From the NCBI RefSeq assembly GCF_013387475.1, contig NZ_VWNB01000013.1, forward strand, positions 1 through 64,000: a stretch of 64,000 nt of DNA, in the 5' to 3' direction. The notes beneath the pieces were generated by a model, which did not search any database, was not told where the DNA came from, and saw nothing but the letters and a program-made list of their open reading frames with translations. Below are positions 1-64,000 of the stretch, one piece after another; position 1 is the first letter of the stretch, and each line of letters opens with the position of its first letter. The stretch is from Mariprofundus sp. KV. Its GTDB lineage: Bacteria; Pseudomonadota; Zetaproteobacteria; Mariprofundales; Mariprofundaceae. The translations under genes and the position numbers were made by a program.

Positions 1-2
1 CA

Positions 3-113
3 ACGAACATCATGCACCGACGAGATTTTCTCGAACTGCTAATCGAGAAAGATCCTCCCGGAAAGCCAACATCAGCAGAAACTCATCGGCAAATGACGCT
101 CATCCATGCTTAA
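3..113 (+). CDS. C-terminal end of an unidentified protein (partial, cut by window edge)
   Basis: An open frame enters from the left edge and stops with TAA at 111-113. It gives 36 residues that are charged and look like ordinary coding sequence, containing HRRDFLELLIEKD. The upstream part lies outside the window, so no family can be named. The frame could also be chance. It is kept because it is the only open frame leading into the short gap before the gene at 231. Confidence 0.25.
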   Translation, partial: TNIMHRRDFLELLIEKDPPGKPTSAETHRQMTLIHA

Positions 114-230
114 CCGGACAGCAGTGTGATGATTACTTGTAAACGCCAGTAAAATCAATGCTTTTCTCTTGCTAATAGGGTTTTCGGCGCTATGGTTCGC
201 GCCAATTTCAACTATAGGATGTAAACCAAC

Positions 231-428
231 ATGGCTACAAAGAATACCGTGACAAAAAAAGATCTGCTTGAAAAAGCAGCTGGCATTGGTCTGAAGGGGG
301 GTGCGAAGCTTCGCAAGCCTGAACTGATTCACGCCATCCAGATCGCAGAAGGCAACACAGACTGCTTTGGCCGTATCGCCAACTGTGCTGTTACACCATG
401 CCTCTACCGTGGCGAGTGCCAGGCTTAA
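231..428 (+). CDS. Small SAP/Rho-N-like protein with a C-terminal cysteine cluster
   Basis: A 65-residue protein. Residues about 8-38 form a helix-turn-helix of the SAP / Rho N-terminal type (KKDLLEKA..GL..LRKPELIHAIQ), a fold that usually binds nucleic acid. The tail holds four cysteines in the order C-x6-C-x4-C-x5-C. This resembles small SAP-domain proteins of beta- and gammaproteobacteria that end in a Cys-rich CxWRxDC-like tail, here CLYRGEC. The start ATG has AGGA 11 bases upstream. It is monocistronic and followed by a strong hairpin. Metal binding by the cysteines is inference. The cellular role is unknown. Confidence 0.7.
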   Translation: MATKNTVTKKDLLEKAAGIGLKGGAKLRKPELIHAIQIAEGNTDCFGRIANCAVTPCLYRGECQA

Positions 429-462
429 TCGCTTAGAGGATGCTCCAGTAATAAACTGACAG

Positions 463-486
463 ACGTGGGCCCATTGTGGCCCACGT
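463..486. terminator. Hairpin terminator between convergent genes
   Basis: Perfect 9-bp inverted repeat, ACGTGGGCC at 463-471 and GGCCCACGT at 478-486, with a 6-base loop. It lies between the end of the SAP-like gene and the stop codon of queD on the other strand. Short T-rich stretches follow on both sides, so it probably serves both genes. Confidence 0.65.
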
Positions 487-491
487 TCTGT

Positions 492-866
492 TTATGGGCG
501 GTAGGTCACCTTGGCGGTACAGGTTTCCGAGATCTCTACGCGTGAGACCCGGATGCGCTCATCATCAAGGCGGCGACTCATCTCCCTGTACAATTCGCGC
601 GCCACATTCTCGCTGGATGGATTAATGCTATCAAACGGTGGCACATCATTCAGGTTGTAGTGATCCCAGGGCTCCAGGGCCGCCTTGAGCTCGTTTTTCA
701 TGATCTTGTAGTCGATACCCAGCCCTATCTCATCAAGCTCTTCACATTCGACATAGAGCCTTACATGCCAGTTATGACCATGCAGGCGTGCGCAGTCACC
801 GGGATAGTCTCGCAGACTATGGGCCGCTGAGAAGTGGGTCTGGATTGAAAGTTCAAAAATTGCCAT
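492..866 (-). CDS. queD: 6-carboxy-5,6,7,8-tetrahydropterin synthase (QueD family)
   Basis: A 124-residue protein of the 6-pyruvoyl-tetrahydropterin synthase family, which converts 7,8-dihydroneopterin triphosphate to 6-carboxytetrahydropterin in queuosine/preQ0 synthesis. The zinc ligands H16, H29 and H31 and the catalytic C25 (GDCARLHGHNWH) are visible, as is a conserved C-terminal E-T-C segment. The frame is open further upstream, but the family N-terminus (MAIFELSIQTHFSAAH) fixes the ATG at 866. It is the last gene of the leftward operon, with one base between it and the Mth938-like gene. The Q-related tgt is in the same operon, which supports the queuosine role. Confidence 0.9.
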   Translation of the reverse strand: MAIFELSIQTHFSAAHSLRDYPGDCARLHGHNWHVRLYVECEELDEIGLGIDYKIMKNELKAALEPWDHYNLNDVPPFDSINPSSENVARELYREMSRRLDDERIRVSRVEISETCTAKVTYRP

Positions 867-867
867 C

Positions 868-1257
868 TTATCTCCGGGCGCCGGGTAGCAGCAGGGCTGC
901 TGATACTTCTCGTCCCTCTTCAATGAGGATATTGTAGGTGCGGGCTGCTGAGCGGCTATCCATGCACTCAAGTCCGATCTTTCTGCTGCTGACAAACTCC
1001 AGAATTTCCGCAGAGGGAAATGCGGTCTGTCGGCCTGTGCCGAGGATGAGAACTTCAGGCGCCGGATCCATCAGCATGATCAGATGCTCTGTGGTTAACT
1101 CACTAAGCCGCTCAGGCCCCCACGGGGCTGTCACGGCGTTGTCATGGATGCAGAGGCCGCTGGCGTAGGGTTGGCGGTTAATGCTGATCTGTGCATCATC
1201 GTAACCGGTGAACAGCAGTGTTCCTCCGGGTAGTCGGGAAGAGATATCACCTTTCAC
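868..1257 (-). CDS. Mth938/Xcc1710-like domain protein (DUF498 family)
   Basis: A 129-residue single-domain protein. Its core matches the Mth938 fold family: HLIMLMDPAPEVLILGTG, then a RTYNILIEEGREVSAALLLPG ending. Homologues in proteobacteria are commonly found next to secD/secF, as here. No enzymatic role is established for bacterial members (the eukaryotic relative is a complex I assembly factor, NDUFAF3). The start is GTG at 1257; no in-frame ATG exists before the upstream stop. It is probably translated from the sec operon mRNA. Confidence 0.8.
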   Translation of the reverse strand: MKGDISSRLPGGTLLFTGYDDAQISINRQPYASGLCIHDNAVTAPWGPERLSELTTEHLIMLMDPAPEVLILGTGRQTAFPSAEILEFVSSRKIGLECMDSRSAARTYNILIEEGREVSAALLLPGARR

Positions 1258-1290
1258 TTCAATCTTGCTTCCATGGCCTGAAGGCAGGCC

Positions 1291-2235
1291 TCAGGGCCTG
1301 GCCTCCATCTCCTTGATCTCATCCTCGTTGCCTTTAAAGCGTCCTGCAAGCGCAAGCATGACCGGGCTGGCAACATAGATTGATGAGTAGGTGCCGACAA
1401 AAATACCGGCAATCAGTGCAAAGGCAAAATCGTGAATCACTTCACCGCCCAGCAGGAAGAGGGCGAGCACCACCAGTAAGGTGGTCACGGAGGTCATCAA
1501 GGTGCGTGACAGCGTCTGATTAATCGAGTCATTGACCACCAGGTTTTCATCAAGCGGATTCTTGCGTTTGCGGTTGGCCGCGAAGTTTTCACGGATACGG
1601 TCAAAGACCACGATGGTATCATTGAGCGAGTAGCCGATCACTGTCAGCAGTGCGGCAATCACCGGCAGTGAGAACTCTTTGCCGGTAAGTGCAAACAGGC
1701 CAAGCACGATGGTGATATCGTGCAGCAGGGCTGCATCAGCTCCGAGCGCAAAGCGGAACTCGAAACGGAAGGTGACATAGATCAGGATAGCCAGCATGGC
1801 GATCAATACAGCCATGATACCGGCACGGGTCAGCTCTTCACCCACCTGCGGTCCGACAAACTCAACCCTGCGCATCTCAATCGCATCTGCACCGAACTTC
1901 TCGGCAAGACCATCAAGAATGGCCGTGCTGATCACCGAGGAGTTCTCCGCCTCTTTGTTCTGCACACGAATCAGAATCTCTTCGGGTGCACCAAACTCCT
2001 GAATCACGGCATTGCCGTAACCCTTGGGTGAGATGGCGCTGCGCACATCAGTAATAGCCGGTGCTTTTTCGAATTTAACCTCAACCAGCGTACCGCCGGT
2101 GAAGTCGATGCCGAAGTTCAGGCCTTTGGTTGCCAGTGCGCCAAGCGAAACCAGCAGCATGATACCTGAGATGATCAGGGCGAATTTTCTCTTGCCGATA
2201 AAATCGACGTTGATGTCAGAACGGATCAGTTGCAT
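1291..2235 (-). CDS. secF: Protein translocase subunit SecF
   Basis: A 314-residue inner-membrane protein of the RND-like SecDF family, which uses the proton-motive force to pull proteins through SecYEG. The first membrane segment is at about 19-36, followed by the conserved FGIDFTGGTLVEV (41-53), a periplasmic domain to about 135 and five further membrane segments. The cytoplasmic VFDRIREN motif is present. The ATG has normal family spacing. It lies 10 bases after secD in the tgt-yajC-secD-secF order typical of proteobacteria. Confidence 0.97.
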   Translation of the reverse strand: MQLIRSDINVDFIGKRKFALIISGIMLLVSLGALATKGLNFGIDFTGGTLVEVKFEKAPAITDVRSAISPKGYGNAVIQEFGAPEEILIRVQNKEAENSSVISTAILDGLAEKFGADAIEMRRVEFVGPQVGEELTRAGIMAVLIAMLAILIYVTFRFEFRFALGADAALLHDITIVLGLFALTGKEFSLPVIAALLTVIGYSLNDTIVVFDRIRENFAANRKRKNPLDENLVVNDSINQTLSRTLMTSVTTLLVVLALFLLGGEVIHDFAFALIAGIFVGTYSSIYVASPVMLALAGRFKGNEDEIKEMEARP

Positions 2236-2245
2236 ATCAGTAGCC

Positions 2246-3826
2246 TCAGATGCTCAGTTTTTCGATGCGGTTACGTTTGGCGGTTGCGAATGCGATGATG
2301 CCGCGTGTCACTGTGATAGCCGTGAACATCGATGCCAGAATACCCACCGAGAGGGTGACAGCGAAACCTTTCACCGGGCCGGAACCGAACTGGAAAAGCA
2401 CAATGGCGGCGATCAGCGTGGTGATATTGGCATCCACGATGGTGGAGAGTGCTTTATCATAACCGCCATCAATAGCTGCCAGCGGCGTTTTACCCAGTGA
2501 CAGCTCTTCACGTATGCGCTCAAAGATCAGCACATTGGCATCCACAGCCATACCGATGGTCAATACGATACCGGCAATACCGGGCAGGGTCAGGGTGCCA
2601 CCGATAATGCTCATGGCAGCCAGAATCAGCAGCATATTGAAGACCAGTGCAACGTTGGCGACCATACCGAACATACGGTAGTAGATACCCATAAAGATCA
2701 GCACGAGGGCTGAGCCGATGAGGATGGAGTTGACACCCTGATCGATGGAGTCCTGACCCAGGCTCGGGCCGATGGAGCGCTCTTCCACCACTTTAACTGG
2801 AGCGGGCAGGGCACCTGCACGCAGGATAATAGCCAGATCATGAGCCTCTTCAGGGGAGAAGCTGCCGGTAATCTGGGCAGAACCACCGGCAATGCGTTCG
2901 CGGATTACCGGTGCAGAGTTGACTGTGCCCTCAAGAATAATGGCAAAACGCTCACCGACATGGGCAGCTGTCAGCTTATCAAACTTGCGAGCGCCTTTGG
3001 TGTTGAATTTCAGGGTTACAGCATACTCGTTGTAGCGGGAGTCGATCGAGACACGTGCATCGGCAATTTCATTGCCGGAGAGCTCAGTGTGACGTTTGAG
3101 CAGATAGGGCTGGCGATAGCTCTTGCCGTTACGGGTCTGATCCGGACCGTACATGATAATATCACCTGGAGGGATGCTGCCGGAGAGTGCTTTATCAAGG
3201 TCGCCCTTCTCATCCACCAGCTTAAATTCCAGTTGGGCGGTGCGACCGATCAGATCCTTAGCGCGGGCGCTGTCTTCAAAACCGGGAATCTGCACAAGAA
3301 TGCGACGTTCACCCTGTTTGATAATGGTTGGCTCAGTGGTGCCGAGTGCATCAATACGGTTACGAATCACCTCAATCGCCTGATCAACAGCAAACTTCTT
3401 CAGCTCTTTGGCGGTTTCAGGTTTCAGGTTAAGCACAAAGGTGCTGCCAGCCGGATTGCTGATGGTATAGGTGTTGAAGTTCTCTTGCAGTACCTGTTGG
3501 GCAGCATCGATTTCGCCAGCCTCTCTGATCACAACAGTCATGCTGCTGTTGTCATTGCTCAGTTTACTGTAGCGGATGCGCTCTTTACGCAGCGCCTGAC
3601 GGGCAGTGTCGATATCGCCTGCAACGCTGTGTGATACGGCTTTATCTACATCTACATCGAGCACCAGGTGGATGCCGCCTTTCAGGTCAAGGCCGAGGGT
3701 CATCGGCGTGCTCAGGGCAGATGGCCACCATGATGGTGGTGTAGTGAGGTTGGGCAGGGCTCCCATCAGGGAGACCACAAGTACGGTCAGAATGAGCCCG
3801 TATTTCCAGCGTGGAAAGCTATGCAT
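2246..3826 (-). CDS. secD: Protein translocase subunit SecD
   Basis: A 526-residue partner of SecF. The N-terminal membrane anchor (about 9-25) is followed by LGLDLKGGIHLVLDVD (about 45-58), the large periplasmic P1 region, and a C-terminal half with membrane segments carrying GMAVDANVLIFERIREEL. The length is within the usual range for short SecD proteins (about 500-620). The gene sits between yajC and secF. It is almost certainly essential for efficient export. Confidence 0.97.
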   Translation of the reverse strand: MHSFPRWKYGLILTVLVVSLMGALPNLTTPPSWWPSALSTPMTLGLDLKGGIHLVLDVDVDKAVSHSVAGDIDTARQALRKERIRYSKLSNDNSSMTVVIREAGEIDAAQQVLQENFNTYTISNPAGSTFVLNLKPETAKELKKFAVDQAIEVIRNRIDALGTTEPTIIKQGERRILVQIPGFEDSARAKDLIGRTAQLEFKLVDEKGDLDKALSGSIPPGDIIMYGPDQTRNGKSYRQPYLLKRHTELSGNEIADARVSIDSRYNEYAVTLKFNTKGARKFDKLTAAHVGERFAIILEGTVNSAPVIRERIAGGSAQITGSFSPEEAHDLAIILRAGALPAPVKVVEERSIGPSLGQDSIDQGVNSILIGSALVLIFMGIYYRMFGMVANVALVFNMLLILAAMSIIGGTLTLPGIAGIVLTIGMAVDANVLIFERIREELSLGKTPLAAIDGGYDKALSTIVDANITTLIAAIVLFQFGSGPVKGFAVTLSVGILASMFTAITVTRGIIAFATAKRNRIEKLSI

Positions 3827-3852
3827 GAATAAAATCCTTGTTTAAAAAGCTG

Positions 3853-4248
3853 TTAGTCTTTGGCTGCTGCTTTATCGGCAGGTTTGGCCGCTTTTGCAGG
3901 GGCTGTGTCAGTAAGGCCGGCAACGGTGTCGCGTTTCACCTTGATCACTACACCTTCAGCGATCTCAACCTTCAAAATATCTTCGTTGACCGCAGTGATT
4001 TTGCCGTAGATGCCACCACCGGTCATCACCTTGTCACCCTTGCTGAGTGAGTCGACCATGCCGCGATGCTCTTTGAGTTTCTTCTGCTGCGGACGGATCA
4101 GCAGGAAGTAGAAAATCACCATGATCAGCAACAATGGGATCAGAGAGGCAAAGCCGCCATCTGCAGCAGCACCTTCAGCAAAAGCCGGTGTGATGATGCC
4201 CATTGCCGCAGCCATGGATGCGAAAGAGAGAGAGAGAACTGTTTTCAT
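3853..4248 (-). CDS. yajC: Preprotein translocase accessory subunit YajC
   Basis: A 131-residue protein. After an N-terminal hydrophobic stretch ending ITPAFAEG comes the typical YajC membrane segment (LIPLLLIMVIFYFLLIRPQQKKLKEH), and then the small cytoplasmic beta domain (KGDKVMTGGGIYGKITAV). The tail is rich in Ala, Lys and Asp. The ATG at 4248 is chosen because it has GGAG 9 bases upstream; the longer frame to 4344 overlaps tgt. The extra N-terminal signal-like segment is longer than in E. coli YajC and could be cleaved or form a second membrane span. Confidence 0.93.
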   Translation of the reverse strand: MKTVLSLSFASMAAAMGIITPAFAEGAAADGGFASLIPLLLIMVIFYFLLIRPQQKKLKEHRGMVDSLSKGDKVMTGGGIYGKITAVNEDILKVEIAEGVVIKVKRDTVAGLTDTAPAKAAKPADKAAAKD

Positions 4249-4282
4249 GATGTTGTAACTCCTGAATATCAATAGACGGCGA

Positions 4283-5407
4283 TTATGCTTCACCGCGGTA
4301 GCGTTGTAAAAACTTGTCACGGAATTCGGGCCAGTTCCCCTCAATCAGTGCGGTTCTGGCCCGGGACATGAGATGGCAATAGTAGTGAAGATTGTGCAAG
4401 GTATTCAACCTTGAACTTAAAATCTCCTTGGCCATATACAGATGACGCAGGTAAGCACGGGAAAAGTTCTTGCACGTGTAGCAGTTACAAGATTCCATGA
4501 TTGGCGATGCATCATCGAAATGTTTAAGGTTTTTGATGTTGATCTTGCCATCATCAGTAAAAAGGGTGCCGTTACGCGCATTTCTGCTGGGCATCACACA
4601 GTCAAACATGTCGATGCCGCGATCAATGCCTTCGATCAGATCATCAGGTGTACCTACGCCCATCACATAGTGTGGTTTGTCTTGTGGCAGGTGCGGCGCC
4701 AGTGCATCCATCATCGCCATCATCTCCGCTTTGGGTTCACCAACCGAGAGGCCGCCGATAGCAATGCCCTCAAAATCGATCTCCGAGATCGCCTTCAGGC
4801 TCTCAATGCGCAGCTCCGGATACATGCCGCCCTGCACAATGCCAAACAGCGCCTGCGACTCATTGACCGGCAGGTGTTCACGGCACTCTGCAGCCCAGCG
4901 CATGGAGAGCTGCATGGAGTCATTGGCCTCCTCATAGGTGGCCGGGTAGGGGGTGCACTCATCAAAGGCCATGACAATATCACTGCCGAGTTTGCGCTGG
5001 ATCTCCATGCTCTCTTTGGGGCCGAGGAATACTTCGCGACCATCGATATGGGAGCGGAAACGGACACCGTGCTCTTCGATCTTGCGCAGCTCACCAAGTG
5101 ACCAGACCTGAAAACCACCGGAGTCGGTGAGGATAGGGCGATCCCAGGCCATGAATTTGTGCAGCCCACCCATCTTCTCCACCAGATCAGCACCGGGGCG
5201 CAGCATCAGATGGTAGGTGTTGCCGAGAATAATCGAAGCTTCAATATCATCGGTAAGATCTGCAGGGGTGAGACTTTTTACTGTCGCCTGCGTGCCTACC
5301 GGCATGAAAACAGGCGTCTCCACGCTGCCGTGTGGCAACTGCACACGACCGGCACGGGCATAACCGTTTTCATCTTTGGCGAGTATTTCGAAGGAGAGCG
5401 AAGACAT
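4283..5407 (-). CDS. tgt: Queuine tRNA-ribosyltransferase (tRNA-guanine transglycosylase)
   Basis: A 374-residue enzyme exchanging G34 for preQ1 in GUN-anticodon tRNAs. The substrate pocket motif [17 protein letters not shown], the nucleophile region [23 protein letters not shown] and the zinc site [18 protein letters not shown] are all visible. First gene of the tgt-yajC-secDF-queD operon. The ATG at 5407 gives the family-like start [13 protein letters not shown] at 5431 would add eight residues; neither has a strong ribosome-binding site. Confidence 0.97.
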
Positions 5408-5479
5408 GGCGGCGCAGACTGACGCCTGCACCGCATTGCAGCAAGGGTGTTCTGCTGTTAATTGATACCGGCTCTGGCT

Positions 5480-6100
5480 CTATCTCTTCGCCAGTGAGGA
5501 GACGCGGGTGAAGAACAGTACAACGGTGAAAAGAACCAGTGAAGAGAAGAGGGCGAAATCGATAAATCCCATAAACGAGTAGTGCTCATTGTTAAGCTCC
5601 ACTCCAATGCGGCCCAGCGCATGTATCCATGAGAGCTGGTAGAAGATAATCAGCATGAAGAGGCTGAAGGCCTTGGCACCCAGTATCAAAGCAGCAGTTT
5701 TTCCACCTGCGCTGCGCTGCTCGTTTTTAGAGAGGTAGGATTGCCACTGAAATGTCTTCTGCTCGCTCTCAGAAACGGTGGCGTTATAGCGTGGATAGAT
5801 GACACTTTTGGCCTGATAGATGGCGCGCACCAGCGGCATATGCATCACAATATAGGCGAGATAGATGATGGTGCAGGCCAGCGATCCCCACTTCAGCAGA
5901 GGGATGGCGAACTCGGCCAGCGCCTGCGGTTCCATCGTGGTGTGGTTGTAAGCAATAAATGCGGCCAGAGCAGCCGTAGGCAGTGCGATGACGAGCCAGG
6001 TGATATTTTTCAGTCGCTTAAGGCGTAGTACCTTCTCTCGAGTCTGCCTCTCCTCTTCCTGAAACTGCTCAAGTGCTGTGGGAATCGTAGCTTCGTCCAT
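5480..6100 (-). CDS. Membrane protein of unknown function, paralogue A
   Basis: A 206-residue protein with a charged coiled-coil-like N-terminus (ALEQFQEEERQTREKVLRLKR) and four predicted membrane segments at about 34-50, 68-88, 135-155 and 180-200. It is related along its whole length to the next gene (6212-6901): both share the acidic N-terminus, RxIYxxKSV after the second membrane segment, and a NEHYxxxGxIDxxLFSxLVLF ending. No known domain is recognised. The start ATG is preceded by a gap of 111 bases from its paralogue. Confidence 0.8.
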   Translation of the reverse strand: MDEATIPTALEQFQEEERQTREKVLRLKRLKNITWLVIALPTAALAAFIAYNHTTMEPQALAEFAIPLLKWGSLACTIIYLAYIVMHMPLVRAIYQAKSVIYPRYNATVSESEQKTFQWQSYLSKNEQRSAGGKTAALILGAKAFSLFMLIIFYQLSWIHALGRIGVELNNEHYSFMGFIDFALFSSLVLFTVVLFFTRVSSLAKR

Positions 6101-6211
6101 TAAAAAACCTCGTGTTGTCTGATCTGCGGATCATTTTCATCGCGCAGCAGACTAACTTTAGGTCTGATTTCAGCAAGTCAGGCCTGATCAGGTGAAGGAT
6201 TCAGCTCCCGA

Positions 6212-6901
6212 TTACTCCTGATCAGGCTCGTAGTAGTTGCCTTTGCCGGTTTTTCCATGTGGATCTTTTTGCTGGCCAAGTTTACCGATACGAATGGTGA
6301 TCAGTACGATAATGAACAGCACAAGTACTGAAAACAGGGTCAGATCAATCAGGCCGAGATAGGCATAATGTTCATCGGCCATCTCCTGCCCACTGATATC
6401 CATCAACTCCATCCAGGCAAACTGCAGGAATACAATCAATGCAAAAATAGTAGATAGTTTGAATACCTTCAATGTGACGACAAATGCTGCATCCATGCGC
6501 CGCTGTACTCTGTTGCAATCCCTCCAGAAGTAGCTGTGCCATACAAATTCGTGATGATCATCCGGGTGCAGGTGTTCATTCAGGTGCATGAAGTTCACGC
6601 TCTTAGAGTGATAAATCCTCCGGCCGATTGAGAAGTAGAGAAAGATGAAAACAATATACAACGTTGTGATAAGAATGGTGACTACCATAAGGATGGGCAG
6701 CGCATCTGCTGCCAACTCTTCAAGCGGGATACCCTGTTGGTGGTGTGCCATGCCGATCCAGCCAAAAAATCCGGCTGCTGCTACAATGGATATCCACCAT
6801 ATGAAGCTCTGCTGGCGCATGGTGCGGCGAATTTTAGTGCGGATGCGGGCCTCATCCTGTTCAAATCTCTCAAGTGCGGAAGCTGTTTTGTTGTCGTCCA
6901 T
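6212..6901 (-). CDS. Membrane protein of unknown function, paralogue B
   Basis: A 229-residue protein with the same architecture as the gene at 5480-6100: an acidic/basic N-terminal helix (ALERFEQDEARIRTKIRR), two membrane segments, a cytoplasmic loop with RRIYHSKSV, then two more membrane segments with DEHYAYLGLIDLTLFSVLVLF. A hydrophilic tail of about 25 residues, absent from paralogue A, ends the protein. The two genes look like a tandem duplication that has diverged. Function unknown. They are transcribed toward tgt but separated from it, so membership in that operon is unclear. Confidence 0.8.
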   Translation of the reverse strand: MDDNKTASALERFEQDEARIRTKIRRTMRQQSFIWWISIVAAAGFFGWIGMAHHQQGIPLEELAADALPILMVVTILITTLYIVFIFLYFSIGRRIYHSKSVNFMHLNEHLHPDDHHEFVWHSYFWRDCNRVQRRMDAAFVVTLKVFKLSTIFALIVFLQFAWMELMDISGQEMADEHYAYLGLIDLTLFSVLVLFIIVLITIRIGKLGQQKDPHGKTGKGNYYEPDQE

Positions 6902-7037
6902 TTCGTCCTCCGATTAGCGGCAAGATAGCCAACTCTACCATTAAAGTATTCTCATAGTCTAATATAATAATTAAGCATGGTTGGTCATGGCTGGATAAGA
7001 GAGGTTCAAATGGGGGTTCAGGGGGTGGTGGCTTTGT

Positions 7038-7682
7038 GTGAGCAGAGCGATATTGTTTGTACCTATGATGGAATTTCCTGATCCTTCGCAGGCTGATGAT
7101 GACGGGCTGCTGGCTGCCGGTGGTAATCTGCAGCCAGAGACGCTGTTGGCGGCATATAGCAAAGGCATTTTCCCCTGGTATGGAGAGGGGCAGCCGATTC
7201 TCTGGTGGTCGCCGGATCCGCGCATGGTGCTCTTTCCAGTAGAGTTTCACTGCTCCAGACGTCTGGCCCGTCGTATGCGCAAGGATATATATAGCGTCTC
7301 ATTCGATGAGTCCTTTGCCGAGGTGATTCATGCCTGTGCAGAGATTCCGCGCAGAGGCGAGAGCGGCACCTGGATCCTGCCTGAGATGATTACCGCCTAT
7401 GAGCAGATGTTTGCCGAGGGTTATGCCCACTCGGTAGAGGTGTGGCAGCAGGATAGATTGATCGGCGGGCTCTATGGCGTGCTGCACAACGGGGTCTTTT
7501 TTGCCGAGTCGATGTTCAGTCGGCAAGTTGATGCCTCTAAAGTGGCGCTGGCGGCACTCTGTGAGCGGGCTCTGCGTGAAAACTGGAAGTTGATTGATTG
7601 CCAGTTTCACACTGCCCATCTGCAGAGTCTTGGTGCGCGTGAGATTTCTCGAAGCGAATTTCTCAACCGGATCAGTGATTGA
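7038..7682 (+). CDS. aat: Leucyl/phenylalanyl-tRNA-protein transferase
   Basis: A 214-residue enzyme adding Leu or Phe to N-terminal Arg/Lys of proteins, marking them for ClpS/ClpAP degradation. Family motifs: DGLLAAGGNLQPETLLAAYSKGIFPWY, ILWWSPDPRMVLFP, GTWILPEM, HSVEVW, GGLYGV and ESMFSR, then KLIDCQ. The start is taken as GTG at 7038, preceded by a G-rich stretch and giving an N-terminus like E. coli Aat. Internal ATGs at 7065 and 7068 would cut into the first conserved strand. Confidence 0.95.
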   Translation: MSRAILFVPMMEFPDPSQADDDGLLAAGGNLQPETLLAAYSKGIFPWYGEGQPILWWSPDPRMVLFPVEFHCSRRLARRMRKDIYSVSFDESFAEVIHACAEIPRRGESGTWILPEMITAYEQMFAEGYAHSVEVWQQDRLIGGLYGVLHNGVFFAESMFSRQVDASKVALAALCERALRENWKLIDCQFHTAHLQSLGAREISRSEFLNRISD

Positions 7683-7761
7683 TTATCTGCTAGCTTTTCG
7701 TTTCTAATCGAAGATGAGATATTGGGCCGCAAAGGAATGCGGTGAAAAAAGGATAAATAAT

Positions 7762-8649
7762 ATGAGTCTGAAGAGTAATCGTGATCAGTTGGTGCAGACC
7801 GCCGTACAGGGCTCTGTTGCGCCGGCGCATCAGTGGGCACCGTTTGAGGTGGGTTCTGCCGGTGAGGTCTTCTCCTGGCCCTCCACCGGTGGCATCACCT
7901 ACAACGTGAAGATCGGTGATTCGGTCTTTGGCTGGGCCGGTGAACATATAGAGCCGGGTGTATCCACGACCATGAGTCATAAGAACAGAAAATGTGAGTC
8001 AGGCTACCAGTTTCTCGCCTGTTGCGGCAATCAGGCCACGGTGATTTCCGGTGCTGCCAAAGGGGAGAAAGGCACCGTGCTCGGCCACCATGGTGGTGTT
8101 GAGCACCTGATGCTCGATTTTCCCGATGAGACACTCGATAAGTTGACCTGCGATGATAAATTCCTGATCAAAGGTTACGGGCAGGGGCTAAAACTCATCG
8201 ATCATCCTGAGGTGTTTATCTACAACCTCGATCCGGATCTGCTCGACGCCTGGGGGCTAACTGAGCGTGAGGATGGCAAGATTGAGGTGCCGGTGAATGT
8301 GATCGTGCCCGGCCATGCGATGGGGTCGGGAATCGGTGCGCTCTCAGTAGCTACCGGCGATTACGATATTCTCTGTCATGATGAGGAGATGGTGAAAGAG
8401 AATGGTATGCAGCGGCTTCGATTCGGTGATTTCGTGGCAGTGATGGATCATGATAACCGCTACGGGCGCACCTATCGCAAAGGGGCGGTCACCATTGGTG
8501 TTGTCATTCACTCGGATTCGCCACTGGCCGGTCACGGACCGGGCATGATGACCCTGATGAGTGCCTGTGATGGTAAGCTGGTGCCGGTAATCTCTGAAAC
8601 GGCCAATGTCGGTGCCATCAGATCCATTGGCCGCTATGCAGTCGAATGA
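7762..8649 (+). CDS. DUF4438 domain protein (TM1086-like)
   Basis: A 295-residue protein matching, from memory, the Thermotoga TM1086 family (DUF4438) over its whole length: GGITYNVKIGDSVFGWAGEHIEPGVS, GQGLKLIDHPEV, MGSGIGA, DHDNRYG..YRKGAVTIGVV and HSDSPLAGHGPGM. Family members are beta-rich and of unknown function. The start ATG at 7762 has AAAGGA 9 bases upstream; the frame is open to 7714 but lacks a better site. Its stop overlaps the start of the amidase gene (ATGA), so the two are translationally coupled. Confidence 0.82.
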   Translation: MSLKSNRDQLVQTAVQGSVAPAHQWAPFEVGSAGEVFSWPSTGGITYNVKIGDSVFGWAGEHIEPGVSTTMSHKNRKCESGYQFLACCGNQATVISGAAKGEKGTVLGHHGGVEHLMLDFPDETLDKLTCDDKFLIKGYGQGLKLIDHPEVFIYNLDPDLLDAWGLTEREDGKIEVPVNVIVPGHAMGSGIGALSVATGDYDILCHDEEMVKENGMQRLRFGDFVAVMDHDNRYGRTYRKGAVTIGVVIHSDSPLAGHGPGMMTLMSACDGKLVPVISETANVGAIRSIGRYAVE

Positions 8650-9461
8650 GTGGTGATGCGACACTGAAGGTCGCCTGCATACAGCTCTGCTCTGTCAGAG
8701 AGGTGGCGCGAAACCTTGAGGTGGTAACCTCTCTGCTGGCAAAAGCGGCAGAAGCAGGGGCCAGATTGATGGTTCTGCCTGAGAACTTTGCATTTATGGG
8801 TGGTAGTGAAGCGCAGAAGCGGGCGCTGGTCGAAGATCAGGCTGACTCATCAATTCTGAAATTTCTTTCGCAGCAGGCGGTGATTCACGGTATCGCCATG
8901 ATTGGCGGCACGCTGTTGCTTGGCGGTCGAGACGGGAAGATTCGCAATGCCTGCCCGGTCTTTGATGCCGGAGGCAACCTCATTGCGCTCTACGACAAGA
9001 TTCATCTCTTTGATATGGATTACAATGGCGAGTCCTACCATGAGTCGGCACTGATTGAGGCGGGGGATAAACCTGTCACCGTCACTGTAGAGGGTTTCAA
9101 GATCGGCCTGAGCATCTGTTACGATCTGCGTTTTCCTGAGCTCTATCGCCGTTATGTTGATGCAGGCTGTCAGCTGCTGGTCAATGTGGCTGCATTTACA
9201 GCCATAACCGGACGTGCCCACTGGCAGCCCCTGCTCAGGGCAAGGGCGATTGAGAATCAGTGTTTTATGCTGGCCTCTGCTCAGTCGGGAAAACACCCCG
9301 ATGGCAGGCAGACCTGGGGGCATAGTATGATCATCAACCCCTGGGGAGAGGTGGTAGAGGAGCTGGCTGAAGGGGAGGGATTTATTTGTAGTGAACTCTC
9401 CATGCAGAAGCTGGATCTGGTGCGGGCATCGATGCCGGTTTTGCAGCATAAGAAGCTCTGA
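8646..9461 (+). CDS. Nitrilase-superfamily amidase (Nit1 / deaminated glutathione amidase type)
   Basis: A 271-residue carbon-nitrogen hydrolase. The catalytic triad is visible as E46 (LMVLPENF), K118 (YDKIHLFD) and C158 (GLSICYDLRFPELYR). The branch signature DKIHLFD...Y.ES and the FTAITGRAHWQPLLRARAIENQ segment point to the Nit1/NitFhit branch, whose members hydrolyse deaminated glutathione as metabolite repair. The substrate is inferred from that branch. It overlaps the DUF4438 gene by 4 bases. Confidence 0.88.
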   Translation: MSGDATLKVACIQLCSVREVARNLEVVTSLLAKAAEAGARLMVLPENFAFMGGSEAQKRALVEDQADSSILKFLSQQAVIHGIAMIGGTLLLGGRDGKIRNACPVFDAGGNLIALYDKIHLFDMDYNGESYHESALIEAGDKPVTVTVEGFKIGLSICYDLRFPELYRRYVDAGCQLLVNVAAFTAITGRAHWQPLLRARAIENQCFMLASAQSGKHPDGRQTWGHSMIINPWGEVVEELAEGEGFICSELSMQKLDLVRASMPVLQHKKL

Positions 9462-9557
9462 TTATTCTCTTCTATCTGCAGCTTGAGATTGTAGCAAAAA
9501 TGTTCCCTTCACCGTCCGAAAAGCTGCTAACTGTTGAAAAGAAAGGGCTTACCCGCG

Positions 9558-9771
9558 CTATCCACAGAGCCTGTGGATAACCTGGTGGATAAAAGTTCAC
9601 GGTTTGAAGGTTAACCTGCCTTTGTTCATGCTGTATGACTTATGCCTAAATTTTAGGCTATGTGAAAAATCCTTTAATAACAATATTTTGAATGCCTACT
9701 TGTGATGCTGATTTGAGCTGGCAGAGCTAATTCTTAAAAAACCTTAATGGGCATATGCGTGCGGTGGATAA
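9558..9771. other. Cluster of DnaA-box-like sequences in a convergent intergenic region
   Basis: The gap 9462-9783 (322 bases) lies between two gene 3-prime ends, so no promoter is required there. It contains a perfect DnaA box TGTGGATAA at 9572-9580 and three one-mismatch boxes: CTATCCACA at 9558-9566, GGTGGATAA at 9584-9592 and GGTGGATAA at 9763-9771. Between them is an AT-rich stretch (about 9660-9695) and the palindrome GCCTAAA-T-TTTAGGC at 9644-9658. The layout recalls a replication origin or a DnaA-titrating site. No dnaA, dnaN, gyrB or mnmG is nearby, so the origin reading is tentative. Confidence 0.35.
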
Positions 9772-9783
9772 TTCCTTGTGATA

Positions 9784-10245
9784 TCACTGTTTAAGCTGTC
9801 TTAGCGCCTCAAACACGGCGATGGAGCAGGCATTGGAGAGATTCAGCGAGCGCACCGGTGCATCCTCCCGCATGGGGATAGTTACACCATTGATCTGCGC
9901 TAAAATGGATTGACTTAAGCCTCGGGTTTCAGGGCCGAAAACCAGCACATCTCCGGGTTTGTATTGCACGTCCCAGAAGCTGGTTTTCACCTTTGAACTG
10001 AGTCCATACCAGTTGCGCTCTTCACCGATAAACTGCCGCGCCTGCTGCCAGCTCTGGTGGTGGTGAATATCGAGATGCTGCCAGTAATCCAGCCCGGCTC
10101 TGCGCGCCGCTTTCTCATCGACATCAAACCCGAGCGGATGCACCAGATGCAGGGTGCAACCCGTACAGCCGCACAGCCGTGCGATGTTGCCGGTATTTGG
10201 AGGAATCTCTGGCTCGACTAGAACGATATGTAGTGGTGGACTCAT
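9784..10245 (-). CDS. trmL: tRNA (cytidine/uridine-34-2'-O)-methyltransferase TrmL
   Basis: A 153-residue SPOUT-class methyltransferase that modifies the wobble base of tRNA-Leu isoacceptors. Motifs: VLVEPEIPPNTGNIARLCGCTGCTLHLVHPLGF at the N-terminus, LVFGPETRGLS and the knotted C-terminal IPMREDAPVRSLNLSNACSIAVFEALRQL. Full length for the family. Monocistronic, converging on the amidase gene across the DnaA-box region. Confidence 0.95.
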   Translation of the reverse strand: MSPPLHIVLVEPEIPPNTGNIARLCGCTGCTLHLVHPLGFDVDEKAARRAGLDYWQHLDIHHHQSWQQARQFIGEERNWYGLSSKVKTSFWDVQYKPGDVLVFGPETRGLSQSILAQINGVTIPMREDAPVRSLNLSNACSIAVFEALRQLKQ

Positions 10246-10362
10246 GAGACAGCAGGCTCAGGCAGAATGCCGTTCAGTGCAATAGCGTGGTACAGATCTT
10301 TGGCCTGCACATTTCTGCAGTGACAATCTTATTCGGGTTGAATTAAAAGATTTTATAGAAAC

Positions 10363-10392
10363 AAAAAAAGGCAGGGGGTTAACCCTGCCTTT
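10363..10392 (-). terminator. Rho-independent terminator of trxA
   Basis: A 10-bp stem (AAAGGCAGGG at 10367-10376 with CCCTGCCTTT at 10383-10392) and a 6-base loop. On the minus strand it is followed by a run of Ts (the A run at 10363-10369), and it lies 20 bases after the trxA stop. Confidence 0.88.
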
Positions 10393-10412
10393 GTAATGCG
10401 GTTGAGCTGGAA

Positions 10413-10745
10413 TCAGTCCAGATGCTCGTCGATGAACTCGGTGAGCTTGGCTTTGTTGACTGCGCCAACTTTAGTGCCCTGAACGTTGCCATCGCGGAAA
10501 AGCATCAATGTAGGGATGCCACGAACGCCATATTTGCCAGGCGTGTTCGGGTTATCATCGATATTGATTTTAGCGATTGTTACCTGACCTTGCTTCTCGG
10601 ACGCAACTTCGTCCAGAATCGGGGCGATCTGTTTGCACGGGCCGCACCATGGGGCCCAGAAGTCAACGACGACAGGGCCGCCTGCTTTTAGTACATCGGC
10701 ATCAAAACTTTCGTCACTGACATGAATAATTAAATCTGAAGACAT
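10413..10745 (-). CDS. trxA: Thioredoxin 1
   Basis: A 110-residue cytoplasmic disulfide reductase. The redox motif WCGPC is at C34/C37 in [22 protein letters not shown]. The conserved cis-proline loop [11 protein letters not shown] and the [12 protein letters not shown] ending are present. Single gene with its own terminator at 10363-10392, divergent from the MidA-type gene. Confidence 0.97.
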
Positions 10746-10808
10746 CTAGTTTCCTCTTTGGATTGGAATTGCACGACAAGTTAGTCCTGGGGGGTAAAAG
10801 CGTCAACC

Positions 10809-11954
10809 ATGTCCGAGCATCAACAGTTATATAAGGTGATTCAAAACCGGATTCAAGAGGGTGATGGTTTTCTCCCTTTTGACCGATTTATGCAGGCTGC
10901 GCTTTACGAACCGGGACTCGGTTATTACGAATCGAAAACCGTTTTCGGTGAAAAAGGGGATTTTGTCACTGCCCCCGAACTTGGCCCCTGGTTATCACTC
11001 GGCTTTGCCGATCTGCTCTTCTGGGCATGGAAAGAGCTGGGTGAACCGACGCAGTGGACACTGCTGGAGCAGGGCTCAGGCTCAGGCAAACTGTTGGCTT
11101 CAACGCTGGCGATGATCGCCCAGTTCTCAATGGCAAAACCGGCTACTGTGATCTCTGTTGAGCGCAGTGCGCAGCTGCGTGATCGTCAGATCGAGCTGTT
11201 TGCCGATGCAGGTTTTAACGTTGAGGTTGTCTCCTCCCTTGATGCGGTTGCGCCACGCGAAAATATCATTGTCTTCAGTAATGAGTTGCCCGATGCATTC
11301 CCGGTGCGCTGCTTCTGCCATAACGGTGGTTCTTTTTATGAGCGTGGTGTGGTTGCCAGTGAGGCAGGCTTTGATTGGAAAAATAGTGAAACAGTGATTG
11401 AAGATGGGCCACAGATCGCAGAGGAACTGATTGCAGGCTGGCAGGATGGTTATATCAGTGAGTGGAATCCCGGACTAGAGGGCTGGCAGCAGCAGCTTGC
11501 AGCAATCGTTGAGCGCGGTTTTATCTTTACCAATGATTACGGCTATTCACAGCAGGAGTATTACCGCGAGGGCAGGCGCGAGGGTTCTCTGATGGCCCAT
11601 ATCGGTCAGGCCGCCAGTGAAGATGTGCTGGAAGATCCCGGCAGTCGCGATATTACAGCCCATGTCGATTTCACGGTGCTGGTAAAGGCTGGCAGAGCCG
11701 TTGGTCTGACTCCACTGCTCTGGATGTCGCAGGGTGGCTGGCTTGCGCAATCACCATCAGTACAAGCCTTTGTGCAGTCGCTGGCAGTGCAGAATGATGC
11801 CACCAGCATGCACTTGATGGCGCACGCCAAACGGGTATTGATGCCATATGGCATGGGTGAGGTGTTTAAGATATTGGGACAGGCAAAAGGGGTTGAGAGC
11901 GCACGCCCTGATTATCTCAGTCAGTTTGATCATCTGGATCATCTACAGCGATGA
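10809..11954 (+). CDS. SAM-dependent methyltransferase, MidA/NDUFAF7 family
   Basis: A 381-residue class I methyltransferase. It shows the family N-terminus (FDRFMQAALYEPGLGYYE), GDFVTAPELGPW, the SAM-binding loop LLEQGSGSGKLLAS, FSNELPDAFPVRCF and DYGYSQQEYY. The human relative NDUFAF7 dimethylates an arginine of complex I subunit NDUFS2; the bacterial target is not settled. The stop overlaps the next start in ATGA, implying coupled translation with the RNA methyltransferase. Confidence 0.88.
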   Translation: MSEHQQLYKVIQNRIQEGDGFLPFDRFMQAALYEPGLGYYESKTVFGEKGDFVTAPELGPWLSLGFADLLFWAWKELGEPTQWTLLEQGSGSGKLLASTLAMIAQFSMAKPATVISVERSAQLRDRQIELFADAGFNVEVVSSLDAVAPRENIIVFSNELPDAFPVRCFCHNGGSFYERGVVASEAGFDWKNSETVIEDGPQIAEELIAGWQDGYISEWNPGLEGWQQQLAAIVERGFIFTNDYGYSQQEYYREGRREGSLMAHIGQAASEDVLEDPGSRDITAHVDFTVLVKAGRAVGLTPLLWMSQGGWLAQSPSVQAFVQSLAVQNDATSMHLMAHAKRVLMPYGMGEVFKILGQAKGVESARPDYLSQFDHLDHLQR

Positions 11955-13207
11955 TCGGTAAAACCCTGAAGGGGCGTGCTGGCCCGATACTGCCCGGCGG
12001 TGAGGCGCTGGTGCATGCAGATGGTGACACTGTGCTGGTTGCCAATGCCGTACCCGGTGATGAGTTGGCCGTACATATCTCTGGAAAGCGGCGTGGCGTA
12101 TGGCGTGGCGAGATTGTCGAGGTGCTTGAAGCCTCTGATCAGCGCATCACGCCAGCCTGCCCTGTTGCAACTCTTTGTGGAGGTTGTGCGCTACAATCAA
12201 TCTCCGGCTCTGATCAGGCCAAACTGAAATCGGAGTGGGTGAAAAGTGCGTTTGCACCGTTCATAAAGAGTGATACGGCGTGGTTACCGATTGTATGGCA
12301 GGAAGATCGTTTTCGCAGGCGTGTCCGCTGGTCAGTGGGCAGTGACAGGGCGGGGCTGTTTCTCGGCTTTAAAGCCTTTGCCAGCCATCAGCCGGTGCGC
12401 CATCGTGATTGTCTGGTTGTCACACCTCAGCTTAATCAACTCGCCCGCCTGATTGAAAAAAATATGCATCTGAACGGTGTGGCATCAGTTCAGGCATTGC
12501 AGCTTAATGATGGTGTTCATCTCATTTTCGAAACAGAGCATCCGCCTGAGTCGATTGCCACCGATGAACTTGATGCACTGGTTCTGCAGTGGTGGTGGCG
12601 GGATGCTCAGGGTATCACCCGGCCATTGAAGAAGCCTGTTATCCCACTGCATGATCAGCTGCCTGCAGGAGATCTGGATGTGGCAGTTACGGTTGGCCCG
12701 GATGGGTTTGTGCAGGGGCAGGTTGAAGGGAACCGTGAGTTGATTGCCCAGATTCAGGATTGGGCAGGAAAACCGCGACGTATCGCTGATCTCTTCTGTG
12801 GTATCGGCAATCTCTCGCTGCCACTTGCAGCAGCGAGCGGGGCAGAGGTCTTCGGTGCAGAACTTAATGCCGCCAGTGTGCGTGCGGCAGCAGCCAATGC
12901 CAAAGCGCTGCATGTGAAAGCCAGCTTTACAGAGGCTAATCTCTTTGAGGATTTTGATATCGAGCCCTATATCGGCGCTGATCTGCTGCTGCTTGATCCG
13001 CCAAGGCGTGGTGCCAAACGGATCTGTGATCAGATTTCACGTCTGCTGCCGGAAAAGATTATTATGATCTCTTGTGATGTGGCGGCTGGAGCAAGGGATG
13101 GTGCTATTCTGAAAAAGCATGGATATCAGCTCAAAGCGCTGCGTGCACTGGATCTTTTTCCCGGGGCAGGGCATGTAGAGGCGATGAGTCTCTGGACTCG
13201 GATATAA
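11951..13207 (+). CDS. TrmA/RlmD-family RNA (uracil-5-)-methyltransferase
   Basis: A 418-residue enzyme with a short N-terminal TRAM-like region. Cysteines C70-x5-C76-x2-C79 and C154 match the spacing of the [4Fe-4S] ligands of E. coli RlmD (RumA). The C-terminal Rossmann domain has DLFCGIGNLSLPLA, the LLDPPRRGAK motif and the catalytic nucleophile in MISCDVAAGARD. It probably methylates a uridine of 23S rRNA. RlmD, RlmC and related types cannot be told apart by eye. It overlaps the MidA-type gene by 4 bases. Confidence 0.85.
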   Translation: MIGKTLKGRAGPILPGGEALVHADGDTVLVANAVPGDELAVHISGKRRGVWRGEIVEVLEASDQRITPACPVATLCGGCALQSISGSDQAKLKSEWVKSAFAPFIKSDTAWLPIVWQEDRFRRRVRWSVGSDRAGLFLGFKAFASHQPVRHRDCLVVTPQLNQLARLIEKNMHLNGVASVQALQLNDGVHLIFETEHPPESIATDELDALVLQWWWRDAQGITRPLKKPVIPLHDQLPAGDLDVAVTVGPDGFVQGQVEGNRELIAQIQDWAGKPRRIADLFCGIGNLSLPLAAASGAEVFGAELNAASVRAAAANAKALHVKASFTEANLFEDFDIEPYIGADLLLLDPPRRGAKRICDQISRLLPEKIIMISCDVAAGARDGAILKKHGYQLKALRALDLFPGAGHVEAMSLWTRI

Positions 13208-13230
13208 AAATGAATACTCCACTTTTGTCC

Positions 13231-13378
13231 CATGGCTGCGTTGCTTCGGTGCTCAAATCCTCACAAAAAGGCAGGAACCGTTTGGACAATCAAGGATTGC
13301 CCGCAGGGCGAAGGCAATGGATGCCTGAGTCACGTATTTCAATACGCTCCGGTTTTGCGCGCCTTACGCCTTGCCATG
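13231..13378. repeat. Candidate dispersed repeat with inverted ends
   Basis: A 148-base block in the gap after the RNA methyltransferase. It begins CATGGCTGCG and ends with the reverse complement of CATGGCAAGGCG, so its ends are imperfect inverted repeats, and it is GC-rich with several short internal complements. A short open frame across it (13210-13410) looks like a by-product. No second copy lies in this window, so its repeat nature is inferred from structure. Confidence 0.35.
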
Positions 13379-13409
13379 AATCAAAATTGAAGCATCCTCT
13401 GTTCTGTTG

Positions 13410-14906
13410 ATGAAAATTTTTCTCTTAAGGTCGATTCTTTGTGTGCTGCTTCTGGCCGGTTGCCAGCAGGCTGAGAGTGATCGTGATCTGCTGCGCGTGG
13501 GGCTGGCACAGCTACCGATCACAGTTGATCCCCGTTTTGCTACCGATGCGGCATCGGTGCGGGTGCAGGATTTTCTGCATCGTGGCCTGTTAAGGCTGGA
13601 TGCATCATTCAATGCCGAAGCTGATCTGGCTGATCGCTGGTCGCACCCTGAGCCACTGCTGTGGCATTTCAGGATTAAGCAGGGTGTCACCTTCAGTGAT
13701 GGCAGCCCGGTGACAGCAAACGATGTCGCAGCCACACTCAATGCGGTGATTGATGCCAAACTTGTCAGCCCGCTTAAAGCGAGTTTTTCTGCTATTGAAC
13801 GCGTTGAAGTTGATAGTGAACATCAAATCACCATTCACCTCTCCAAACCCGATGCCTCACTGCTTACGCGTCTGAATCTCGGTATTCTCCCTGCATCGAT
13901 CGCTTCTGCGCCCCATGATGCACACAAAACCATCGGTTGTGGCCCCTATAAGCTCACTGCCTGGAGTGAGAGTGGCATCACCCTTGAGCGCAGAGAAAAC
14001 GTCGGCAGCGTCGCTAAAATCCGCTTTAACGGTGTGAAAGATCCGGTCACAAGGGTGCTGAAACTGACCCGTGGTGAACTCGATTTTGTGCAGAATGATC
14101 TGCCGCCACATCTACTACCCTATATTCGTGAGCAGAAGCAGTTAAATATTCAAACCGCACCATCCACCACCTTCTCCTACATCGGCCTGAATATGCAGGA
14201 CAGAGTGGTAGGTGATGTTCGCGTTCGCAAAGCACTGGCACTGGCGCTGGATCGCAACAAACTCAAAGCCGCACTCTTCTCCGATCTGCCTGTCCTTGCA
14301 GAAACAGTACTTACAGCCAGCCACTGGGCCTCCAATCCACTGCCTGTAACAGCATTTGATCTCACTGAAGCCGAAGCCCTGCTTGATCAGGCCGGTTTCC
14401 CTAGGGATAAAGATGGCATCCGTTTTGTGCTCAACTATAGAACCAGTACCGACCCGATTCGCCTGCGGCTGGCCACAGCCATTGCCGCGATGTGGCAGCA
14501 GGTTGGCATCAAGGTCTCCATCGAATCACTGGAGTGGGGCGGTTTTTATGCCCGCATCAAACGCGGTGATTTTCAGGTCTTCTCACTCGCCTGGGTAGGT
14601 ATCACCGATCCCGATATCTATCGCTGGATTCTGCACACCGAGATGTGGCCACCAAAAGGTGCCAATCGTGGTCGCTACAGCAATCCGGAAGTGGACAGCT
14701 GGCTAGACGCTGCCGCTGCCGGAGAGAGTCAGCCTGAACGCAAACTGATCTATGCGAAGATTCAACAGAAGATGCAGCAGGATATGGTCTACATCCCACT
14801 CTGGTATGATCCGGTGATAGCCGTCTCCGGCCCCCGAATTAACGGTTTTAAACCGATGCCGGATGGTAATCTAAGGGGATTGATGGCTGTTCAGTTACAG
14901 AAATAA
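13410..14906 (+). CDS. ABC-transporter oligopeptide/nickel-type solute-binding lipoprotein
   Basis: A 498-residue family 5 extracellular solute-binding protein. The signal peptide ends in the lipobox LLLAGC with lipidated C18. Family landmarks: LRVGLAQLPITVDPRF, LWHFRIKQGVTFSDGSPVTANDV, TIGCGPYKL, FSYIGLNMQDR, DVRVRKALALALDRNKL and the C-terminal YIPLWYDP. It probably binds peptides or a similar ligand in the periplasm. No permease or ATPase gene is adjacent, so it is an orphan receptor. ATG at 13410 follows an in-frame TTG. Confidence 0.9.
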   Translation: MKIFLLRSILCVLLLAGCQQAESDRDLLRVGLAQLPITVDPRFATDAASVRVQDFLHRGLLRLDASFNAEADLADRWSHPEPLLWHFRIKQGVTFSDGSPVTANDVAATLNAVIDAKLVSPLKASFSAIERVEVDSEHQITIHLSKPDASLLTRLNLGILPASIASAPHDAHKTIGCGPYKLTAWSESGITLERRENVGSVAKIRFNGVKDPVTRVLKLTRGELDFVQNDLPPHLLPYIREQKQLNIQTAPSTTFSYIGLNMQDRVVGDVRVRKALALALDRNKLKAALFSDLPVLAETVLTASHWASNPLPVTAFDLTEAEALLDQAGFPRDKDGIRFVLNYRTSTDPIRLRLATAIAAMWQQVGIKVSIESLEWGGFYARIKRGDFQVFSLAWVGITDPDIYRWILHTEMWPPKGANRGRYSNPEVDSWLDAAAAGESQPERKLIYAKIQQKMQQDMVYIPLWYDPVIAVSGPRINGFKPMPDGNLRGLMAVQLQK

Positions 14907-14972
14907 GTAAACTGTCCCCTTATTTAACGGGCTGCTAACAGTCGTCTAGAGAAGCAGTTGGTGATAAGAAAA

Positions 14973-15614
14973 TTATTGTTTGTTAAAAAGGTGATATTTC
15001 CAAGGACCTCCAACACAAATCCATTTTTCTTCAGGACGCCATTTTTTCTCAGCGTAGACTATAAGGCTGTCACCATGTTCAGAAGTTTCCTTTGACATCC
15101 ATTTTGCTCCTAATAGATGTTCTTTGTACAAGACATCCCATGTTTCGGACAAGATATATAGTGTTGAACTATGACTTGTTGATTGTTGATCGATATAAAC
15201 CGCAAGATATTTTTTAGCATTTTCCCCAACAAGCTCTACAGCGGCCGCATTCCTTGTATATCTCGGTGTTTCTAGCTTTTTAATAATATTTTCATTTGCA
15301 TCAATGATGCTTACCCAATTATTGATTGGTATTCCAATTTTATATTTTATGTTATTAAAATTAAAGTTGCGAAATGAATAGTAAGTGTATCCTGAGATAA
15401 TCTTATCATTGCTTTCCAAGTTAAGGTTACTTTCCAAATCGATTTTAAAATCGAGATTCTGAGAAGTAACTTCTTCTTTAAAAACACCAATTTTATTAAT
15501 TGCGATTTCAGGGGGATAGTATTCACCGCCACCACCGCCGCAACTTGTATTTGCGAGAAGTGATGATACAAGAAATATGAATATATATGGTTTATATAAT
15601 GTTTTGAATTTCAT
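14973..15614 (-). CDS. Hypothetical lipoprotein, AT-rich
   Basis: A 213-residue protein with a hydrophobic N-terminus and lipobox-like LLANTSC followed by five glycines (C25). The mature part is rich in Asn, Ile, Lys and Tyr, with strand-like repeats of polar and aromatic residues. No family is recognised. The gene is clearly more AT-rich than its neighbours, which suggests recent transfer. It is isolated between the binding lipoprotein (convergent) and the VOC gene (divergent). Confidence 0.75.
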   Translation of the reverse strand: MKFKTLYKPYIFIFLVSSLLANTSCGGGGGEYYPPEIAINKIGVFKEEVTSQNLDFKIDLESNLNLESNDKIISGYTYYSFRNFNFNNIKYKIGIPINNWVSIIDANENIIKKLETPRYTRNAAAVELVGENAKKYLAVYIDQQSTSHSSTLYILSETWDVLYKEHLLGAKWMSKETSEHGDSLIVYAEKKWRPEEKWICVGGPWKYHLFNKQ

Positions 15615-15907
15615 TTAATCAATTCAACTTATAACAGTGTTGATATAGGGAATTTATTCCTTGTGTGTTTTTTATCTTGTGTGTTTTTTATAATATATCC
15701 AGACAAAACTCCCTCCTATCCAATAAACCTAGTTGAACACGGAAAAGGGGAAATAGTGGTCGATTCAAGCCTCGCATCAACTAGGGGGAGGTTTGAACAG
15801 TACTTTTTTCTGTCGCATTCAATCTCCGTGTTTGTTAGAGCGTAGTTCATGCATGAACAATGCGCAAACTTGAAGGACAAAATGGTTGCGGCTGGTAAGA
15901 TACTGGC

Positions 15908-16315
15908 ATGTTCAGTTTTCATCATGTCTCTCTGAGTGTCCAGAATCTGGAAAGCTCAATCGAATTTTACTCTACCTTTGGTTTTGAGCCGGTTTATGAG
16001 TGGCAGGCCGAGGATAAGAGGGTTGCAATCGTCCACCTTAAGATGGATGAGATGCTGCTGGAGCTGTTCTGTTTTGCAGATGCTTCTGCTGCACCGGAAT
16101 CATCAAAAGAGCTGGCGACCGATCTGCCACGTATCGGCATTAAACATTTCGGTATCAGGGTGGCCGATATCCATGTTGCCAGAGAGGCCCTGCAAGCCGC
16201 TGGTCTGGCTGATGGAGTTGAGGTTGTTGAGGGTAAAACAGGTATCCAATACTTTTTCATCAAAGACCCGAGCGGCATTCTGGTTGAGATCGTTCAGGAC
16301 GACAGGGGTCTCTGA
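15908..16315 (+). CDS. VOC (glyoxalase/dioxygenase fold) family protein
   Basis: A 135-residue protein of two beta-alpha-beta-beta-beta units. The first begins HHVSLSVQNLESSIEFYSTFGFEPVYEW and the second KHFGIRVADIHVAREALQAAG, ending FFIKDPSGILVEIVQD. Metal-site residues H5/H6, E54-region and E131-region are plausible. Related to lactoylglutathione lyase-like proteins; the substrate cannot be read from sequence. Its stop shares one base with the start of the Nudix gene, so it heads the VOC-Nudix-mnmA operon. Confidence 0.85.
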   Translation: MFSFHHVSLSVQNLESSIEFYSTFGFEPVYEWQAEDKRVAIVHLKMDEMLLELFCFADASAAPESSKELATDLPRIGIKHFGIRVADIHVAREALQAAGLADGVEVVEGKTGIQYFFIKDPSGILVEIVQDDRGL

Positions 16316-17166
16316 TGGCTTATGCTGATCATATTAAAGCACTGAATCGCTGGAATCCCGATAACTTTCTGCCGTTTATTGTTGATGGCATAGAAGTGGG
16401 GCGGATTCGCCATGACTTTGCTGATCAGCTTGCCGGGTTTCCTGACTGTTTTGTGGTCAACGATAAGCAGGTGCTGCTTCATTCGCAGCTTACCGGTTTT
16501 GAACAGCGATCAGATGCTGTTGCAACGGTACTATCGAGTTTGGCCGAGTCCGGTGGTGTTACGCATCTGATGGGTGAGATGTTTCCGGTGCTCGAAGCAT
16601 TTGGCAAACCGGCGCTGCTGCAGATTGACCGGGCTTCTGTTTCACAGTTCGGCATTCGTGCATTCGGTCAGCATCTTAATGGTTATGTGCAGACTTCTGA
16701 CGGATTGGCAATGTGGATCGCACGCAGGGCATCGGATCGCAGAGCCTTTCCCGGTCGGCTGGATCAGCTGGTGGCTGGTGGTTTGCCGCATGCCATTTCG
16801 CTGGCTGAGAATCTCGCCAAGGAGTGCAGGGAGGAGGCGGATATTCCGCCTGAGCTGGCTGCTGCTGCCGAATATGTGGGGCAGATAAGCTACTGCTGTG
16901 AGGTGGCCAAGGGGGTAAGGCATGACACAATCTTCTGTTACGACCTGCTTCTGCCAGAAGATTTCACACCCCGTTGCACCGATGGTGAGGTCGAAAGCTT
17001 TGCGTTGATGCCGATTGAAAAGGTGGCTGAGATTGTGCGCGATACGGAAGATTTCAAACCCAACTGCAATCTGGTGATTATCGATTTCCTGCAACGCCAC
17101 GGTGTTATCGCTGCTGATCTTAACCCGCACAATGCAACAGCAGGACAAATCCAGGTCGAGTGCTAG
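16315..17166 (+). CDS. DUF4743/Nudix hydrolase (Tnr3-like)
   Basis: A 283-residue protein. The N-terminal half (about 10-120) matches the DUF4743 region that precedes a Nudix domain in Tnr3/NUDT20-like proteins (NFLPFIVDGIEVGRIR; FGIRAFGQHLNGYVQ). The Nudix region has LDQLVAGGLPHAISLAENLAKECREEADIP, where the REEADIP segment supplies the acidic metal ligands of a slightly degenerate Nudix box. Relatives hydrolyse damaged thiamine diphosphate forms; that activity is inferred only. It lies between the VOC gene and mnmA, 9 bases from the latter. Confidence 0.82.
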   Translation: MAYADHIKALNRWNPDNFLPFIVDGIEVGRIRHDFADQLAGFPDCFVVNDKQVLLHSQLTGFEQRSDAVATVLSSLAESGGVTHLMGEMFPVLEAFGKPALLQIDRASVSQFGIRAFGQHLNGYVQTSDGLAMWIARRASDRRAFPGRLDQLVAGGLPHAISLAENLAKECREEADIPPELAAAAEYVGQISYCCEVAKGVRHDTIFCYDLLLPEDFTPRCTDGEVESFALMPIEKVAEIVRDTEDFKPNCNLVIIDFLQRHGVIAADLNPHNATAGQIQVEC

Positions 17167-17175
17167 GTTTGGCGC

Positions 17176-18300
17176 ATGGAACGAACTGCTGAAGAGATAA
17201 TCGCTGAAGTTGTCGGCGGACTGAAACATCTGAAAGGGGTGCGGGTGATCGCTGCGATGAGCGGCGGGGTAGATAGCTCGGTCATGGCCGCTCTGCTGAA
17301 AGAGGCTGAACTGGATGTGGTCGGGGTATTTCTTAATGTCTGGGACTACTCGCGTGAGGATGTGAATGCGCATGGCTCCTGCTGTTCACTTGAAGACTCA
17401 TATGATGCGCGCCGTGTAGCTGATGCGGTTGGTATTCCATTCTATGCGATGGATATGCGCGAAGAGTTCCGTCGCGATGTGATCGATCCGTTTGTGGCCG
17501 ATTATGAGACAGGACGCACCCCCAATCCGTGTGAACGCTGTAACCGCTTTGTGAAGTTCGGGGCACTGCTGAAGGCTGCTGATCAACTGGAAGCCAAATA
17601 TGTAGCTACCGGCCACTATGTGCAGCGCTCAGATGATGAGTCCGGTATCCATCTTCTGAAGGGTAACGATGCCAAAAAGGATCAGAGTTATTTCCTGGCG
17701 ACAACCAATCGTGAACAGGCATCACGTATCCTCTTTCCGGTCGGTGGCCTTGAGAAGGATGATACCCGCAAACTTGCCCGTTTTTACAAGCTGCCAACGG
17801 CAGAGAAACATGAGAGTCAGGATATCTGTTTTATCCCCGCCGGTGATCGCATCGCATTCCTGAAGCGCGAAGGTGCATCCAAAGGTTTTGTTGAAGGTGA
17901 TATTGTCGATACCCAGGGCAACAAGCTGGGGCGTCATCAGGGCATTGCCCACTACACACTGGGTCAGCGCAAAGGTTTAGGGCTGCCAAACGGGCCTTGG
18001 CATGTGGTAGGGCTCGATGGTGTGAAAGCGACTGTGGTTGTGGCGCATCCTGAGGATGCAGTGATTCGCGAGGTTGAGGTGGCTGATATCAGCTGGATTC
18101 GTAAGCCGTATGCCGATGAAGCTGTTACTGCCAAGGTGCGTTACCAGATGCAGCCTGCTGCCTGTGCAGTGAGTGAAACCGGTGATGCGCTGCATATCCG
18201 ATTCCAGAAGCCACAAAAACCAACAGCCCCCGGTCAGGTGGCTGCGTTCTATGCTGGAGATGAACTATTAGGTGGGGGCATCGTCAGCAGAATTTTATAG
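17176..18300 (+). CDS. mnmA: tRNA-uridine 2-sulfurtransferase
   Basis: A 374-residue enzyme making 2-thiouridine at U34 of Lys, Glu and Gln tRNAs. The ATP PP-loop is AAMSGGVDSSVMAALL. The two catalytic cysteines are visible as C122 (NPCERCNRFVKFG) and C218 (ESQDICFIP). YTLGQRKGLG and the C-terminal beta-barrel (QVAAFYAGDELLGGGIV) complete the family pattern. Last gene of the VOC-Nudix-mnmA group. Confidence 0.97.
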   Translation: MERTAEEIIAEVVGGLKHLKGVRVIAAMSGGVDSSVMAALLKEAELDVVGVFLNVWDYSREDVNAHGSCCSLEDSYDARRVADAVGIPFYAMDMREEFRRDVIDPFVADYETGRTPNPCERCNRFVKFGALLKAADQLEAKYVATGHYVQRSDDESGIHLLKGNDAKKDQSYFLATTNREQASRILFPVGGLEKDDTRKLARFYKLPTAEKHESQDICFIPAGDRIAFLKREGASKGFVEGDIVDTQGNKLGRHQGIAHYTLGQRKGLGLPNGPWHVVGLDGVKATVVVAHPEDAVIREVEVADISWIRKPYADEAVTAKVRYQMQPAACAVSETGDALHIRFQKPQKPTAPGQVAAFYAGDELLGGGIVSRIL

Positions 18301-18360
18301 GGAGGGGGGGAGAGAAAACCCTGCTAACGAATACCCCGTTAAGAACTAGATCGGACTAGA

Positions 18361-18756
18361 TCAGGCGACGATATCGATCTTGGTCGTCTCCTGTTTACCT
18401 GTTGCTGCATTCACAGGCCTCTGCTGCTCGGCCACTTCACTGTCTGCCACTTTTTCGGTTACTTCATTATCCGTGGCAATGTGAGCAGGCGTCGGAGTGC
18501 TCTGAATCTCAGCTGCAAGCGACACACTATTGGCTGAGGCAGATGCCTCCTGTGTGGCCACCGCTGGTGGGGTGGCAGGGGCTGTTGCAGTGTAGTTGGA
18601 TTCGGAGCCAGCCATTTTCCGTGCTTCAGCAGAGAGTTGTACCGTATCGGTAGCTTTACGTGCATCCTGCAGACTCTGGGACTGGTTCTGTTGTGATTGA
18701 TTGACGGTGTTCTGGTCAATGGCAACGGCAGGTGTGGAAACGGGTAAAATGATCAT
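18361..18756 (-). CDS. Unknown low-complexity protein with a sigma-28 promoter
   Basis: A 131-residue protein, disordered in appearance and rich in Ala, Thr, Gln, Ser and Glu. No signal peptide or membrane segment is evident. It contains DTVQLSAEARKMA, a short motif that also appears near the N-terminus of FlgM and of some small putative motility proteins, but the C-terminal sigma-28-binding helices of FlgM are not apparent. The ATG has AAGGAGAG at good spacing. A sigma-28-type promoter (18889-18915) and a leader with two stem-loops precede it, tying it to late flagellar expression. No function is assigned. Confidence 0.7.
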   Translation of the reverse strand: MIILPVSTPAVAIDQNTVNQSQQNQSQSLQDARKATDTVQLSAEARKMAGSESNYTATAPATPPAVATQEASASANSVSLAAEIQSTPTPAHIATDNEVTEKVADSEVAEQQRPVNAATGKQETTKIDIVA

Positions 18757-18788
18757 GGTTCTCTCCTTCTCACGTCAAATAACATGTG

Positions 18789-18824
18789 CTGACATCATGT
18801 CAGTAAAGCGGGATATCATATCCC
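18789..18824 (-). promoter_or_regulatory. Two perfect palindromes / AUGAU-loop stem-loops in the leader
   Basis: CTGACAT-C-ATGTCAG (18789-18803) and GGGATAT-C-ATATCCC (18810-18824) are both perfect, with centres exactly 21 bases apart. On the minus strand the RNA would form stems CUGAC/GUCAG and GGGAU/AUCCC, each with loop AUGAU. They lie between the inferred start of transcription (about 18882) and the ATG at 18756. They could be RNA hairpins or tandem operators. Confidence 0.6.
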
Positions 18825-18888
18825 TGTGTTAAATTGTGAACGGAGGAGTCCATGTACCACCGTAGGCCTTTTGGGCCTTCAGGAATAC

Positions 18889-18915
18889 ATATCGGTAGCC
18901 GATAGACGGACTTTA
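18889..18915 (-). promoter_or_regulatory. Sigma-28 (FliA) promoter
   Basis: On the minus strand: TAAA (18915-18912), 15 bases, then ACCGATAT (18896-18889), against the consensus TAAA-N15-GCCGATAA. It is correctly oriented for the gene at 18361-18756, giving a leader of about 125 bases. Confidence 0.75.
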
Positions 18916-18936
18916 GAAATTATCTGAAATAATTTT

Positions 18937-18966
18937 AGGGTGCTCCACTAAATCATGGAACACCCT
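18937..18966 (-). terminator. Candidate terminator hairpin after the FkbM gene
   Basis: AGGGTGCTCC at 18937-18946 pairs with GGAACACCCT at 18957-18966 (one mismatch). It lies 59 bases past the stop of the FkbM-type gene and just upstream of the sigma-28 promoter. On the minus strand it is followed by AAAATTATTT, a weak U tract. Confidence 0.4.
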
Positions 18967-19024
18967 GAGAAATATGATTCGTTAACAGCTTATGCTGTGA
19001 TGGTGATGATATGCACTTGTGACT

Positions 19025-19852
19025 CTACTGCTTGTCAGGAAAACGTCTGACAGAGCGGGGGATCACCTGAATCTCATCTGCCGCAATGGGTATGTTGTGC
19101 CAGATCAGTTGCGTATTACCGCCAATAAGCAGTGTGCCATCATAGAGTTGGAAAAGCTTCGTGCCATACGGCTGATCGTTGTACATACGGTAGATTGAAT
19201 TATCCTCGATCTCGAAGAGGTGGAAGTACTCTTTGGGAACAAAGAAGCCGTTCCACGGTGTGGTGCAGATCAGTTCATACCCTTTGGCTTTGCCCAGTTC
19301 GATCATCGCATGCAGGGAGTTGCCGTGATTGAGGTCGTTATTGGGATCCTGAATGAAAACAATATCGTTAGGGATGGAGGGATTGAACTCGATGACAATA
19401 AGGCGGGGGCGGTGCTCTTTCAGCGAGTCCCAGATATGGTAGTCGTTGCCATCAACATCAATGGAGAGGAAATCGAAATCCTTCGGGATACCGGTCTCAT
19501 TGAGGATATCATCAAGTGAGTCCGGTGACTGGAACTGCACAAAGCGGTTAACACAATGCACCTTGGGATAGTTTTGATAGGTGGTGGTGAGTTCGCCAAA
19601 CTTTTCCGTGTTGGCTTCGATCATGACGCCGTGCCAACCCTTATTGACCAGCAGGTTGTAGGAGTTGGAGTAGAGCTTGCCATCCCAGGCCCCGAATTCG
19701 ACACACCATGGTTCTTCATTGGTGCCCATAATCTCAAAAATCTTCTCGATAATGCCATCCTCACCGGTTTGTGATGTGACATTGGATGCATGTTCAGACA
19801 ACCAGTTCTGGGAATTGTCGAATGGTTTCTGAACCTGTTTAATCTCAGCCAT
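19025..19852 (-). CDS. FkbM-type SAM-dependent methyltransferase
   Basis: A 275-residue protein of the FkbM methyltransferase family, which O-methylates sugars and small molecules. The SAM motif is VEFGAWDGK (51-59), followed by SNSYNLLVNKGWHGVMIEAN, DFLSIDVDGNDYHIWDSL and LIVIEFNPSIPND. The ATG at 19852 is preferred because GGAGAG lies 5-6 bases upstream; the longer frame would overlap the preceding gene. It is downstream of, and transcribed with, the GT41-methyltransferase fusion, so it may methylate the glycan added to flagellin (inference). Confidence 0.83.
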   Translation of the reverse strand: MAEIKQVQKPFDNSQNWLSEHASNVTSQTGEDGIIEKIFEIMGTNEEPWCVEFGAWDGKLYSNSYNLLVNKGWHGVMIEANTEKFGELTTTYQNYPKVHCVNRFVQFQSPDSLDDILNETGIPKDFDFLSIDVDGNDYHIWDSLKEHRPRLIVIEFNPSIPNDIVFIQDPNNDLNHGNSLHAMIELGKAKGYELICTTPWNGFFVPKEYFHLFEIEDNSIYRMYNDQPYGTKLFQLYDGTLLIGGNTQLIWHNIPIAADEIQVIPRSVRRFPDKQ

Positions 19853-19931
19853 AAAGCTCTCCTGGTAATTTAATAAACAATCTTTTTTGTGGGTAGAGTG
19901 TTCCCGATATTTGATGACCTGAAAATCATGG

Positions 19932-22202
19932 TCAGGTTTGCGGCTTTTCAGCAATCAGGTTCAGGCTGATCGGCCTGCCTGCGAAGACCATCTTGCTTGT
20001 ATCATTGAAGATGTTGAATTCCGGCACCTGACGCACATTCTTAAATCCGGCGTTATAGAGAAATCCACCAAGGATGCCGGCGTTATAACCGACCTTATGA
20101 AAGTCGTAAGCGTCAATTTGACCACCGTACATCATACGCATGACATTGAATCGGTCCTGGTCAGTAAGCTGATCTTTCATCAGGAACAGTTCACACAACA
20201 CCTCAAGATTGGGTACGCTTGCATAGATGATGCCGCCGGGTTTAAGAACGCGATACCACTCTGCCAGTACCTGTGAAAGCTCTGTCTGGTAACTGAAATG
20301 CTCCAGCACATGTGAGGAGTAGAGTGCATCAAAGGTGTTCTCTTCAAAGCGCGAGAGATCATTGGCATTACCGACATGGTCAACAATATCGCCAGAATTG
20401 GCATCAAAGATCTCCCATTCAGGGTGCGCTGTCTGGCCACCGATATGCAATTTTCGTCCGCTTGTTGTATTTGCCTCGTATTGGGGTGCGGCACTGCTCT
20501 CTTCACGCAACACGGCCGCAGGCAGTGGCAACCCGGTCTTCTCTGACCATGCATCACAGATAAGACTCTCCAGTTGACGGGTGAACTGCTGTGGATTGCG
20601 CAGGATGGAGTGTTTGAACAGGGTAACAAGGCATGAGCGTATGATTGAAAGCCCGGCCGGGTTCCGGGTCAACTGCACGGCTTTTTCGACATATTCATCC
20701 CGGCTGAATGCGATGCCCTCTTCAAAACCGATATTTTTCAGGATCGAGTAGGAGACACGCTGGGCATGACTTTCACCCACCAGTGTAACAACCGGCACCC
20801 CGATAGAGAGTGCATCACAGGTAGTGGTTGTGCCATTGTACGGGAATGTATCCAGTGCAATATCCACCTCATTATACATTCTGAAATTATCTTCATACTG
20901 GGCGGTGAAACCCTGCACCTGCAGGCGCTCCCGGCAGATGCCATGTGATGCAAATTCAGCAATGACGTTCTCTCTGATGATTGCATCATCAAGATCCTTG
21001 GCCTTGAGGATAAGGCGCGAATTTTCAACATGATTCAGTATCGCACTCCATGTCTCAATCACTTCGGGGTTGAGCTTTCTGACATGGTTGAATGATCCGA
21101 ATGTGACATAACCCTTTGTCTCAGAAGGTGTTTTGCTCGAACTGAATGCTGTGGTGTCAAATCCGTAACAGATGAAACTTTGTGGCATGCGGATCAGTTT
21201 TTCGCTGTAAAACTGATCACTGTTGTCATCGGCAAAGTGATCGGTGATGCGATAATCAACTGTACTCAGGCCGGTTGTGTTGGGGTAGCCGAGATAGGTG
21301 ATCTGGACCGGTGCCGGACGGTGGGCCAGCGAAGCGATTCTCGTGTTTGTTGTCATGCCATTGAGATCAATGGCGACATGGATACCATCGGCATGAATAC
21401 GGCCTGCCAGCTGGGCATCGGAGAGCTTTGTGATATCAATAAAGTGGTCGACGCTGTTTCTGATATGATCAGTGATCTCATCACTTCTTAGAAGATGGGC
21501 GTAGCAGTAGATCTCAAATTTGTCGCGCAGGTGATGGCTCAGGATATGATTGATAAAACAGCCGACCGGGTGAAAATTGAAGTCTGATGAGATATAGGCG
21601 ATCTTCATTCTGCCGCCGAGGTGACTCAGGGCTGGATAGGATGATGGCATGTCATGTTTTCTGGACTCGAACAGGGTGGTGCCAAATTGACAGTGCAGAT
21701 CACGAACTGACGCCTGATCGATATCGGGAAGGGCACAGGTCTCAATGAGCAGGGCAGGCAGCATGTTGCTGTCGATTTTACCCTCTTTACCCAGGGCGAT
21801 GATCTCTGCCTGATATTTACGCGCATTGTGCCAGTCACAGACAGAGAGATAGGCTCTGTAGACCATCATCAGCTCTGCGGTTGAGTGAATGTTTTTGCTT
21901 ATCTCAGCCGTCAGCTCAAGCATCTCTCTGTACATTCTGCAGTCGCGATAAGAGGACCAGAGCATCTGCCGAACTTCGCTGTTCTCTGCATCCATATCAT
22001 AAGCCTGTTTCAGGTATTTGATGGCCTCTTCGTGATTGATATGAAAGTAGTGACACTTTCCAGCTTCCAGCAACAGTTCAATATCTGATACATCTTTGTC
22101 AAAGCGGCAGAACAGTTCATACGCTTTGAGCGTTTCTCCATTCTGGATAAGTGTGCGCAGCTGTTGCGCTAAAGCTTTTTGTGCCTGCGACTCTTCTTGC
22201 AT
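19932..22202 (-). CDS. GT41 O-GlcNAc-transferase-like protein fused to a methyltransferase
   Basis: A 756-residue protein with three parts. Residues 1-190 are TPR-like helices. About 199-560 is a SPINDLY/OGT catalytic region (AYISSDFNFHPVGCFINHIL; APVQITYLGYPNTTGLSTVDYRITD; FGSFNHVRKLNPE, whose Lys corresponds to the UDP-binding Lys of human OGT; DIALDTFPYNGTTTTCDAL). About 583-756 is a class I methyltransferase (GRKLHIGGQ, then FDALYSSHVLEHF and LKPGGIIYASVPN). The position of the GHT motif in the two sister proteins reads GMT here. The ATG at 22202 with GGGG upstream is chosen over an in-frame GTG at 22247. It probably acts on flagellin in the cytoplasm. Confidence 0.85.
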   Translation of the reverse strand: MQEESQAQKALAQQLRTLIQNGETLKAYELFCRFDKDVSDIELLLEAGKCHYFHINHEEAIKYLKQAYDMDAENSEVRQMLWSSYRDCRMYREMLELTAEISKNIHSTAELMMVYRAYLSVCDWHNARKYQAEIIALGKEGKIDSNMLPALLIETCALPDIDQASVRDLHCQFGTTLFESRKHDMPSSYPALSHLGGRMKIAYISSDFNFHPVGCFINHILSHHLRDKFEIYCYAHLLRSDEITDHIRNSVDHFIDITKLSDAQLAGRIHADGIHVAIDLNGMTTNTRIASLAHRPAPVQITYLGYPNTTGLSTVDYRITDHFADDNSDQFYSEKLIRMPQSFICYGFDTTAFSSSKTPSETKGYVTFGSFNHVRKLNPEVIETWSAILNHVENSRLILKAKDLDDAIIRENVIAEFASHGICRERLQVQGFTAQYEDNFRMYNEVDIALDTFPYNGTTTTCDALSIGVPVVTLVGESHAQRVSYSILKNIGFEEGIAFSRDEYVEKAVQLTRNPAGLSIIRSCLVTLFKHSILRNPQQFTRQLESLICDAWSEKTGLPLPAAVLREESSAAPQYEANTTSGRKLHIGGQTAHPEWEIFDANSGDIVDHVGNANDLSRFEENTFDALYSSHVLEHFSYQTELSQVLAEWYRVLKPGGIIYASVPNLEVLCELFLMKDQLTDQDRFNVMRMMYGGQIDAYDFHKVGYNAGILGGFLYNAGFKNVRQVPEFNIFNDTSKMVFAGRPISLNLIAEKPQT

Positions 22203-22398
22203 CGTTACCCCTGCATGTGACCGGTTTGCCCGGTCGACTCCTGTCACATCACAAGCAAGTATCAGACCATCTATTTATTGACACCTGTTGCGGGTGAGGG
22301 CTTTTGCTTTCTATAACTTAAGGTGTCGGCATGTAACCTGCTAGGTGTGAACTTGAAAAATGAATAAATATGGTCTGGGTATGAGGTTTTGATTCTTA

Positions 22399-24462
22399 AT
22401 GAAGATTGAATTGAATCAGTTGATCGAACTCTATAATAGTGGCAAACATGAGAATCTGGAGGTTGCCTGTCAGGAGTTTTTGAATGCTCATCGTCAACAT
22501 GCCTACGCCTGGCACCTTGCGGCAGCTAATGCAGTGCAGTTGGGTCGATTTGAGCAGGGGCTTGAACGCGTTCAAATGGCTATCAAGTTACAGCCTCAGG
22601 AGATTAGCTTTTATAATACTCTGGGTAGTATCTACAGGCAGATGGGACGAATGCAGGAGGCTTGCAGGTGCTACAAACAAGCTCTCGAACTTGATCCAAA
22701 CAGTGTCGAATGTTTATACAACTTTGCCAATTTTTATCGGGATAGCGGTGAATTTCGTCGTGCTGTTGAGCTGTATCAGAATGCACTCAATGTGAATGTG
22801 CAGTTTCATGCTGCGCGAATTAATCTTGCCAACCTCTACCGCCACCTGTGCGATTCTGTATCAGCCGAGAGAGAGTTCCGCAGTTTGATTGAGCTGGGAG
22901 CGGAATCGGTAGAGGTTGTGTTCGGGTTGGGGCAATCGCTCTCTGATCAGGGTGAATATGAAGAGGCTGAAGGCTATTTCAGGCGGGTTGTTCAGGCACT
23001 GCCGGAAGATCCGAATGCCGTTTTTTACCTTGCTAATGTACTGTGGGCACAGGGGAAGATTTCAGAGGCTGAAGGTTATCACCGGCAGAGTGTTGCCCGG
23101 ATGCCTAAATTTCATCAGGCGTGGAATAATCTTGGCAATGATCTTCGTGATCAGGGCGAGCAGCAGCAGGCCTTAGCCTGCTACCGCAAAGCAATTGAAC
23201 TTCATCCATCCTACATGCAGGCCCACTCCAACCTTCTCTTTGAACTGAATTGCATGCTTACAGATGGCGCTGTTCTGCTGGAGGAGCACCATCGCTGGGA
23301 TGAGATGCATGCAAAACCACTGTTACAGCAGCTTAAGTTCGATAATGAGCGATCGGCAGGGAGGCGACTGCGTATCGGTTACGTCTCATCTGATTTCTGT
23401 AACCACTCCGTTGCTTATTTTATAGAGGGTGTGTTGAAACATCATGATGCGGAGAAGTTTGAGATCAGCTGTTACTCTAATCTGTTAAAGCCTGATGATC
23501 GCACAGCAGTGATTCGCAGTTTTGTCCACAACTGGAGGGAGATTGGCCATCTCTCAGATGATGCAGCAGCCCAACTGATCCGAAGTGATCAGATTGATAT
23601 CCTTGTTGACCTCTCCGGCCATACAGCCAATCACCGTCTTTTGGTGTTTGCCCGTAAGCCAGCACCTGTGCAGGTGACCTATCTGGGCTATCCGGCCACA
23701 ACCGGTATGCAGGCTATGGACTATCGCATTACCGACTTGATTGCGGATCCGGCCTGTAGTGATGCCTTTCATAGTGAGATATTGATTCGACTCGACCGCT
23801 GCTTTATCGCCTTTACGCCTTATGGACATGCCCCTGATGTATCGGCACTTCCTGTGGATGAGGCCGGTTTTATCCGGTTCGTCTCATTTAACCATATGGC
23901 CAAGATCGGTCCTGATGTTGTGAAACTATGGTCGCGGGTGCTGCATGCCGTACCTGATTCACGCTTGATGGTAAAACACTTCTCATTCAAAGATGAGGGG
24001 GTGCGCGACCATCTCCTTAAACTCTTCGCGGATCAGGGCATCGCTTCTGAGCGTATCGAGATATTCACATGGGCCCATAGTTGTGAAGAGCATCTGGGTT
24101 ACTACAGGCAGGCCGATATCGCTCTGGATAGTTTTCCCTATAACGGCACCACAACAACCTGTGAGGCGCTCTGGATGGGGGTTCCTGTGGTGACGCTGGA
24201 GGGCAGGTTGCATGCCGGGCGTGTCGGGTCTACGCTAATGAGCAGGGTAGGCCTTGAGCGGTTGATTACGGCCGATGAAGATGCCTATATAAATATAGTA
24301 GGTGATCTGGCTACAGACCTGGCACGGTTACGCGCGATTCGTGCCACGCTGAGAGAGCGGATGGCTGAATCAGAGTTGTGTGACTCTGCTGGTTTAACCG
24401 CAGTGTTGGAAGGTGAGTATAGGGAGATGTGGCGGCGCTGGTTGGAGAGTGAGAAAAAATGA
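22399..24462 (+). CDS. TPR-GT41 O-GlcNAc-transferase-like protein (SPINDLY type)
   Basis: A 687-residue protein. Residues about 1-280 are seven or so TPR units (for example NTLGSIYRQMGRMQEACRCY; NNLGNDLRDQGEQQQALACY). From about 323 comes the GT41 catalytic domain: LRIGYVSSDFCNHSVAYFIEG, DILVDLSGHTANHRLLVFARKPAPVQVTYLGYP, FNHMAKIGPDVVKLW and DIALDSFPYNGTTTTCEALWMGVPVVTLEG. Such enzymes transfer a sugar (GlcNAc or fucose in characterised members) to Ser/Thr. It lies directly upstream of flagellin and on the same strand, with flagellin driven by its own sigma-28 promoter. Flagellin as the target is inferred from location. Confidence 0.9.
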   Translation: MKIELNQLIELYNSGKHENLEVACQEFLNAHRQHAYAWHLAAANAVQLGRFEQGLERVQMAIKLQPQEISFYNTLGSIYRQMGRMQEACRCYKQALELDPNSVECLYNFANFYRDSGEFRRAVELYQNALNVNVQFHAARINLANLYRHLCDSVSAEREFRSLIELGAESVEVVFGLGQSLSDQGEYEEAEGYFRRVVQALPEDPNAVFYLANVLWAQGKISEAEGYHRQSVARMPKFHQAWNNLGNDLRDQGEQQQALACYRKAIELHPSYMQAHSNLLFELNCMLTDGAVLLEEHHRWDEMHAKPLLQQLKFDNERSAGRRLRIGYVSSDFCNHSVAYFIEGVLKHHDAEKFEISCYSNLLKPDDRTAVIRSFVHNWREIGHLSDDAAAQLIRSDQIDILVDLSGHTANHRLLVFARKPAPVQVTYLGYPATTGMQAMDYRITDLIADPACSDAFHSEILIRLDRCFIAFTPYGHAPDVSALPVDEAGFIRFVSFNHMAKIGPDVVKLWSRVLHAVPDSRLMVKHFSFKDEGVRDHLLKLFADQGIASERIEIFTWAHSCEEHLGYYRQADIALDSFPYNGTTTTCEALWMGVPVVTLEGRLHAGRVGSTLMSRVGLERLITADEDAYINIVGDLATDLARLRAIRATLRERMAESELCDSAGLTAVLEGEYREMWRRWLESEKK

Positions 24463-24488
24463 TATTGAAAAAAAACAGAAAAAAAAAT

Positions 24489-24515
24489 TAAAGTGCGGTT
24501 TTTTCTCTCCGATAC
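24489..24515 (+). promoter_or_regulatory. Sigma-28 (FliA) promoter of flagellin
   Basis: TAAA at 24489-24492, exactly 15 bases, then TCCGATAC at 24508-24515. This is a near-consensus flagellar class III promoter. The expected start of transcription is about 24521-24523, giving a leader of roughly 95 bases before the flagellin ATG. Confidence 0.88.
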
Positions 24516-24523
24516 ACTTTATC

Positions 24524-24590
24524 ACAAGGGCTGAGGAACAGAACTTGTAGGGGATGAACCCCACCGTGACAGGGCAGGAAGTCGTTCACG
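24524..24590 (+). promoter_or_regulatory. Structured flagellin leader with GGA-loop and AUGAA-loop hairpins
   Basis: Three stem-loops can be drawn. First, CTG-AGGAA-CAG (24531-24541), extended by outer arms ACAAG (24524-24528) and CTTGT (24544-24548). Second, GGGG-ATGAA-CCCC (24550-24562). Third, CGTGA (24565-24569) with TCACG (24586-24590), enclosing CAGGAAG. AGGA in a hairpin loop plus a further GGA at the ribosome-binding site (AAGGAG) is the usual pattern of CsrA/RsmA targets, known for Bacillus flagellin mRNA. Confidence 0.55.
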
Positions 24591-24617
24591 TTAACTACAT
24601 ACTAAGGAGAGATTAAA

Positions 24618-25784
24618 ATGGCACTATCCGTCCAAACCAATAATGCGGCTGTAACGGCCCTCAAACACCTCAACACCAATAGCATGGAAATGAACAAATC
24701 TCTGGAGCGTCTGTCTTCTGGTTTCCGTATTAACTCGGCTGCCGATGATGCTGCAGGTTTTGCTATTTCATCCAAACTGGATTCTCAGAACGTTCGACTG
24801 AAAGCAGCAGCATTGAATGCAACCCAGGCGCAAGCCATGGTGAAAACTGCTGACGCGGGTGTGAACGAGATTCAGAACATGGTAGTTCGTCTGCAGTCTC
24901 TGGCTACACAGGCGATGTCTGCCAACAACGGTGGTGAACTTGCTTCTCTGGACGCTGAGCGCGGTAAGCTCGAGTCTGCAATTAACAAGATTGCTGCTAA
25001 CACTGAGTATAACGGTACTAAACTGTTGAATGGTTCTGCTGGTACAGCAGTTACTGCTGGTTCAACTGTTGATGATACCACCACCAACGGTATTTCAAGC
25101 ATCACCGCTAACGGTGCTGCTGCAAGTACTACCTTCTCAATCAGCTATGTGGATCAGGCTGGTGTTACCAATACCTTCGGTGCTGGTGATGCAATCCGGA
25201 TTACAGATGGTACTAACACTGCATCTGTAACTGTAGCAACACTGCCTACAGGTCAGGCAACCCAGAACTATTCACTGCTTGGTTTTGATTTCACCATTAA
25301 CTCCTCCATCAGTGGACTTACTACTGCAGCGGGCACTGGTTCTATCGCCTCAACCGGTACATTGATTACCGATGCAGGTGCATCTTCAGTGTTCCAGGTT
25401 GGTGCAGCAACTGGTGTTGATAACCAGGTATCTGTGGCATTCAGTAACAGCTACACCACTACTGGTCTGGGTATCTCAGGTGCGAATGATCTTACCACAG
25501 TGGCTGGCGCAACTGCCTATGCTGGTGAGTTGACTACTGCTCTGAATAATCTGGTTACACAACGTGCCGATCTCGGTGCGACTCAGAACCAGCTCTCATT
25601 CGTAGCGGCTAACCTGGCGACTAGTATTGAGCAGGCAACTGCATCAGTATCATCCATCAGGGACGCTGATATGGCTGCTGAGATGGCTAACTTCACCAAG
25701 AACCAGATTCTTACTCAGGCTGGTACTTCAATGTTGGCGCAGGCTAATCAGGCTGCACAGAATGTACTCTCACTGTTCAGGTAA
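24618..25784 (+). CDS. fliC: Flagellin
   Basis: A 388-residue filament protein. The conserved D0/D1 N-terminus (SVQTNNAAVTALKHLNTNS; LERLSSGFRINSAADDAAGFAIS) and C-terminus (QRADLGATQNQLSF; IRDADMAAEMANFTKNQIL; AQAAQNVLSLFR-like end) flank a variable middle (about 140-300) very rich in Ser, Thr, Gly and Ala. That surface region is the natural target for the neighbouring O-linked sugar transferases (inference). A strong AAGGAG precedes the ATG. Driven by the sigma-28 promoter at 24489 and followed by a stem-loop before flaG. Confidence 0.98.
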   Translation: MALSVQTNNAAVTALKHLNTNSMEMNKSLERLSSGFRINSAADDAAGFAISSKLDSQNVRLKAAALNATQAQAMVKTADAGVNEIQNMVVRLQSLATQAMSANNGGELASLDAERGKLESAINKIAANTEYNGTKLLNGSAGTAVTAGSTVDDTTTNGISSITANGAAASTTFSISYVDQAGVTNTFGAGDAIRITDGTNTASVTVATLPTGQATQNYSLLGFDFTINSSISGLTTAAGTGSIASTGTLITDAGASSVFQVGAATGVDNQVSVAFSNSYTTTGLGISGANDLTTVAGATAYAGELTTALNNLVTQRADLGATQNQLSFVAANLATSIEQATASVSSIRDADMAAEMANFTKNQILTQAGTSMLAQANQAAQNVLSLFR

Positions 25785-25798
25785 GAGACTGGCTAAAT

Positions 25799-25820
25799 CC
25801 TCTCCCCTACGGGGGAGAGG
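25799..25820 (+). terminator. Strong stem-loop between flagellin and flaG
   Basis: A 9-bp perfect stem (arms 25799-25807 and 25812-25820, CCTCTCCCC and its complement) with tetraloop TACG. No U run follows, so it is more likely a partial attenuator or an mRNA 3-prime-end stabiliser that lets flagellin mRNA outnumber flaG-fliD mRNA. Confidence 0.6.
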
Positions 25821-25850
25821 TAGGCCCATAAAAGGCAAGGAGGTAATGAC

Positions 25851-26219
25851 ATGGCTGCTATAGATCAGATGCAATCAAGCCTAATGCTCTCTTCGCCGAA
25901 TGTGGGATCAGCTGGAGTTCGGCCGGTAGCTGTCCAACCGACAAAAGCCCCCGTCTCGAGCGAACAGAATGTACAAGCTGCCGAAAAAAAGGTGACTGAG
26001 CAGGAAGTTCAGAAGGCAGTAAGTCAGGTAAACCTTGAAATGAGTGGAAGCAATGAGGATATCTCATTCGGTTACGAAAAACGTCTCGGAATGTTGTATG
26101 TCCAGGTAACAGATAAGAATAGCGGTGAAGTTGTCCGCGAAATCCCATCTAAAGAGTTTCTTCAGCATAAAGTTGCCATGCGAGAAATGGTAGGTTTGTT
26201 GCTGGATAAACAGGCCTGA
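25851..26219 (+). CDS. flaG: FlaG family protein
   Basis: A 122-residue protein with a variable, polar N-terminal half and the conserved FlaG C-terminal domain (SFGYEKRLGMLYVQVTDKNSGEVVREIPSKEFLQ). FlaG proteins affect filament length and usually lie between flagellin and fliD, as here. The ribosome-binding site AAGGAGGT is strong. It ends two bases before the fliD start. Confidence 0.93.
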   Translation: MAAIDQMQSSLMLSSPNVGSAGVRPVAVQPTKAPVSSEQNVQAAEKKVTEQEVQKAVSQVNLEMSGSNEDISFGYEKRLGMLYVQVTDKNSGEVVREIPSKEFLQHKVAMREMVGLLLDKQA

Positions 26220-26221
26220 TC

Positions 26222-28567
26222 ATGGCTAACACAATTTCAAGTCAGGTAACTGGCATCGCCGGTTTTGACACGGCAGCAGCTGTAGAAGGGCTGCTGTCGT
26301 TTCAAAAACTGGAGCTTTCTCTGGCTCAAAGCAGGCAGGAAAGCGAACTGGCCAAGCAGGATGCGCTCACTACCATCAGAGATGCGCTTGCCAGTTTTCG
26401 CAGCACGGCGACAAGTCTCGCCAATAAAAATGAGTTTTTCGGTTACACCGCAAGCCTGAGTAGCGACTCGGCAACAGTTTCAGCCAGCACCCTGCTGGAT
26501 GTCAGCGGTACCAATTCAGTTTCAGCCGGCCAGCATACGATTGTCGTTGAGCAGCTGGCGCAGGCACAACGTCTCGCATCATCCGTCGCAGTAAAAGATA
26601 ATACAGGCACAGCCGCTACAAGTGACACAACGGCACTCAATCTGAGTGGCACGTTTGTTATTGAAGGTGCGACCATCACTGTCGCTGTGGGTGACTCCCT
26701 GCAGGACATCGCAGCAAACATTAATCAGGCCAACACCGGTGCAGCAGCTACCGGAGTCTCCGCCTCTGTTGTAAAGGTTTCAGACAGTGATTTTCGCCTG
26801 ACTCTGGTTGCCGATGCAACCGGATCAACCGGTTATACCTTGAGTGGTGCCGATCTTGATGCAGCCGGATCTCTGGCCAACCTTCAGTTGGGGGCAACGG
26901 GTCAGGCTAATCAGCGCCAAACCGTACTGGCAGCTCAGGATGCTCAGATCTCTGTGGACGGGTTAACCCTTACCCGCAGTAGCAATACGATTTCGGATGT
27001 ACTCTCAGGTGTGACCTTCACTCTCAAACAGTCTGATCCGACTGTATCGGTCAATATGACCGTTGGTGTGGATGAGGTCTCTTTACGGGATAGCGTCCAG
27101 TCTTTTGTCGATGGCTATAACAGTGTACAATCTCTGATCAATGAGCAGTTCGTTTTTGATGAAGCGACGGGGCAAAGTGGTATTCTTTCTGGTGAGGCTC
27201 TGCTGAGAAACCTGCAGAATTCACTCTCATCAACACTGCTGCAGACGGTTCCCGGACTGGCTTCTGACCGTAACAGTCTGGTCAGTATCGGTGTCGAGCC
27301 GGATCAGTACGGACAGCTCTCAATCAACGATAATCTGTTTGCTCCCATTCTGGCCAGTGATCCGAATACCATCCGTGATCTTTTTGTCGCCAGCGGCAGC
27401 AGCACAAACTCAAAAATGCAGTTTCTGATTCATGGCGACAACTCCACTTCCGGCACCTATTCGGTGAATGTCACCCAGGCTGCCACGCAGGCTTCAGTTA
27501 CTGGCAGTGCCGATTTGACGGTCGCTCTGGCCTCGGATCAGACCGTGACCCTGACTGAAACCGGCAGTGCCCGTCAGGCAGTGGTTAATCTGACTGCCGG
27601 GCAGACACAGAATGCTATCATCAGTGCACTGAACACTGAGTTTCAGCGGGTGGCTACTGAACAGCACAATCTGAGCACCGCATTGACCGTTGGCGGTTTA
27701 CCAGCCACCGGCTCCAATCTCTTTAATGACCTGGCCCTGGGCGTGAGTGTGGGTGATACCATCGCTATTACCGGCACCACCCGTACAGGTCAGGCGGTGA
27801 ACTCCTCCTATACAGTGCTGGATCCTGCATCAGATACCATTTCGGGCCTTCTTTCAGCAATTCAGAGCGCCTATAACCAGCAGGTGATCGCGTCACTGGA
27901 TGTGAATGGTAATGTTCAGATTACCGACATCCAGTCTGGTGACAGCCAGTTGTCGATCTCCTTGACGGCCAATAACGAAGGCGGCGGCACACTTGCATTC
28001 GGTTCAGATACGGTTGTTACCGAAGGGCGTTATGCCATGAATATCGAAGCGGTGATCGCAGGCAACGGTGTAAAGATTCAATCTGTCGGTTATGGCTCCA
28101 GCAGTGGCTTCTCCATTGCCCAGAGTGTTGATGGCCTTGGTATTGCCGATCAGAGCGCAAGCGGCCTGGATGTGCTGGGAACTATTAATGGCCTCGCCGC
28201 CACAGGTAAGGGGCAGCTGCTGCAGGGCACTGACGGTATTGTTGACGGTATGGGTGTCTACTACACAGGCACCACCACAGGTGTTATCGATCTGACCGTC
28301 GGCATTGGTATCGGCGCCCGCTTTGATGGTCAGCTCTCCCTCTTTACCAATCCGATCACCGGCCTGTTTCAGAACAGGCAACAGGCGAGTATGGATATTT
28401 ATACCACGCTGGCTGATCGTATCGCGGCGATGGAGGCTCAGATGGTGAGCCAGAGAGAGCTGCTGACCAGACAGTTTACTGAGATGCAGCAGGTGCTTTC
28501 CGGACTGCAGCGCTCGGGTGATTTCCTGACTGCGCAGATCAATGCACAGAATGCCAGAAACAACTAA
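26222..28567 (+). CDS. fliD: Flagellar hook-associated protein 2 (filament cap), oversized
   Basis: A 781-residue protein. The FliD N-terminal domain (TGIAGFDTAAAVEGLLSFQKLELSL; FRSTATSLANKNEF) and the C-terminal domain (RFDGQLSLFTNPITGLF through a coiled end, AAMEAQMVSQRELLTRQFTEMQQVLSGL) are clear. Typical FliD is about 450-700 residues. The extra length is in the surface-exposed middle (about 400-620), which is Ser/Thr-rich with hook-protein-like repeats. It caps the filament and catalyses flagellin assembly. Glycosylation of the middle is possible but unsupported. Confidence 0.94.
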   Translation: MANTISSQVTGIAGFDTAAAVEGLLSFQKLELSLAQSRQESELAKQDALTTIRDALASFRSTATSLANKNEFFGYTASLSSDSATVSASTLLDVSGTNSVSAGQHTIVVEQLAQAQRLASSVAVKDNTGTAATSDTTALNLSGTFVIEGATITVAVGDSLQDIAANINQANTGAAATGVSASVVKVSDSDFRLTLVADATGSTGYTLSGADLDAAGSLANLQLGATGQANQRQTVLAAQDAQISVDGLTLTRSSNTISDVLSGVTFTLKQSDPTVSVNMTVGVDEVSLRDSVQSFVDGYNSVQSLINEQFVFDEATGQSGILSGEALLRNLQNSLSSTLLQTVPGLASDRNSLVSIGVEPDQYGQLSINDNLFAPILASDPNTIRDLFVASGSSTNSKMQFLIHGDNSTSGTYSVNVTQAATQASVTGSADLTVALASDQTVTLTETGSARQAVVNLTAGQTQNAIISALNTEFQRVATEQHNLSTALTVGGLPATGSNLFNDLALGVSVGDTIAITGTTRTGQAVNSSYTVLDPASDTISGLLSAIQSAYNQQVIASLDVNGNVQITDIQSGDSQLSISLTANNEGGGTLAFGSDTVVTEGRYAMNIEAVIAGNGVKIQSVGYGSSSGFSIAQSVDGLGIADQSASGLDVLGTINGLAATGKGQLLQGTDGIVDGMGVYYTGTTTGVIDLTVGIGIGARFDGQLSLFTNPITGLFQNRQQASMDIYTTLADRIAAMEAQMVSQRELLTRQFTEMQQVLSGLQRSGDFLTAQINAQNARNN

Positions 28568-28585
28568 AATAACTGCACTCAGGCT

Positions 28586-28612
28586 TTAAGTTTGGCTTGG
28601 AAAATCCGATAG
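28586..28612 (+). promoter_or_regulatory. Sigma-28-like promoter of fliS-1
   Basis: TTAA at 28586-28589, 15 bases, then TCCGATAG at 28605-28612. The -10 block matches that of flagellin except for the last base. The -35 is one base off TAAA. The expected leader is about 55 bases. Confidence 0.68.
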
Positions 28613-28628
28613 ATATATGCACAAACAG

Positions 28629-28645
28629 TTGACGATGAACGTCAA
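28629..28645 (+). promoter_or_regulatory. AUGAA-loop stem-loop in the fliS-1 leader
   Basis: TTGACG-ATGAA-CGTCAA, a perfect 6-bp stem that extends by a G-U and an A-U pair, 28 bases before the fliS-1 ATG. Same loop as the flagellin leader hairpin, on an unrelated stem. Confidence 0.6.
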
Positions 28646-28673
28646 TTAATACAAAAATTGCACGGAGGCTGAT

Positions 28674-29117
28674 ATGACAGGTTATAAGGCGTATAAAGGA
28701 AACCAGATTGAAGGAGCAGGCCCTTTAGGGCTTGTGCTATTAACCTATGATGCACTTAATCGGGCCTTGGGCCGTGCACGACTGGCTATCGAAGCGGGTG
28801 ATTTCAGTCAGGAAGGCGAACATACCGGGCGAGCAATTGAAGCTGTTATCGAGCTCTCATCATCGCTGAATATGAAAGAGGGGGGCGATGTGGCCATAGG
28901 CCTGGCTCGTCTCTACGTCTATATGATTAACACGCTGACAGAAAATATGTGCTCAGGTTCTTCAAAGGGTGTGGATGAGGTGATGGCACTTGCCCGGACA
29001 TTGCGTGATGGCTGGCAGGAGCTTGCTGATCAGCAGGAAAAAAAGTTATCCCGGCCAGTAGCACGCCAACAGGTCTCCGCTAACGCATTCCAGCCGGCGA
29101 TGGCTTATGGTCTGTGA
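28674..29117 (+). CDS. fliS: Flagellar export chaperone FliS (copy 1)
   Basis: A 147-residue helical chaperone that holds flagellin monomers before export. Family features: YKGNQIEGAGPLGLVLLTYDALNRALGRARLAIEAGD, then EAVIELSSSLNMKEGGDVAIGLARLYVYMINTL. The ribosome-binding site CGGAGG is close to the ATG. Its stop overlaps the next start (GTGA), so the FliT-like protein is translationally coupled. A second FliS lies at 31466. Confidence 0.93.
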   Translation: MTGYKAYKGNQIEGAGPLGLVLLTYDALNRALGRARLAIEAGDFSQEGEHTGRAIEAVIELSSSLNMKEGGDVAIGLARLYVYMINTLTENMCSGSSKGVDEVMALARTLRDGWQELADQQEKKLSRPVARQQVSANAFQPAMAYGL

Positions 29118-29446
29118 AAACCTCTCCTGACGCAGTTCAGGACCAGATCTCCGGTTGCCTGAAGGCGCTGGACGGGTTGAATCGCTGTATAAGAGGACGT
29201 AACTGGGCAAAACTGGGTGAGAGAGACAGAGCGCTTAACAGTGCAATGAATCAACTGCAAATCAGTGTTGAGAAACTTCCCAATCTGGACGATAACCTGA
29301 TCAGCCAGCTGCAAAGCCTGAATCTCCAGTTCCGGCGTACTCAGCGTAAGCTATCTTCTCTGATCCGTGCCGCAGAGTCCGATATTGCATCACTCGAGAA
29401 GGGCATGCGAAAGGTAGCGATGATCAGAGAGGCGCTTGACGGTTAG
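29114..29446 (+). CDS. Small helical protein in the FliT position
   Basis: A 110-residue, mostly helical protein with a GTG start overlapping the fliS-1 stop. It has the size, all-helical character and position of FliT-type chaperones (FliD-binding), for example LNRCIRGRNWAKLGERDRALN and LQSLNLQFRRTQRKLSSLIRAAESDIASLEKG. Sequence similarity to FliT cannot be confirmed by eye, so the assignment rests mostly on context. Confidence 0.6.
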   Translation: MKTSPDAVQDQISGCLKALDGLNRCIRGRNWAKLGERDRALNSAMNQLQISVEKLPNLDDNLISQLQSLNLQFRRTQRKLSSLIRAAESDIASLEKGMRKVAMIREALDG

Positions 29447-29574
29447 CGGCATGTTCCAGGCCAGGACCCTTAAAATACAATCATTTATAGTGCATGATCC
29501 AGACTTGTTCATGGATTGCTTTATTCTATAGTAGGCAATGATCGATGTGGTGAATGAGAGGGAGAAGGTCATTT

Positions 29575-31332
29575 GTGACTGGCATTGCTGATGCAATTGA
29601 AATGTATAATCAGGGCCGCTTTCAGGAAGTAGAGCAGATATGTTCAGCCATATCATCTGAAAGTGAAAGCTACGCGCAGGCGCAGCATCTGCTTGGTCTG
29701 CTGGCCTATCAACATGGCATGTTAGCCGAAGCAGAGGTTTTCCTTCTCAATGCGATTGCCTTGCGACCACGCGAAGCGATGTTCCGAAATCATCTGGGCA
29801 GTGTACAGTGTGCACTGGGACGACTGGATGATGGTATAGCGACATATCGTCGGGCGATTAAACTGAACCCCAGGCTTGCCGACACACATTTTAATCTTGG
29901 CAATGCCCTTAAGAGAAAAGGTGAGTTTCTTAAAGCGCAGAGAGCCATGAAGCGGGCGCTGGAGCTCAATCCGGATTTAGATGGCGCTAAACTTAATTTG
30001 GCTATTCTACTGCGAGATCAGGGACAAACAGAGAAGGCTGAGAAACTTCTTGAACGAGCGATGCAACAGCATCCCGATCATGTGAGTATAGCAAGTAATT
30101 ATCTATTTAATCTGAATTATCACATTACCGATGGTCAGCGCCTCTTTGATGCGCATCTTAAGTTTGCAGAAACCCACGCTGTAAAAACAGGCTTATCTCC
30201 CACCTCTTATGTGAACATACCTGATAAAAACAGGCGGTTACGCATCGGTTATGTCTCAGCTGATTTATATCGCCACTCGGTGGCCTATTTTTTTGAACCG
30301 CTGCTCAGGCAGCATCAGCGCGACAACTTTGAAATTTTCTGCTACTCAAGTGTCATCAAAACCGATGATATAACCGAACGCCTTCAGGGATTTACTGATG
30401 TTTGGCGAGATGTAAGCCAGCTTCCTGATCGATCCGTGGCAGAGCAGGTCCGCCAGGATGGTATCGATATTCTTGTGGATTTAGGTGGTCATACCTCTAT
30501 TCAGAGGTTACTTGTGTTTGCTGAGAAACCAGCACCGATTCAAGTTACCTATCTCGGTTACCCCAATACCACCGGCCTCTCCAGTATCGATTATCGTTTT
30601 ACTGATATTAAGGCAGACCCAGCCGGTAACGAGCGTTGGCATGCTGAAAGATTGCTGCGTTTACCAGGTGGTTTCTTGTGTTTTTCTGCATTAAATGAGG
30701 CACCTGATGTTGAAATGGCACCTAATAACGCTAAAGGTTATATTACCTTTGGTTGCTTTAACGCGATGGCCAAAATTCAGCCTGAATTGATTCAGTTATG
30801 GAGCGAGATTCTCAAGGCAGTGCCTGATTCGCGGTTATTGCTGAAAAATACTGCGTTGAGTGATAAAGAGGTTCAAAAGCAGCTGCTTCTCGCTTTTAGA
30901 AAGCATGGTGTCGGAGCGAATCGTTTGATGCTTCATGGGCGCTTGGCATCGCCTCAGGATCATCTGTCTCTCTATCATCAAGTCGATATAGCCTTGGATA
31001 GCTTTCCCTATAATGGTACGACAACGAGTTTTGAAGCCTTGTGGATGGGTGTGCCTTTGGTTTCACTATATGGTGATCTTCATGCCAGCCGTGTTGGTTT
31101 GAGTATACTATCAAGTATTGGTTTAGAGGATTTGACGGCATCAACACCTGAGCAGTATGTCACTGTTGCCAAAGTATTGGCTGATGACCGACAGAGGCTG
31201 GAGGATTTGCGTTTGAGCTTGCGGGATCTGGTTGAGCAGAAGTTATGTGATGCTGAAAGTTTTACCTGCAGGGTCGAAGATGCTTTCCGAAAGATATGGC
31301 AGGAGTGGTGTGAAAAGCAGAACCGTGATTGA
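29575..31332 (+). CDS. TPR-GT41 O-GlcNAc-transferase-like protein (third copy)
   Basis: A 585-residue protein with about four TPR units (about 1-185; HLGSVQCALGRLDDGIATY, NLGNALKRKGEFLKAQ) and a GT41 catalytic domain: LRIGYVSADLYRHSVAYFFEPLL, DILVDLGGHTSIQRLLVFAEKPAPIQVTYLGYP, FNAMAKIQPELIQLW and DIALDSFPYNGTTTSFEALWMGVPLVSLYG. GTG at 29575 is chosen because GAGAAGG lies 6 bases upstream; an ATG at 29554 is in frame. It sits between the two fliS genes, which strongly suggests flagellin or another exported filament protein as substrate (inference). Confidence 0.88.
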   Translation: MTGIADAIEMYNQGRFQEVEQICSAISSESESYAQAQHLLGLLAYQHGMLAEAEVFLLNAIALRPREAMFRNHLGSVQCALGRLDDGIATYRRAIKLNPRLADTHFNLGNALKRKGEFLKAQRAMKRALELNPDLDGAKLNLAILLRDQGQTEKAEKLLERAMQQHPDHVSIASNYLFNLNYHITDGQRLFDAHLKFAETHAVKTGLSPTSYVNIPDKNRRLRIGYVSADLYRHSVAYFFEPLLRQHQRDNFEIFCYSSVIKTDDITERLQGFTDVWRDVSQLPDRSVAEQVRQDGIDILVDLGGHTSIQRLLVFAEKPAPIQVTYLGYPNTTGLSSIDYRFTDIKADPAGNERWHAERLLRLPGGFLCFSALNEAPDVEMAPNNAKGYITFGCFNAMAKIQPELIQLWSEILKAVPDSRLLLKNTALSDKEVQKQLLLAFRKHGVGANRLMLHGRLASPQDHLSLYHQVDIALDSFPYNGTTTSFEALWMGVPLVSLYGDLHASRVGLSILSSIGLEDLTASTPEQYVTVAKVLADDRQRLEDLRLSLRDLVEQKLCDAESFTCRVEDAFRKIWQEWCEKQNRD

Positions 31333-31377
31333 GTAAAATCATAAAACCTGTAGCAGTAACTCATTTCCAGCTACTTC

Positions 31378-31404
31378 TAAAGTCTGCCAGCCGGTATGCG
31401 ATAC
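31378..31404 (+). promoter_or_regulatory. Sigma-28 (FliA) promoter of fliS-2
   Basis: TAAA at 31378-31381, exactly 15 bases, then TGCGATAC at 31397-31404. Same spacing as the flagellin promoter. The expected leader is about 55 bases. Confidence 0.78.
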
Positions 31405-31422
31405 ATTATGGTATATAAGGAT

Positions 31423-31441
31423 GGTTGTGATGATCACAACC
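31423..31441 (+). promoter_or_regulatory. AUGAU-loop stem-loop in the fliS-2 leader
   Basis: GGTTGTG-ATGAT-CACAACC, a perfect palindrome (arms of 7-8 bases) 24 bases before the fliS-2 ATG. It could fold as a hairpin with loop AUGAU or act as a DNA operator just after the start of transcription. Confidence 0.62.
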
Positions 31442-31465
31442 AGTTGAATCAGCAAGGAGGCAGCT

Positions 31466-31873
31466 ATGACCGGATATCAAACGTATCAGGGCAACCAGAT
31501 TGACGGGGCAGGACCACTTGGGCTGGTTCTGCTTACCTATGAATCACTCTTCAAATCACTCGGACAGGCGCGTATGGCGATTCAGGCCAGCGATATGATG
31601 GCTGAAGCCAGGCATACCAGTCGGGCGATGGAGGCGTTGATTGAGCTCTCTACCAGCCTGAATATGGAAGAGGGCGGGCAAGTGGCACAGGGGCTGGCCA
31701 GTCTCTATGTGTATATGATGAACAGGCTTACTGAAGGGTTATGCAGCGGCTCAACCGATCATGTTAATGAGGTGATTCAGCTGGTTCAGAAGCTTCGTGA
31801 AGGCTGGACACAGCTCTCATCTCAGCAGCAGAACAAGAGCATCTCGCTTCAGAGGCAGCAGCAGGCAGCCTGA
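31466..31873 (+). CDS. fliS: Flagellar export chaperone FliS (copy 2)
   Basis: A 135-residue paralogue of the FliS at 28674, sharing most of the core (GNQIDGAGPLGLVLLTYESLFKSLGQARMAIQASD; LIELSTSLNMEEGGQVAQGLASLYVYMMNRLTE). It has its own sigma-28 promoter and an AAGGAGG ribosome-binding site. Two FliS copies in one cluster suggest a duplication around the third GT41 gene. It may serve a different flagellin or a glycosylated form, which is speculation. Confidence 0.92.
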   Translation: MTGYQTYQGNQIDGAGPLGLVLLTYESLFKSLGQARMAIQASDMMAEARHTSRAMEALIELSTSLNMEEGGQVAQGLASLYVYMMNRLTEGLCSGSTDHVNEVIQLVQKLREGWTQLSSQQQNKSISLQRQQQAA

Positions 31874-31879
31874 TCAGCT

Positions 31880-33241
31880 TTAGCGGTTCTCCAGTAGCCA
31901 CCCTTCGATCAGGGCCCGCATCTCTGCTAGCCGCGCTTGCGTATCTGCTTCAAAGCGCAATACCAGTGCCGGTTGCGTGTTGGATGCACGTAGCAGTGCC
32001 CAGCCGTCACTGAACTGGATGCGCATACCATCGATATCAATAATCTCGAAACCCTCTGCCCGGAAATGGGCGACGGCCTCCTGCACCAGTGCAAACTTGC
32101 GTGCATCACTGCACTCCACGCGCAGTTCAGGTGTGGCGAATGAGGCAGGAACTCCGGTTAACAGATCAGCAAAGCTTGCTCTGCCTTGCGTGAGCATCTG
32201 CATCACGCGGGCACCGGCATATGCGGCATCATCAAAACCAAAGAAGCGGTCGGCAAAGAACATATGACCGCTCATCTCTCCGGCCAGCAGGGCGCCTGTC
32301 TCTCTCATCTTCGCTTTGATTGGTGAGTGACCTGTACGCCACATCACCGGCTTGCCGCCAGCCTCGGTAATGCCGTCATACATATGCTGAGAACATTTTA
32401 CCTCCGAGATAATCGTGGCACCGGGATGGGTTTTGAGAAGGTGGCGTGATAGCAGCAGAAGCAGCATGTCACTCCAGATTATCTCGCCATTCTCATCAAC
32501 AATACCGATGCGGTCGCCATCACCATCAAAGGCGATTCCCAGATCAGCTTTTTCCCGACGCACAGTCTCGGCCAGATCTGCCATGTTGGCTTCGATGGTC
32601 GGGTCAGGGTGATGGTTGGGGAAGTTGCCATCCGGTTCACAGTAGAGCTCGATCACCTCACAACCCAGACGCCGGTAGAGTGGGGCGGCAATAGCTCCTG
32701 AAGGGCCATTCCCTGCATCAATCACCACCTTGAGCGGGTAAGCCAGCGGGCAGTCGCCCACGACGAAGTCGATGTAACTGTCGATGATGCAGCTCTGAGC
32801 GCAACTTCCGGGTTGTGCTGCATCAGGGAAATCCTGCTGAATCAGCTCTTTAAGCGCCTGAATCTCATCGCCATGCAGACTCGATTTACCGATCATCATC
32901 TTGAAACCGTTATAATCACCGGGGTTGTGACTTGCGGTTACCTGCACACTGCCGGCTGCATCAAGTGTATAGACGGCGTAGTAGGCCAGCGGGGTAGGGA
33001 CAATGCCGATATCCAGAACATCAAGGCCTGCATCAGTCAGTCCGCGCACCAGTGCACGCTGTAGCAAGGGGCCTGAGAGACGTACATCACGACCAACAAT
33101 AACCGGGCGTGACTCTCCCGCAGGCAACATCGCCGCATAGGCTTTGCCCAGACGGTAAGCCAGTTTCTCGCTGATGTCGCTTCCTGCGATACCGCGAATG
33201 TCATATTCGCGAAACACATGATGTGGAAAATCTTTACGCAA
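31880..33241 (-). CDS. algC: Phosphomannomutase/phosphoglucomutase (AlgC type)
   Basis: A 453-residue alpha-D-phosphohexomutase interconverting hexose 6- and 1-phosphates for nucleotide sugar synthesis. It shows FREYDIRGIAG at the N-terminus, the catalytic serine loop VTASHNPGDYNGFKMM, the metal loop FDGDGDRIGIVDENG, the sugar-binding GEMSGHMFF and the phosphate-binding RASNTQPALVLRFEA. Convergent with fliS-2, 6 bases between stops. It may feed precursor for the GT41 enzymes or for surface polysaccharide. Confidence 0.93.
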   Translation of the reverse strand: MRKDFPHHVFREYDIRGIAGSDISEKLAYRLGKAYAAMLPAGESRPVIVGRDVRLSGPLLQRALVRGLTDAGLDVLDIGIVPTPLAYYAVYTLDAAGSVQVTASHNPGDYNGFKMMIGKSSLHGDEIQALKELIQQDFPDAAQPGSCAQSCIIDSYIDFVVGDCPLAYPLKVVIDAGNGPSGAIAAPLYRRLGCEVIELYCEPDGNFPNHHPDPTIEANMADLAETVRREKADLGIAFDGDGDRIGIVDENGEIIWSDMLLLLLSRHLLKTHPGATIISEVKCSQHMYDGITEAGGKPVMWRTGHSPIKAKMRETGALLAGEMSGHMFFADRFFGFDDAAYAGARVMQMLTQGRASFADLLTGVPASFATPELRVECSDARKFALVQEAVAHFRAEGFEIIDIDGMRIQFSDGWALLRASNTQPALVLRFEADTQARLAEMRALIEGWLLENR

Positions 33242-33332
33242 AAGGCGCCCCTCCCAAGGTCAGTGAAGACTAATCCCTCTTCTTAAATGTTGCACTTGCG
33301 AAGTGGTTGCACCCCTCTATGCTGCGCCACCT

Positions 33333-35309
33333 ATGTCTAGCAATCAGCTTAATGATGAGCAGTATCGCGCCGTCCATCACCGTGGTGGGCCACTACTGGT
33401 TCTGGCCGGTGCAGGCTCGGGAAAAACACGTGTGATTACCGAGCGCATTGCCACGCTCGTTGAGCGCGATGTGCCTGAAGATGCCATTACTGCCGTAACC
33501 TTTACCAACAAAGCGGCCAAAGAGATGCGTGAGCGTCTGGCAGAGCGTCTGGGTAAAAAAGCGGAGAAGCTGCGCATCTGTACCTTCCATGCACTGGGGC
33601 TGGCGATTGTGCGTGAGCATGCCAAACTGCTCAATCGTCGTGCCAATGTCTCGGTATTTGCCGGAGCCGAACAGAAGTCGGCCCTTAAATCGGTACTCTC
33701 GGATATGAAGCTGCCAGCCGATGCCGATCAGGTGGATCGTCTGATCTCCCGTATCTCATCGCTGAAAAACGGGCTGATTGAGGCACACGATAACCAGCTC
33801 TCTGCGATTCGTGAACGCTATGATCTGTTGCTGGAGCGGATGAATGCGGTCGATTTTGATGATCTGATCGTTTTGCCGATTGCCCTGCTGGCTGAGGATG
33901 ATGAGGTGCGGGCACTGTGGCGCTCACGTGCCCGTCACTTTCTTGTTGATGAGTATCAGGACTCCTCGCGTGTGCAGTATGAGTGGGTACGTCTTCTGGT
34001 GCCTGAGAAGGGTAATCTGACGGTGGTGGGTGATGATGATCAGTCGATCTATGGCTGGCGCGGGGCGGAGGTGAAAAACCTCTTCCTGCTGGATCGCGAC
34101 TACCCGACACTCACGGTGATCAAGCTGGAGGAGAACTACCGCTCTACCGGCTCTATCCTTGAAGCCTCCAACTCGCTGATTGCCAAAAATTCCGAACGGC
34201 TGGGTAAAACATTGCGCTCCAATCTCGGTAAGGGCAAGCCGGTGCGTGTCTGGGAGTCCCCTAACCCTGAAGAGGAGGCGCAACGGGTAGCTACCGATAT
34301 CAAAGGTGCGCGTATGCGCGCTGATGATGGAGAGTGCGGCAGCAACTGGGATCACTTCTGTGTGCTCTATCGCGCCTCCTATCAGGCCAGAGAGATTGAG
34401 CTGGCCATGCGTCGGGAGAAGATTCCCTACCATATCACCGGCGGCCTCTCCTTTTTTGATCGTGCCGAGATTCAGGATCTGCTCGCTTATCTGCGTCTGA
34501 TCGCCAACTTTGATGATGATCTCGCTTTTATGCGCGCCATTGCCCGGCCTCGTCGTGGTATCGGTGATAAGGCGCTCGGTGAGCTTGGACAGTTCGCCAT
34601 GGCGCACAGCTGCTCGCTGCTGGAGGCGTGTCAGCACGAAGAGCTTGAGCATAAAAAGGCACATAGCCTGCATGAGTTTGGTGAGCTGATTGTCGCCCTG
34701 GAGTTTCAGTTTAAGCATGGTGAAGCTGATGAGGCCTTTGATGCTGCACTGGACATGACCCATCTTGAAGCGGCTATCCGGGCTGAAGCGGAGAGTGAGG
34801 AGAAGGCGGAGATGCGCATGGGCAACCTCATGGAGCTGCGCCGCTGGTGGATCATGCACGCGGAGAAGGGGGGCGATCTGGCCAGCTTCCTGCAGGATAT
34901 TTTCCTCATGGCCGATAAGAAGGATGATGATCCGACAGGTCAGGTGCGTCTGATGACCGTACACGGCTCCAAAGGGCTGGAGTTTGATCATGTCTATGTG
35001 GTTGGTGTCGAGGATGGCATGTTCCCGCATCAGAGTGCGCTGGAGGAGAATCGCATGGAGGAGGAGCGTCGCCTGATGTATGTGGCGATGACCCGAGCCC
35101 GCTATTATCTCACCCTCAGCTATACGCGCGTGCGCAAACGTTTCGGTCAGAAGGAGAAGTGTGCACCCTCTCCATTCCTCAAAGAGCCGGAGCAGTCAGT
35201 GATGCGCTGGGTGGATCGCGATACCAACACAGAAGAGGCCAGGGAAGAGGCCGAAGATTTCATGGCTGCGATGAAACGGAACCTCGAACGCATGCAGGCT
35301 GGAAAATAG
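33333..35309 (+). CDS. rep: ATP-dependent DNA helicase, UvrD/Rep family
   Basis: A 658-residue superfamily 1A 3-prime-to-5-prime helicase. Motifs: Q motif LNDEQYRAV, Walker A LVLAGAGSGKTRVITERIA, motif II VDEYQDSSRVQYEW, motif III VVGDDDQSIYGWRGAEVKN, LEENYRS, LMTVHGSKGLEFDHV and YVAMTRARYYL. The length is close to E. coli Rep (673). ATG at 33333 is taken; an in-frame GTG at 33303 is possible. Neither has a clear ribosome-binding site. Confidence 0.92.
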   Translation: MSSNQLNDEQYRAVHHRGGPLLVLAGAGSGKTRVITERIATLVERDVPEDAITAVTFTNKAAKEMRERLAERLGKKAEKLRICTFHALGLAIVREHAKLLNRRANVSVFAGAEQKSALKSVLSDMKLPADADQVDRLISRISSLKNGLIEAHDNQLSAIRERYDLLLERMNAVDFDDLIVLPIALLAEDDEVRALWRSRARHFLVDEYQDSSRVQYEWVRLLVPEKGNLTVVGDDDQSIYGWRGAEVKNLFLLDRDYPTLTVIKLEENYRSTGSILEASNSLIAKNSERLGKTLRSNLGKGKPVRVWESPNPEEEAQRVATDIKGARMRADDGECGSNWDHFCVLYRASYQAREIELAMRREKIPYHITGGLSFFDRAEIQDLLAYLRLIANFDDDLAFMRAIARPRRGIGDKALGELGQFAMAHSCSLLEACQHEELEHKKAHSLHEFGELIVALEFQFKHGEADEAFDAALDMTHLEAAIRAEAESEEKAEMRMGNLMELRRWWIMHAEKGGDLASFLQDIFLMADKKDDDPTGQVRLMTVHGSKGLEFDHVYVVGVEDGMFPHQSALEENRMEEERRLMYVAMTRARYYLTLSYTRVRKRFGQKEKCAPSPFLKEPEQSVMRWVDRDTNTEEAREEAEDFMAAMKRNLERMQAGK

Positions 35310-35470
35310 AACCCTCTTGTATGAGAAGAGGCTTGCTGCAAATATCCTGATGGTACAAAAGAAGGCCTCAATAACTGCTGTATATGCACAGTGGCTGACA
35401 GCAATTTAGCTACATGCAAAATCCACTTTTTTCGTTTAACCTGTTGCGTGGTTTATGGCAGGAGGCGGGT

Positions 35471-38400
35471 ATGGCGGAGAAGCATAAGGTGACCATCGAG
35501 GGTAATGAGGCGGCGGCCTACATTGCCCACCGTACCAACGAGGTGATCGCCATCTATCCGATCACTCCCTCATCTGGCATGGGTGAGATGAGTGATGCAT
35601 GGTCCAATCAGGGGCGCAAGAATCTCTGGGGCGCAGTGCCTGAAGTGATTGAAATGCAGAGTGAGGCTGGTGCTGCAGGCACGGTGCACGGCTCACTACA
35701 GTCCGGTGCGTTGACCACCACCTTTACCTCATCACAGGGTCTGCTGCTGATGATTCCCAATATGTACAAAATTGCCGGAGAGCTGACCAGTGCGGTATTT
35801 CATGTGGCGGCGCGCTCCATTGCTGCGCAGGCACTCTCGATCTTCGGAGATCACTCCGATGTGATGGCAGTGCGCCAGACCGGATTTGCCATGCTCTCAT
35901 CGAATTCGGTGCAGGAGGTGATGGATTTCGCGCTGATTACCCAGTCGGTAACCCTCAAAGCGCGTATTCCTGTGGTTCACTTTTTTGATGGTTTCCGTAC
36001 CTCGCATGAGGTCAATGAGGCGATTGTGCCATCCGATGATGTCTTGCATGCCATGCTTCCCGACGCACTGATCCGCGCCCATCGCAAGCGTGCCCTGACC
36101 CCGGATGCGCCGGTACTGCGCGGCAGCAGTCAGAATCCCGATCTCTATTTTCAGGGCCGTGAATCGGTGAACCCTTTTTATGAGGCGATGCCCGCGATTG
36201 TACAGGCCTGTTTCGATCAGTTTGCCGAATTGACCGGCAGGCAGTATCACCTGTTTGAGTATCACGGTGCAGATGATGCCGAGTCGATTGTGATGCTGAT
36301 GGGATCAGGCGCAGAGGCGGCGAAAGAGACGGTGGAAGATCTGCTCAACCGTGGTGAGAAGGTAGGGGTGCTCAAGGTGCGCCTGTATAGACCACTCTCT
36401 GCAAGAGACCTGATTGCAGCGATACCTGCCAGTGTGAAGAGGATCGCTGTGCTGGATCGCACCAAGGAACCGGGTTCCGATGGCGAACCGCTGTATAAGG
36501 ATGTGGTGACCGCACTGGCTGAATATGTGGGCTGTGGCGGAGATCGCTTTGCCTCCATGCCGCGCATCATCGGTGGCCGCTACGGTCTCTCCTCCAAAGA
36601 GTTTACACCGGGTATGATCAAAGCGATATTCGATGAGCTGACGAAAGCGTCCCCGAAGAATCATTTTACCATCGGTATCCATGATGATCTCAGCCACACC
36701 AGTCTGGAGTGGCGTGAGATGACGTTATCTGCCAATGCCAATGTCACCCGCTGCATGTTCTACGGACTGGGTTCCGACGGCACGGTTTCAGCCAATAAAA
36801 ACTCGATCAAGATCATCGGGGAGGGCACCGACCTGCATGCGCAGGGCTTTTTCGTCTACGACTCCAAGAAGGCGGGGGCGGTGACCATCTCACATCTGCG
36901 TTTCGGACCTGATCCGATCCACTCCACCTATCTGATCGGGAAAGATGAGGCGCACTTTATCGCCTGCCATCAGCCGCTGTTTCTTGAACGCTACGATATG
37001 CTGGCCCATGCCGCAGAGGGGGCTGTCTTCCTGCTCAACTCGCCACATGCAGTCGATGCCGTGTGGCATGATCTGACCGAGAAGATGCAGCAGCAGATTA
37101 TTGATAAAAAGCTGCAGTTTTACGTTATCGATGCATATAAAGTGGCCAGTGAATCGGGTATGGGGCGTCGTATCAATACTGTGATGCAGACCTGCTTTTT
37201 CGCCATCTCCGGTGTATTGGAGAAAGATGAAGCGATTGCCAAGATTAAGGAGGCGGTCGAGAAAACCTACGGGCGTAAGGGTGCGAAGATTGTTGAGCGT
37301 AACTTTGCTGCGATCGATTCAGCACTGGCTCATCTGCACCGGGTTGAGGTGCCATCGCTAGTGACAAGTGAATCGGTCATGCAGCCGCCTGTTGCCGATC
37401 ATGTTCCCCGTTTCGTCAAAAACATTACCGGTGAAATTATTGCCGGACGCGGTGACGCTATCCCGGTCAGCTATATGCCCAACGATGGCACATGGCCACT
37501 GGGAACGGCAGCCTATGAGAAACGCAATCTGGCACTGGAGATTCCGGTCTGGGATGAGGATATCTGTATCCACTGCGGCAAATGCCCGTTTGTATGCCCG
37601 CATGCGGCGATCCGATCCAAGGTGTTCAGCGAAGATGCCGTAACTGATGCCCCTGCGAGCTTTAAACATGTAGCGGTGAAAGGGCGCGAGTTTGAAGCGG
37701 GCAGTCGTATCTCCTATCAGGTTGCCCCTGAGGACTGTACCGGTTGCGGTCTCTGCGTGGAGATCTGCCCGGTCAGGGATAAGAGTAATGCCAGCCACAA
37801 GGCGCTGAATATGGCAGCACAACCACCGCTGAGGGCACAGGAGCGAGAGAACTGGAATTACTTCCTCGCACTGCCTGAATATGACCGTGAACAGATTCGC
37901 TGGAACGGCATGAAGGGAGCGATGCTGGCCCAGCCGCTGTTTGAGTTCTCCGGTGCCTGTGTAGGCTGTGGTGAGACACCCTACATCAAACTGGCCACCC
38001 AGCTGTTTGGAGATCGTATGGTGATCGCCAATGCTACCGGCTGCTCATCGATCTATGGTGGTAATCTGCCAACCACACCCTATACCACCAATGCGGAGGG
38101 AAGGGGGCCTGCATGGTCCAACTCCCTGTTTGAGGATAATGCCGAGTTCGGGCTGGGTATGCGACTGGCCATTGATGCCCATCGTGATTATGCCCTGCAG
38201 CTGCTCAGGGAGCCTGAACTGAAGCTCGACGCTGAGCTTATCACAGCCCTAGCTCAGGCCGATCAGTCTGATGAGCCGGGACTCCATGAACAGCGTCGCC
38301 GCGTTGTGCTGCTGAAAGAGCAGTTGGCAGCCATCGATGGCGAGATGGCGCGCAATCTCGAATCGCTGGCCGATTATCTGGTCAAAAAGAGTGTCTGGAC

Positions 38401-39064
38401 AATTGGTGGTGACGGCTGGGCTTACGATATCGGTTTTGGCGGTCTGGATCATCTCATGGCCAGCGGTCGCAATGTGAATATCCTCGTGCTTGATACCGAG
38501 GTCTACTCCAACACCGGTGGCCAGATGTCCAAATCGACACCGATTGGTGCGGTGGCCAAGTTTGCTGCTGGCGGAAAACCGGTACCCAAAAAGGACCTTT
38601 CGATGATCGCTATGGCTTATGAACATGTCTATGTCGGCCATGTCGCATTCGGTGCCAGGGATCTGCAGACATTGAAAACCTTTATGGAGGCGGAAGCCTA
38701 TGATGGCCCGTCACTGATTATCGCCTACAGCCCCTGTATTGCCCACGGTGTTGATCTCTCGCATAACATCAGGCAGCAGGAGTTGGCAGTGAATAGCGGG
38801 CACATGAACCTGCTGCGTTATGACCCGCGTCGGGTGGCTGAAGGTAAAAATCCGCTGCAGCTTGATTCCAAAAAACCATCGATCCCCTACAGGGATTTCG
38901 CCCAGACCGAAGCACGCTTCTCAATGCTTTGGCGTACCCATCCTGAAGCGGCTGATGAGTTGATGAAACGGGCACAGGCCGGGGTGCTGGAGCGATTCCA
39001 TCACTATGAACAGCTGGCCAGCCTCTCATTTGCAGAGACTGAGAGCGAAGGAGAGAAGTCATGA
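35471..39064 (+). CDS. nifJ: Pyruvate:ferredoxin/flavodoxin oxidoreductase, single-chain
   Basis: A 1197-residue homodimeric-type enzyme that converts pyruvate and CoA to acetyl-CoA and CO2 with reduction of ferredoxin (or the reverse). Domains in order: pyrimidine-binding domain (EGNEAAAYIAHRTNEVIAIYPITPSSGMGE), CoA-binding region, a two-[4Fe-4S] ferredoxin domain (CIHCGKCPFVCP; CTGCGLCVEICP) and the C-terminal TPP domain (GACVGCGETPYIKL; GDGWAYDIGFGGLDH). ATG at 35471 has GGAGG 5 bases upstream; the frame is open to 35414. The oxygen-sensitive chemistry fits microaerobic life. It overlaps the next gene by 4 bases. Confidence 0.96.
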   Translation: MAEKHKVTIEGNEAAAYIAHRTNEVIAIYPITPSSGMGEMSDAWSNQGRKNLWGAVPEVIEMQSEAGAAGTVHGSLQSGALTTTFTSSQGLLLMIPNMYKIAGELTSAVFHVAARSIAAQALSIFGDHSDVMAVRQTGFAMLSSNSVQEVMDFALITQSVTLKARIPVVHFFDGFRTSHEVNEAIVPSDDVLHAMLPDALIRAHRKRALTPDAPVLRGSSQNPDLYFQGRESVNPFYEAMPAIVQACFDQFAELTGRQYHLFEYHGADDAESIVMLMGSGAEAAKETVEDLLNRGEKVGVLKVRLYRPLSARDLIAAIPASVKRIAVLDRTKEPGSDGEPLYKDVVTALAEYVGCGGDRFASMPRIIGGRYGLSSKEFTPGMIKAIFDELTKASPKNHFTIGIHDDLSHTSLEWREMTLSANANVTRCMFYGLGSDGTVSANKNSIKIIGEGTDLHAQGFFVYDSKKAGAVTISHLRFGPDPIHSTYLIGKDEAHFIACHQPLFLERYDMLAHAAEGAVFLLNSPHAVDAVWHDLTEKMQQQIIDKKLQFYVIDAYKVASESGMGRRINTVMQTCFFAISGVLEKDEAIAKIKEAVEKTYGRKGAKIVERNFAAIDSALAHLHRVEVPSLVTSESVMQPPVADHVPRFVKNITGEIIAGRGDAIPVSYMPNDGTWPLGTAAYEKRNLALEIPVWDEDICIHCGKCPFVCPHAAIRSKVFSEDAVTDAPASFKHVAVKGREFEAGSRISYQVAPEDCTGCGLCVEICPVRDKSNASHKALNMAAQPPLRAQERENWNYFLALPEYDREQIRWNGMKGAMLAQPLFEFSGACVGCGETPYIKLATQLFGDRMVIANATGCSSIYGGNLPTTPYTTNAEGRGPAWSNSLFEDNAEFGLGMRLAIDAHRDYALQLLREPELKLDAELITALAQADQSDEPGLHEQRRRVVLLKEQLAAIDGEMARNLESLADYLVKKSVWTIGGDGWAYDIGFGGLDHLMASGRNVNILVLDTEVYSNTGGQMSKSTPIGAVAKFAAGGKPVPKKDLSMIAMAYEHVYVGHVAFGARDLQTLKTFMEAEAYDGPSLIIAYSPCIAHGVDLSHNIRQQELAVNSGHMNLLRYDPRRVAEGKNPLQLDSKKPSIPYRDFAQTEARFSMLWRTHPEAADELMKRAQAGVLERFHHYEQLASLSFAETESEGEKS

Positions 39065-40074
39065 CTGATCTATCGACCACTTACCTGGGTATGAAGCTAA
39101 AAAACCCGCTGGTACCCTCTGCATCGCCTCTGGCACGTGATCCGGACGCTGCCAAACGTCTCGAAGATGCCGGAGCTGCAGCCATTGTCATGAATTCGCT
39201 ATTTGAGGAGGAGGTGACTGCCGATGAGGAGCGGCTGGATCATCTGATGCATCATCAGGATATCGGCCATTTTGAAGCTTCCAGCTACCTGCCTGCCGGG
39301 GATAGTTATAAAACCCATCTGGAAAGTTATCTGGAGCAGCTGGAGGGGTTAAAAGCTGCACTGGAAATTCCGGTGATTGCCAGCCTTAACGGCACCACCC
39401 CCAGCGGCTGGACTGCTCATGCCAAGCAGCTGCAGCAGGCAGGCGCCGATGCGCTGGAGCTCAATGTCTATTACATGCCTGCCGATATGACGCAGTGGGC
39501 TGATGCGGTAGAGAGCCGTTATGTAAATATTCTCACTGAGGTGAAGAAGCAGGTTGATATTCCGGTGATCATGAAACTCTCATCGCAGTTCAGCTCGGTC
39601 GGTAATTTCGTCAAAAAACTTGAGGCGGCGGGTGCTGATGGTGTATCACTCTTCAACCGCTACTATCTGCCCGATATCGATCTTGAAACACTGGCTGTAA
39701 CCCCGAGCCTGAAACTCTCAAGCTCAGTCGAATCACGCCTCTCCATGCGCTGGATCGCCATGCTCTACGGGCGCGTGAACATGACACTTGCCGCCACCAG
39801 CGGTGTACACACAGCAGATGATGCCATCAAGTTGCTGCTGGCCGGAGCTGATGTGACACACATGTGCTCAGCCCTGCTGCATCACGGCCCCGAATATCTC
39901 GCTGAGGTGCTCGAGGGGATCGAGCAGTGGATGCAGGAGAAGGAGTACGCCTCCATCTCCCAGCTTAAGGGGAGTGTCAGCCATGCCAAAGCCACCGACC
40001 CGGCAGCCTTTGAGCGCTCCAACTATATCAAGGCTCTTAACAGCTTTGATTCACCAGACAGCGTCTGGCGCTAG
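39061..40074 (+). CDS. Dihydroorotate-dehydrogenase-like flavoprotein
   Basis: A 337-residue FMN TIM-barrel of the DHOD-like family. It shows TTYLGMKLKNPLVPSASPLARD, PVIASLNGTTPSGW, ALELNVYYMPADM, PVIMKLSSQFSS, GADGVSLFNRYYLPDIDLE and GVHTADDAIKLLLAGADVTHMCSALLHHG. It overlaps nifJ in ATGA and is probably co-translated with it. The same pairing is seen with nifJ in other bacteria, so a role in electron transfer around the oxidoreductase is more likely than pyrimidine synthesis (inference). Confidence 0.87.
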   Translation: MTDLSTTYLGMKLKNPLVPSASPLARDPDAAKRLEDAGAAAIVMNSLFEEEVTADEERLDHLMHHQDIGHFEASSYLPAGDSYKTHLESYLEQLEGLKAALEIPVIASLNGTTPSGWTAHAKQLQQAGADALELNVYYMPADMTQWADAVESRYVNILTEVKKQVDIPVIMKLSSQFSSVGNFVKKLEAAGADGVSLFNRYYLPDIDLETLAVTPSLKLSSSVESRLSMRWIAMLYGRVNMTLAATSGVHTADDAIKLLLAGADVTHMCSALLHHGPEYLAEVLEGIEQWMQEKEYASISQLKGSVSHAKATDPAAFERSNYIKALNSFDSPDSVWR

Positions 40075-40145
40075 GCCTGGCCTGCACAATGATCGGATAG
40101 CCTAAGAGCGCTCACAATGGCTGGAAGCAACCGTTCGAGTTGTCT

Positions 40146-41654
40146 CTAAATATGGCGCAGCTGGCGTTTGTTGTGGGCGGAGAGAACCTGCTTGGATTTT
40201 GGGGTGTCCTGACGGTAGGGCTTGAGGAAGTTGGGCATATTGCGGCCCTCGATCTTCATCAAATCACCGATCAACAGGGCGGCCAGCGCTCTGGCATCGT
40301 GACCTTTTACCTCGGTTAAATAACGGAACAGCAGCAGGGCAAGGCGATCAAGGGATATCTTCCATGTTGAGGCGGTTTCACCATAGACCCAGACTGAGAA
40401 GGCGTAGAACCCCTCGAATACTCTGCCCTCAGGCCAGAGCAGCGGCAGACTCTGTTTGAAGTTGCCACTGTTGTAATAGAGATCCCAGAAACGGGCGAAG
40501 CGTTTCATGCACTGGATGTCATCAAAACCAAGCTCGTTGTTCTTGAGGATGTCGTAGGGTGGACGGTCACTGTAGACCATACCGAATTGCTCATCGTGGC
40601 GGTCAAGGGTGGTGCCTGAGAGCTTTTTCAGAATACCGATCTGAATCTCGGAGTGGGTCATGGCAGATAGCTGATCGAGATTATTGCCGAAACTCTGCAG
40701 CGATTCGCCGGGCAGTCCGACAATCAGATCCAGATGCATATGGGCACTGGTCTCTGTTTCGAGAAAGCGGATATTCTCTGCGATCTTCTCCAGCTTGAGA
40801 TTGCGCCTGATATTACACGCCACTTCCGGGTTGAGTGTCTGGATACCGATCTCCAGCTGTAGTGAGGCAGGCGGAAAGAGTTTGATTCGCTCGCGTACGC
40901 TGTCAGGAAAATGGTCGGGAATCACCTCGAAATGGACAAAGTAGGGGGGCTGTTTGGCAAGGAAGAAATCGAGCAGACGGTTGGCAACATCTACATTCAG
41001 GTTGAAGGTGCGGTCAATGAATTTAAAACTACGAACACCGCGCGCCCAGAGCAGTTCAAACTCATCGAGCAGTCTGTCGAGAAAGATCGGGCGCACCTTT
41101 TTATCAATCGATGAGAGACAGAACTCACAGAGGAAGGGGCAGCCGCGCGATGCCTCGACATAGATATAGCGATTGGCCACATCCTCATCACTGTAGTAGC
41201 GGTAAGGCAGTTCGATTGCATCGAGGTTCACCGGCACGGCTTTGATAATGCGCTCAGCAGGCAGATCACCACTCAGGATGCTATTACAGAGTTCAGCAAA
41301 GGCGAGATCACCTTCGCCCTGTATAATAAAATCGGCTGCATCAAAATTGACGCGCAACGGGCTGTAACTCACCTCCGGGCCACCAAGCACGACGATGGTT
41401 TCAGGCGATACCTTTTTGATTGTCTCCAGCAGTTCACGGCATGGGTCTGCGTTCCAGATGTAGACGCCGATGCCGATGATGGCGGGGTTATCTTTGAGCA
41501 ACTTTTCAGCTACATCCTGCACATTGTCATTGATGACAAACTCTTTGATGGTCGCACGGTCTTGCAGATCACCAAGGTTGGCGAAGAGATAGCGCAGGCC
41601 GATGGCGCTATGGGTATAGCGGGCATTGAGTGTGGTCAGGATAATATCGGGCAT
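40146..41654 (-). CDS. B12-binding-domain radical SAM protein (DUF4080 type)
   Basis: A 502-residue protein. Residues about 1-130 form a cobalamin-binding-like Rossmann domain (DIILTTLNARYTHSAIGLRYL; IIGIGVYIWNADPCRELLETIKKV; VLGGPEVSYSP). The radical SAM core holds the cluster motif C-x3-C-x2-C in ASRGCPFLCEFCLSS, with HMHLDLIVGLPGES later. The C-terminal 150 residues match the DUF4080 extension (FWDLYYNSGNFKQSL). The substrate is unknown. It lies downstream of the phosphohexomutase at 41847, on the same strand. Confidence 0.87.
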   Translation of the reverse strand: MPDIILTTLNARYTHSAIGLRYLFANLGDLQDRATIKEFVINDNVQDVAEKLLKDNPAIIGIGVYIWNADPCRELLETIKKVSPETIVVLGGPEVSYSPLRVNFDAADFIIQGEGDLAFAELCNSILSGDLPAERIIKAVPVNLDAIELPYRYYSDEDVANRYIYVEASRGCPFLCEFCLSSIDKKVRPIFLDRLLDEFELLWARGVRSFKFIDRTFNLNVDVANRLLDFFLAKQPPYFVHFEVIPDHFPDSVRERIKLFPPASLQLEIGIQTLNPEVACNIRRNLKLEKIAENIRFLETETSAHMHLDLIVGLPGESLQSFGNNLDQLSAMTHSEIQIGILKKLSGTTLDRHDEQFGMVYSDRPPYDILKNNELGFDDIQCMKRFARFWDLYYNSGNFKQSLPLLWPEGRVFEGFYAFSVWVYGETASTWKISLDRLALLLFRYLTEVKGHDARALAALLIGDLMKIEGRNMPNFLKPYRQDTPKSKQVLSAHNKRQLRHI

Positions 41655-41681
41655 GGTGGAACTCTATCGATTGCATGAGCC

Positions 41682-41701
41682 GTGGGCCATGGAAGGCCCA
41701 C
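41682..41701. other. Stem-loop between radical SAM gene and mutase gene
   Basis: GTGGGCC at 41682-41688 pairs with GGCCCAC at 41695-41701, with loop ATGGAA. It lies 28 bases upstream of the radical SAM start on the minus strand, so it is in that gene's leader or promoter region. Confidence 0.4.
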
Positions 41702-41773
41702 CACAATTCCGCAGGAGAGCGAAACTGGAGATGCTTCAGCAGTGCAAGATTGTTATCCTGAAATTTTGTGAAA

Positions 41774-41803
41774 GCACAGGTAAAATCACACGTTTACCTG
41801 TGC
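41774..41803 (-). terminator. Terminator-like hairpin after the second phosphohexomutase
   Basis: An 11-bp perfect stem, GCACAGGTAAA at 41774-41784 with TTTACCTGTGC at 41793-41803, loop of 8. On the minus strand it lies 43 bases after the stop of the mutase gene and is followed by a weak U-rich stretch. Confidence 0.55.
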
Positions 41804-41846
41804 GTTCAAAGAAAAGTGCATGGAACCATTTTTCGGATGTGAGCAA

Positions 41847-43349
41847 TCATTCGCGCCAGCTTTCGAGGATCTTAAGACAGGTCTTGTTCATCTCGGCAGC
41901 CCGCTCTTCAGAGTCGGCTTCATTGTAACAGCGCAGTTCCGGTGCATTACCGGAGGGGCGCAGATGAGCCACTTCGCCACTACTGAAGGTGATACGCACA
42001 CCATCGGTATTATCGATGGCAGTGACATCGCCGAACAGATCGCCAAGGATCGCTTCGGCTTCACGCCTGTTCCTGTCGTGATTTGCACCGGTTAATGGTT
42101 TGAGCCGTTGCTGGCTGAGTTCAGTCGGGAAGTTTTTCAGACGATCAGAGCTGGTGAAACGCTGTGGCAGCTGTTTTAAAAGGTCAGAGATAGAACCATT
42201 AAATGATTTTGCCAGCATCAGAATGGCAAGCGGTACAATAACCGCATCACGGGTAGGCAGGGCAGAGAGCGTTCTGCCATCAAGCGTAATATCACTGGCG
42301 GTAAGGAAACCGCCATTGGCTTCATAACCGACAACATTTTCACTGCCGCTGGCAACAAGTTCATCCATCGCAGCAATGACAAACGGGGAGCCGATGCGGG
42401 TGCGTTCAATCCGCTCGAACCAGCCACTTTTCTCGACAGCGCTGTTGCATGATACCGGTGTTGCCACGCATCTGGCACCGAGATAGTGGGCACAGAGAAT
42501 ACCCGCCACATCACCGCGCAACCACTCACCACTCTCATCCGAGACCAGAGGGCGGTCACCATCACCATCGGCAGAGACTATGCAGTCCAGCTTATGCTCC
42601 CGGGACCACTGCAGTGCGAGTGCCACATCTTCAGGGCGTATCGCTTCAGTATCGACAGGGATAAATCTGTCCGAGCGGTTCAGGCGCACCACCTCTGCCC
42701 CCAAGCCCTCAATGACCTCAGCAAGAATATCGCGGGCTACGCTGGAGTGTTCGTAAACACCTATTTTATATCCATCAAGAGCATTGGCCGGGAAAAAGTT
42801 CAGGTAGCGCTGCACATAGTCGCGGCAGGCATCCGGTTGCTCGCCGGGCAGGGAGGCAAGCCGTGCATTGCCGTGTGCATCAAATAGTCCCTCTGCAATT
42901 TCAACTTCGCGGTTGCACATCGCCTGTTCATCCTCTTTGAGGATCTCACCGGCAGGTTTATAAAATTTAATGCCGTTGCGATCATCCGGAATGTGACTGC
43001 CGGTGACCATAATGCTGGCCTGCTTCAGCTTCATTGCATAACAGGCAACAGCAGGCGTGGGGATAAAACCACAGTTGACCGGCTCGCAACCGACAGCAGC
43101 AACAGCCTTGGCCACAGCCGCCATGATGCGCGGAGAACTTGGCCTGAAATCACCGGCAATGGCGACCTTATCAGCCGTTGTGATCTGCTCGCTTTCAAGC
43201 AGGTACTGCAGGAAAGCCAGCGTGTAGGCGTAACAGACCCGGTCGGTCATATCATCAGCCAGACCACGGGCACCGCTGGTGCCGAACTTCACACCACTGC
43301 TCTCCATCAGTGCTGATATTTGGATGATCTCTTTGCCCGTCTCACTCAT
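41847..43349 (-). CDS. Phosphohexomutase (phosphomannomutase type, second class)
   Basis: A 500-residue alpha-D-phosphohexomutase distinct from the one at 31880. It has SGVKFGTSGARGL at the N-terminus, catalytic loop SIMVTGSHIPDDRNGIKFYK (GSHIP in place of the usual ASHNP), metal loop VSADGDGDRPLV, GYEANGGFL and LRPSGNAPELRCY. The serine of the GSH loop is kept, so it is probably active. GSHIP forms occur in surface-polysaccharide phosphomannomutases. ATG at 43349 with AGGAG upstream is preferred to the longer frame. Confidence 0.88.
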   Translation of the reverse strand: MSETGKEIIQISALMESSGVKFGTSGARGLADDMTDRVCYAYTLAFLQYLLESEQITTADKVAIAGDFRPSSPRIMAAVAKAVAAVGCEPVNCGFIPTPAVACYAMKLKQASIMVTGSHIPDDRNGIKFYKPAGEILKEDEQAMCNREVEIAEGLFDAHGNARLASLPGEQPDACRDYVQRYLNFFPANALDGYKIGVYEHSSVARDILAEVIEGLGAEVVRLNRSDRFIPVDTEAIRPEDVALALQWSREHKLDCIVSADGDGDRPLVSDESGEWLRGDVAGILCAHYLGARCVATPVSCNSAVEKSGWFERIERTRIGSPFVIAAMDELVASGSENVVGYEANGGFLTASDITLDGRTLSALPTRDAVIVPLAILMLAKSFNGSISDLLKQLPQRFTSSDRLKNFPTELSQQRLKPLTGANHDRNRREAEAILGDLFGDVTAIDNTDGVRITFSSGEVAHLRPSGNAPELRCYNEADSEERAAEMNKTCLKILESWRE

Positions 43350-43422
43350 AGCTGTTCGCTCCTGATGTCGCCGAAAATAGGTTTGCGAGTATAGGCGTTC
43401 AGTTTCTGTTTTTACAGCAGGG

Positions 43423-45264
43423 TTATTTATGTAGCGCGATAAAAATGCGCTCGGCAAGGCCATCGGAGATGCCCGGTACCTGAGCCAGTTGCGCCCGTGC
43501 CGCTTTTTTCACCCCTTCAATACCACCGAAATGTTTAAGCAGGGTGGCGCGTTTGGCTGGCCCGATGCCGGGGATGGTATCAAGCGCAGAGCTGAACATG
43601 CTCTGCTTTTTGCGTTTGCGCATATAGGCACCGGCAAAGCGGTGTGCCTCATCGCGAACGCGGGCAATCAGTAGCAGGGCGGGGGAGTGTCGTCCCGGTT
43701 TCAGGGGGGAGCCAATACCCGCTTCGCCACTCTCAAGCCAACCCGGCCAGAGTGTCTCTTCTCCAATCTTGCGAGAATCTCCTTTGGCGACAGCAAGCAG
43801 CTTCAAATCGTGAAGGCCTGCATCAGCTGCACATGCAATTGCGATGCCGAGCTGGCCACGCCCGCCATCAATGAGCATCAGATCGGGGCAGGTGATCGAC
43901 TCATCACTGATAGCACGGAAGAAGCGGCTTAAAACCGCCTGCATAGCGCCATAATCATCACCTTCCCTGACATCAACAGCAGCTGAGATGCCATCGAGCT
44001 TGTAGCGGCGATAGAGATCCTTCTCCGGTCCCTGCCAGCCGGCATAGGTGATGGCGGCAACCGTCTGCTTACCGCCGAGATGGGCGTTATCCACGGCAGC
44101 AATGCGTTCAGGGATGGTCTCCAGTGAGAGCAGCTCCGCCAGCGCCTGAAAAGCCGGCTGCTGATCTTCACTGCGACGGCTTGAGAGCATCTGACGGCCT
44201 GAGTGTAAGACCTGCTCCAGCCACTGCTTGCGGCTACCACGTTGAGGGTGGTTGACCACCGATCTGCATTTGGGGTGCAGCAGCCGAAGCAGCCGTTTTA
44301 GTTCACCACACTCATGCTCTGAAGCGCAGAGCAGAATCTCATGCGGTGGCAGATCATCGCGGTAGCGCTCGATCAGCAGCGTTTGCAGGATCTCGGCATC
44401 CTCGGCATCGACAGCCTGACCGATACGCAGGGTATGGGTACCGAGATCGCGACCGGAGCGGCGTACGCCGATGCTGGCCAGTACGCCGGAGGTATGGCGG
44501 ATCAGGGTGATGACATCGGCACTCTCCGGCAGTGAACGCTGCTCTGATCCGGCCAGAATGGAGCGCAGGGCGCGGATGCGATCACGCAGCAGTGCCGCCT
44601 TTTCAAATGCCATCGCATCAGAGGCGTACTGCATCTCCGACTCCCACGATTTCAACAACGCCTCATCCTCACCTTTAAGGAAGCTGCGCATCTCATTGAC
44701 CTGTTCACCATATTCAGACTGGCTGACCAGATCACAGCAGGGGGCAGAACAGCGGCCGATCTGGTGCTGCATGCAGGGGCGTGAGCGGTTATTAAATACG
44801 CCGTTCTCACAATCACGAATGCGGAAGATCGATTGCATCACATGCAGTGTGGCATGTACGGCGCCGGCATTGGGGAAGGGGCCGAAATATTCACCGGCCA
44901 GCGTTCGTTTGCCGCGATAGAGGTGCAGCTTGGGATAATTCTCATCACTGAGCAGAATATAGGGGTAGGATTTCGAATCCTTCATCAGCACGTTGTAACG
45001 CGGTTTCAGCTGTTTGATCAGGTTATGTTCGAGTACCAGGGCCTCTGCCTCGGAGCTGGTGACGGTAAAATTAAGATCACGGATCTGCTGCACCATCGCC
45101 TGGGTGCGTGGAGAGTCGGGCATCTTCTGGAAGTAGCTGGAGAGCCGCTTTCTCAGGTTTCGCGCTTTACCGACATAGAGCACTTTGCGCTCACCGTCGA
45201 GCATACGGTAGACACCGGGTTCACGCGGTAACGATGAGAGGGGAACAGGGGGTTCAAACCACAT
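43423..45264 (-). CDS. uvrC: Excinuclease ABC subunit C
   Basis: A 613-residue nucleotide-excision-repair nuclease making both incisions with UvrB. It has the N-terminal GIY-YIG domain (EPGVYRMLDGERKVLYVGKARNLRKRLSSYF), the cysteine-containing linker CMQHQIGRCSAPC, the UVR motif region, the RNase H-like domain (IAAVDNAHLGGKQTVAAITYAG; LMLIDGGRGQLG) and C-terminal helix-hairpin-helix motifs (LDTIPGIGPAKRATLLKHFGG). Full length. Confidence 0.97.
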   Translation of the reverse strand: MWFEPPVPLSSLPREPGVYRMLDGERKVLYVGKARNLRKRLSSYFQKMPDSPRTQAMVQQIRDLNFTVTSSEAEALVLEHNLIKQLKPRYNVLMKDSKSYPYILLSDENYPKLHLYRGKRTLAGEYFGPFPNAGAVHATLHVMQSIFRIRDCENGVFNNRSRPCMQHQIGRCSAPCCDLVSQSEYGEQVNEMRSFLKGEDEALLKSWESEMQYASDAMAFEKAALLRDRIRALRSILAGSEQRSLPESADVITLIRHTSGVLASIGVRRSGRDLGTHTLRIGQAVDAEDAEILQTLLIERYRDDLPPHEILLCASEHECGELKRLLRLLHPKCRSVVNHPQRGSRKQWLEQVLHSGRQMLSSRRSEDQQPAFQALAELLSLETIPERIAAVDNAHLGGKQTVAAITYAGWQGPEKDLYRRYKLDGISAAVDVREGDDYGAMQAVLSRFFRAISDESITCPDLMLIDGGRGQLGIAIACAADAGLHDLKLLAVAKGDSRKIGEETLWPGWLESGEAGIGSPLKPGRHSPALLLIARVRDEAHRFAGAYMRKRKKQSMFSSALDTIPGIGPAKRATLLKHFGGIEGVKKAARAQLAQVPGISDGLAERIFIALHK

Positions 45265-45295
45265 GCTCAGAGCCTAGCTTCTGTGGGCAACTCTG

Positions 45296-45347
45296 CCACA
45301 CCCTGTTCGGGGTCAGGTCTACCACACCCTGTTCGGGGTCAGGTCTA
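45296..45347. repeat. Exact 26-bp tandem direct repeat, two copies
   Basis: The 26-base unit at 45296-45321 is repeated without change at 45322-45347. It contains CTGTTCGGGGTCAGGTCTA and ends in the sequence that forms the left inverted end of the transposase element. It may reflect a target or end duplication left by transposition. Confidence 0.85.
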
Positions 45348-46246
45348 CTATTGAACCGTCTGTTTAAGATAATTAGGGTCAGCTCATGGCCAGACCGTTA
45401 CGTATCGAATATGAAGGTGCAATGTACCACGTCACTTCCCGTGGTAATGCGGGGATGAATATCTTCCGTAGTGATAGTGACAGGCTACAGTTTCTGAAAA
45501 CGCTTGCTGATGTGATTGATGATATGGGCTGGCTCTGTCATGGCTACTGTCTGATGGATAATCACTATCACCTTGTCATCGAGACTCCGAAGGCAAACCT
45601 TGGCAAAGGCATGCGTCAACTCAATGGGCTCTATACCCAGCGTTTTAACAGAGTGCATCAGCAAGCAGGTCACCTGTTTCAGGGACGATACAAGGCTATC
45701 GTTATTGAAGCTGACGCATATTTTCTGGAGGTGGTTCGCTATGTCGTGTTGAACCCGGTGCGGGCTGGCATGGTCAAAGATGTGGCATCCTGGCCCTGGA
45801 GTAGTTATCGGAGTGTCGCGGGGTTGGAAGCGGCTCCTGAATTTCTTGCTACAGAGAGAGTGCTGTCACACTTTTCCAGTACGCATAAGAGGGCGATCTC
45901 TAGCTATAGCGCGTTTATCTCTGACGGTGTTGATGAGCGTATATGGCAAGGATTAAACCGGCAGGTCTATCTTGGATCGGATGCTTTTGTGGCCACAGTA
46001 CATCAACAGGTTCAACTCTCTGCTGAAGATAAAAACATTCCCAAACAGCAACGACAAGCGCCGGTGAAAAGCTTGCAGGAGATAGCAGCGCTCTATCCGC
46101 AGCGTAATGATGCGATCGTTGCCGCTTACCGAACAGGTGTTTACAGCTATAGTCAGATTGCAGCGTTTTTCGGCATCTATTTTACGACAGTAGGGCGAAT
46201 TGTTCGGGCTGAAAAGCAAGAGCGGTACAAAAGTAGACCTGACCCC
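45335..46246 (+). mobile_element. IS200/REP-type element with 15-bp inverted ends
   Basis: GGGGTCAGGTCTACT at 45335-45349 recurs as its exact reverse complement at 46232-46246. The pair encloses the transposase start. The right end falls inside the 3-prime part of the transposase gene. HUH transposases recognise hairpin ends rather than classical inverted repeats, so these ends could be the recognition hairpins or REP-like sequences. The true element may be slightly longer than the interval given. Confidence 0.65.
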
Positions 46247-46315
46247 ATCAGGAAAAAGAGCGTGGTGGCCAAACAGAAGGCTGCTGAAGAGCAGCGGCAG
46301 CTGTCACTTATTTAA
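45386..46315 (+). CDS. REP-associated tyrosine (Y1/HUH) transposase
   Basis: A 309-residue transposase of the Y1_Tnp family. It has ARPLRIEYEGAMYHVTSRGN at the N-terminus, the metal-binding HUH motif in CLMDNHYHLVIET, QGRYKAIVIEADAYFLEVVRYVVLNPVRAG containing the likely catalytic Tyr, and a helix-turn-helix-like end (SYSQIAAFFGIYFTTVGRIVR). The last residues, including SRPDP, are encoded by the right inverted end. The reading frame is intact. It probably moves or maintains REP-like sequences in the chromosome. Confidence 0.92.
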   Translation: MARPLRIEYEGAMYHVTSRGNAGMNIFRSDSDRLQFLKTLADVIDDMGWLCHGYCLMDNHYHLVIETPKANLGKGMRQLNGLYTQRFNRVHQQAGHLFQGRYKAIVIEADAYFLEVVRYVVLNPVRAGMVKDVASWPWSSYRSVAGLEAAPEFLATERVLSHFSSTHKRAISSYSAFISDGVDERIWQGLNRQVYLGSDAFVATVHQQVQLSAEDKNIPKQQRQAPVKSLQEIAALYPQRNDAIVAAYRTGVYSYSQIAAFFGIYFTTVGRIVRAEKQERYKSRPDPIRKKSVVAKQKAAEEQRQLSLI

Positions 46316-46336
46316 AAATCACATATTCGTTTATTG

Positions 46337-46987
46337 CTACTGTTTTGAGTAGTTGCAGCTGTTGAGCAGAGGGCATTTCCCGCAAAGCGGTTTGCTGCGG
46401 CAGTGGCGTTTGGCGTGTTCAACAATCAGGGCGTGGTACTCCTGAAACAGTGAGAGTTGAGGTTCAAGCTGCTGATGGAAATAGTTTTGAATGGCATCGT
46501 AATCGATCTTCCCGGATAGCAGGCCCAGACGCGTAAAGATGCGCCGGGTGTAGGCATCAACAACAAAAACAGGTTTTTCCAGTGCATAGAGCAGCATCGA
46601 GTCGGCAGTCTCAGGGCCGATGCCGGAGAGGGCGAGGAGCTGCACTCGCATCTCATCCATCGGTTGTTTTCTCAGGCCGGAAATCTCTCCGTGTGCAATA
46701 TAAAAGCGTGAAAACAGCTGCAGTCGGCAAGCCTTCTGGTTGAAAAAACCGGATGGTCTGATCACCCCAGCCAGTTGTTCGTGGTCAGCACATACAATCG
46801 AAGCTGCATCAAGCATGTTTGCCGCTTTCAGGTTGCCAATAGCCTGCTCAACATTTTTCCAGTTGGTGTTCTGGGTGAGCACGGCACCGACCATCATCTC
46901 AAAAGGGCTCTCTGCCGGCCACCACTGCTGGTGGCCGTAGGCCGTTAACAGTGTTTCAAAAATCAGCAGCGGAGTCGGATCGTTCAA
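46337..46987 (-). CDS. HhH-GPD DNA glycosylase with [4Fe-4S] cluster (endonuclease III-like)
   Basis: A 216-residue DNA repair glycosylase. It has helix-hairpin-helix LSGIGPETADSMLLYALEKPVFVVDAYTRR with the conserved catalytic Asp in VVDAYTRR, and the C-terminal cluster ligands CRSKPLCGKCPLLNSC (C-x6-C-x2-C-x5-C). The Lys that gives endonuclease III its lyase activity (GVGRKTA) is replaced by Glu (GIGPETA), so this is likely a monofunctional enzyme closer to 3-methyladenine glycosylase III. Its start overlaps the end of rluB by 4 bases. Confidence 0.87.
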   Translation of the reverse strand: MNDPTPLLIFETLLTAYGHQQWWPAESPFEMMVGAVLTQNTNWKNVEQAIGNLKAANMLDAASIVCADHEQLAGVIRPSGFFNQKACRLQLFSRFYIAHGEISGLRKQPMDEMRVQLLALSGIGPETADSMLLYALEKPVFVVDAYTRRIFTRLGLLSGKIDYDAIQNYFHQQLEPQLSLFQEYHALIVEHAKRHCRSKPLCGKCPLLNSCNYSKQ

Positions 46988-47964
46988 AGGTCCATATTGG
47001 TGCGATCAAGCAGTTTTCTTACCTCTGCACGATTGAGTGTTCTGTAGCTGCCGCGCGGCATGCCCTCTTCAAGGCGAATAGGGCCAAAACGGGTGCGGAT
47101 CAATCGACGAACGGCGTGACCAACGGCTTCAAGGGTACGGCGAACTTCCCGATAGCGGCCACGTGTAATGATCACGGTTAGCCATGTGTGACCTTTGGTC
47201 TCCGAGTTTACAGTGACCTCCCAGCTGTCGCTCTTGTCGCCATCACCGATATCAAATCCGCCACGACGCAGTTTCTCCAGCGTCTCCATGGAGACCTGAC
47301 CACCGACACGCACACGATATTCACGTGGCAGTTTGGCAGCAGGGTGGGTTAATGCGCGGGTAAGCGCACCATCATCGGTGAGCAGAAGAAGACCTTCCGT
47401 GTCCATGTCCAGTCGACCAACAGATTGGACATTGGGCGCAACATCAAGGGTGTCGTAGATCAGAGCACGCCCCTTATCATCACGGCGTGTGCAGAGCTGG
47501 CCCATCGGTTTGTTATAGAGGATATAGGTGAAACTTTCCTGTACCGAAACAGGTTTGCCATCCACACAGACGATATCCCGTGGCTGGATCAACAGCCCCG
47601 GCTCTTTGCTGACCTCACTGTTTACCGTAACACGACCAGCCTCAACCCAACGATCTGCTTCACGCCGGGAACAGAGGCCGCATCGGGCCAGGAATTTGTT
47701 AATGCGTTCACCGGAATTCGGATTGGCAGTGACCGGATCCAGATTTTTGGCCGGCTTGGTTTTGTTCTGGTATTTACCTTGAGGGCGCGCTTTGCCTCGC
47801 ACTTGAGATGGTTTGCCTTTGCCCCGCTTTTCAGACGGTTTAGATCTGCCTTTACTGCCCGCTTCAGCAGCCTTGGCGCCGCTACTGCTACGATTCTGCT
47901 CAGGCTGCCTGGTTGGTTTCTTCGTCTGCTTCGTCTGTTTCATCTGATTCCGTGGGTTGTTCAA
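46984..47964 (-). CDS. rluB: 23S rRNA pseudouridine synthase, RluB/RsuA family
   Basis: A 326-residue enzyme with a Lys/Arg/Gln-rich extension (about 1-80), an S4 RNA-binding domain (ERINKFLARCGLCSRREADRWVEAGRVTVN) and the catalytic domain with the family Asp in VGRLDMDTEGLLLLTDDG. It also has EYRVRVGG, ITRGRYREVRRTLEAVGHAVRRLIR and PRGSYRTL. As called, the start lies 65 bases inside scpB; a start at 47943 would still overlap by 44. It belongs to the trpS-scpAB-rluB operon. Confidence 0.93.
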   Translation of the reverse strand: MNNPRNQMKQTKQTKKPTRQPEQNRSSSGAKAAEAGSKGRSKPSEKRGKGKPSQVRGKARPQGKYQNKTKPAKNLDPVTANPNSGERINKFLARCGLCSRREADRWVEAGRVTVNSEVSKEPGLLIQPRDIVCVDGKPVSVQESFTYILYNKPMGQLCTRRDDKGRALIYDTLDVAPNVQSVGRLDMDTEGLLLLTDDGALTRALTHPAAKLPREYRVRVGGQVSMETLEKLRRGGFDIGDGDKSDSWEVTVNSETKGHTWLTVIITRGRYREVRRTLEAVGHAVRRLIRTRFGPIRLEEGMPRGSYRTLNRAEVRKLLDRTNMDL

Positions 47965-48523
47965 TATTTTTCATCACCATCTGCTGGATCTCATCTTCAT
48001 CCATCAACTGTGCCGATTCCGGCAAATCCTTTAGTGATTCCAGTCCAAAGTCGATAAGGAACTGTTTACCGGTGCCATAGAGGTGAGGGCGACCCGGCAC
48101 CTCTTTGCGTCCGATCACCTTGATCCAGCCGCGCTCCTGCAGCGTGGCGATCATCTGGCTTGATACCTTTACACCCCTTAACGCCTCAATCTCGGCACGT
48201 GTGGTGGGTTGGCGATAGGCGATAATGGCCAGTGTTTCAAGGGCCGAGCGGGAGAGACGCTGCGGTTTGATCTCCCACATGTTGTGGATCAGTTCTGCGT
48301 GCTCGGGGGCTGTACGGAACTGCCAGCCGCCAGCTGCCTTCTCCAGACGGATGCCACGACTCTGGTAGTGCGCTTCCAGTTCAGTGATCGCTTCGCGGAT
48401 GTCGGAGGATTGCATCTCCTCGCCAAGCAGGGTGCGTAATTTAAGCAGGGTAAGCGGTTCATCACTCGCCAGAATCATCGCCTCAATCTGAGAGGCGAGC
48501 TGCTGTAGTGTGTCACTGTTCAT
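47900..48523 (-). CDS. scpB: Segregation and condensation protein B
   Basis: A 207-residue kleisin-partner of the SMC-ScpAB condensin. Two winged-helix domains: IEAMILASDEPLTLLKLRTLLG, then RLSRSALETLAIIAYRQPTTRAEIEALRGVKV, GWIKVIGRKEVPGRPHLYGTGKQFL. The C-terminus is acidic and is encoded by DNA overlapping the basic N-terminus of RluB in another frame. Its start overlaps the scpA stop in ATGA. Confidence 0.95.
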   Translation of the reverse strand: MNSDTLQQLASQIEAMILASDEPLTLLKLRTLLGEEMQSSDIREAITELEAHYQSRGIRLEKAAGGWQFRTAPEHAELIHNMWEIKPQRLSRSALETLAIIAYRQPTTRAEIEALRGVKVSSQMIATLQERGWIKVIGRKEVPGRPHLYGTGKQFLIDFGLESLKDLPESAQLMDEDEIQQMVMKNIEQPTESDETDEADEETNQAA

Positions 48524-49281
48524 TGCATACTCTCCTTGGGAATCAGGGTGATTGAGCCGTAATTCTCGCTCTGAATCACAGTTATGGTCTGCTGACGCCA
48601 GAGCTCAAGAATCGCCAGTACTGTGGTGACCAGCGCTTCGCGACCTGGTTCTCCAGCCAGCAGTTCATCCAGCTGCATGCCACCGGATCGCAGTCGCTCA
48701 AGTACCGTGGTCATGCGTTCACGTACACTCATGGTTTCTGAGAAGATTTGATGGCGTACCTCACCACCAACGCGTTTAAGTACTGCTCTGAAGGCGAGCA
48801 GCAGGGCATCGAGATCACCATCGGGAAGCGGGCGTTCCACCTCATCGGCTTCCGGAAAGATAGATCTGACGAAAACATCACGACCCAGACGCGGCCTTTC
48901 ATTGAGCTCTTCAGCCAGCATGCGGTACTGCTCATAAGCGATCAGCTGGGCAGCAAGCTCGGCACGAGGATCAATGGCATTACCCTCTTCATCGATCTCT
49001 GGTCGCGGCAGAAGCATGCGCGATTTCAGCTGCATCAGCGTACTGGCCATGACCAGATAGTCGCCGGCAACCTCCAGATCAGGATCTTCCTGAGCTTCAA
49101 GAATATCGAGGTACTGTCGGGTGATCATGGCCAGAGGAATATCGAAAACATCGAGTTCCTGACTGCGGATCAGATGTAGCAGTACATCAAGCGGTCCTTC
49201 AAATTGATCGAGTTGAACCGGAGGCAGTGCAGACTGCTTATCTTCCTCTTGAATCAGAGGCGCCTGCACCCCCTGAATCAT
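48520..49281 (-). CDS. scpA: Segregation and condensation protein A
   Basis: A 253-residue kleisin that links SMC heads. It has the N-terminal segment LDQFEGPLDVLLHLIRSQELDVFDIPLAMITRQYLDIL, the middle YLVMASTLMQLKSRMLLP and the C-terminal winged helix (VTTVLAILELWRQQTITVIQSENYGSITL). It overlaps both trpS and scpB by 4 bases, indicating one coupled operon. Confidence 0.95.
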   Translation of the reverse strand: MIQGVQAPLIQEEDKQSALPPVQLDQFEGPLDVLLHLIRSQELDVFDIPLAMITRQYLDILEAQEDPDLEVAGDYLVMASTLMQLKSRMLLPRPEIDEEGNAIDPRAELAAQLIAYEQYRMLAEELNERPRLGRDVFVRSIFPEADEVERPLPDGDLDALLLAFRAVLKRVGGEVRHQIFSETMSVRERMTTVLERLRSGGMQLDELLAGEPGREALVTTVLAILELWRQQTITVIQSENYGSITLIPKESMQ

Positions 49282-50309
49282 ACGCGATAGCCCATCTTCA
49301 GTGTTTTACGCACCTTCTCCATGGTGCGGGAGGCCTCATGGCGAGCCCGCTCATTACCGGCTCGTACAATATCTTTGAGATCATCGGGCCTGCTGGCAAT
49401 CTCGATGCGGCGATCGCGAATCGGCTGCAGCTCCTCCTCCAGATGTTTAAGCATACACATCTTGCAGTCGATACAGCCGATAGCTGCAGTGGTGCAGCCA
49501 TCTTTGACCCATTCGCGCTCCTCTTCTGTGGAGTAGACCTTATGGAAATCCCAGACCGGGCAGTTTTTAGGGTTGCCCGGATCATCGCGACGTACACGGG
49601 CCGGATCGGTAGGCATGGTTTTGACCTTCTTCTCGGTCACTTTCCAGGATTCACCCAGCTCAATGGTGTTGCCGTAAGATTTGCTCATCTTGCGACCATC
49701 AAGGCCCGGCAGTTTGGCAGCAGGCATGAGCATTGATGCAGGTTCAGGGAATAGGGGAGGGATACCCTGTCGGTAGAGGTGGTTAAAGCGGCGTGCTACT
49801 TCACGGGTAAGCTCCACGTGTGGCACCTGATCCTCACCGACCGGCACACCATCAGCGCGGTAGATCAGGATATCAGCAGCCTGCAGCAGCGGGTAACCGA
49901 GGAAACCGTAGGTACCGAGATCTTTTTCTCTGAGCTGTTCAATCTGATCTTTATAGGTGGGCACGCGCTCCAGCCATGAGAGCGGTGTCATGAAGGAGAA
50001 GAGCAGATGCAACTCGGCATGCTCAGGTACTTCGGACTGAATGAAAACCACCGCTTTTTCCGGGTCTACGCCCACAGCCAGCCAGTCGATCAACATATCC
50101 CATATGGTATCTTTAACGATGGATGGATTGGCGTAATCGGTGGTCAGTGCATGCCAGTCAGCGGCAAAGAAGAAGCACTGATGCTGCTGCTGCAGTGTCA
50201 GCCAGTTTTCCAGTACACCTTTATAGTGACCCAGATGCAGTTTCCCTGTCGGGCGCATACCGGAAAGAATTCGTTTCGGTTTGTTCTTTGGATTGTCAGA
50301 AGTGCTCAA
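49278..50309 (-). CDS. trpS: Tryptophanyl-tRNA synthetase with iron-sulfur cysteine motif
   Basis: A 343-residue class I synthetase. HIGH-type motif in SGMRPTGKLHLGHYKG, KMSKS at 207-211. C250-x21-C272-x6-C279-x2-C282 (and C285) closely matches the cysteine pattern that binds a [4Fe-4S] cluster near the anticodon-binding surface in Thermotoga maritima TrpRS. The start is taken as TTG at 50309 because GAGGGG lies just upstream and the protein then begins at the family N-terminus; ATG at 50345 is the alternative. First gene of trpS-scpA-scpB-rluB-glycosylase. Confidence 0.9.
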   Translation of the reverse strand: MSTSDNPKNKPKRILSGMRPTGKLHLGHYKGVLENWLTLQQQHQCFFFAADWHALTTDYANPSIVKDTIWDMLIDWLAVGVDPEKAVVFIQSEVPEHAELHLLFSFMTPLSWLERVPTYKDQIEQLREKDLGTYGFLGYPLLQAADILIYRADGVPVGEDQVPHVELTREVARRFNHLYRQGIPPLFPEPASMLMPAAKLPGLDGRKMSKSYGNTIELGESWKVTEKKVKTMPTDPARVRRDDPGNPKNCPVWDFHKVYSTEEEREWVKDGCTTAAIGCIDCKMCMLKHLEEELQPIRDRRIEIASRPDDLKDIVRAGNERARHEASRTMEKVRKTLKMGYRV

Positions 50310-50465
50310 TCTTTTCCCCTCGTTGACGTTGAATCTGTGATTCATTCGCCGCCATGTTTCAACCATCTCTGCGAACGATAGCAAAGCAGCAGGCCCATTG
50401 TAACAATGGGTGTTACATCGTGAAATGCGGGAAGACAAAAACACTCTGCTGCGACAATCTGTCAC

Positions 50466-50497
50466 TTGACATATAAGTAAATGATAATATAATTATC
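50466..50497 (+). promoter_or_regulatory. Consensus sigma-70 promoter overlapped by a Fur-box-like palindrome
   Basis: TTGACA at 50466-50471, 16 bases, TATAAT at 50488-50493: both hexamers perfect. GATAAT-ATA-ATTATC (50483-50497) covers the -10 and matches the GATAAT/ATTATC arms of Fur boxes. It drives the small gene at 50519 and probably the TauE/SafE gene. Repression by an iron-loaded Fur protein is inference. Confidence 0.65.
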
Positions 50498-50518
50498 CAA
50501 GAGAAAAAGGAGTCACTC

Positions 50519-50710
50519 ATGTTATTTGTCAGGGAACAGAAAGAGAACCGGAGTTGTCTCTATCAGGCGCATGTATGGTTCACTGAACACTCACACCAGT
50601 GTGGTTGCTTCACAACGCTTAAAGCGGCTGAGCACTGGGCCAACTGGTTGCAGAAGGAGATTGTAACCAGAGACCTGTTTAAGGCGATTCACAACAGATC
50701 GGGTCAGTGA
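50519..50710 (+). CDS. Small unknown protein
   Basis: A 63-residue soluble protein rich in aromatic, His, Cys and charged residues (YQAHVWFTEHSHQCGCFTTLKAAEHWANWLQKEI). No family is recognised. The AAGGAG ribosome-binding site is strong. The stop shares a base with the next ATG, so it is coupled to the TauE/SafE-type gene. The His/Cys cluster could bind metal, which would fit the Fur-like promoter, but this is inference. Confidence 0.65.
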   Translation: MLFVREQKENRSCLYQAHVWFTEHSHQCGCFTTLKAAEHWANWLQKEIVTRDLFKAIHNRSGQ

Positions 50711-51474
50711 TGGAGCTTCTCCTCATAGCATTTTCGGTGGGTTTCTTTGGCAGCATGCACTGTGTAGGCATGTGTGGCGGGCTTGTCTCCGCACTCTCCA
50801 TGACCCGTCCAAAAGTCTGGTGGTCAGGATTGGCCGCTTACCAGTTTGGCCGCGTTACCACCTATGCCATGTTGGGTGTGGTCAGTGGTTTGATCGGTTT
50901 CTCCCTGAAACAGCTGGGAAGTTTTGATCAGGTTCAGTTTTTCTTAACGCTGTTTGCCGGACTGATTATGATCACTTTTGGTCTGAATCTGGCGGGCTGG
51001 ATGCCTGATCCTTTTGCACGCTTGGGTGCCCGTGCCATAGGTGGTCTGGGTTTGGCCAACCGTATCAGATCGGCTGCCAGCAAACGTACACCGGTAAGCT
51101 GGTTTGCGATTGGAGTGGCCAACGGCCTTCTGCCCTGTGGTCTGGTGTATGCAGCACTGGGTTTAAGTGTCGCATCCGGTGGGGTGGCTGAAGCCGGTTC
51201 TGCCATGCTGGCCTTTGGCCTGGGAACCATTCCTGCAATGATGGCTGCACCGGCATTGGTGAATCTCCTTGCCGCCAACAGACGCTCGCTGGTGTTAAAG
51301 CTACTCGGTATTCTGGTTATTCTTCTCGGACTGTTCACCATGGTGCGAGGCACAAGTCTGATGCATATGCTGCATGGTGGTGGAGTAGGTCACGATCTGT
51401 CCACGCATCAGATGAGCCCTCCTTCAGCTCAGCAAAACCCCATGCAGCATAGGGATATGAATCACGTTAGGTAG
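50710..51474 (+). CDS. TauE/SafE-like membrane protein (sulfite exporter / UreH-like, cbb3-associated)
   Basis: A 254-residue inner-membrane protein with six predicted segments in two inverted halves (GFFGSMHCVGMCGGLVSAL; GVANGLLPCGLVYAALGLSVASG). The MHCVGMCGG motif in the first segment could bind copper. Homologues are frequent next to cbb3 oxidase assembly genes and are thought to help metal or thiol traffic. The tail is rich in His and Met (MLHGGGVGHDLSTHQM; MQHRDMNHVR), again suggesting copper. ATG at 50710 is preferred to the GTG at 50707. Confidence 0.82.
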   Translation: MELLLIAFSVGFFGSMHCVGMCGGLVSALSMTRPKVWWSGLAAYQFGRVTTYAMLGVVSGLIGFSLKQLGSFDQVQFFLTLFAGLIMITFGLNLAGWMPDPFARLGARAIGGLGLANRIRSAASKRTPVSWFAIGVANGLLPCGLVYAALGLSVASGGVAEAGSAMLAFGLGTIPAMMAAPALVNLLAANRRSLVLKLLGILVILLGLFTMVRGTSLMHMLHGGGVGHDLSTHQMSPPSAQQNPMQHRDMNHVR

Positions 51475-51586
51475 CTACAGCAATTCACTGTTTATTAATG
51501 ATTTATATGCTGATTTAGTCATTGTGGAAACAGCGCTTTTATGTAAACATCTTCATCCATTCAGCAGGATGTTGAGGGAGATGATA

Positions 51587-52327
51587 ATGGCAAAGGGGAT
51601 CAGTTCGCCTTCCAGCAGTGAAGAGGGGCGTGAGTGCAGACACGAAGTTCATGCTGAGAAGATGAGCTCTCTGGGCCATTTTACTCAGGCCATTGTCCAT
51701 GATATCCGTAATTCACTGCATATCGTTGTCACTGCATCAGCGATGATCAAGCGGCGCAGTGATGACCCATCAATTCACAATCATCTCAATGCCATTGATC
51801 AAACGATAGAGCGGACCAACGGATTGATTGAGCGCATTCTTACCTTTGCCAATAATAGTGAAGATCATCTCGGTATTATTGATCTCTCCGGCTCTATTGA
51901 TGAATCGATCTCGCTTACCCGGCCGATGATTCCACCGGAGATCACTGTTGACTGGCAACACCCTGCTAAGGCTATGCACATTCTCGGTGATCACGGGCAG
52001 CTTTATCAGGTGGTTCTGAATCTTCTGAAAAATGCCATTGAGGCTATTGGTCGGGGTAATTGTGGCTCGATTCTGGTGACACTGAATAAATTTTATCCCT
52101 GGGCCGAACTGAGAGTGAAAGATTCCGGACCCGGTATCGCTGCTGATGTTATTGATCTGATATGTGAACCTGCCTTTACCACCAAAGCAGATGGTAATGG
52201 CTTTGGTCTGGCCAATGTTTTTGATGTTGTGGAGAAACATGGTGGTACCATGGAAGTGGCAAGTCCTGCTGGTGAGGGGGCTGAATTTATCATTCTGCTG
52301 CCGCTGATGCCTGAGCTGAATATATAG
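51587..52327 (+). CDS. Orphan soluble sensor histidine kinase
   Basis: A 246-residue protein with only the kinase core. It has dimerisation helix with phospho-acceptor H38 (HFTQAIVHDIRNSLHIVVTA), N box VLNLLKNAIEAI, G1 VKDSGPGIAADV and G2 GNGFGLANVFDVVEKHGG. No sensor or membrane domain and no response regulator nearby. ATG at 51587 has AGGGAG at good spacing; an upstream GTG at 51524 lacks one. It might sense through a partner protein. Its place before the cco genes hints at respiratory control, unproven. Confidence 0.85.
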   Translation: MAKGISSPSSSEEGRECRHEVHAEKMSSLGHFTQAIVHDIRNSLHIVVTASAMIKRRSDDPSIHNHLNAIDQTIERTNGLIERILTFANNSEDHLGIIDLSGSIDESISLTRPMIPPEITVDWQHPAKAMHILGDHGQLYQVVLNLLKNAIEAIGRGNCGSILVTLNKFYPWAELRVKDSGPGIAADVIDLICEPAFTTKADGNGFGLANVFDVVEKHGGTMEVASPAGEGAEFIILLPLMPELNI

Positions 52328-52419
52328 AGATCAGTTCGCATTATTTTCGTAAACTGTTCAATCAGAACATTTACTGACTTCACTTCCTCTCATGCAGATA
52401 ATCAATGCCACATGATTCG

Positions 52420-52524
52420 TTATATATGGGTTGTGAATATGACGAGATAGAGCGCTGTGGCGATGACTAAAGGGCTGTTTTTTATCAGAACAGGGCGAAT
52501 TTTTTTAGTGAATGAGTGATGCAT
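52420..52524 (-). CDS. Candidate 34-residue single-membrane-span protein
   Basis: A short open frame with ATG at 52524, preceded by AAAAAGGAG at 7-base spacing, and stop TAA at 52420. It encodes a basic N-terminus (MHHSFTKKIRPVLIKNSP) and a hydrophobic span of about 15 residues (LVIATALYLVIF). Size and topology resemble the small subunits of terminal oxidases. The rest of the gap 52328-52613 shows only short hairpins. It could be chance, but the ribosome-binding site is unusually good. Confidence 0.45.
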   Translation of the reverse strand: MHHSFTKKIRPVLIKNSPLVIATALYLVIFTTHI

Positions 52525-52613
52525 AAGTTGGCTCCTTTTTAAAAGATAGGCCAACGCTATTGCATCGGCCTTGCCAACTATGCGATGCCTGTCACAAGGT
52601 ACTCTGGTTCTAT

Positions 52614-53258
52614 CTACTGGTTCGGGTTTGTAAAATAGAGGCGTGTTGCATCCTCTGATTTCAGTGTGGCTTTCAGGCCAATGGCTGCAACGTGGTAATA
52701 GGTGATGCCATCTTCGCTGCTATTGATGGTTGAAGGTTCACCAAAACGGGCTTTGAGTGTTTCCGGTGTAATTGTGATGCTGGGTATCAGCGTTAGGTTT
52801 TTCACAACCAATTGCTGGGCGAGAGCCAGATCTTCCGGATGCAGATTCATGCGCGCCACCTTGTTGGGGTAGAGGTGGGGCAGGGTACTTCGCTGCTGCA
52901 TCTGTTGCAGAGTGATCTCATCCGCCACTAACTCCACGATGACTTTACTGTGATCGGCAATGGCCGGAAAAAATGCCTCCAGTTTCAGCCCGGCTTCGGC
53001 ATGTTCTTCAGGATATATATATAAGGCGATATCACTACGGCTCTTCAGGGCGATCTCGGCATCGCGCAGCACGGTTTTACCGAGTGTTATACCTAGCAGA
53101 TGCAGTTGGCCATCGGCATCCACCCAGGTATCCTGTGAGAGATGGTCGCTTTTATGGTTGGAGCTACTCCATACAAATAATGCAGCTGTAAGTAGAAGCG
53201 TTGCCGCAAACAGTTTCAGACCAAGTTGTTTGATCTGTTTTTTCTCTGGCTGCGACAT
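52614..53258 (-). CDS. Unknown membrane-anchored protein
   Basis: A 214-residue protein with a basic N-terminus and one membrane segment (about 15-31, LFAATLLLTAALFVWSS), then an extracytoplasmic domain of about 180 residues (LLGITLGKTVLRDAEIAL; FFPAIADHSKVIVELVADEITLQQM; TPETLKARFGEPSTINSSEDGITYYHVAAIGL). No family is recognised. ATG at 53258 has AGAGGA 5 bases upstream. It is divergent from ccoN and shares its regulatory region. Confidence 0.78.
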   Translation of the reverse strand: MSQPEKKQIKQLGLKLFAATLLLTAALFVWSSSNHKSDHLSQDTWVDADGQLHLLGITLGKTVLRDAEIALKSRSDIALYIYPEEHAEAGLKLEAFFPAIADHSKVIVELVADEITLQQMQQRSTLPHLYPNKVARMNLHPEDLALAQQLVVKNLTLIPSITITPETLKARFGEPSTINSSEDGITYYHVAAIGLKATLKSEDATRLYFTNPNQ

Positions 53259-53332
53259 TTTGTCCTCTCTGTGTGCTGTATGGATTCTGCTATAGTAGTA
53301 TGATGGTGACATAGTAACATTAAAATTTACTA

Positions 53333-53388
53333 TTGACAATATTATAAAATAATAATATTATGTTGCGCTAATTGTGATCTGCATCACG
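53333..53388 (+). promoter_or_regulatory. ccoN promoter and Crp/FNR-type palindrome
   Basis: TTGACA at 53333-53338, 17 bases, TATTAT at 53356-53361. Downstream lies TGTGA-TCTGCA-TCACG (53373-53388), a near-perfect Crp-family half-site pair (core GTGAT-N4-ATCAC). If the promoter is as drawn, the palindrome lies at about +6 to +21, where binding would block rather than activate. Confidence 0.55.
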
Positions 53389-53417
53389 ATTTTATGAGGA
53401 AGAATAGGAGGATAGCC

Positions 53418-54845
53418 GTGTCTGGAGAAAAACCCGACGAACAAGAGTACAGCTTTACCGTTGTAAAATGGTTCTCCCTGGCTGCAGTAGTCTACCTTGT
53501 GGTAGGTGCGCTGGTTGGAGATTTTATTGCCTGGGAGCTTACATTTCCCGAACTTAACTTTGATAATCCCTACATCAGCTTCGGCCGATTAAGACCACTG
53601 CATACCAATGCCGTTATTTTTGCATTTGGTGGCTCAACCTTGATGGCGACAGCTTATTATATTGTGCAGCGAACGTGTCATGTGCGTCTGTGGAGTGATA
53701 AACTGGCCTGGTTCACCTTCTGGGGCTGGAATGCAATTATTGTTGCAGCAGTAATCACCTTCCCACTGGGGCTGACACAGGGCAAAGAGTATGCTGAGCT
53801 GATCTGGCCAATTGATATCGCTATTGCCGTTGTCTGGCTGGCTTTCACCTTCAACTTTATTATGACCATCGTCAATCGCAGGGTATCCCATATCTACGTA
53901 GCTAACTGGTTCTTCCTCTCCATGATGGTGATGATCACCATCCTGCATGTGGTCAACTCACTGGCTATTCCGGTTACCCTGACACACTCCTATTCCATCT
54001 ACTCCGGTGTTCACGATGCCATGATTCAGTGGTGGTGGGGCCATAATGCGGTGGGCTTCTTCCTGACTGCGGGTTTTCTCGGTATCATGTATTATTTCGT
54101 GCCCAAGCAGGCCAATCGTCCGGTATTCTCCTATCGACTCTCTGTACTGCACTTCTGGGCACTCTCATTCGGTTACGTATGGCTGGGTGCGCATCATCTG
54201 CAGTACACCGCACTTCCCGACTGGACCGGTTCACTCGGCGCAGCTGTATCGATGGCGATGATCATTCCATCATGGGGTGGTGCGATTAACGGTGTGATGA
54301 CCCTCTCCGGTGCATGGAACAAGCTACGTGATGATTACGTATTACGTTTCCTTGTTGTCTCACTGGCGTTTTATGCCATGTCCACCTTCGAAGGTCCGGT
54401 GATGTCGATCAAGACAGTAAATGCCTTGAGTCACTACACGGACTGGACCATCGGTCATGTGCACTCCGGTGCTTTGGGTTGGGTGGCGATGGTCTCTATC
54501 GGTGCGATCTACCATATGGTCACCAAACTTTGGGGTCGCGAGATCTATTCGGTGAGTCTGGTCAATACACACTTCTGGATTCATACCATCGGCACCATCA
54601 TCTACATCTGTGCGATGTGGGTTTCCGGCATCATGCAGGGCTTGATGTGGCGCGCTACAGACGACTACGGCAATCTGGTCTACACCTTTGCTGAAACCGT
54701 ATCAGCGATGCATCCGTACTACGCATTGCGCTCTATCGGTGGTGTGCTGGTGCTGCTGGGCTCTCTCATCATGCTCTACAACATCATCAAGACAATCAGT
54801 GGTGCCCGTCAGCCTGTTTCTGCAGCTGCGGAAGCCAAGGCTTAA
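53418..54845 (+). CDS. ccoN: cbb3-type cytochrome c oxidase subunit I
   Basis: A 475-residue catalytic subunit with 12 membrane segments holding heme b and the heme b3-CuB centre. Family features: [57 protein letters not shown] (CuB-side His), [14 protein letters not shown] and [35 protein letters not shown] at 53418 is the likely start since AGGAGG lies 6-7 bases upstream; ATG at 53394 is in frame. First gene of ccoNOQP. Confidence 0.96.
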
Positions 54846-54857
54846 GGGGGTATTCAG

Positions 54858-55499
54858 ATGTCATTTCAGGAAAAACTCGAAAAAAATGTCTGGGCTCTGC
54901 TCCTCATGATTGCACTGGTGGTATCGGTAGCAGGTATTGTCGAGATCGTGCCGCTCTACTATCTCGATAACACCATTGAGAAGCTCAACAAGGAGGAGGA
55001 CGGTATTCGTCCTTACACTGCTCTGGAACAGGAGGGGCGCGATATCTATGTACGTGAAGGCTGCTATCTCTGCCATTCACAGATGATTCGTCCGTTCCGC
55101 GATGAGAAAGAGCGTTATGGTCACTACTCACTGGCGGCGGAGTCGAAATTTGACCATCCGTTCCAGTGGGGCTCCAAACGTACCGGCCCTGATGTGGCGC
55201 GTGTGGGTGGTAAATACTCCGATGAGTGGCAGATCCAGCATCTGAAAGCACCACGCTCGCTGGTACCTGAATCGGTGATGCCAGGCTACCCGTTCCTGGC
55301 GGAGAATATCGTCGATCACACACTGACAGAGCGCAAACTGCGCGCACTGGCAGCTGTGGGTGTGCCCTATACAGAGGCTGATTTTGCCGGTGCCGCTGAG
55401 GCGGTGAAAGGCAAAACCGAGATGGATGCCATCGTCGCCTATCTGCAGGTGCTTGGAACGATGGTGAAATTCCAGGAAGGGAGGGATTATCGTGAGTGA
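54858..55499 (+). CDS. ccoO: cbb3-type cytochrome c oxidase subunit II (monoheme)
   Basis: A 213-residue protein anchored by one N-terminal membrane segment ([24 protein letters not shown]), with one c-type heme site CYLCH in [28 protein letters not shown]. The axial Met is probably in [10 protein letters not shown]. It overlaps ccoQ by 8 bases. Confidence 0.96.
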
Positions 55500-55704
55500 T
55501 TTCTTCTCCACCGACTGGTCTGCCATGACCACCACCGACTGGACCGGACTGACCATTCTGCTGGTCATCTCAGGCCTTATGACAGCGGCTTATTTCACCA
55601 TTCTTAAGCCAGCTAACCGCGATAACTTTGAACAGCATCGTGATTTCGTCAATCACGAAGATGATATGGAACTCGACCGGGAGGAGAGACATGGACAAGC
55701 ATAA
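55492..55704 (+). CDS. ccoQ: cbb3-type oxidase subunit CcoQ
   Basis: A 70-residue protein with one membrane span ([19 protein letters not shown]) and an acidic C-terminus. GTG start preceded by GGGAGGG. Position between ccoO and ccoP and topology identify it; primary sequence is poorly conserved in this subunit. Overlaps ccoP by 14 bases. Confidence 0.82.
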
Positions 55705-56557
55705 TCAATCCAATAAACCTCAGGATACCGGACATGAGTGGGATGGTATCCGCGAGCTGACCAACCCGCCTCCGCGCTGGTGGTTGATCTCGTTCCACAT
55801 CGGCTGGATCTGGTGCATCATCTACTTCCTGCTCTACCCATCCATTCCACTGATCAACGGCTCCAATGAAGGCCTGCTGGGTTGGACTCAGATCAAAGAG
55901 TTCAAGGAGGCGGTGGTTGAGAATGAGGCGGTCAAAGCGCCGTATATGGCCAAACTCAAAGCGATGAGTGCCGGTGAGATTATGGCTGATGCCGAACTGC
56001 GCAACTTTGCCGAGTCGGCGGCCAAGGCTGTATACGGCGATAGCTGTGCAGCCTGTCACGGTGCTGGTGGCGAGGGTGCAGAAGGGCTCTTCCCCGTGCT
56101 GGCGGATGATGACTGGCTCTTTGGCGGTGATATCGACACGATCATTGAAACCATCACTGAAGGGCGTATGGCTGATATGCCAGCCCATGCCGATATGCTG
56201 GAATCTGATCAGATCGAAAAGCTGGCTGACTTTGTAGTGGCTCTGCCCAGAGGTGAAGCGACACAAGAGGGTTGGGCACTCTTTGAAGAGGCCGGTTGCA
56301 TGGGGTGCCATGGTGATAATGCCAAAGGTGGTGCACTCAATGACGATACATTCTCCGGCGCTGCCAACCTGACCGATCAGGTGTGGCGCTTTGGTGGCAG
56401 TCGTGAAGCGGTGCTAAGAACCATCCGTTACGGTGTGAATCAGGAGGATATCGCTGAGACACGCAGTGCGATCATGCCTGCTTTCGGTGTCAAACTGACA
56501 CCTGAGCAGATCAAGATACTGGCCATCAAGGTGCATGCGATGGGCGGCGGCAAGTAA
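55691..56557 (+). CDS. ccoP: cbb3-type cytochrome c oxidase subunit III (diheme)
   Basis: A 288-residue protein: N-terminal HEWDGIRELTNPPPRWWLISF, a membrane segment, then two cytochrome c domains with heme sites CAACH and CMGCH and axial-Met candidates around ADMPAHADML and IMPAFGVKL. ATG at 55691 with GAGGAGAG upstream fixes the start; the frame open to 55628 belongs to the ccoQ overlap. It passes electrons from soluble cytochromes to CcoO/CcoN. Confidence 0.96.
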   Translation: MDKHNQSNKPQDTGHEWDGIRELTNPPPRWWLISFHIGWIWCIIYFLLYPSIPLINGSNEGLLGWTQIKEFKEAVVENEAVKAPYMAKLKAMSAGEIMADAELRNFAESAAKAVYGDSCAACHGAGGEGAEGLFPVLADDDWLFGGDIDTIIETITEGRMADMPAHADMLESDQIEKLADFVVALPRGEATQEGWALFEEAGCMGCHGDNAKGGALNDDTFSGAANLTDQVWRFGGSREAVLRTIRYGVNQEDIAETRSAIMPAFGVKLTPEQIKILAIKVHAMGGGK

Positions 56558-56566
56558 AACACACGA

Positions 56567-56592
56567 TGCAGGGAGAGGTGACTCTCCCTGCA
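56567..56592 (+). terminator. Strong stem-loop after ccoP
   Basis: An 11-bp perfect stem with left arm TGCAGGGAGAG (56567-56577), loop GTGA and its complement at 56582-56592. Only a weak U-rich tail follows. It separates ccoNOQP from the assembly genes and may terminate part of the transcripts or protect the 3-prime end. Confidence 0.65.
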
Positions 56593-56630
56593 CTGTTTGT
56601 GTCTATTGAAAAAACTCAGAGGAGAACAAC

Positions 56631-56735
56631 ATGGATGCAGTCGAAATAGGTGTACTCATCAGTATGGTCTTCGTTTTGGCTATTCTGGTCTACGGGATGA
56701 TTTGGTTTTATAAAATCATCAACTCAAAAGATTAA
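56631..56735 (+). CDS. 34-residue single-membrane-span protein in the cbb3 cluster
   Basis: ATG at 56631 preceded by AGAGGAGAACAAC, stop TAA at 56733-56735. The product is almost entirely one hydrophobic span (IGVLISMVFVLAILVYGMIW) with a short charged tail. CcoM of Pseudomonas stutzeri cbb3 oxidase is a similarly small one-span subunit, and this gene may be its counterpart. That link rests on size, topology and position, not on sequence identity. Confidence 0.65.
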   Translation: MDAVEIGVLISMVFVLAILVYGMIWFYKIINSKD

Positions 56736-56782
56736 TAATTTTCAGATGAGCATATTCATCTTTGGCTTAACAGATCTTCGCT

Positions 56783-56814
56783 CCTTCCCTCACCTGAAGG
56801 GGAAGGCGTGAGGG
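56783..56814 (+). other. Alternative stem-loops before ccoG
   Basis: CCTTCCC (56783-56789) can pair with GGGAAGG (56800-56806), while the overlapping CCCTCAC (56787-56793) can pair with GTGAGGG (56808-56814). The two stems cannot form together. The last one ends 25 bases before the ccoG ATG. Confidence 0.35.
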
Positions 56815-56839
56815 ATCTGAGACTTCTTCGGAGGAGATC

Positions 56840-58264
56840 ATGAGCGAAAACAGGCAGGTCAGTGACAGCATCGACGATCTCTATGCCGACACGTTGCACT
56901 ACCATGTGAATACCGGTGGTGAGACGATTCACGCCAAGCGTATGCCGGGGCGTTTTCGCAATCTTAAATGGTTGAGTATGAGTAGCTGGCTGCTCTTCTT
57001 TATCAGCCCTTATCTGCAGTGGAATGGTCATCAGGCACTACTATTCGATATCCCGGGACGTAAGTTTTATCTCTTTGGCATCACCATCTGGCCGCAGGAT
57101 ATCTGGATGCTCTCTCTCGTGCTTATTATGCTGGCGATCACGCTGTTTGGTGTAACCGCTGTAGCTGGGCGTCTGTTCTGTGGTTACTTCTGTTTCCAGA
57201 CGGTCTGGACCGATATTTTCACCTTTATTGAAGATAAAATCGAAGGCAGTCCCATGCAGCGGCGCAAGCTGGACAAGGCACCCTGGTCGGCAGATAAAAT
57301 CCGCAAAAAAGTTATTAAACATACCTTGTGGATTCTTATCGCCATCCTTACCGGCATCACCTTTGCCGCCTATTTCACCAACTCTTTTGAGCTCTGGCAT
57401 GACTATCTGACCCTATCCGCCTCGCTGATCGCCTGGGTGGTGTTGGGGCTGTTTATTGCCGGCACCTATATTCTGGCCGGTTTTATGCGTGAGCAGGTCT
57501 GCTTCTGGCTCTGCCCCTATGCACGTATACAGAGTGTGATGGTGGATAAGGATTCGATTCTGCCGACCTATGACTACCACCGTGGCGAGCCGCGCGGTAA
57601 GGTGAAAGGGGGGGATGAGAGCAGCAAGGGTGACTGTATCGACTGCAAGGTGTGCGTTGGTGTCTGTCCGACCGGTGTCGATATTCGGGAAGGGTTAAGT
57701 GAAGGCTGTATCACCTGCGGCATGTGCATCGATGCTTGTGATTCGATTATGGACAGGGTGAATAAACCCAGAGGTCTGATCCGTTATCTCTCGCAAAAGG
57801 AGATGGAGGGGGAGAAGCTTCCGCCACTGTTCCGGCGTCCGCGCGTGATCACCTACAGTACCATCTTCATGCTGGCCGTAGCAGGTATTATCTATGGTCT
57901 GGCAACTATTCCACCGATTGAGCTATCCATCGTACACTCTCGGCAACCGCTGTTTATGCGAATGTCTGACGGTTCGATTCAGAATAAGTATACCATCAAG
58001 GCTGTGAATAAACTTGAGACAGATCAGCGCGTCAGCCTGAGTGTGCAGAGCGGCTCCGGTAATATCCGGCTGGTGGATGAGGCATATTTCAGAGATATCA
58101 CCCTTAAAGCCGGCAAGCTGGTGCCGTTTAGCATCTTCCTGCTCGCGGATCCCGACACTTTGAAGCAGGAAAACAGCGACGTGCGGTTAACCATTCAGGG
58201 TATCACACAGCCGGAGATTACCGTAACCTATGATTCGGTGTTCGTCGGTCCAAAAGGCAGATAG
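56840..58264 (+). CDS. ccoG: cbb3 oxidase accessory protein CcoG (FixG/RdxA)
   Basis: A 474-residue membrane iron-sulfur protein. It has five membrane segments around 50-210, FCGYFCFQTVWTDIF in the second, then a ferredoxin domain with two cluster motifs (CIDCKVCVGVCPTGVDIREG and CITCGMCIDACDSIMD). The C-terminal periplasmic Ig-like domain (YTIKAVNKLETDQRVSLSV) is present. CcoG is reported to reduce copper for insertion into CcoN. The GGAGGAG ribosome-binding site is strong. Confidence 0.95.
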   Translation: MSENRQVSDSIDDLYADTLHYHVNTGGETIHAKRMPGRFRNLKWLSMSSWLLFFISPYLQWNGHQALLFDIPGRKFYLFGITIWPQDIWMLSLVLIMLAITLFGVTAVAGRLFCGYFCFQTVWTDIFTFIEDKIEGSPMQRRKLDKAPWSADKIRKKVIKHTLWILIAILTGITFAAYFTNSFELWHDYLTLSASLIAWVVLGLFIAGTYILAGFMREQVCFWLCPYARIQSVMVDKDSILPTYDYHRGEPRGKVKGGDESSKGDCIDCKVCVGVCPTGVDIREGLSEGCITCGMCIDACDSIMDRVNKPRGLIRYLSQKEMEGEKLPPLFRRPRVITYSTIFMLAVAGIIYGLATIPPIELSIVHSRQPLFMRMSDGSIQNKYTIKAVNKLETDQRVSLSVQSGSGNIRLVDEAYFRDITLKAGKLVPFSIFLLADPDTLKQENSDVRLTIQGITQPEITVTYDSVFVGPKGR

Positions 58265-58273
58265 GAGCGTTTT

Positions 58274-58771
58274 ATGGCAGCAGAACTACATTTGAAAGAG
58301 GATTTCAGAAACCCGTGGTTCCTCGGTATTCTGGGGCTGGTGGGTGTTGCCTTGGCAGCCACGATATGGATGGCGGTGATTGCCGGTCAAACCAGTCCGG
58401 GTCTTGTCTCTGAAGATTATTATGAGAAGGGCAGTAACTACTTTAACAAAACACCTGAGCAGAAGAATCTGCCGCAGTGGCGATTGAATCTGATGACGCC
58501 GGCCAAGCCCAGGGTGGGGCAGTCCCAGACCTATCGCCTCTATGCAGTGATGGAGAGTGGTAAACCTGTCAGCAGCGCTTCAGTCACTCTCTACGCTTAC
58601 CGCCCAAGTGATGCCAACGCTGATTTCAAGCTAACCATGCAACAGCTTGATCCCGGCTCCTTTAGTGCCGTTGCCAGCTTTCCTCTGCCGGGAACCTGGG
58701 ATCTGATTGCCCAGATTCAGGCCGATGGAAAACAGTTTGATGTGGTGCAGCGCATATTTGTAGAGAACTGA
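58274..58771 (+). CDS. ccoH: FixH/CcoH family assembly protein
   Basis: A 165-residue protein: an N-terminal NPWFLGILGLVGVALAATIWMAVIA membrane anchor, the typical GLVSEDYYEKGSNYFNKT motif, then a periplasmic beta domain (KPVSSASVTLYAYRPSDAN; GTWDLIAQIQADG). CcoH is needed for stable cbb3 assembly. It lies between ccoG and ccoI as usual. Confidence 0.93.
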   Translation: MAAELHLKEDFRNPWFLGILGLVGVALAATIWMAVIAGQTSPGLVSEDYYEKGSNYFNKTPEQKNLPQWRLNLMTPAKPRVGQSQTYRLYAVMESGKPVSSASVTLYAYRPSDANADFKLTMQQLDPGSFSAVASFPLPGTWDLIAQIQADGKQFDVVQRIFVEN

Positions 58772-58787
58772 TCCACAACTCACGTTT

Positions 58788-61238
58788 ATGAGTCAGACAA
58801 CCCCATGTTTCCACTGCGGCCTGCCGGTATCGGAACATTCGGGCTGTGAGGCTGAGATCAATGGAGAAAAACGAAGTTTCTGCTGTGCCGGTTGCCTGAC
58901 CGTCTGTCAGGTGATTCATGACTCGGGACTGGACGCCTTTTACTCTCGCCTGAACTACCGGAGTGCTGAGGCACCACCTCCTGAACAGGTCGCTGATCTT
59001 GAGCAGTATGATCTGCCTGAGTTGCAGAGCGAATTTGTACGTGATCTTGGTGAGGGCAGAAAGCAGGCACATCTGCTGGTGGAGGGTATTCACTGCGCTG
59101 CCTGTGTCTGGTTGATCGAGAAGGGGCTTGCAGCTATGCCCGGTATTGAGCTGGCCGAGGTGAATCTGGCACATCAGCGTCTGAATCTGCGCTGGGATAG
59201 CAGTAGCGTGAAACTCTCTGCCATCATGTTACGACTGGGCAGGCTGGGTTATGCCGCTGCCCCGTTTAATGCTGAAGCGGCCGAAGGGTCGCTGCAGCGC
59301 AGAAACCGCTCACTGCTCTTCCGCATGGCTTTTGCCGGTTTTGGTGCGATGAATATCATGTGGATCTCTATTGCGCTGTATGCCGGTGATTTCTCAGGCA
59401 TTGATGAGCAGCATAAACAGTTCTTCCAGCTGGTCAGCTTCTTTATCGCCACGCCGGTTCTGCTCTACTCCGGATGGCCATTTTTCCGCTCTGCACTACT
59501 GGGTTTAAAGCAGTGGCGGTTGACCATGGATCTGCCGATCAGCATCGGATCATTGAGTACCTATGCCTACTCCTGCTGGGTTCTGTTGCAGACAAGCGGT
59601 GAAGTCTATTTTGATACGGTGGTTACATTCCTGTTTGTGATACTCATTGGCCGTTATCTGGAGGGGCTCTCCAAACGCAATGCATCTTCTGCCGCCCTGC
59701 GTCTGCTGGAGTTGCAACCCAGACTTGCCACACGACTGCTTGATGGGCATGGGGGGGAAGAGCGTATATCAGTGCGTAAATTACAGATTGGTGATCGGGT
59801 GCTGGTGCGACCGGGAGAGAAGGTGCCTGCTGATGGTGTAGTTCTTTCAGGTGAATCCTATGTCGATGAATCGATGCTTAGTGGTGAGTCCAGGCCTCTG
59901 CATAAAGAGAAGGGCGCATCTGTGGTGGCCGGTTCGATCAATGTCGATGGTTCACTGACTGTTGAGGTTAGCTTGATTGGTGCAGATACCACGCTTGCCC
60001 GTATTGTTGCACTGGTGGAGGAGGCACAGGGCTCCAAGGCCGCGGTGCAGCAGCTTGCAGATCGTATTGTACCGTGGTTTGTTGCCACAACCCTGGGGTT
60101 GGCATTGATCACCTTTCTCTACTGGCTTAGAGGCGATTTTGATAGCGCACTACTGGCGGCAGTCTCGGTATTGATTATTACATGCCCCTGTGCACTGGGG
60201 CTGGCGACACCGATGGGTATCGCAGTTGGTGTGGGGGCAGGGGCCAAACGAGGGGTGCTGGTGCGTCATGGTCAGGCGCTGGAGTCACTGGCATCGATCA
60301 CGCATGTGGTTTTTGATAAAACAGGTACGCTTACCGAGGGCAGTATGCGGGTGGCAGATGTTTCAACAGGTAACGGTTATGAGCCTGAACGCTTAATCGC
60401 TCTGGCAGCGGCAGTGGAAAGCCACTCGCGCCATCCGCTTGCTGCAGGGATTTGCGCTGAACAGAAAGGGGCTCGCTTAAGCTGCAGTTCATTTGTCTCC
60501 GAATCGGGACTGGGCGTGAGTGGTGAGGTAGAGGGGCAGCTCGTGATGATCGGCAATGCGCGTTTGATGTTGCGAGCCGGTGCTGCGATTGATGAGCAAA
60601 TGTTATATCAGCAGCAACAGATCGAGTCAGAAATGGGGGTGGCCCTGTTTGTTGCCGTGGACGGGCAGCTGGCCGGACTGATTCATATGCAGGATCGGAT
60701 TCGTGATCAGGCACCTGGATTGGTGGCACTGCTCAGAGCGCAGGGGCTTGGTATTACTGTGTTGACCGGTGACTCCAGAGAGGCTGGCAATAGTCTGAAA
60801 GCGGAGTTGGGTGAAATGGTGGTAAAAGCCGAATTGATGCCAGAAGATAAAGAGGCTGAGATCCGTGCTCTGCAGCAGAAGGGAGAAAAGGTGTTGATGA
60901 TCGGTGATGGCGTGAATGATGCACCTGCACTGGCGCGAGCAGATGTCAGCATGGCGATGGGTTCGGGTATGGATGTGTCGATGGAGTGCTCCGATATCGT
61001 GCTGGTTGGCAGTGATCTTGGCCGTGTCGGTTTTGCCATCGCGCTGGCAGAGAGAACGCTCGCCACGATTCGTCAGAATATCGCCATTTCGCTGGCCTAT
61101 AACCTGATTCTGGTGCCGGCTGCGATGGCTGCGATGGTGACACCGGTCTTTGCTGCGATTGCCATGCCGATCAGCTCACTACTGGTGATTGGTAACGCTA
61201 TTCTGATTCGCAGGCGAGTAGGGGGATTTTCAACATGA
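58788..61238 (+). CDS. ccoI: Copper-exporting P1B-type ATPase CcoI (FixI)
   Basis: An 816-residue copper pump supplying cbb3 oxidase. It has N-terminal Cys-rich segment (CFHCGLPV; SFCCAGCLTVC), a heavy-metal domain with GIHCAACVWLIEKG, the TGE-type actuator loop ESMLSGESRP, the ion-channel CPC (LIITCPCALGLATPMG), the phosphorylation site VFDKTGTLTEG and the hinge MIGDGVNDAPAL. The CCAGC pre-domain separates CcoI from CopA. It overlaps the next gene by 4 bases. Confidence 0.95.
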   Translation: MSQTTPCFHCGLPVSEHSGCEAEINGEKRSFCCAGCLTVCQVIHDSGLDAFYSRLNYRSAEAPPPEQVADLEQYDLPELQSEFVRDLGEGRKQAHLLVEGIHCAACVWLIEKGLAAMPGIELAEVNLAHQRLNLRWDSSSVKLSAIMLRLGRLGYAAAPFNAEAAEGSLQRRNRSLLFRMAFAGFGAMNIMWISIALYAGDFSGIDEQHKQFFQLVSFFIATPVLLYSGWPFFRSALLGLKQWRLTMDLPISIGSLSTYAYSCWVLLQTSGEVYFDTVVTFLFVILIGRYLEGLSKRNASSAALRLLELQPRLATRLLDGHGGEERISVRKLQIGDRVLVRPGEKVPADGVVLSGESYVDESMLSGESRPLHKEKGASVVAGSINVDGSLTVEVSLIGADTTLARIVALVEEAQGSKAAVQQLADRIVPWFVATTLGLALITFLYWLRGDFDSALLAAVSVLIITCPCALGLATPMGIAVGVGAGAKRGVLVRHGQALESLASITHVVFDKTGTLTEGSMRVADVSTGNGYEPERLIALAAAVESHSRHPLAAGICAEQKGARLSCSSFVSESGLGVSGEVEGQLVMIGNARLMLRAGAAIDEQMLYQQQQIESEMGVALFVAVDGQLAGLIHMQDRIRDQAPGLVALLRAQGLGITVLTGDSREAGNSLKAELGEMVVKAELMPEDKEAEIRALQQKGEKVLMIGDGVNDAPALARADVSMAMGSGMDVSMECSDIVLVGSDLGRVGFAIALAERTLATIRQNIAISLAYNLILVPAAMAAMVTPVFAAIAMPISSLLVIGNAILIRRRVGGFST

Positions 61239-61741
61239 ACTTTGAGATCAGCGAAGAGAAGAAACGCTTGGCACGGGTTCCGCATAATCTGTTTGTACTC
61301 AATATTCTGCTCTTTAATCTGCTGCTAACACCGGCAGCCATTGTCCTGGATGTGGGCATGTACGGGTTCCTTATTCCGCTGATCTGCTCCCTGTCTGTCA
61401 TACTCTATATATATCTGCGTTCTTATAAGCAGGACGACTGGTATGTCGAGATGCACTGGCGCCTCTCATTCAGGCGCTGTCAATTTCTGATGATCGGATA
61501 CGCTGTGACTGCACTGCTGGTGGCAGTGGGCTGGTTAATCAGTTTTAGTGCCAATGATGCCAAGATGGCCGAGATCATGTTTACGGCTATTTCACGTGTA
61601 GCGGTTGTGCCTACACTGCTGGCGGTAATGGCAACTGTGGTGCTCGAAGCAGGGGGCTATCACCTGATCAACAGTGGCAAAGTGCCGGATTGGCTAATAA
61701 AGAAATTCCCACCGCCGGAAAATATGAGGCTATTCGAATGA
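61235..61741 (+). CDS. Unknown membrane protein in the cbb3 assembly operon
   Basis: A 168-residue protein with four predicted membrane segments (about 18-36, 40-60, 84-104 and 120-142) and a conserved-looking loop DDWYVEMHWRLSFRRCQFL. Its ATG overlaps the ccoI stop, and ccoS follows after 24 bases, so it is part of the assembly operon. No family is recognised. A role in oxidase assembly or copper handling is suggested by context alone. Confidence 0.8.
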   Translation: MNFEISEEKKRLARVPHNLFVLNILLFNLLLTPAAIVLDVGMYGFLIPLICSLSVILYIYLRSYKQDDWYVEMHWRLSFRRCQFLMIGYAVTALLVAVGWLISFSANDAKMAEIMFTAISRVAVVPTLLAVMATVVLEAGGYHLINSGKVPDWLIKKFPPPENMRLFE

Positions 61742-61765
61742 ATTCGGTTGCTGCAGGATAGAGCC

Positions 61766-61945
61766 ATGGATGTGATTTTCGGATTGATTCCCGCTATGAT
61801 TGTATTGGGACTTATTGGTGTCCTGATTTTTTTCTGGGCAGTAAAGAGCGGTCAATATGATGATATGGAGGGGCCTGCCCACCGGATTCTCGATGATGAT
61901 GATATGCCGGAGAAAAAAGATCGAGTTGATGACTTGCCAAAGTGA
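61766..61945 (+). CDS. ccoS: cbb3-type oxidase assembly protein CcoS
   Basis: A 59-residue protein: one membrane span (LIPAMIVLGLIGVLIFFWAVKSGQ) followed by the family motif QYDDMEGPAHRILDDDD and a charged tail. ATG at 61766 is chosen over an upstream in-frame TTG. CcoS is needed for heme and copper insertion in cbb3 oxidase. Confidence 0.95.
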   Translation: MDVIFGLIPAMIVLGLIGVLIFFWAVKSGQYDDMEGPAHRILDDDDMPEKKDRVDDLPK

Positions 61946-61977
61946 ATCGGCTTCCTATAATCCGCGCCTCGTCAGAC

Positions 61978-62054
61978 GGCGCTTTAGCTCAGTTGGTTAG
62001 AGCGGTGGAATCATAATCCATGTGTCCGGGGTTCGAGTCCCTGAAGCGCCACCA
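61978..62054 (+). tRNA. tRNA-Met (anticodon CAT)
   Basis: A 77-base cloverleaf: acceptor GGCGCTT (61978-61984) with AAGCGCC (62044-62050), D-arm with AGCTCAGTTGGTTAGAGC, anticodon loop containing CAT, T-arm with GTTCGAGTCC, and encoded CCA at 62052-62054. A CAT anticodon can also mark tRNA-Ile2 (lysidine). The first acceptor pair is G-C, so it is an elongator type rather than initiator. Confidence 0.93.
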
Positions 62055-62082
62055 TACAAGCATCGCAGGATGCACCACTAAG

Positions 62083-62113
62083 CCCAGTAATCGTTATGAT
62101 TGCTGGGTTTTTT
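62083..62113 (+). terminator. Rho-independent terminator of the tRNA gene
   Basis: CCCAGTAATC (62083-62092) pairs with GATTGCTGGG (62098-62107), with one T-G pair and loop GTTAT, followed by six Ts. Confidence 0.88.
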
Positions 62114-62154
62114 CTTGCCTTCATGTCGCACTAAGGCGTATGATGTATCACTAA

Positions 62155-62227
62155 AACCCGTGTTTGGATGCGAGTTAATGCACGGGTTAAGAAGATGCGG
62201 GTTCAATTATTCAGTATTAAACCCGTG
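62155..62227. repeat. AACCCGTG repeats, candidate integrase arm sites
   Basis: AACCCGTG occurs at 62155-62162 and 62220-62227 on the plus strand and as its complement CACGGGTT at 62181-62188. A partial copy GCGGGTT is at 62197-62203. They lie between the tRNA and the integrase gene, where tyrosine integrases or their excision factors bind. Confidence 0.55.
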
Positions 62228-62242
62228 TTGTAGGCGGCAGAT

Positions 62243-63514
62243 ATGATCATTTCAACTGACATGCAGGTGAAGGCTGCACAGCTTCCTGACGGCAAGACGA
62301 AAGTGAAGTTCTCAGCCGGTGCAGGCTTGTACCTACTCATCAACCCGTCAGGTAAGTATTGGAAGTACGCATACAAGTACGACGGTAAACGTAAGGAAGC
62401 ATCTCTTGGTGTATATCCCAATACCAGTTTAAAGGCTGCAAAGGTTAAGCTGCAGGCCATTAAGGTATTGTTATCAACCGGCATTGATCCGAACCAGCAG
62501 AAGAAGGAACTGCGTCAGGCAAACATTGCTGCTGCTATCCAGAAGAAGGAAACGAGTATTGCCGACTCAAATACTTTCGAGGTCGTGGCGTATGAGTGGT
62601 TAGATGTCCGATCTGCTGAATGGGTCGACTCACATTATCGAAAGCAGGTTGGTCGGTTACAGCGACACATCTTTCCAGTCATCGGTTCTATACCAATTTC
62701 TCAGCTCAAGCGAGATCAGATAGCCGACGTCTTGATTTTTATATCCAAATCAGGGTCTCACGATATTGCGCGGCGTATGACGCAGGTGACTCGTAACATT
62801 CTCAACTATGCCTGTAACCGGGGATTGATTGAGGCTGTACCAATGGGAGATATGAAAGCTGTACTTCCAGTGCCTGTATCAACCAAAATGCCTGCGATCA
62901 CTGACGCCACACGTATTGGATTGTTGCTCAGAGCCATCCACGGTTACGATGGAAGTTTTGTCGTATGCCAGGCATTAAAACTGTTGCCGTTACTAGCTGT
63001 GCGTGCTGGTGAGTTCAGGACAGCTGAATGGAAAGAATTTGATCTTGATGCTGCACTGTGGACTATCCCCGCTGCTCATCGAAAACTCCCCAAGCTTGCC
63101 AAAGAAAACCCTGTGAATGTGCATTTTGTACCGCTCTCCAAGCAGGCTGTGGTTTTATTTAAAGAGCTTCAAGAAGTTACAGGTAGAGGGAAACATGTAT
63201 TTCCATCTGTACGTGGCGATGCTCGGCCTATGAGTGAGAATGCTATTAACGTGGCTTTGCATGCGATGGGGTTCGATGACATGGTGGGGCATGGGTGGCG
63301 CTCTGTGTTCAGTACCAGTCTGAATGAGCAAGGGTTTAACCCCGATGCCATTGAACGCCAGCTAGCACATGTTGAGAGGAACTCTGTTAGAGCGGCCTAC
63401 AATCGCAGTGACTACTTGACTGAGCGCACTAAGATGATGCAACACTGGTCTGATTATTTAGATAGTCTGTGCGCTGGTGCTGATGTCATTTCTATTGGTC
63501 GCAGTCATGGATGA
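62243..63514 (+). CDS. int: P4-type tyrosine site-specific integrase
   Basis: A 423-residue recombinase. The N-terminal DUF4102 arm-binding domain (KFSAGAGLYLLINPSGKYWKYAYKYDGKRKEASLGVYP), a core-binding domain (about 105-205) and the catalytic domain with Arg in LLAVRAGEFRTAEWKEFD, HGWRSVFSTSLNEQGF (H-x2-R) and the nucleophile Tyr in ERNSVRAAYNRSDYL. It lies 189 bases downstream of tRNA-Met on the same strand, the usual placement for an island integrated into that tRNA's 3-prime end. Confidence 0.95.
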   Translation: MIISTDMQVKAAQLPDGKTKVKFSAGAGLYLLINPSGKYWKYAYKYDGKRKEASLGVYPNTSLKAAKVKLQAIKVLLSTGIDPNQQKKELRQANIAAAIQKKETSIADSNTFEVVAYEWLDVRSAEWVDSHYRKQVGRLQRHIFPVIGSIPISQLKRDQIADVLIFISKSGSHDIARRMTQVTRNILNYACNRGLIEAVPMGDMKAVLPVPVSTKMPAITDATRIGLLLRAIHGYDGSFVVCQALKLLPLLAVRAGEFRTAEWKEFDLDAALWTIPAAHRKLPKLAKENPVNVHFVPLSKQAVVLFKELQEVTGRGKHVFPSVRGDARPMSENAINVALHAMGFDDMVGHGWRSVFSTSLNEQGFNPDAIERQLAHVERNSVRAAYNRSDYLTERTKMMQHWSDYLDSLCAGADVISIGRSHG

Positions 63515-64000
63515 TTTTGGTGCAGAATGGCTTAAACTAAAGCAAGATAAGAGTATGTCAGCGTATAACCGGTCAGTTAAAGTCCTAGAATTCAGTATGA
63601 TGGATAGAGATCAATTCATTGACAAAATAAGTCAAATTACCCCAATGATGAAAGACGAATACATGTATGCTGTTGTTGATGCAGTTCAGGGTACATTCGA
63701 GCCATATGTTCGCCAGCGTGTCCTATTAAACCTCGCAGCATGTCTTATCGAACAGGGAAGGACGATTCCTCAAAAATTAGCAATAACAACAGCCTTATAT
63801 CTACGAGGTGAAATAACACTAATCAGCGACGGAAAAAATAAAACAAAGATGCGAAATAATGCACTTGCTCAAGCAGTTTATGACGTGGTTGAAGCGCATG
63901 ATATTTGTCCGACTAAAAACTCTGCAAGTAGTGATATCAAATCAGCATGCGATATTGTACATGCTGCATACAACGATCATTACACCCCTCACATTAGTAT
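63507..64000 (+). CDS. Unknown island protein (partial, runs off the window)
   Basis: An open frame from ATG 63507 with no stop by 64000, at least 164 residues. It overlaps the integrase end by 8 bases. The product starts MDDFGAEWLKLKQDKSMSA and is helical in character (QFIDKISQITPMMKDEYMYAVVDAV; LLNLAACLIEQGRTIPQKLAITTALYLRGEITL). AT-rich with rarer codons, like horizontally acquired DNA. No family is recognised. Probably the first cargo gene of the island. Confidence 0.6.
   Translation, partial: MDDFGAEWLKLKQDKSMSAYNRSVKVLEFSMMDRDQFIDKISQITPMMKDEYMYAVVDAVQGTFEPYVRQRVLLNLAACLIEQGRTIPQKLAITTALYLRGEITLISDGKNKTKMRNNALAQAVYDVVEAHDICPTKNSASSDIKSACDIVHAAYNDHYTPHIS

Follow-up and report, generated by a model that had tools for sequence, protein, structure and literature searches.

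Covarying stem-loops in sigma-28 flagellar leaders of Mariprofundus sp. KV as probable CsrA-family repressor sites with shortened loops

Introduction

The control of flagellin synthesis by CsrA and its antagonist FliW is known from C. jejuni (flaA) and B. subtilis (hag), in both of which the flagellin leader carries an upstream hairpin and a site at the Shine-Dalgarno sequence some 20-25 nt apart, the genome encodes FliW, and CsrA possesses a FliW-binding Asn and a C-terminal extension. In the flaA leader CsrA binds two hairpins, one of which covers the Shine-Dalgarno; the sites are spaced by 21 nt, the optimum for a CsrA dimer is given as 18 nt, and conversion of the GGA of SL1 to UGA abolishes CsrA control (PMC4894983). 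In complexes of RsmE, A(N)GGAX is a motif whose bases "cannot be substituted" (PMC4005645). From these two requirements no ordinary CsrA would be expected to recognise an AUGAW loop. The prediction of CsrA/RsmA targets depends on GGA, which is regarded as essential for these proteins; secondary sites without GGA, such as AGAGA, have been reported for CsrA (PMC4066749). No non-canonical hairpin loop for CsrA turned up in our literature search.

The window analysed here is a stretch of 64,000 nucleotides (positions 1 to 64,000 of contig NZ_VWNB01000013.1) from Mariprofundus sp. KV. A first-pass annotation, made from the letters alone, had noticed AUGAW hairpins in four of its leaders, had dismissed CsrA on the ground that its sites need GGA, and knew of no described flagellar element of this kind. 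That dismissal was premature, since relatives carry the canonical CsrA loop at the same positions, and CsrA-FliW is a known flagellar system with such elements. We consider it probable, at roughly 80%, that the hairpins are sites for a CsrA-family repressor in sigma-28 flagellar mRNA leaders, most likely for a divergent, fliW-linked paralogue, CsrA2.

Hairpins in the four leaders

The sigma-28 promoter pattern AAGT-N14-(C/G)CGATA precedes each of the four leaders. All five AUGAW pentaloop hairpins noted earlier can be read in the sequence (Watson-Crick stems of at least 4 pairs), whereas 3000 dinucleotide shuffles of the leaders gave 0.006 such hairpins on average and never more than 2; with any loop class allowed, the largest class reached 2 in 9 of 2000 shuffles and never exceeded it. 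The statement that every sigma-28 unit has a hairpin holds within the window but not elsewhere in the same genome, where sigma-28-like promoters (L117, L108) lack one. Missed at first were a Shine-Dalgarno of the AAGGA or ACGGA type in all four leaders and two additional AGGAA-loop hairpins in that of flagellin (loops at 24534-24538 and 24576-24580).

The flagellin gene (24618..25784, plus strand; Pfam PF00669, PF00700) is preceded by its sigma-28 promoter AAGTGCGGTTTTTTCTCTCCGATA (24491..24514, plus), three hairpins, and a Shine-Dalgarno AAGGA read in the sequence (24604..24608, plus). Hairpin 2, GGGG-AUGAA-CCCC (24550..24562, plus), which had been chosen to represent this leader, is the least conserved, its loop becoming AAGAU, AUAAU or AAAAU in relatives; the conserved elements are the two that flank it. 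Hairpin 1, CUG-AGGAA-CAG (24524..24548, plus), has loops in relatives of AGGAA, AAGAA, AUGAA, ACGGAA, AUGGAA and AAGGAA, plus some others. The loop of hairpin 3, CGUGA..GGC-AGGAA-GUC..UCACG (24565..24590, plus), is ANGAN or ANGGAN in 33 of 33 leaders (27 pentaloops and 6 hexaloops, that of L032 having been read by eye).

Two fliS genes, both matching PF02561 and TIGR00208, are organized alike on the plus strand. fliS-1 (28674..29117) has the promoter AAGTTTGGCTTGGAAAATCCGATA (28588..28611), the hairpin AGUUGACG-AUGAA-CGUCAAUU (28627..28647, loop 28635-28639) and a Shine-Dalgarno mini-hairpin GC-ACGGAG-GC (28660..28669); a search of the genome contigs for relatives of fliS-1 confirmed none. fliS-2 (31466..31873) has the promoter AAGTCTGCCAGCCGGTATGCGATA (31380..31403), the hairpin UGGUUGUG-AUGAU-CACAACCA (31422..31442, loop 31430-31434) and the mini-hairpin GC-AAGGAG-GC (31452..31461). 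The fliS Shine-Dalgarno has the general form GCANGGAG(G/C)C, that is GC-ANGGAG-GC, in which N is A 21, C 9, U 4 and G 2 times in 36 leaders; such a free N is the pattern expected of CsrA and not of ribosome pairing.

The fourth unit, g4, lies on the minus strand and encodes a 131-aa protein (18361..18756) with homologues in the islands of four relatives and with no match in Pfam or NCBIfam. Its promoter AAGTCCGTCTATCGGCTACCGATA (18890..18913, minus) is followed by a canonical ANGGA site read in the sequence, AUGGA within UACAUGGACU (18849..18853, minus), the place of which is taken in relatives by ACAUGGAC or ACAAGGAU, so that N varies. The hairpin GGGAU-AUGAU-AUCCC (18810..18824, minus) is seen both in the sequence and in relatives, its counterpart in L035 being GGGAUAUGAUUUCCC; CUGAC-AUGAU-GUCAG (18789..18803, minus) lies 37 nt upstream of the g4 start and has the orthologues GGC-AUGAU-GUC, GGC-AUGAA-GCC and GGC-AGGAU-GUC. 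The Shine-Dalgarno AAGGA, read in the sequence (18764..18768, minus), is a possible second CsrA site.

Conservation in related genomes

In about 40 relatives the hairpin is found mostly 30-37 nt ahead of the fliS starts with strongly covarying stems: the score is 0.771 against 0.217 for the shuffled control, and double changes occur at all seven stem pairs (57 cells versus 20 shuffled). These compensatory changes in the orthologous leaders back the earlier view of an element acting as RNA, in which the stems are free and the loop is constrained as in protein recognition. In 26 of 32 fliS leaders the strongest hairpin with a penta- or hexaloop has a loop of the ANGAN or ANGGAN kind, against 1.4% in shuffles.

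Contrary to the first reading the loop is not constant, the actual consensus being A-N-G-A-N in alternation with A-N-G-G-A-N at orthologous positions. Position 2 in the fliS leaders is U 24, G 5, A 3 and C 1 times (n=33); AUGAW, AGGAW and AAGAU interchange in fliS, and AUGAU, AUGAA and AGGAU in g4. The hairpins had also been described as similarly positioned, which is true with respect to the start codon and the Shine-Dalgarno but not to the promoter. From the loop A to the Shine-Dalgarno A there are 22-29 nt in 31 of 33 fliS leaders, and from loop to ATG 29-42 nt in g4 and fliS, one extra distal g4 copy lying at 58; the distance between the estimated transcription start and the loop start is 62-86 nt in g4 and mostly about 19 in fliS. 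A clear ANGAN hairpin is absent from the fliS leaders of L043, L045, L060, L067 and L069, and several fliS genes without a sigma-28 promoter of their own have no hairpin between the upstream gene and their start. In more distant genomes with FliW the leaders are too divergent for comparison.

csrA2 and fliW

The genome has two csrA genes, of which csrA2 is the divergent one and is located in the cluster flgM-flgN-flgK-flgL-csrA2-fliW, adjoining fliW. Its product matches PF02599 at 63 bits (cut-off 27) as well as solved CsrA/RsmE chains. The RNA-contact position 5 is R/K rather than T/S in about 30 sequences, position 45 is Met or Leu in most, and one residue is inserted ahead of VRIG; these features set CsrA2 apart from the CsrA of C. 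jejuni and B. subtilis. The Asn at the FliW-binding position 55 and the C-terminal extension, both of them required for FliW binding in C. jejuni, are present in CsrA2, the Asn in every sequence read. With fliW in the same operon, CsrA2 thus has, as judged from its sequence, the features of a FliW-regulated CsrA. CsrA1, which occurs in the same genomes, lacks the extension in this zetaproteobacterial genus and has mostly Asn, not His, at position 43. In G019, a 92%-complete assembly, the hairpins are present and neither csrA2 nor fliW was found; like the fliS leaders that lack a clear hairpin, this weighs against the reading proposed below.

Proposed mechanism and alternatives

We envisage that a CsrA2 dimer would place one RNA pocket on the loop of the hairpin, which reads A-N-G-A-N and in some relatives A-N-G-G-A-N, and the other on the ANGGA of the Shine-Dalgarno about 25 nt downstream, blocking ribosome binding on the mRNAs of flagellin, both fliS genes and g4. 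FliW would sequester CsrA2 and cytoplasmic flagellin would titrate FliW, so that flagellin, both FliS chaperones and g4 might be translated mainly during filament export. While the hairpins, their covariation and spacing, the loop interchange, the csrA2-fliW locus, and the Asn and extension of CsrA2 can be read from sequence, we infer binding, repression, antagonism by FliW, and the reading of the pentaloop by CsrA2 rather than CsrA1.

An ANGGA overlaps the Shine-Dalgarno in fliS (36 leaders), flagellin and g4, and the second site sits in a hairpin loop at a dimer-bridging distance (22-29 nt, 31 of 33). GGA occurs upstream in flagellin hairpins 1 and 3 (AGGAA) and in the g4 AUGGA, and relatives mix both forms; it is missing from the loops of both fliS and both g4 AUGAU hairpins, for which reason the leaders are classed as a variant working like a CsrA site and not as a proven member. 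The loops share with the A(N)GGAX loops of RsmZ and hcnA the initial A, the GA core, the free N and X, and closure by a stem whose sequence is free; loops of the form A-GGA-X, which have no N, are known there but are weaker ligands. The common AUGAW, however, has another base in place of the first G of GGA (or is short of one G of ANGGA), a change stated to be impossible for RsmE. These leaders differ from those of C. jejuni and B. subtilis in that the majority of the loops are pentaloops of the ANGAN type and have no GGA, that flagellin has three leader hairpins, and that the element extends to both fliS mRNAs and g4. What is new is that the loop is shortened and has no GGA; judged by the studies of RsmE and of C. 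jejuni CsrA, such a loop should not bind.

Reading by the more canonical CsrA1, with AUGAW as a weak secondary site aided in cis by the Shine-Dalgarno site, is unlikely; the same genomes do encode CsrA1, and GGA-less secondary sites are on record (PMC4066749), but the CsrA1 of this genus lacks the FliW-linked extension and in most cases His 43, and weak secondary sites are not expected to persist with covarying stems across dozens of genomes. Slightly less credible still is another, undescribed RNA-binding protein that reads the AUGAW hairpins and leaves CsrA only the ANGGA Shine-Dalgarno sites. The dominance of AUGAW (U at position 2 in 24 of 33 fliS loops) and the rejection of UGA by known CsrA proteins speak for it; against it, AUGAW and CsrA-type AGGAW/ANGGAW swap at the same leader positions, CsrA sites are characterised by a fixed A, G and A and a free N and X, and a divergent csrA lies beside fliW in a flagellar operon. 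Loop variation and spacing led us to discard an upstream reading frame, a DNA operator and a fixed sRNA seed. The AUGAU members are near-perfect DNA palindromes, as operators would be, but the AUGAA and AGGAA members are not, and it is the start codon and the Shine-Dalgarno, rather than the promoter, to which the position is fixed; operators are therefore very improbable. Least probable of all is that the loop AUG starts a regulatory peptide: each AUGAW loop of the window does contain an AUG that opens a short reading frame, but orthologous loops (AGGA, AAGA, ACGA, AAGGA) lose the AUG while the stem and the fixed A, G, A stay.

Returning to CsrA2, we lean, by a narrow margin, towards the view that in Zetaproteobacteria a fliW-partnered CsrA paralogue widened its specificity from ANGGAN hexaloops to include single-G ANGAN pentaloops through pocket changes (Arg/Lys 5, Met/Leu 45, the insertion before VRIG), with the mRNAs of flagellin, of fliS and of a further late flagellar gene wired to it. 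If true, the rule that CsrA needs GGA would be broken. The conserved leader family, with its interchanging ANGGAN and ANGAN loops and a divergent fliW-linked CsrA, is a natural system for studying the evolution of CsrA specificity; it suggests that CsrA sites are overlooked when targets are sought beyond model species, and CsrA-FliW control is likely to extend to the mRNAs of the FliS chaperones and to Zetaproteobacteria.

Genome and database scans

No described RNA family in Rfam matches these leaders; one hit resembling the MS2 operator (23974, E 0.13) falls within a coding sequence and was taken as chance. The hairpin by itself is not specific genome-wide, and an AUGAW-type hairpin also occurs at 53924-53942 within a coding sequence (53394-54845). 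A hairpin-only covariance model run on the whole genome (150 of 1094 candidates scored) held too little information, and the matches inspected were not ahead of plausible starts. With the hairpin-plus-Shine-Dalgarno model R2 the weaker matches were noise-like and yielded no wider regulon; those with E of 1e-4 or better, for the most part sequences from the training set, lay at the starts of fliS genes or at fliS-like fragments. The elements of fliS-1 and fliS-2, both of which belonged to the training set, scored 49.4 and 47.7 bits, respectively.

Sigma-28 leaders in the window

The window comes from contig 4 in a genome of 2.53 Mb. The first-pass annotation had reported five hairpins with AUGAW loops (W, A or U) in four leaders, and on re-reading the leader sequences all were found where placed, downstream of a clear sigma-28 promoter (AAGT-N14-SCGATA) and ahead of the start codon. 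The downstream genes are flagellin (24618-25784, plus strand; hairpin 24550-24562), two fliS paralogues (PF02561; 28674-29117 and 31466-31873, plus strand; hairpins 28629-28645 and 31423-31441) and g4 (18361-18756, minus strand; hairpins 18789-18803 and 18810-18824), whose 131-residue product had no family match in Pfam and NCBIfam searches. Dinucleotide shuffles of the four leaders gave a mean of 0.006 AUGAW hairpins against 5 observed, and the largest of all loop classes reached 2 in 9 of 2000 shuffles; the pattern is thus real, even allowing for a free choice of loop. That each sigma-28 unit carries the hairpin, as was noted for the island, holds within the window; at least one plausible unit elsewhere in the genome is without it, L117 (G000:C5:42339), where a sigma-28-like promoter precedes an 83-aa protein (MAMSVQPVDGLIHRLL...) and the leader hairpin lacks an ANGA loop.

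The fliS paralogues are diverged (ca. 60% identical), each with a sigma-28 promoter; such a pair is present in many relatives and absent from some. The g4 product is a small Ser/Gln/Ala-rich protein with a long, structured sigma-28 leader, and homologues lie near flagellin in four relatives. Three genes for large SPINDLY/OGT-like proteins (19932-22247, minus strand; 22399-24462 and 29554-31332, plus strand; two by Pfam GT41, the third by eye) flank the flagellin and fliS genes, and with an FkbM methyltransferase gene (19025-19954) probably constitute a flagellin O-glycosylation island.

Conservation of the hairpins

The fliS/flagellin islands of ca. 40 relatives were collected and their leaders read. 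Taking the strongest penta- or hexaloop hairpin of each fliS leader with its own sigma-28 promoter, the loop was ANGAN or ANGGAN (N, any base) in 26 of 32, versus 1.4% of shuffled leaders. The stems vary freely, with the predicted compensatory double changes at all seven pairs (57 cells versus 20 in shuffles), a count which favours the inner pairs since rows were selected for pairing beside the loop, the outer pairs being free of that selection. The loop proved less fixed than proposed: neither alignment shows variation at A1, G3 or A4, partly because rows were picked on ANGA (unlike those of the 26/32 test), while the counts at position 2 are U 24, G 5, A 3 and C 1. Further leaders keep the loop on interrupted stems: CG-AGGAU-CG (L032), CG-AUGAU-CG (L033, L039) and CG-ACGAU-CG (L053).

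The key observation is loop interchange. Flagellin leaders usually have three consecutive hairpins, the third being CGUGAC-ARGGC-[loop]-GUC-GUUCACG with a nearly invariant stem. Its loop is a pentaloop in 27 sequences (AUGAU, AUGAA, AUGAG, AUGAC, AGGAA, AGGAU or AAGAU) and a hexaloop in six (AAGGAU, AUGGAU or AGGGAC); none of the 33 falls outside ANGAN/ANGGAN, L032 having been read by eye as a change outside the hairpin put it beyond the script's pattern. By sequence, the hexaloops are the textbook CsrA loop, A-N-G-G-A-X. Hairpin 1 likewise has the pentaloops AGGAA, AAGAA or AUGAA, or the hexaloops ACGGAA, AUGGAA or AAGGAA, plus some others, and the proximal g4 hairpin AUGAU, AUGAA or AGGAU. 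Of the three flagellin hairpins, the annotated GGGG-AUGAA-CCCC shows the weakest conservation. Apart from its hairpins, the g4 leader contains an ACANGGAY site, which has AUGGA in the window and AAGGA in L047.

A hairpin-only covariance model was too short to map a regulon across the genome, and the matches of a hairpin-plus-Shine-Dalgarno model at E of 1e-4 or better were at fliS starts or fliS-like fragments, giving no wider regulon. The window's best match to the hairpin model, a strong AUGAU hairpin at 53924-53942 (plus strand), is inside ORF 53394-54845, which resembles cbb3-type oxidase subunit I, and was taken as chance.

Shine-Dalgarno region and spacing

Around the Shine-Dalgarno of fliS the sequence is GC-A-N-GGAG-(G/C)C, where N is A 21, C 9, U 4 and G 2 times. 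Ribosome pairing would favour A at this position; the signature of CsrA is an unconstrained base between an invariant A and GGA. In 31 of 33 fliS leaders the loop A and the Shine-Dalgarno A are 22-29 nt apart, compatible with a single dimer bridging the two; the C. jejuni flaA spacing is 21 nt, and 18 nt is optimal for the CsrA dimer (PMC4894983). Between fliS and g4 the hairpin-to-promoter distance is unequal and that to the start codon alike, pointing to an action on translation.

CsrA2, FliW and specificity

The genome has two csrA genes, for a more canonical CsrA1 and a divergent CsrA2, the latter in flgM-flgN-flgK-flgL-csrA2-fliW (flg names from our reading of translated frames; fliW and csrA from Pfam models). 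CsrA2 sequences sampled across the order have Arg/Lys at position 5 versus Thr/Ser in CsrA1, outgroup CsrA and RsmE, one extra residue before VRIG and, in most sequences, Met/Leu rather than Glu at position 45. RsmE uses Thr5 to contact a guanine, that of the base pair closing the loop (PMC4005645). C. jejuni CsrA needs Asn55 and its C-terminal extension to bind FliW (PMC7829508); the FliW-binding Asn and a C-terminal extension are present in CsrA2, and fliW is nearly always found where a genome has fliS. CsrA2 is the likely reader of the hairpins.

We consider the element to be of CsrA type overall (probability about 0.8). AUGAW lacks GGA: in RsmE structures the core bases of the site cannot be substituted (PMC4005645), and GGA to UGA abolishes control of C. 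jejuni flaA (PMC4894983). CsrA is also reported to have weak secondary sites, AGAGA among them (PMC4066749). A relaxed or shifted CsrA2 specificity is plausible because its pocket is altered, and we lean slightly towards a true shift; the involvement of another protein in reading AUGAW is less favoured than such a change in CsrA2.

The sequences show how these leaders are built, that the design is conserved and that the genome encodes both regulators; hag and flaA offer the analogy for a proposed circuit. In it, CsrA2 would bridge hairpin and Shine-Dalgarno and so repress the leader, FliW would relieve repression, and flagellin would titrate FliW, as described for B. subtilis (PMC6529632). FliS, flagellin and FliW form a known heterotrimer (PMC6070490), so placing fliS within the circuit would coordinate the chaperone with flagellin.

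At L097 (G012:C1) and L192 (G026:C38) fliW has a csrA2-type gene on one side and another csrA on the other; genomes G008 and G012 have three csrA genes each.
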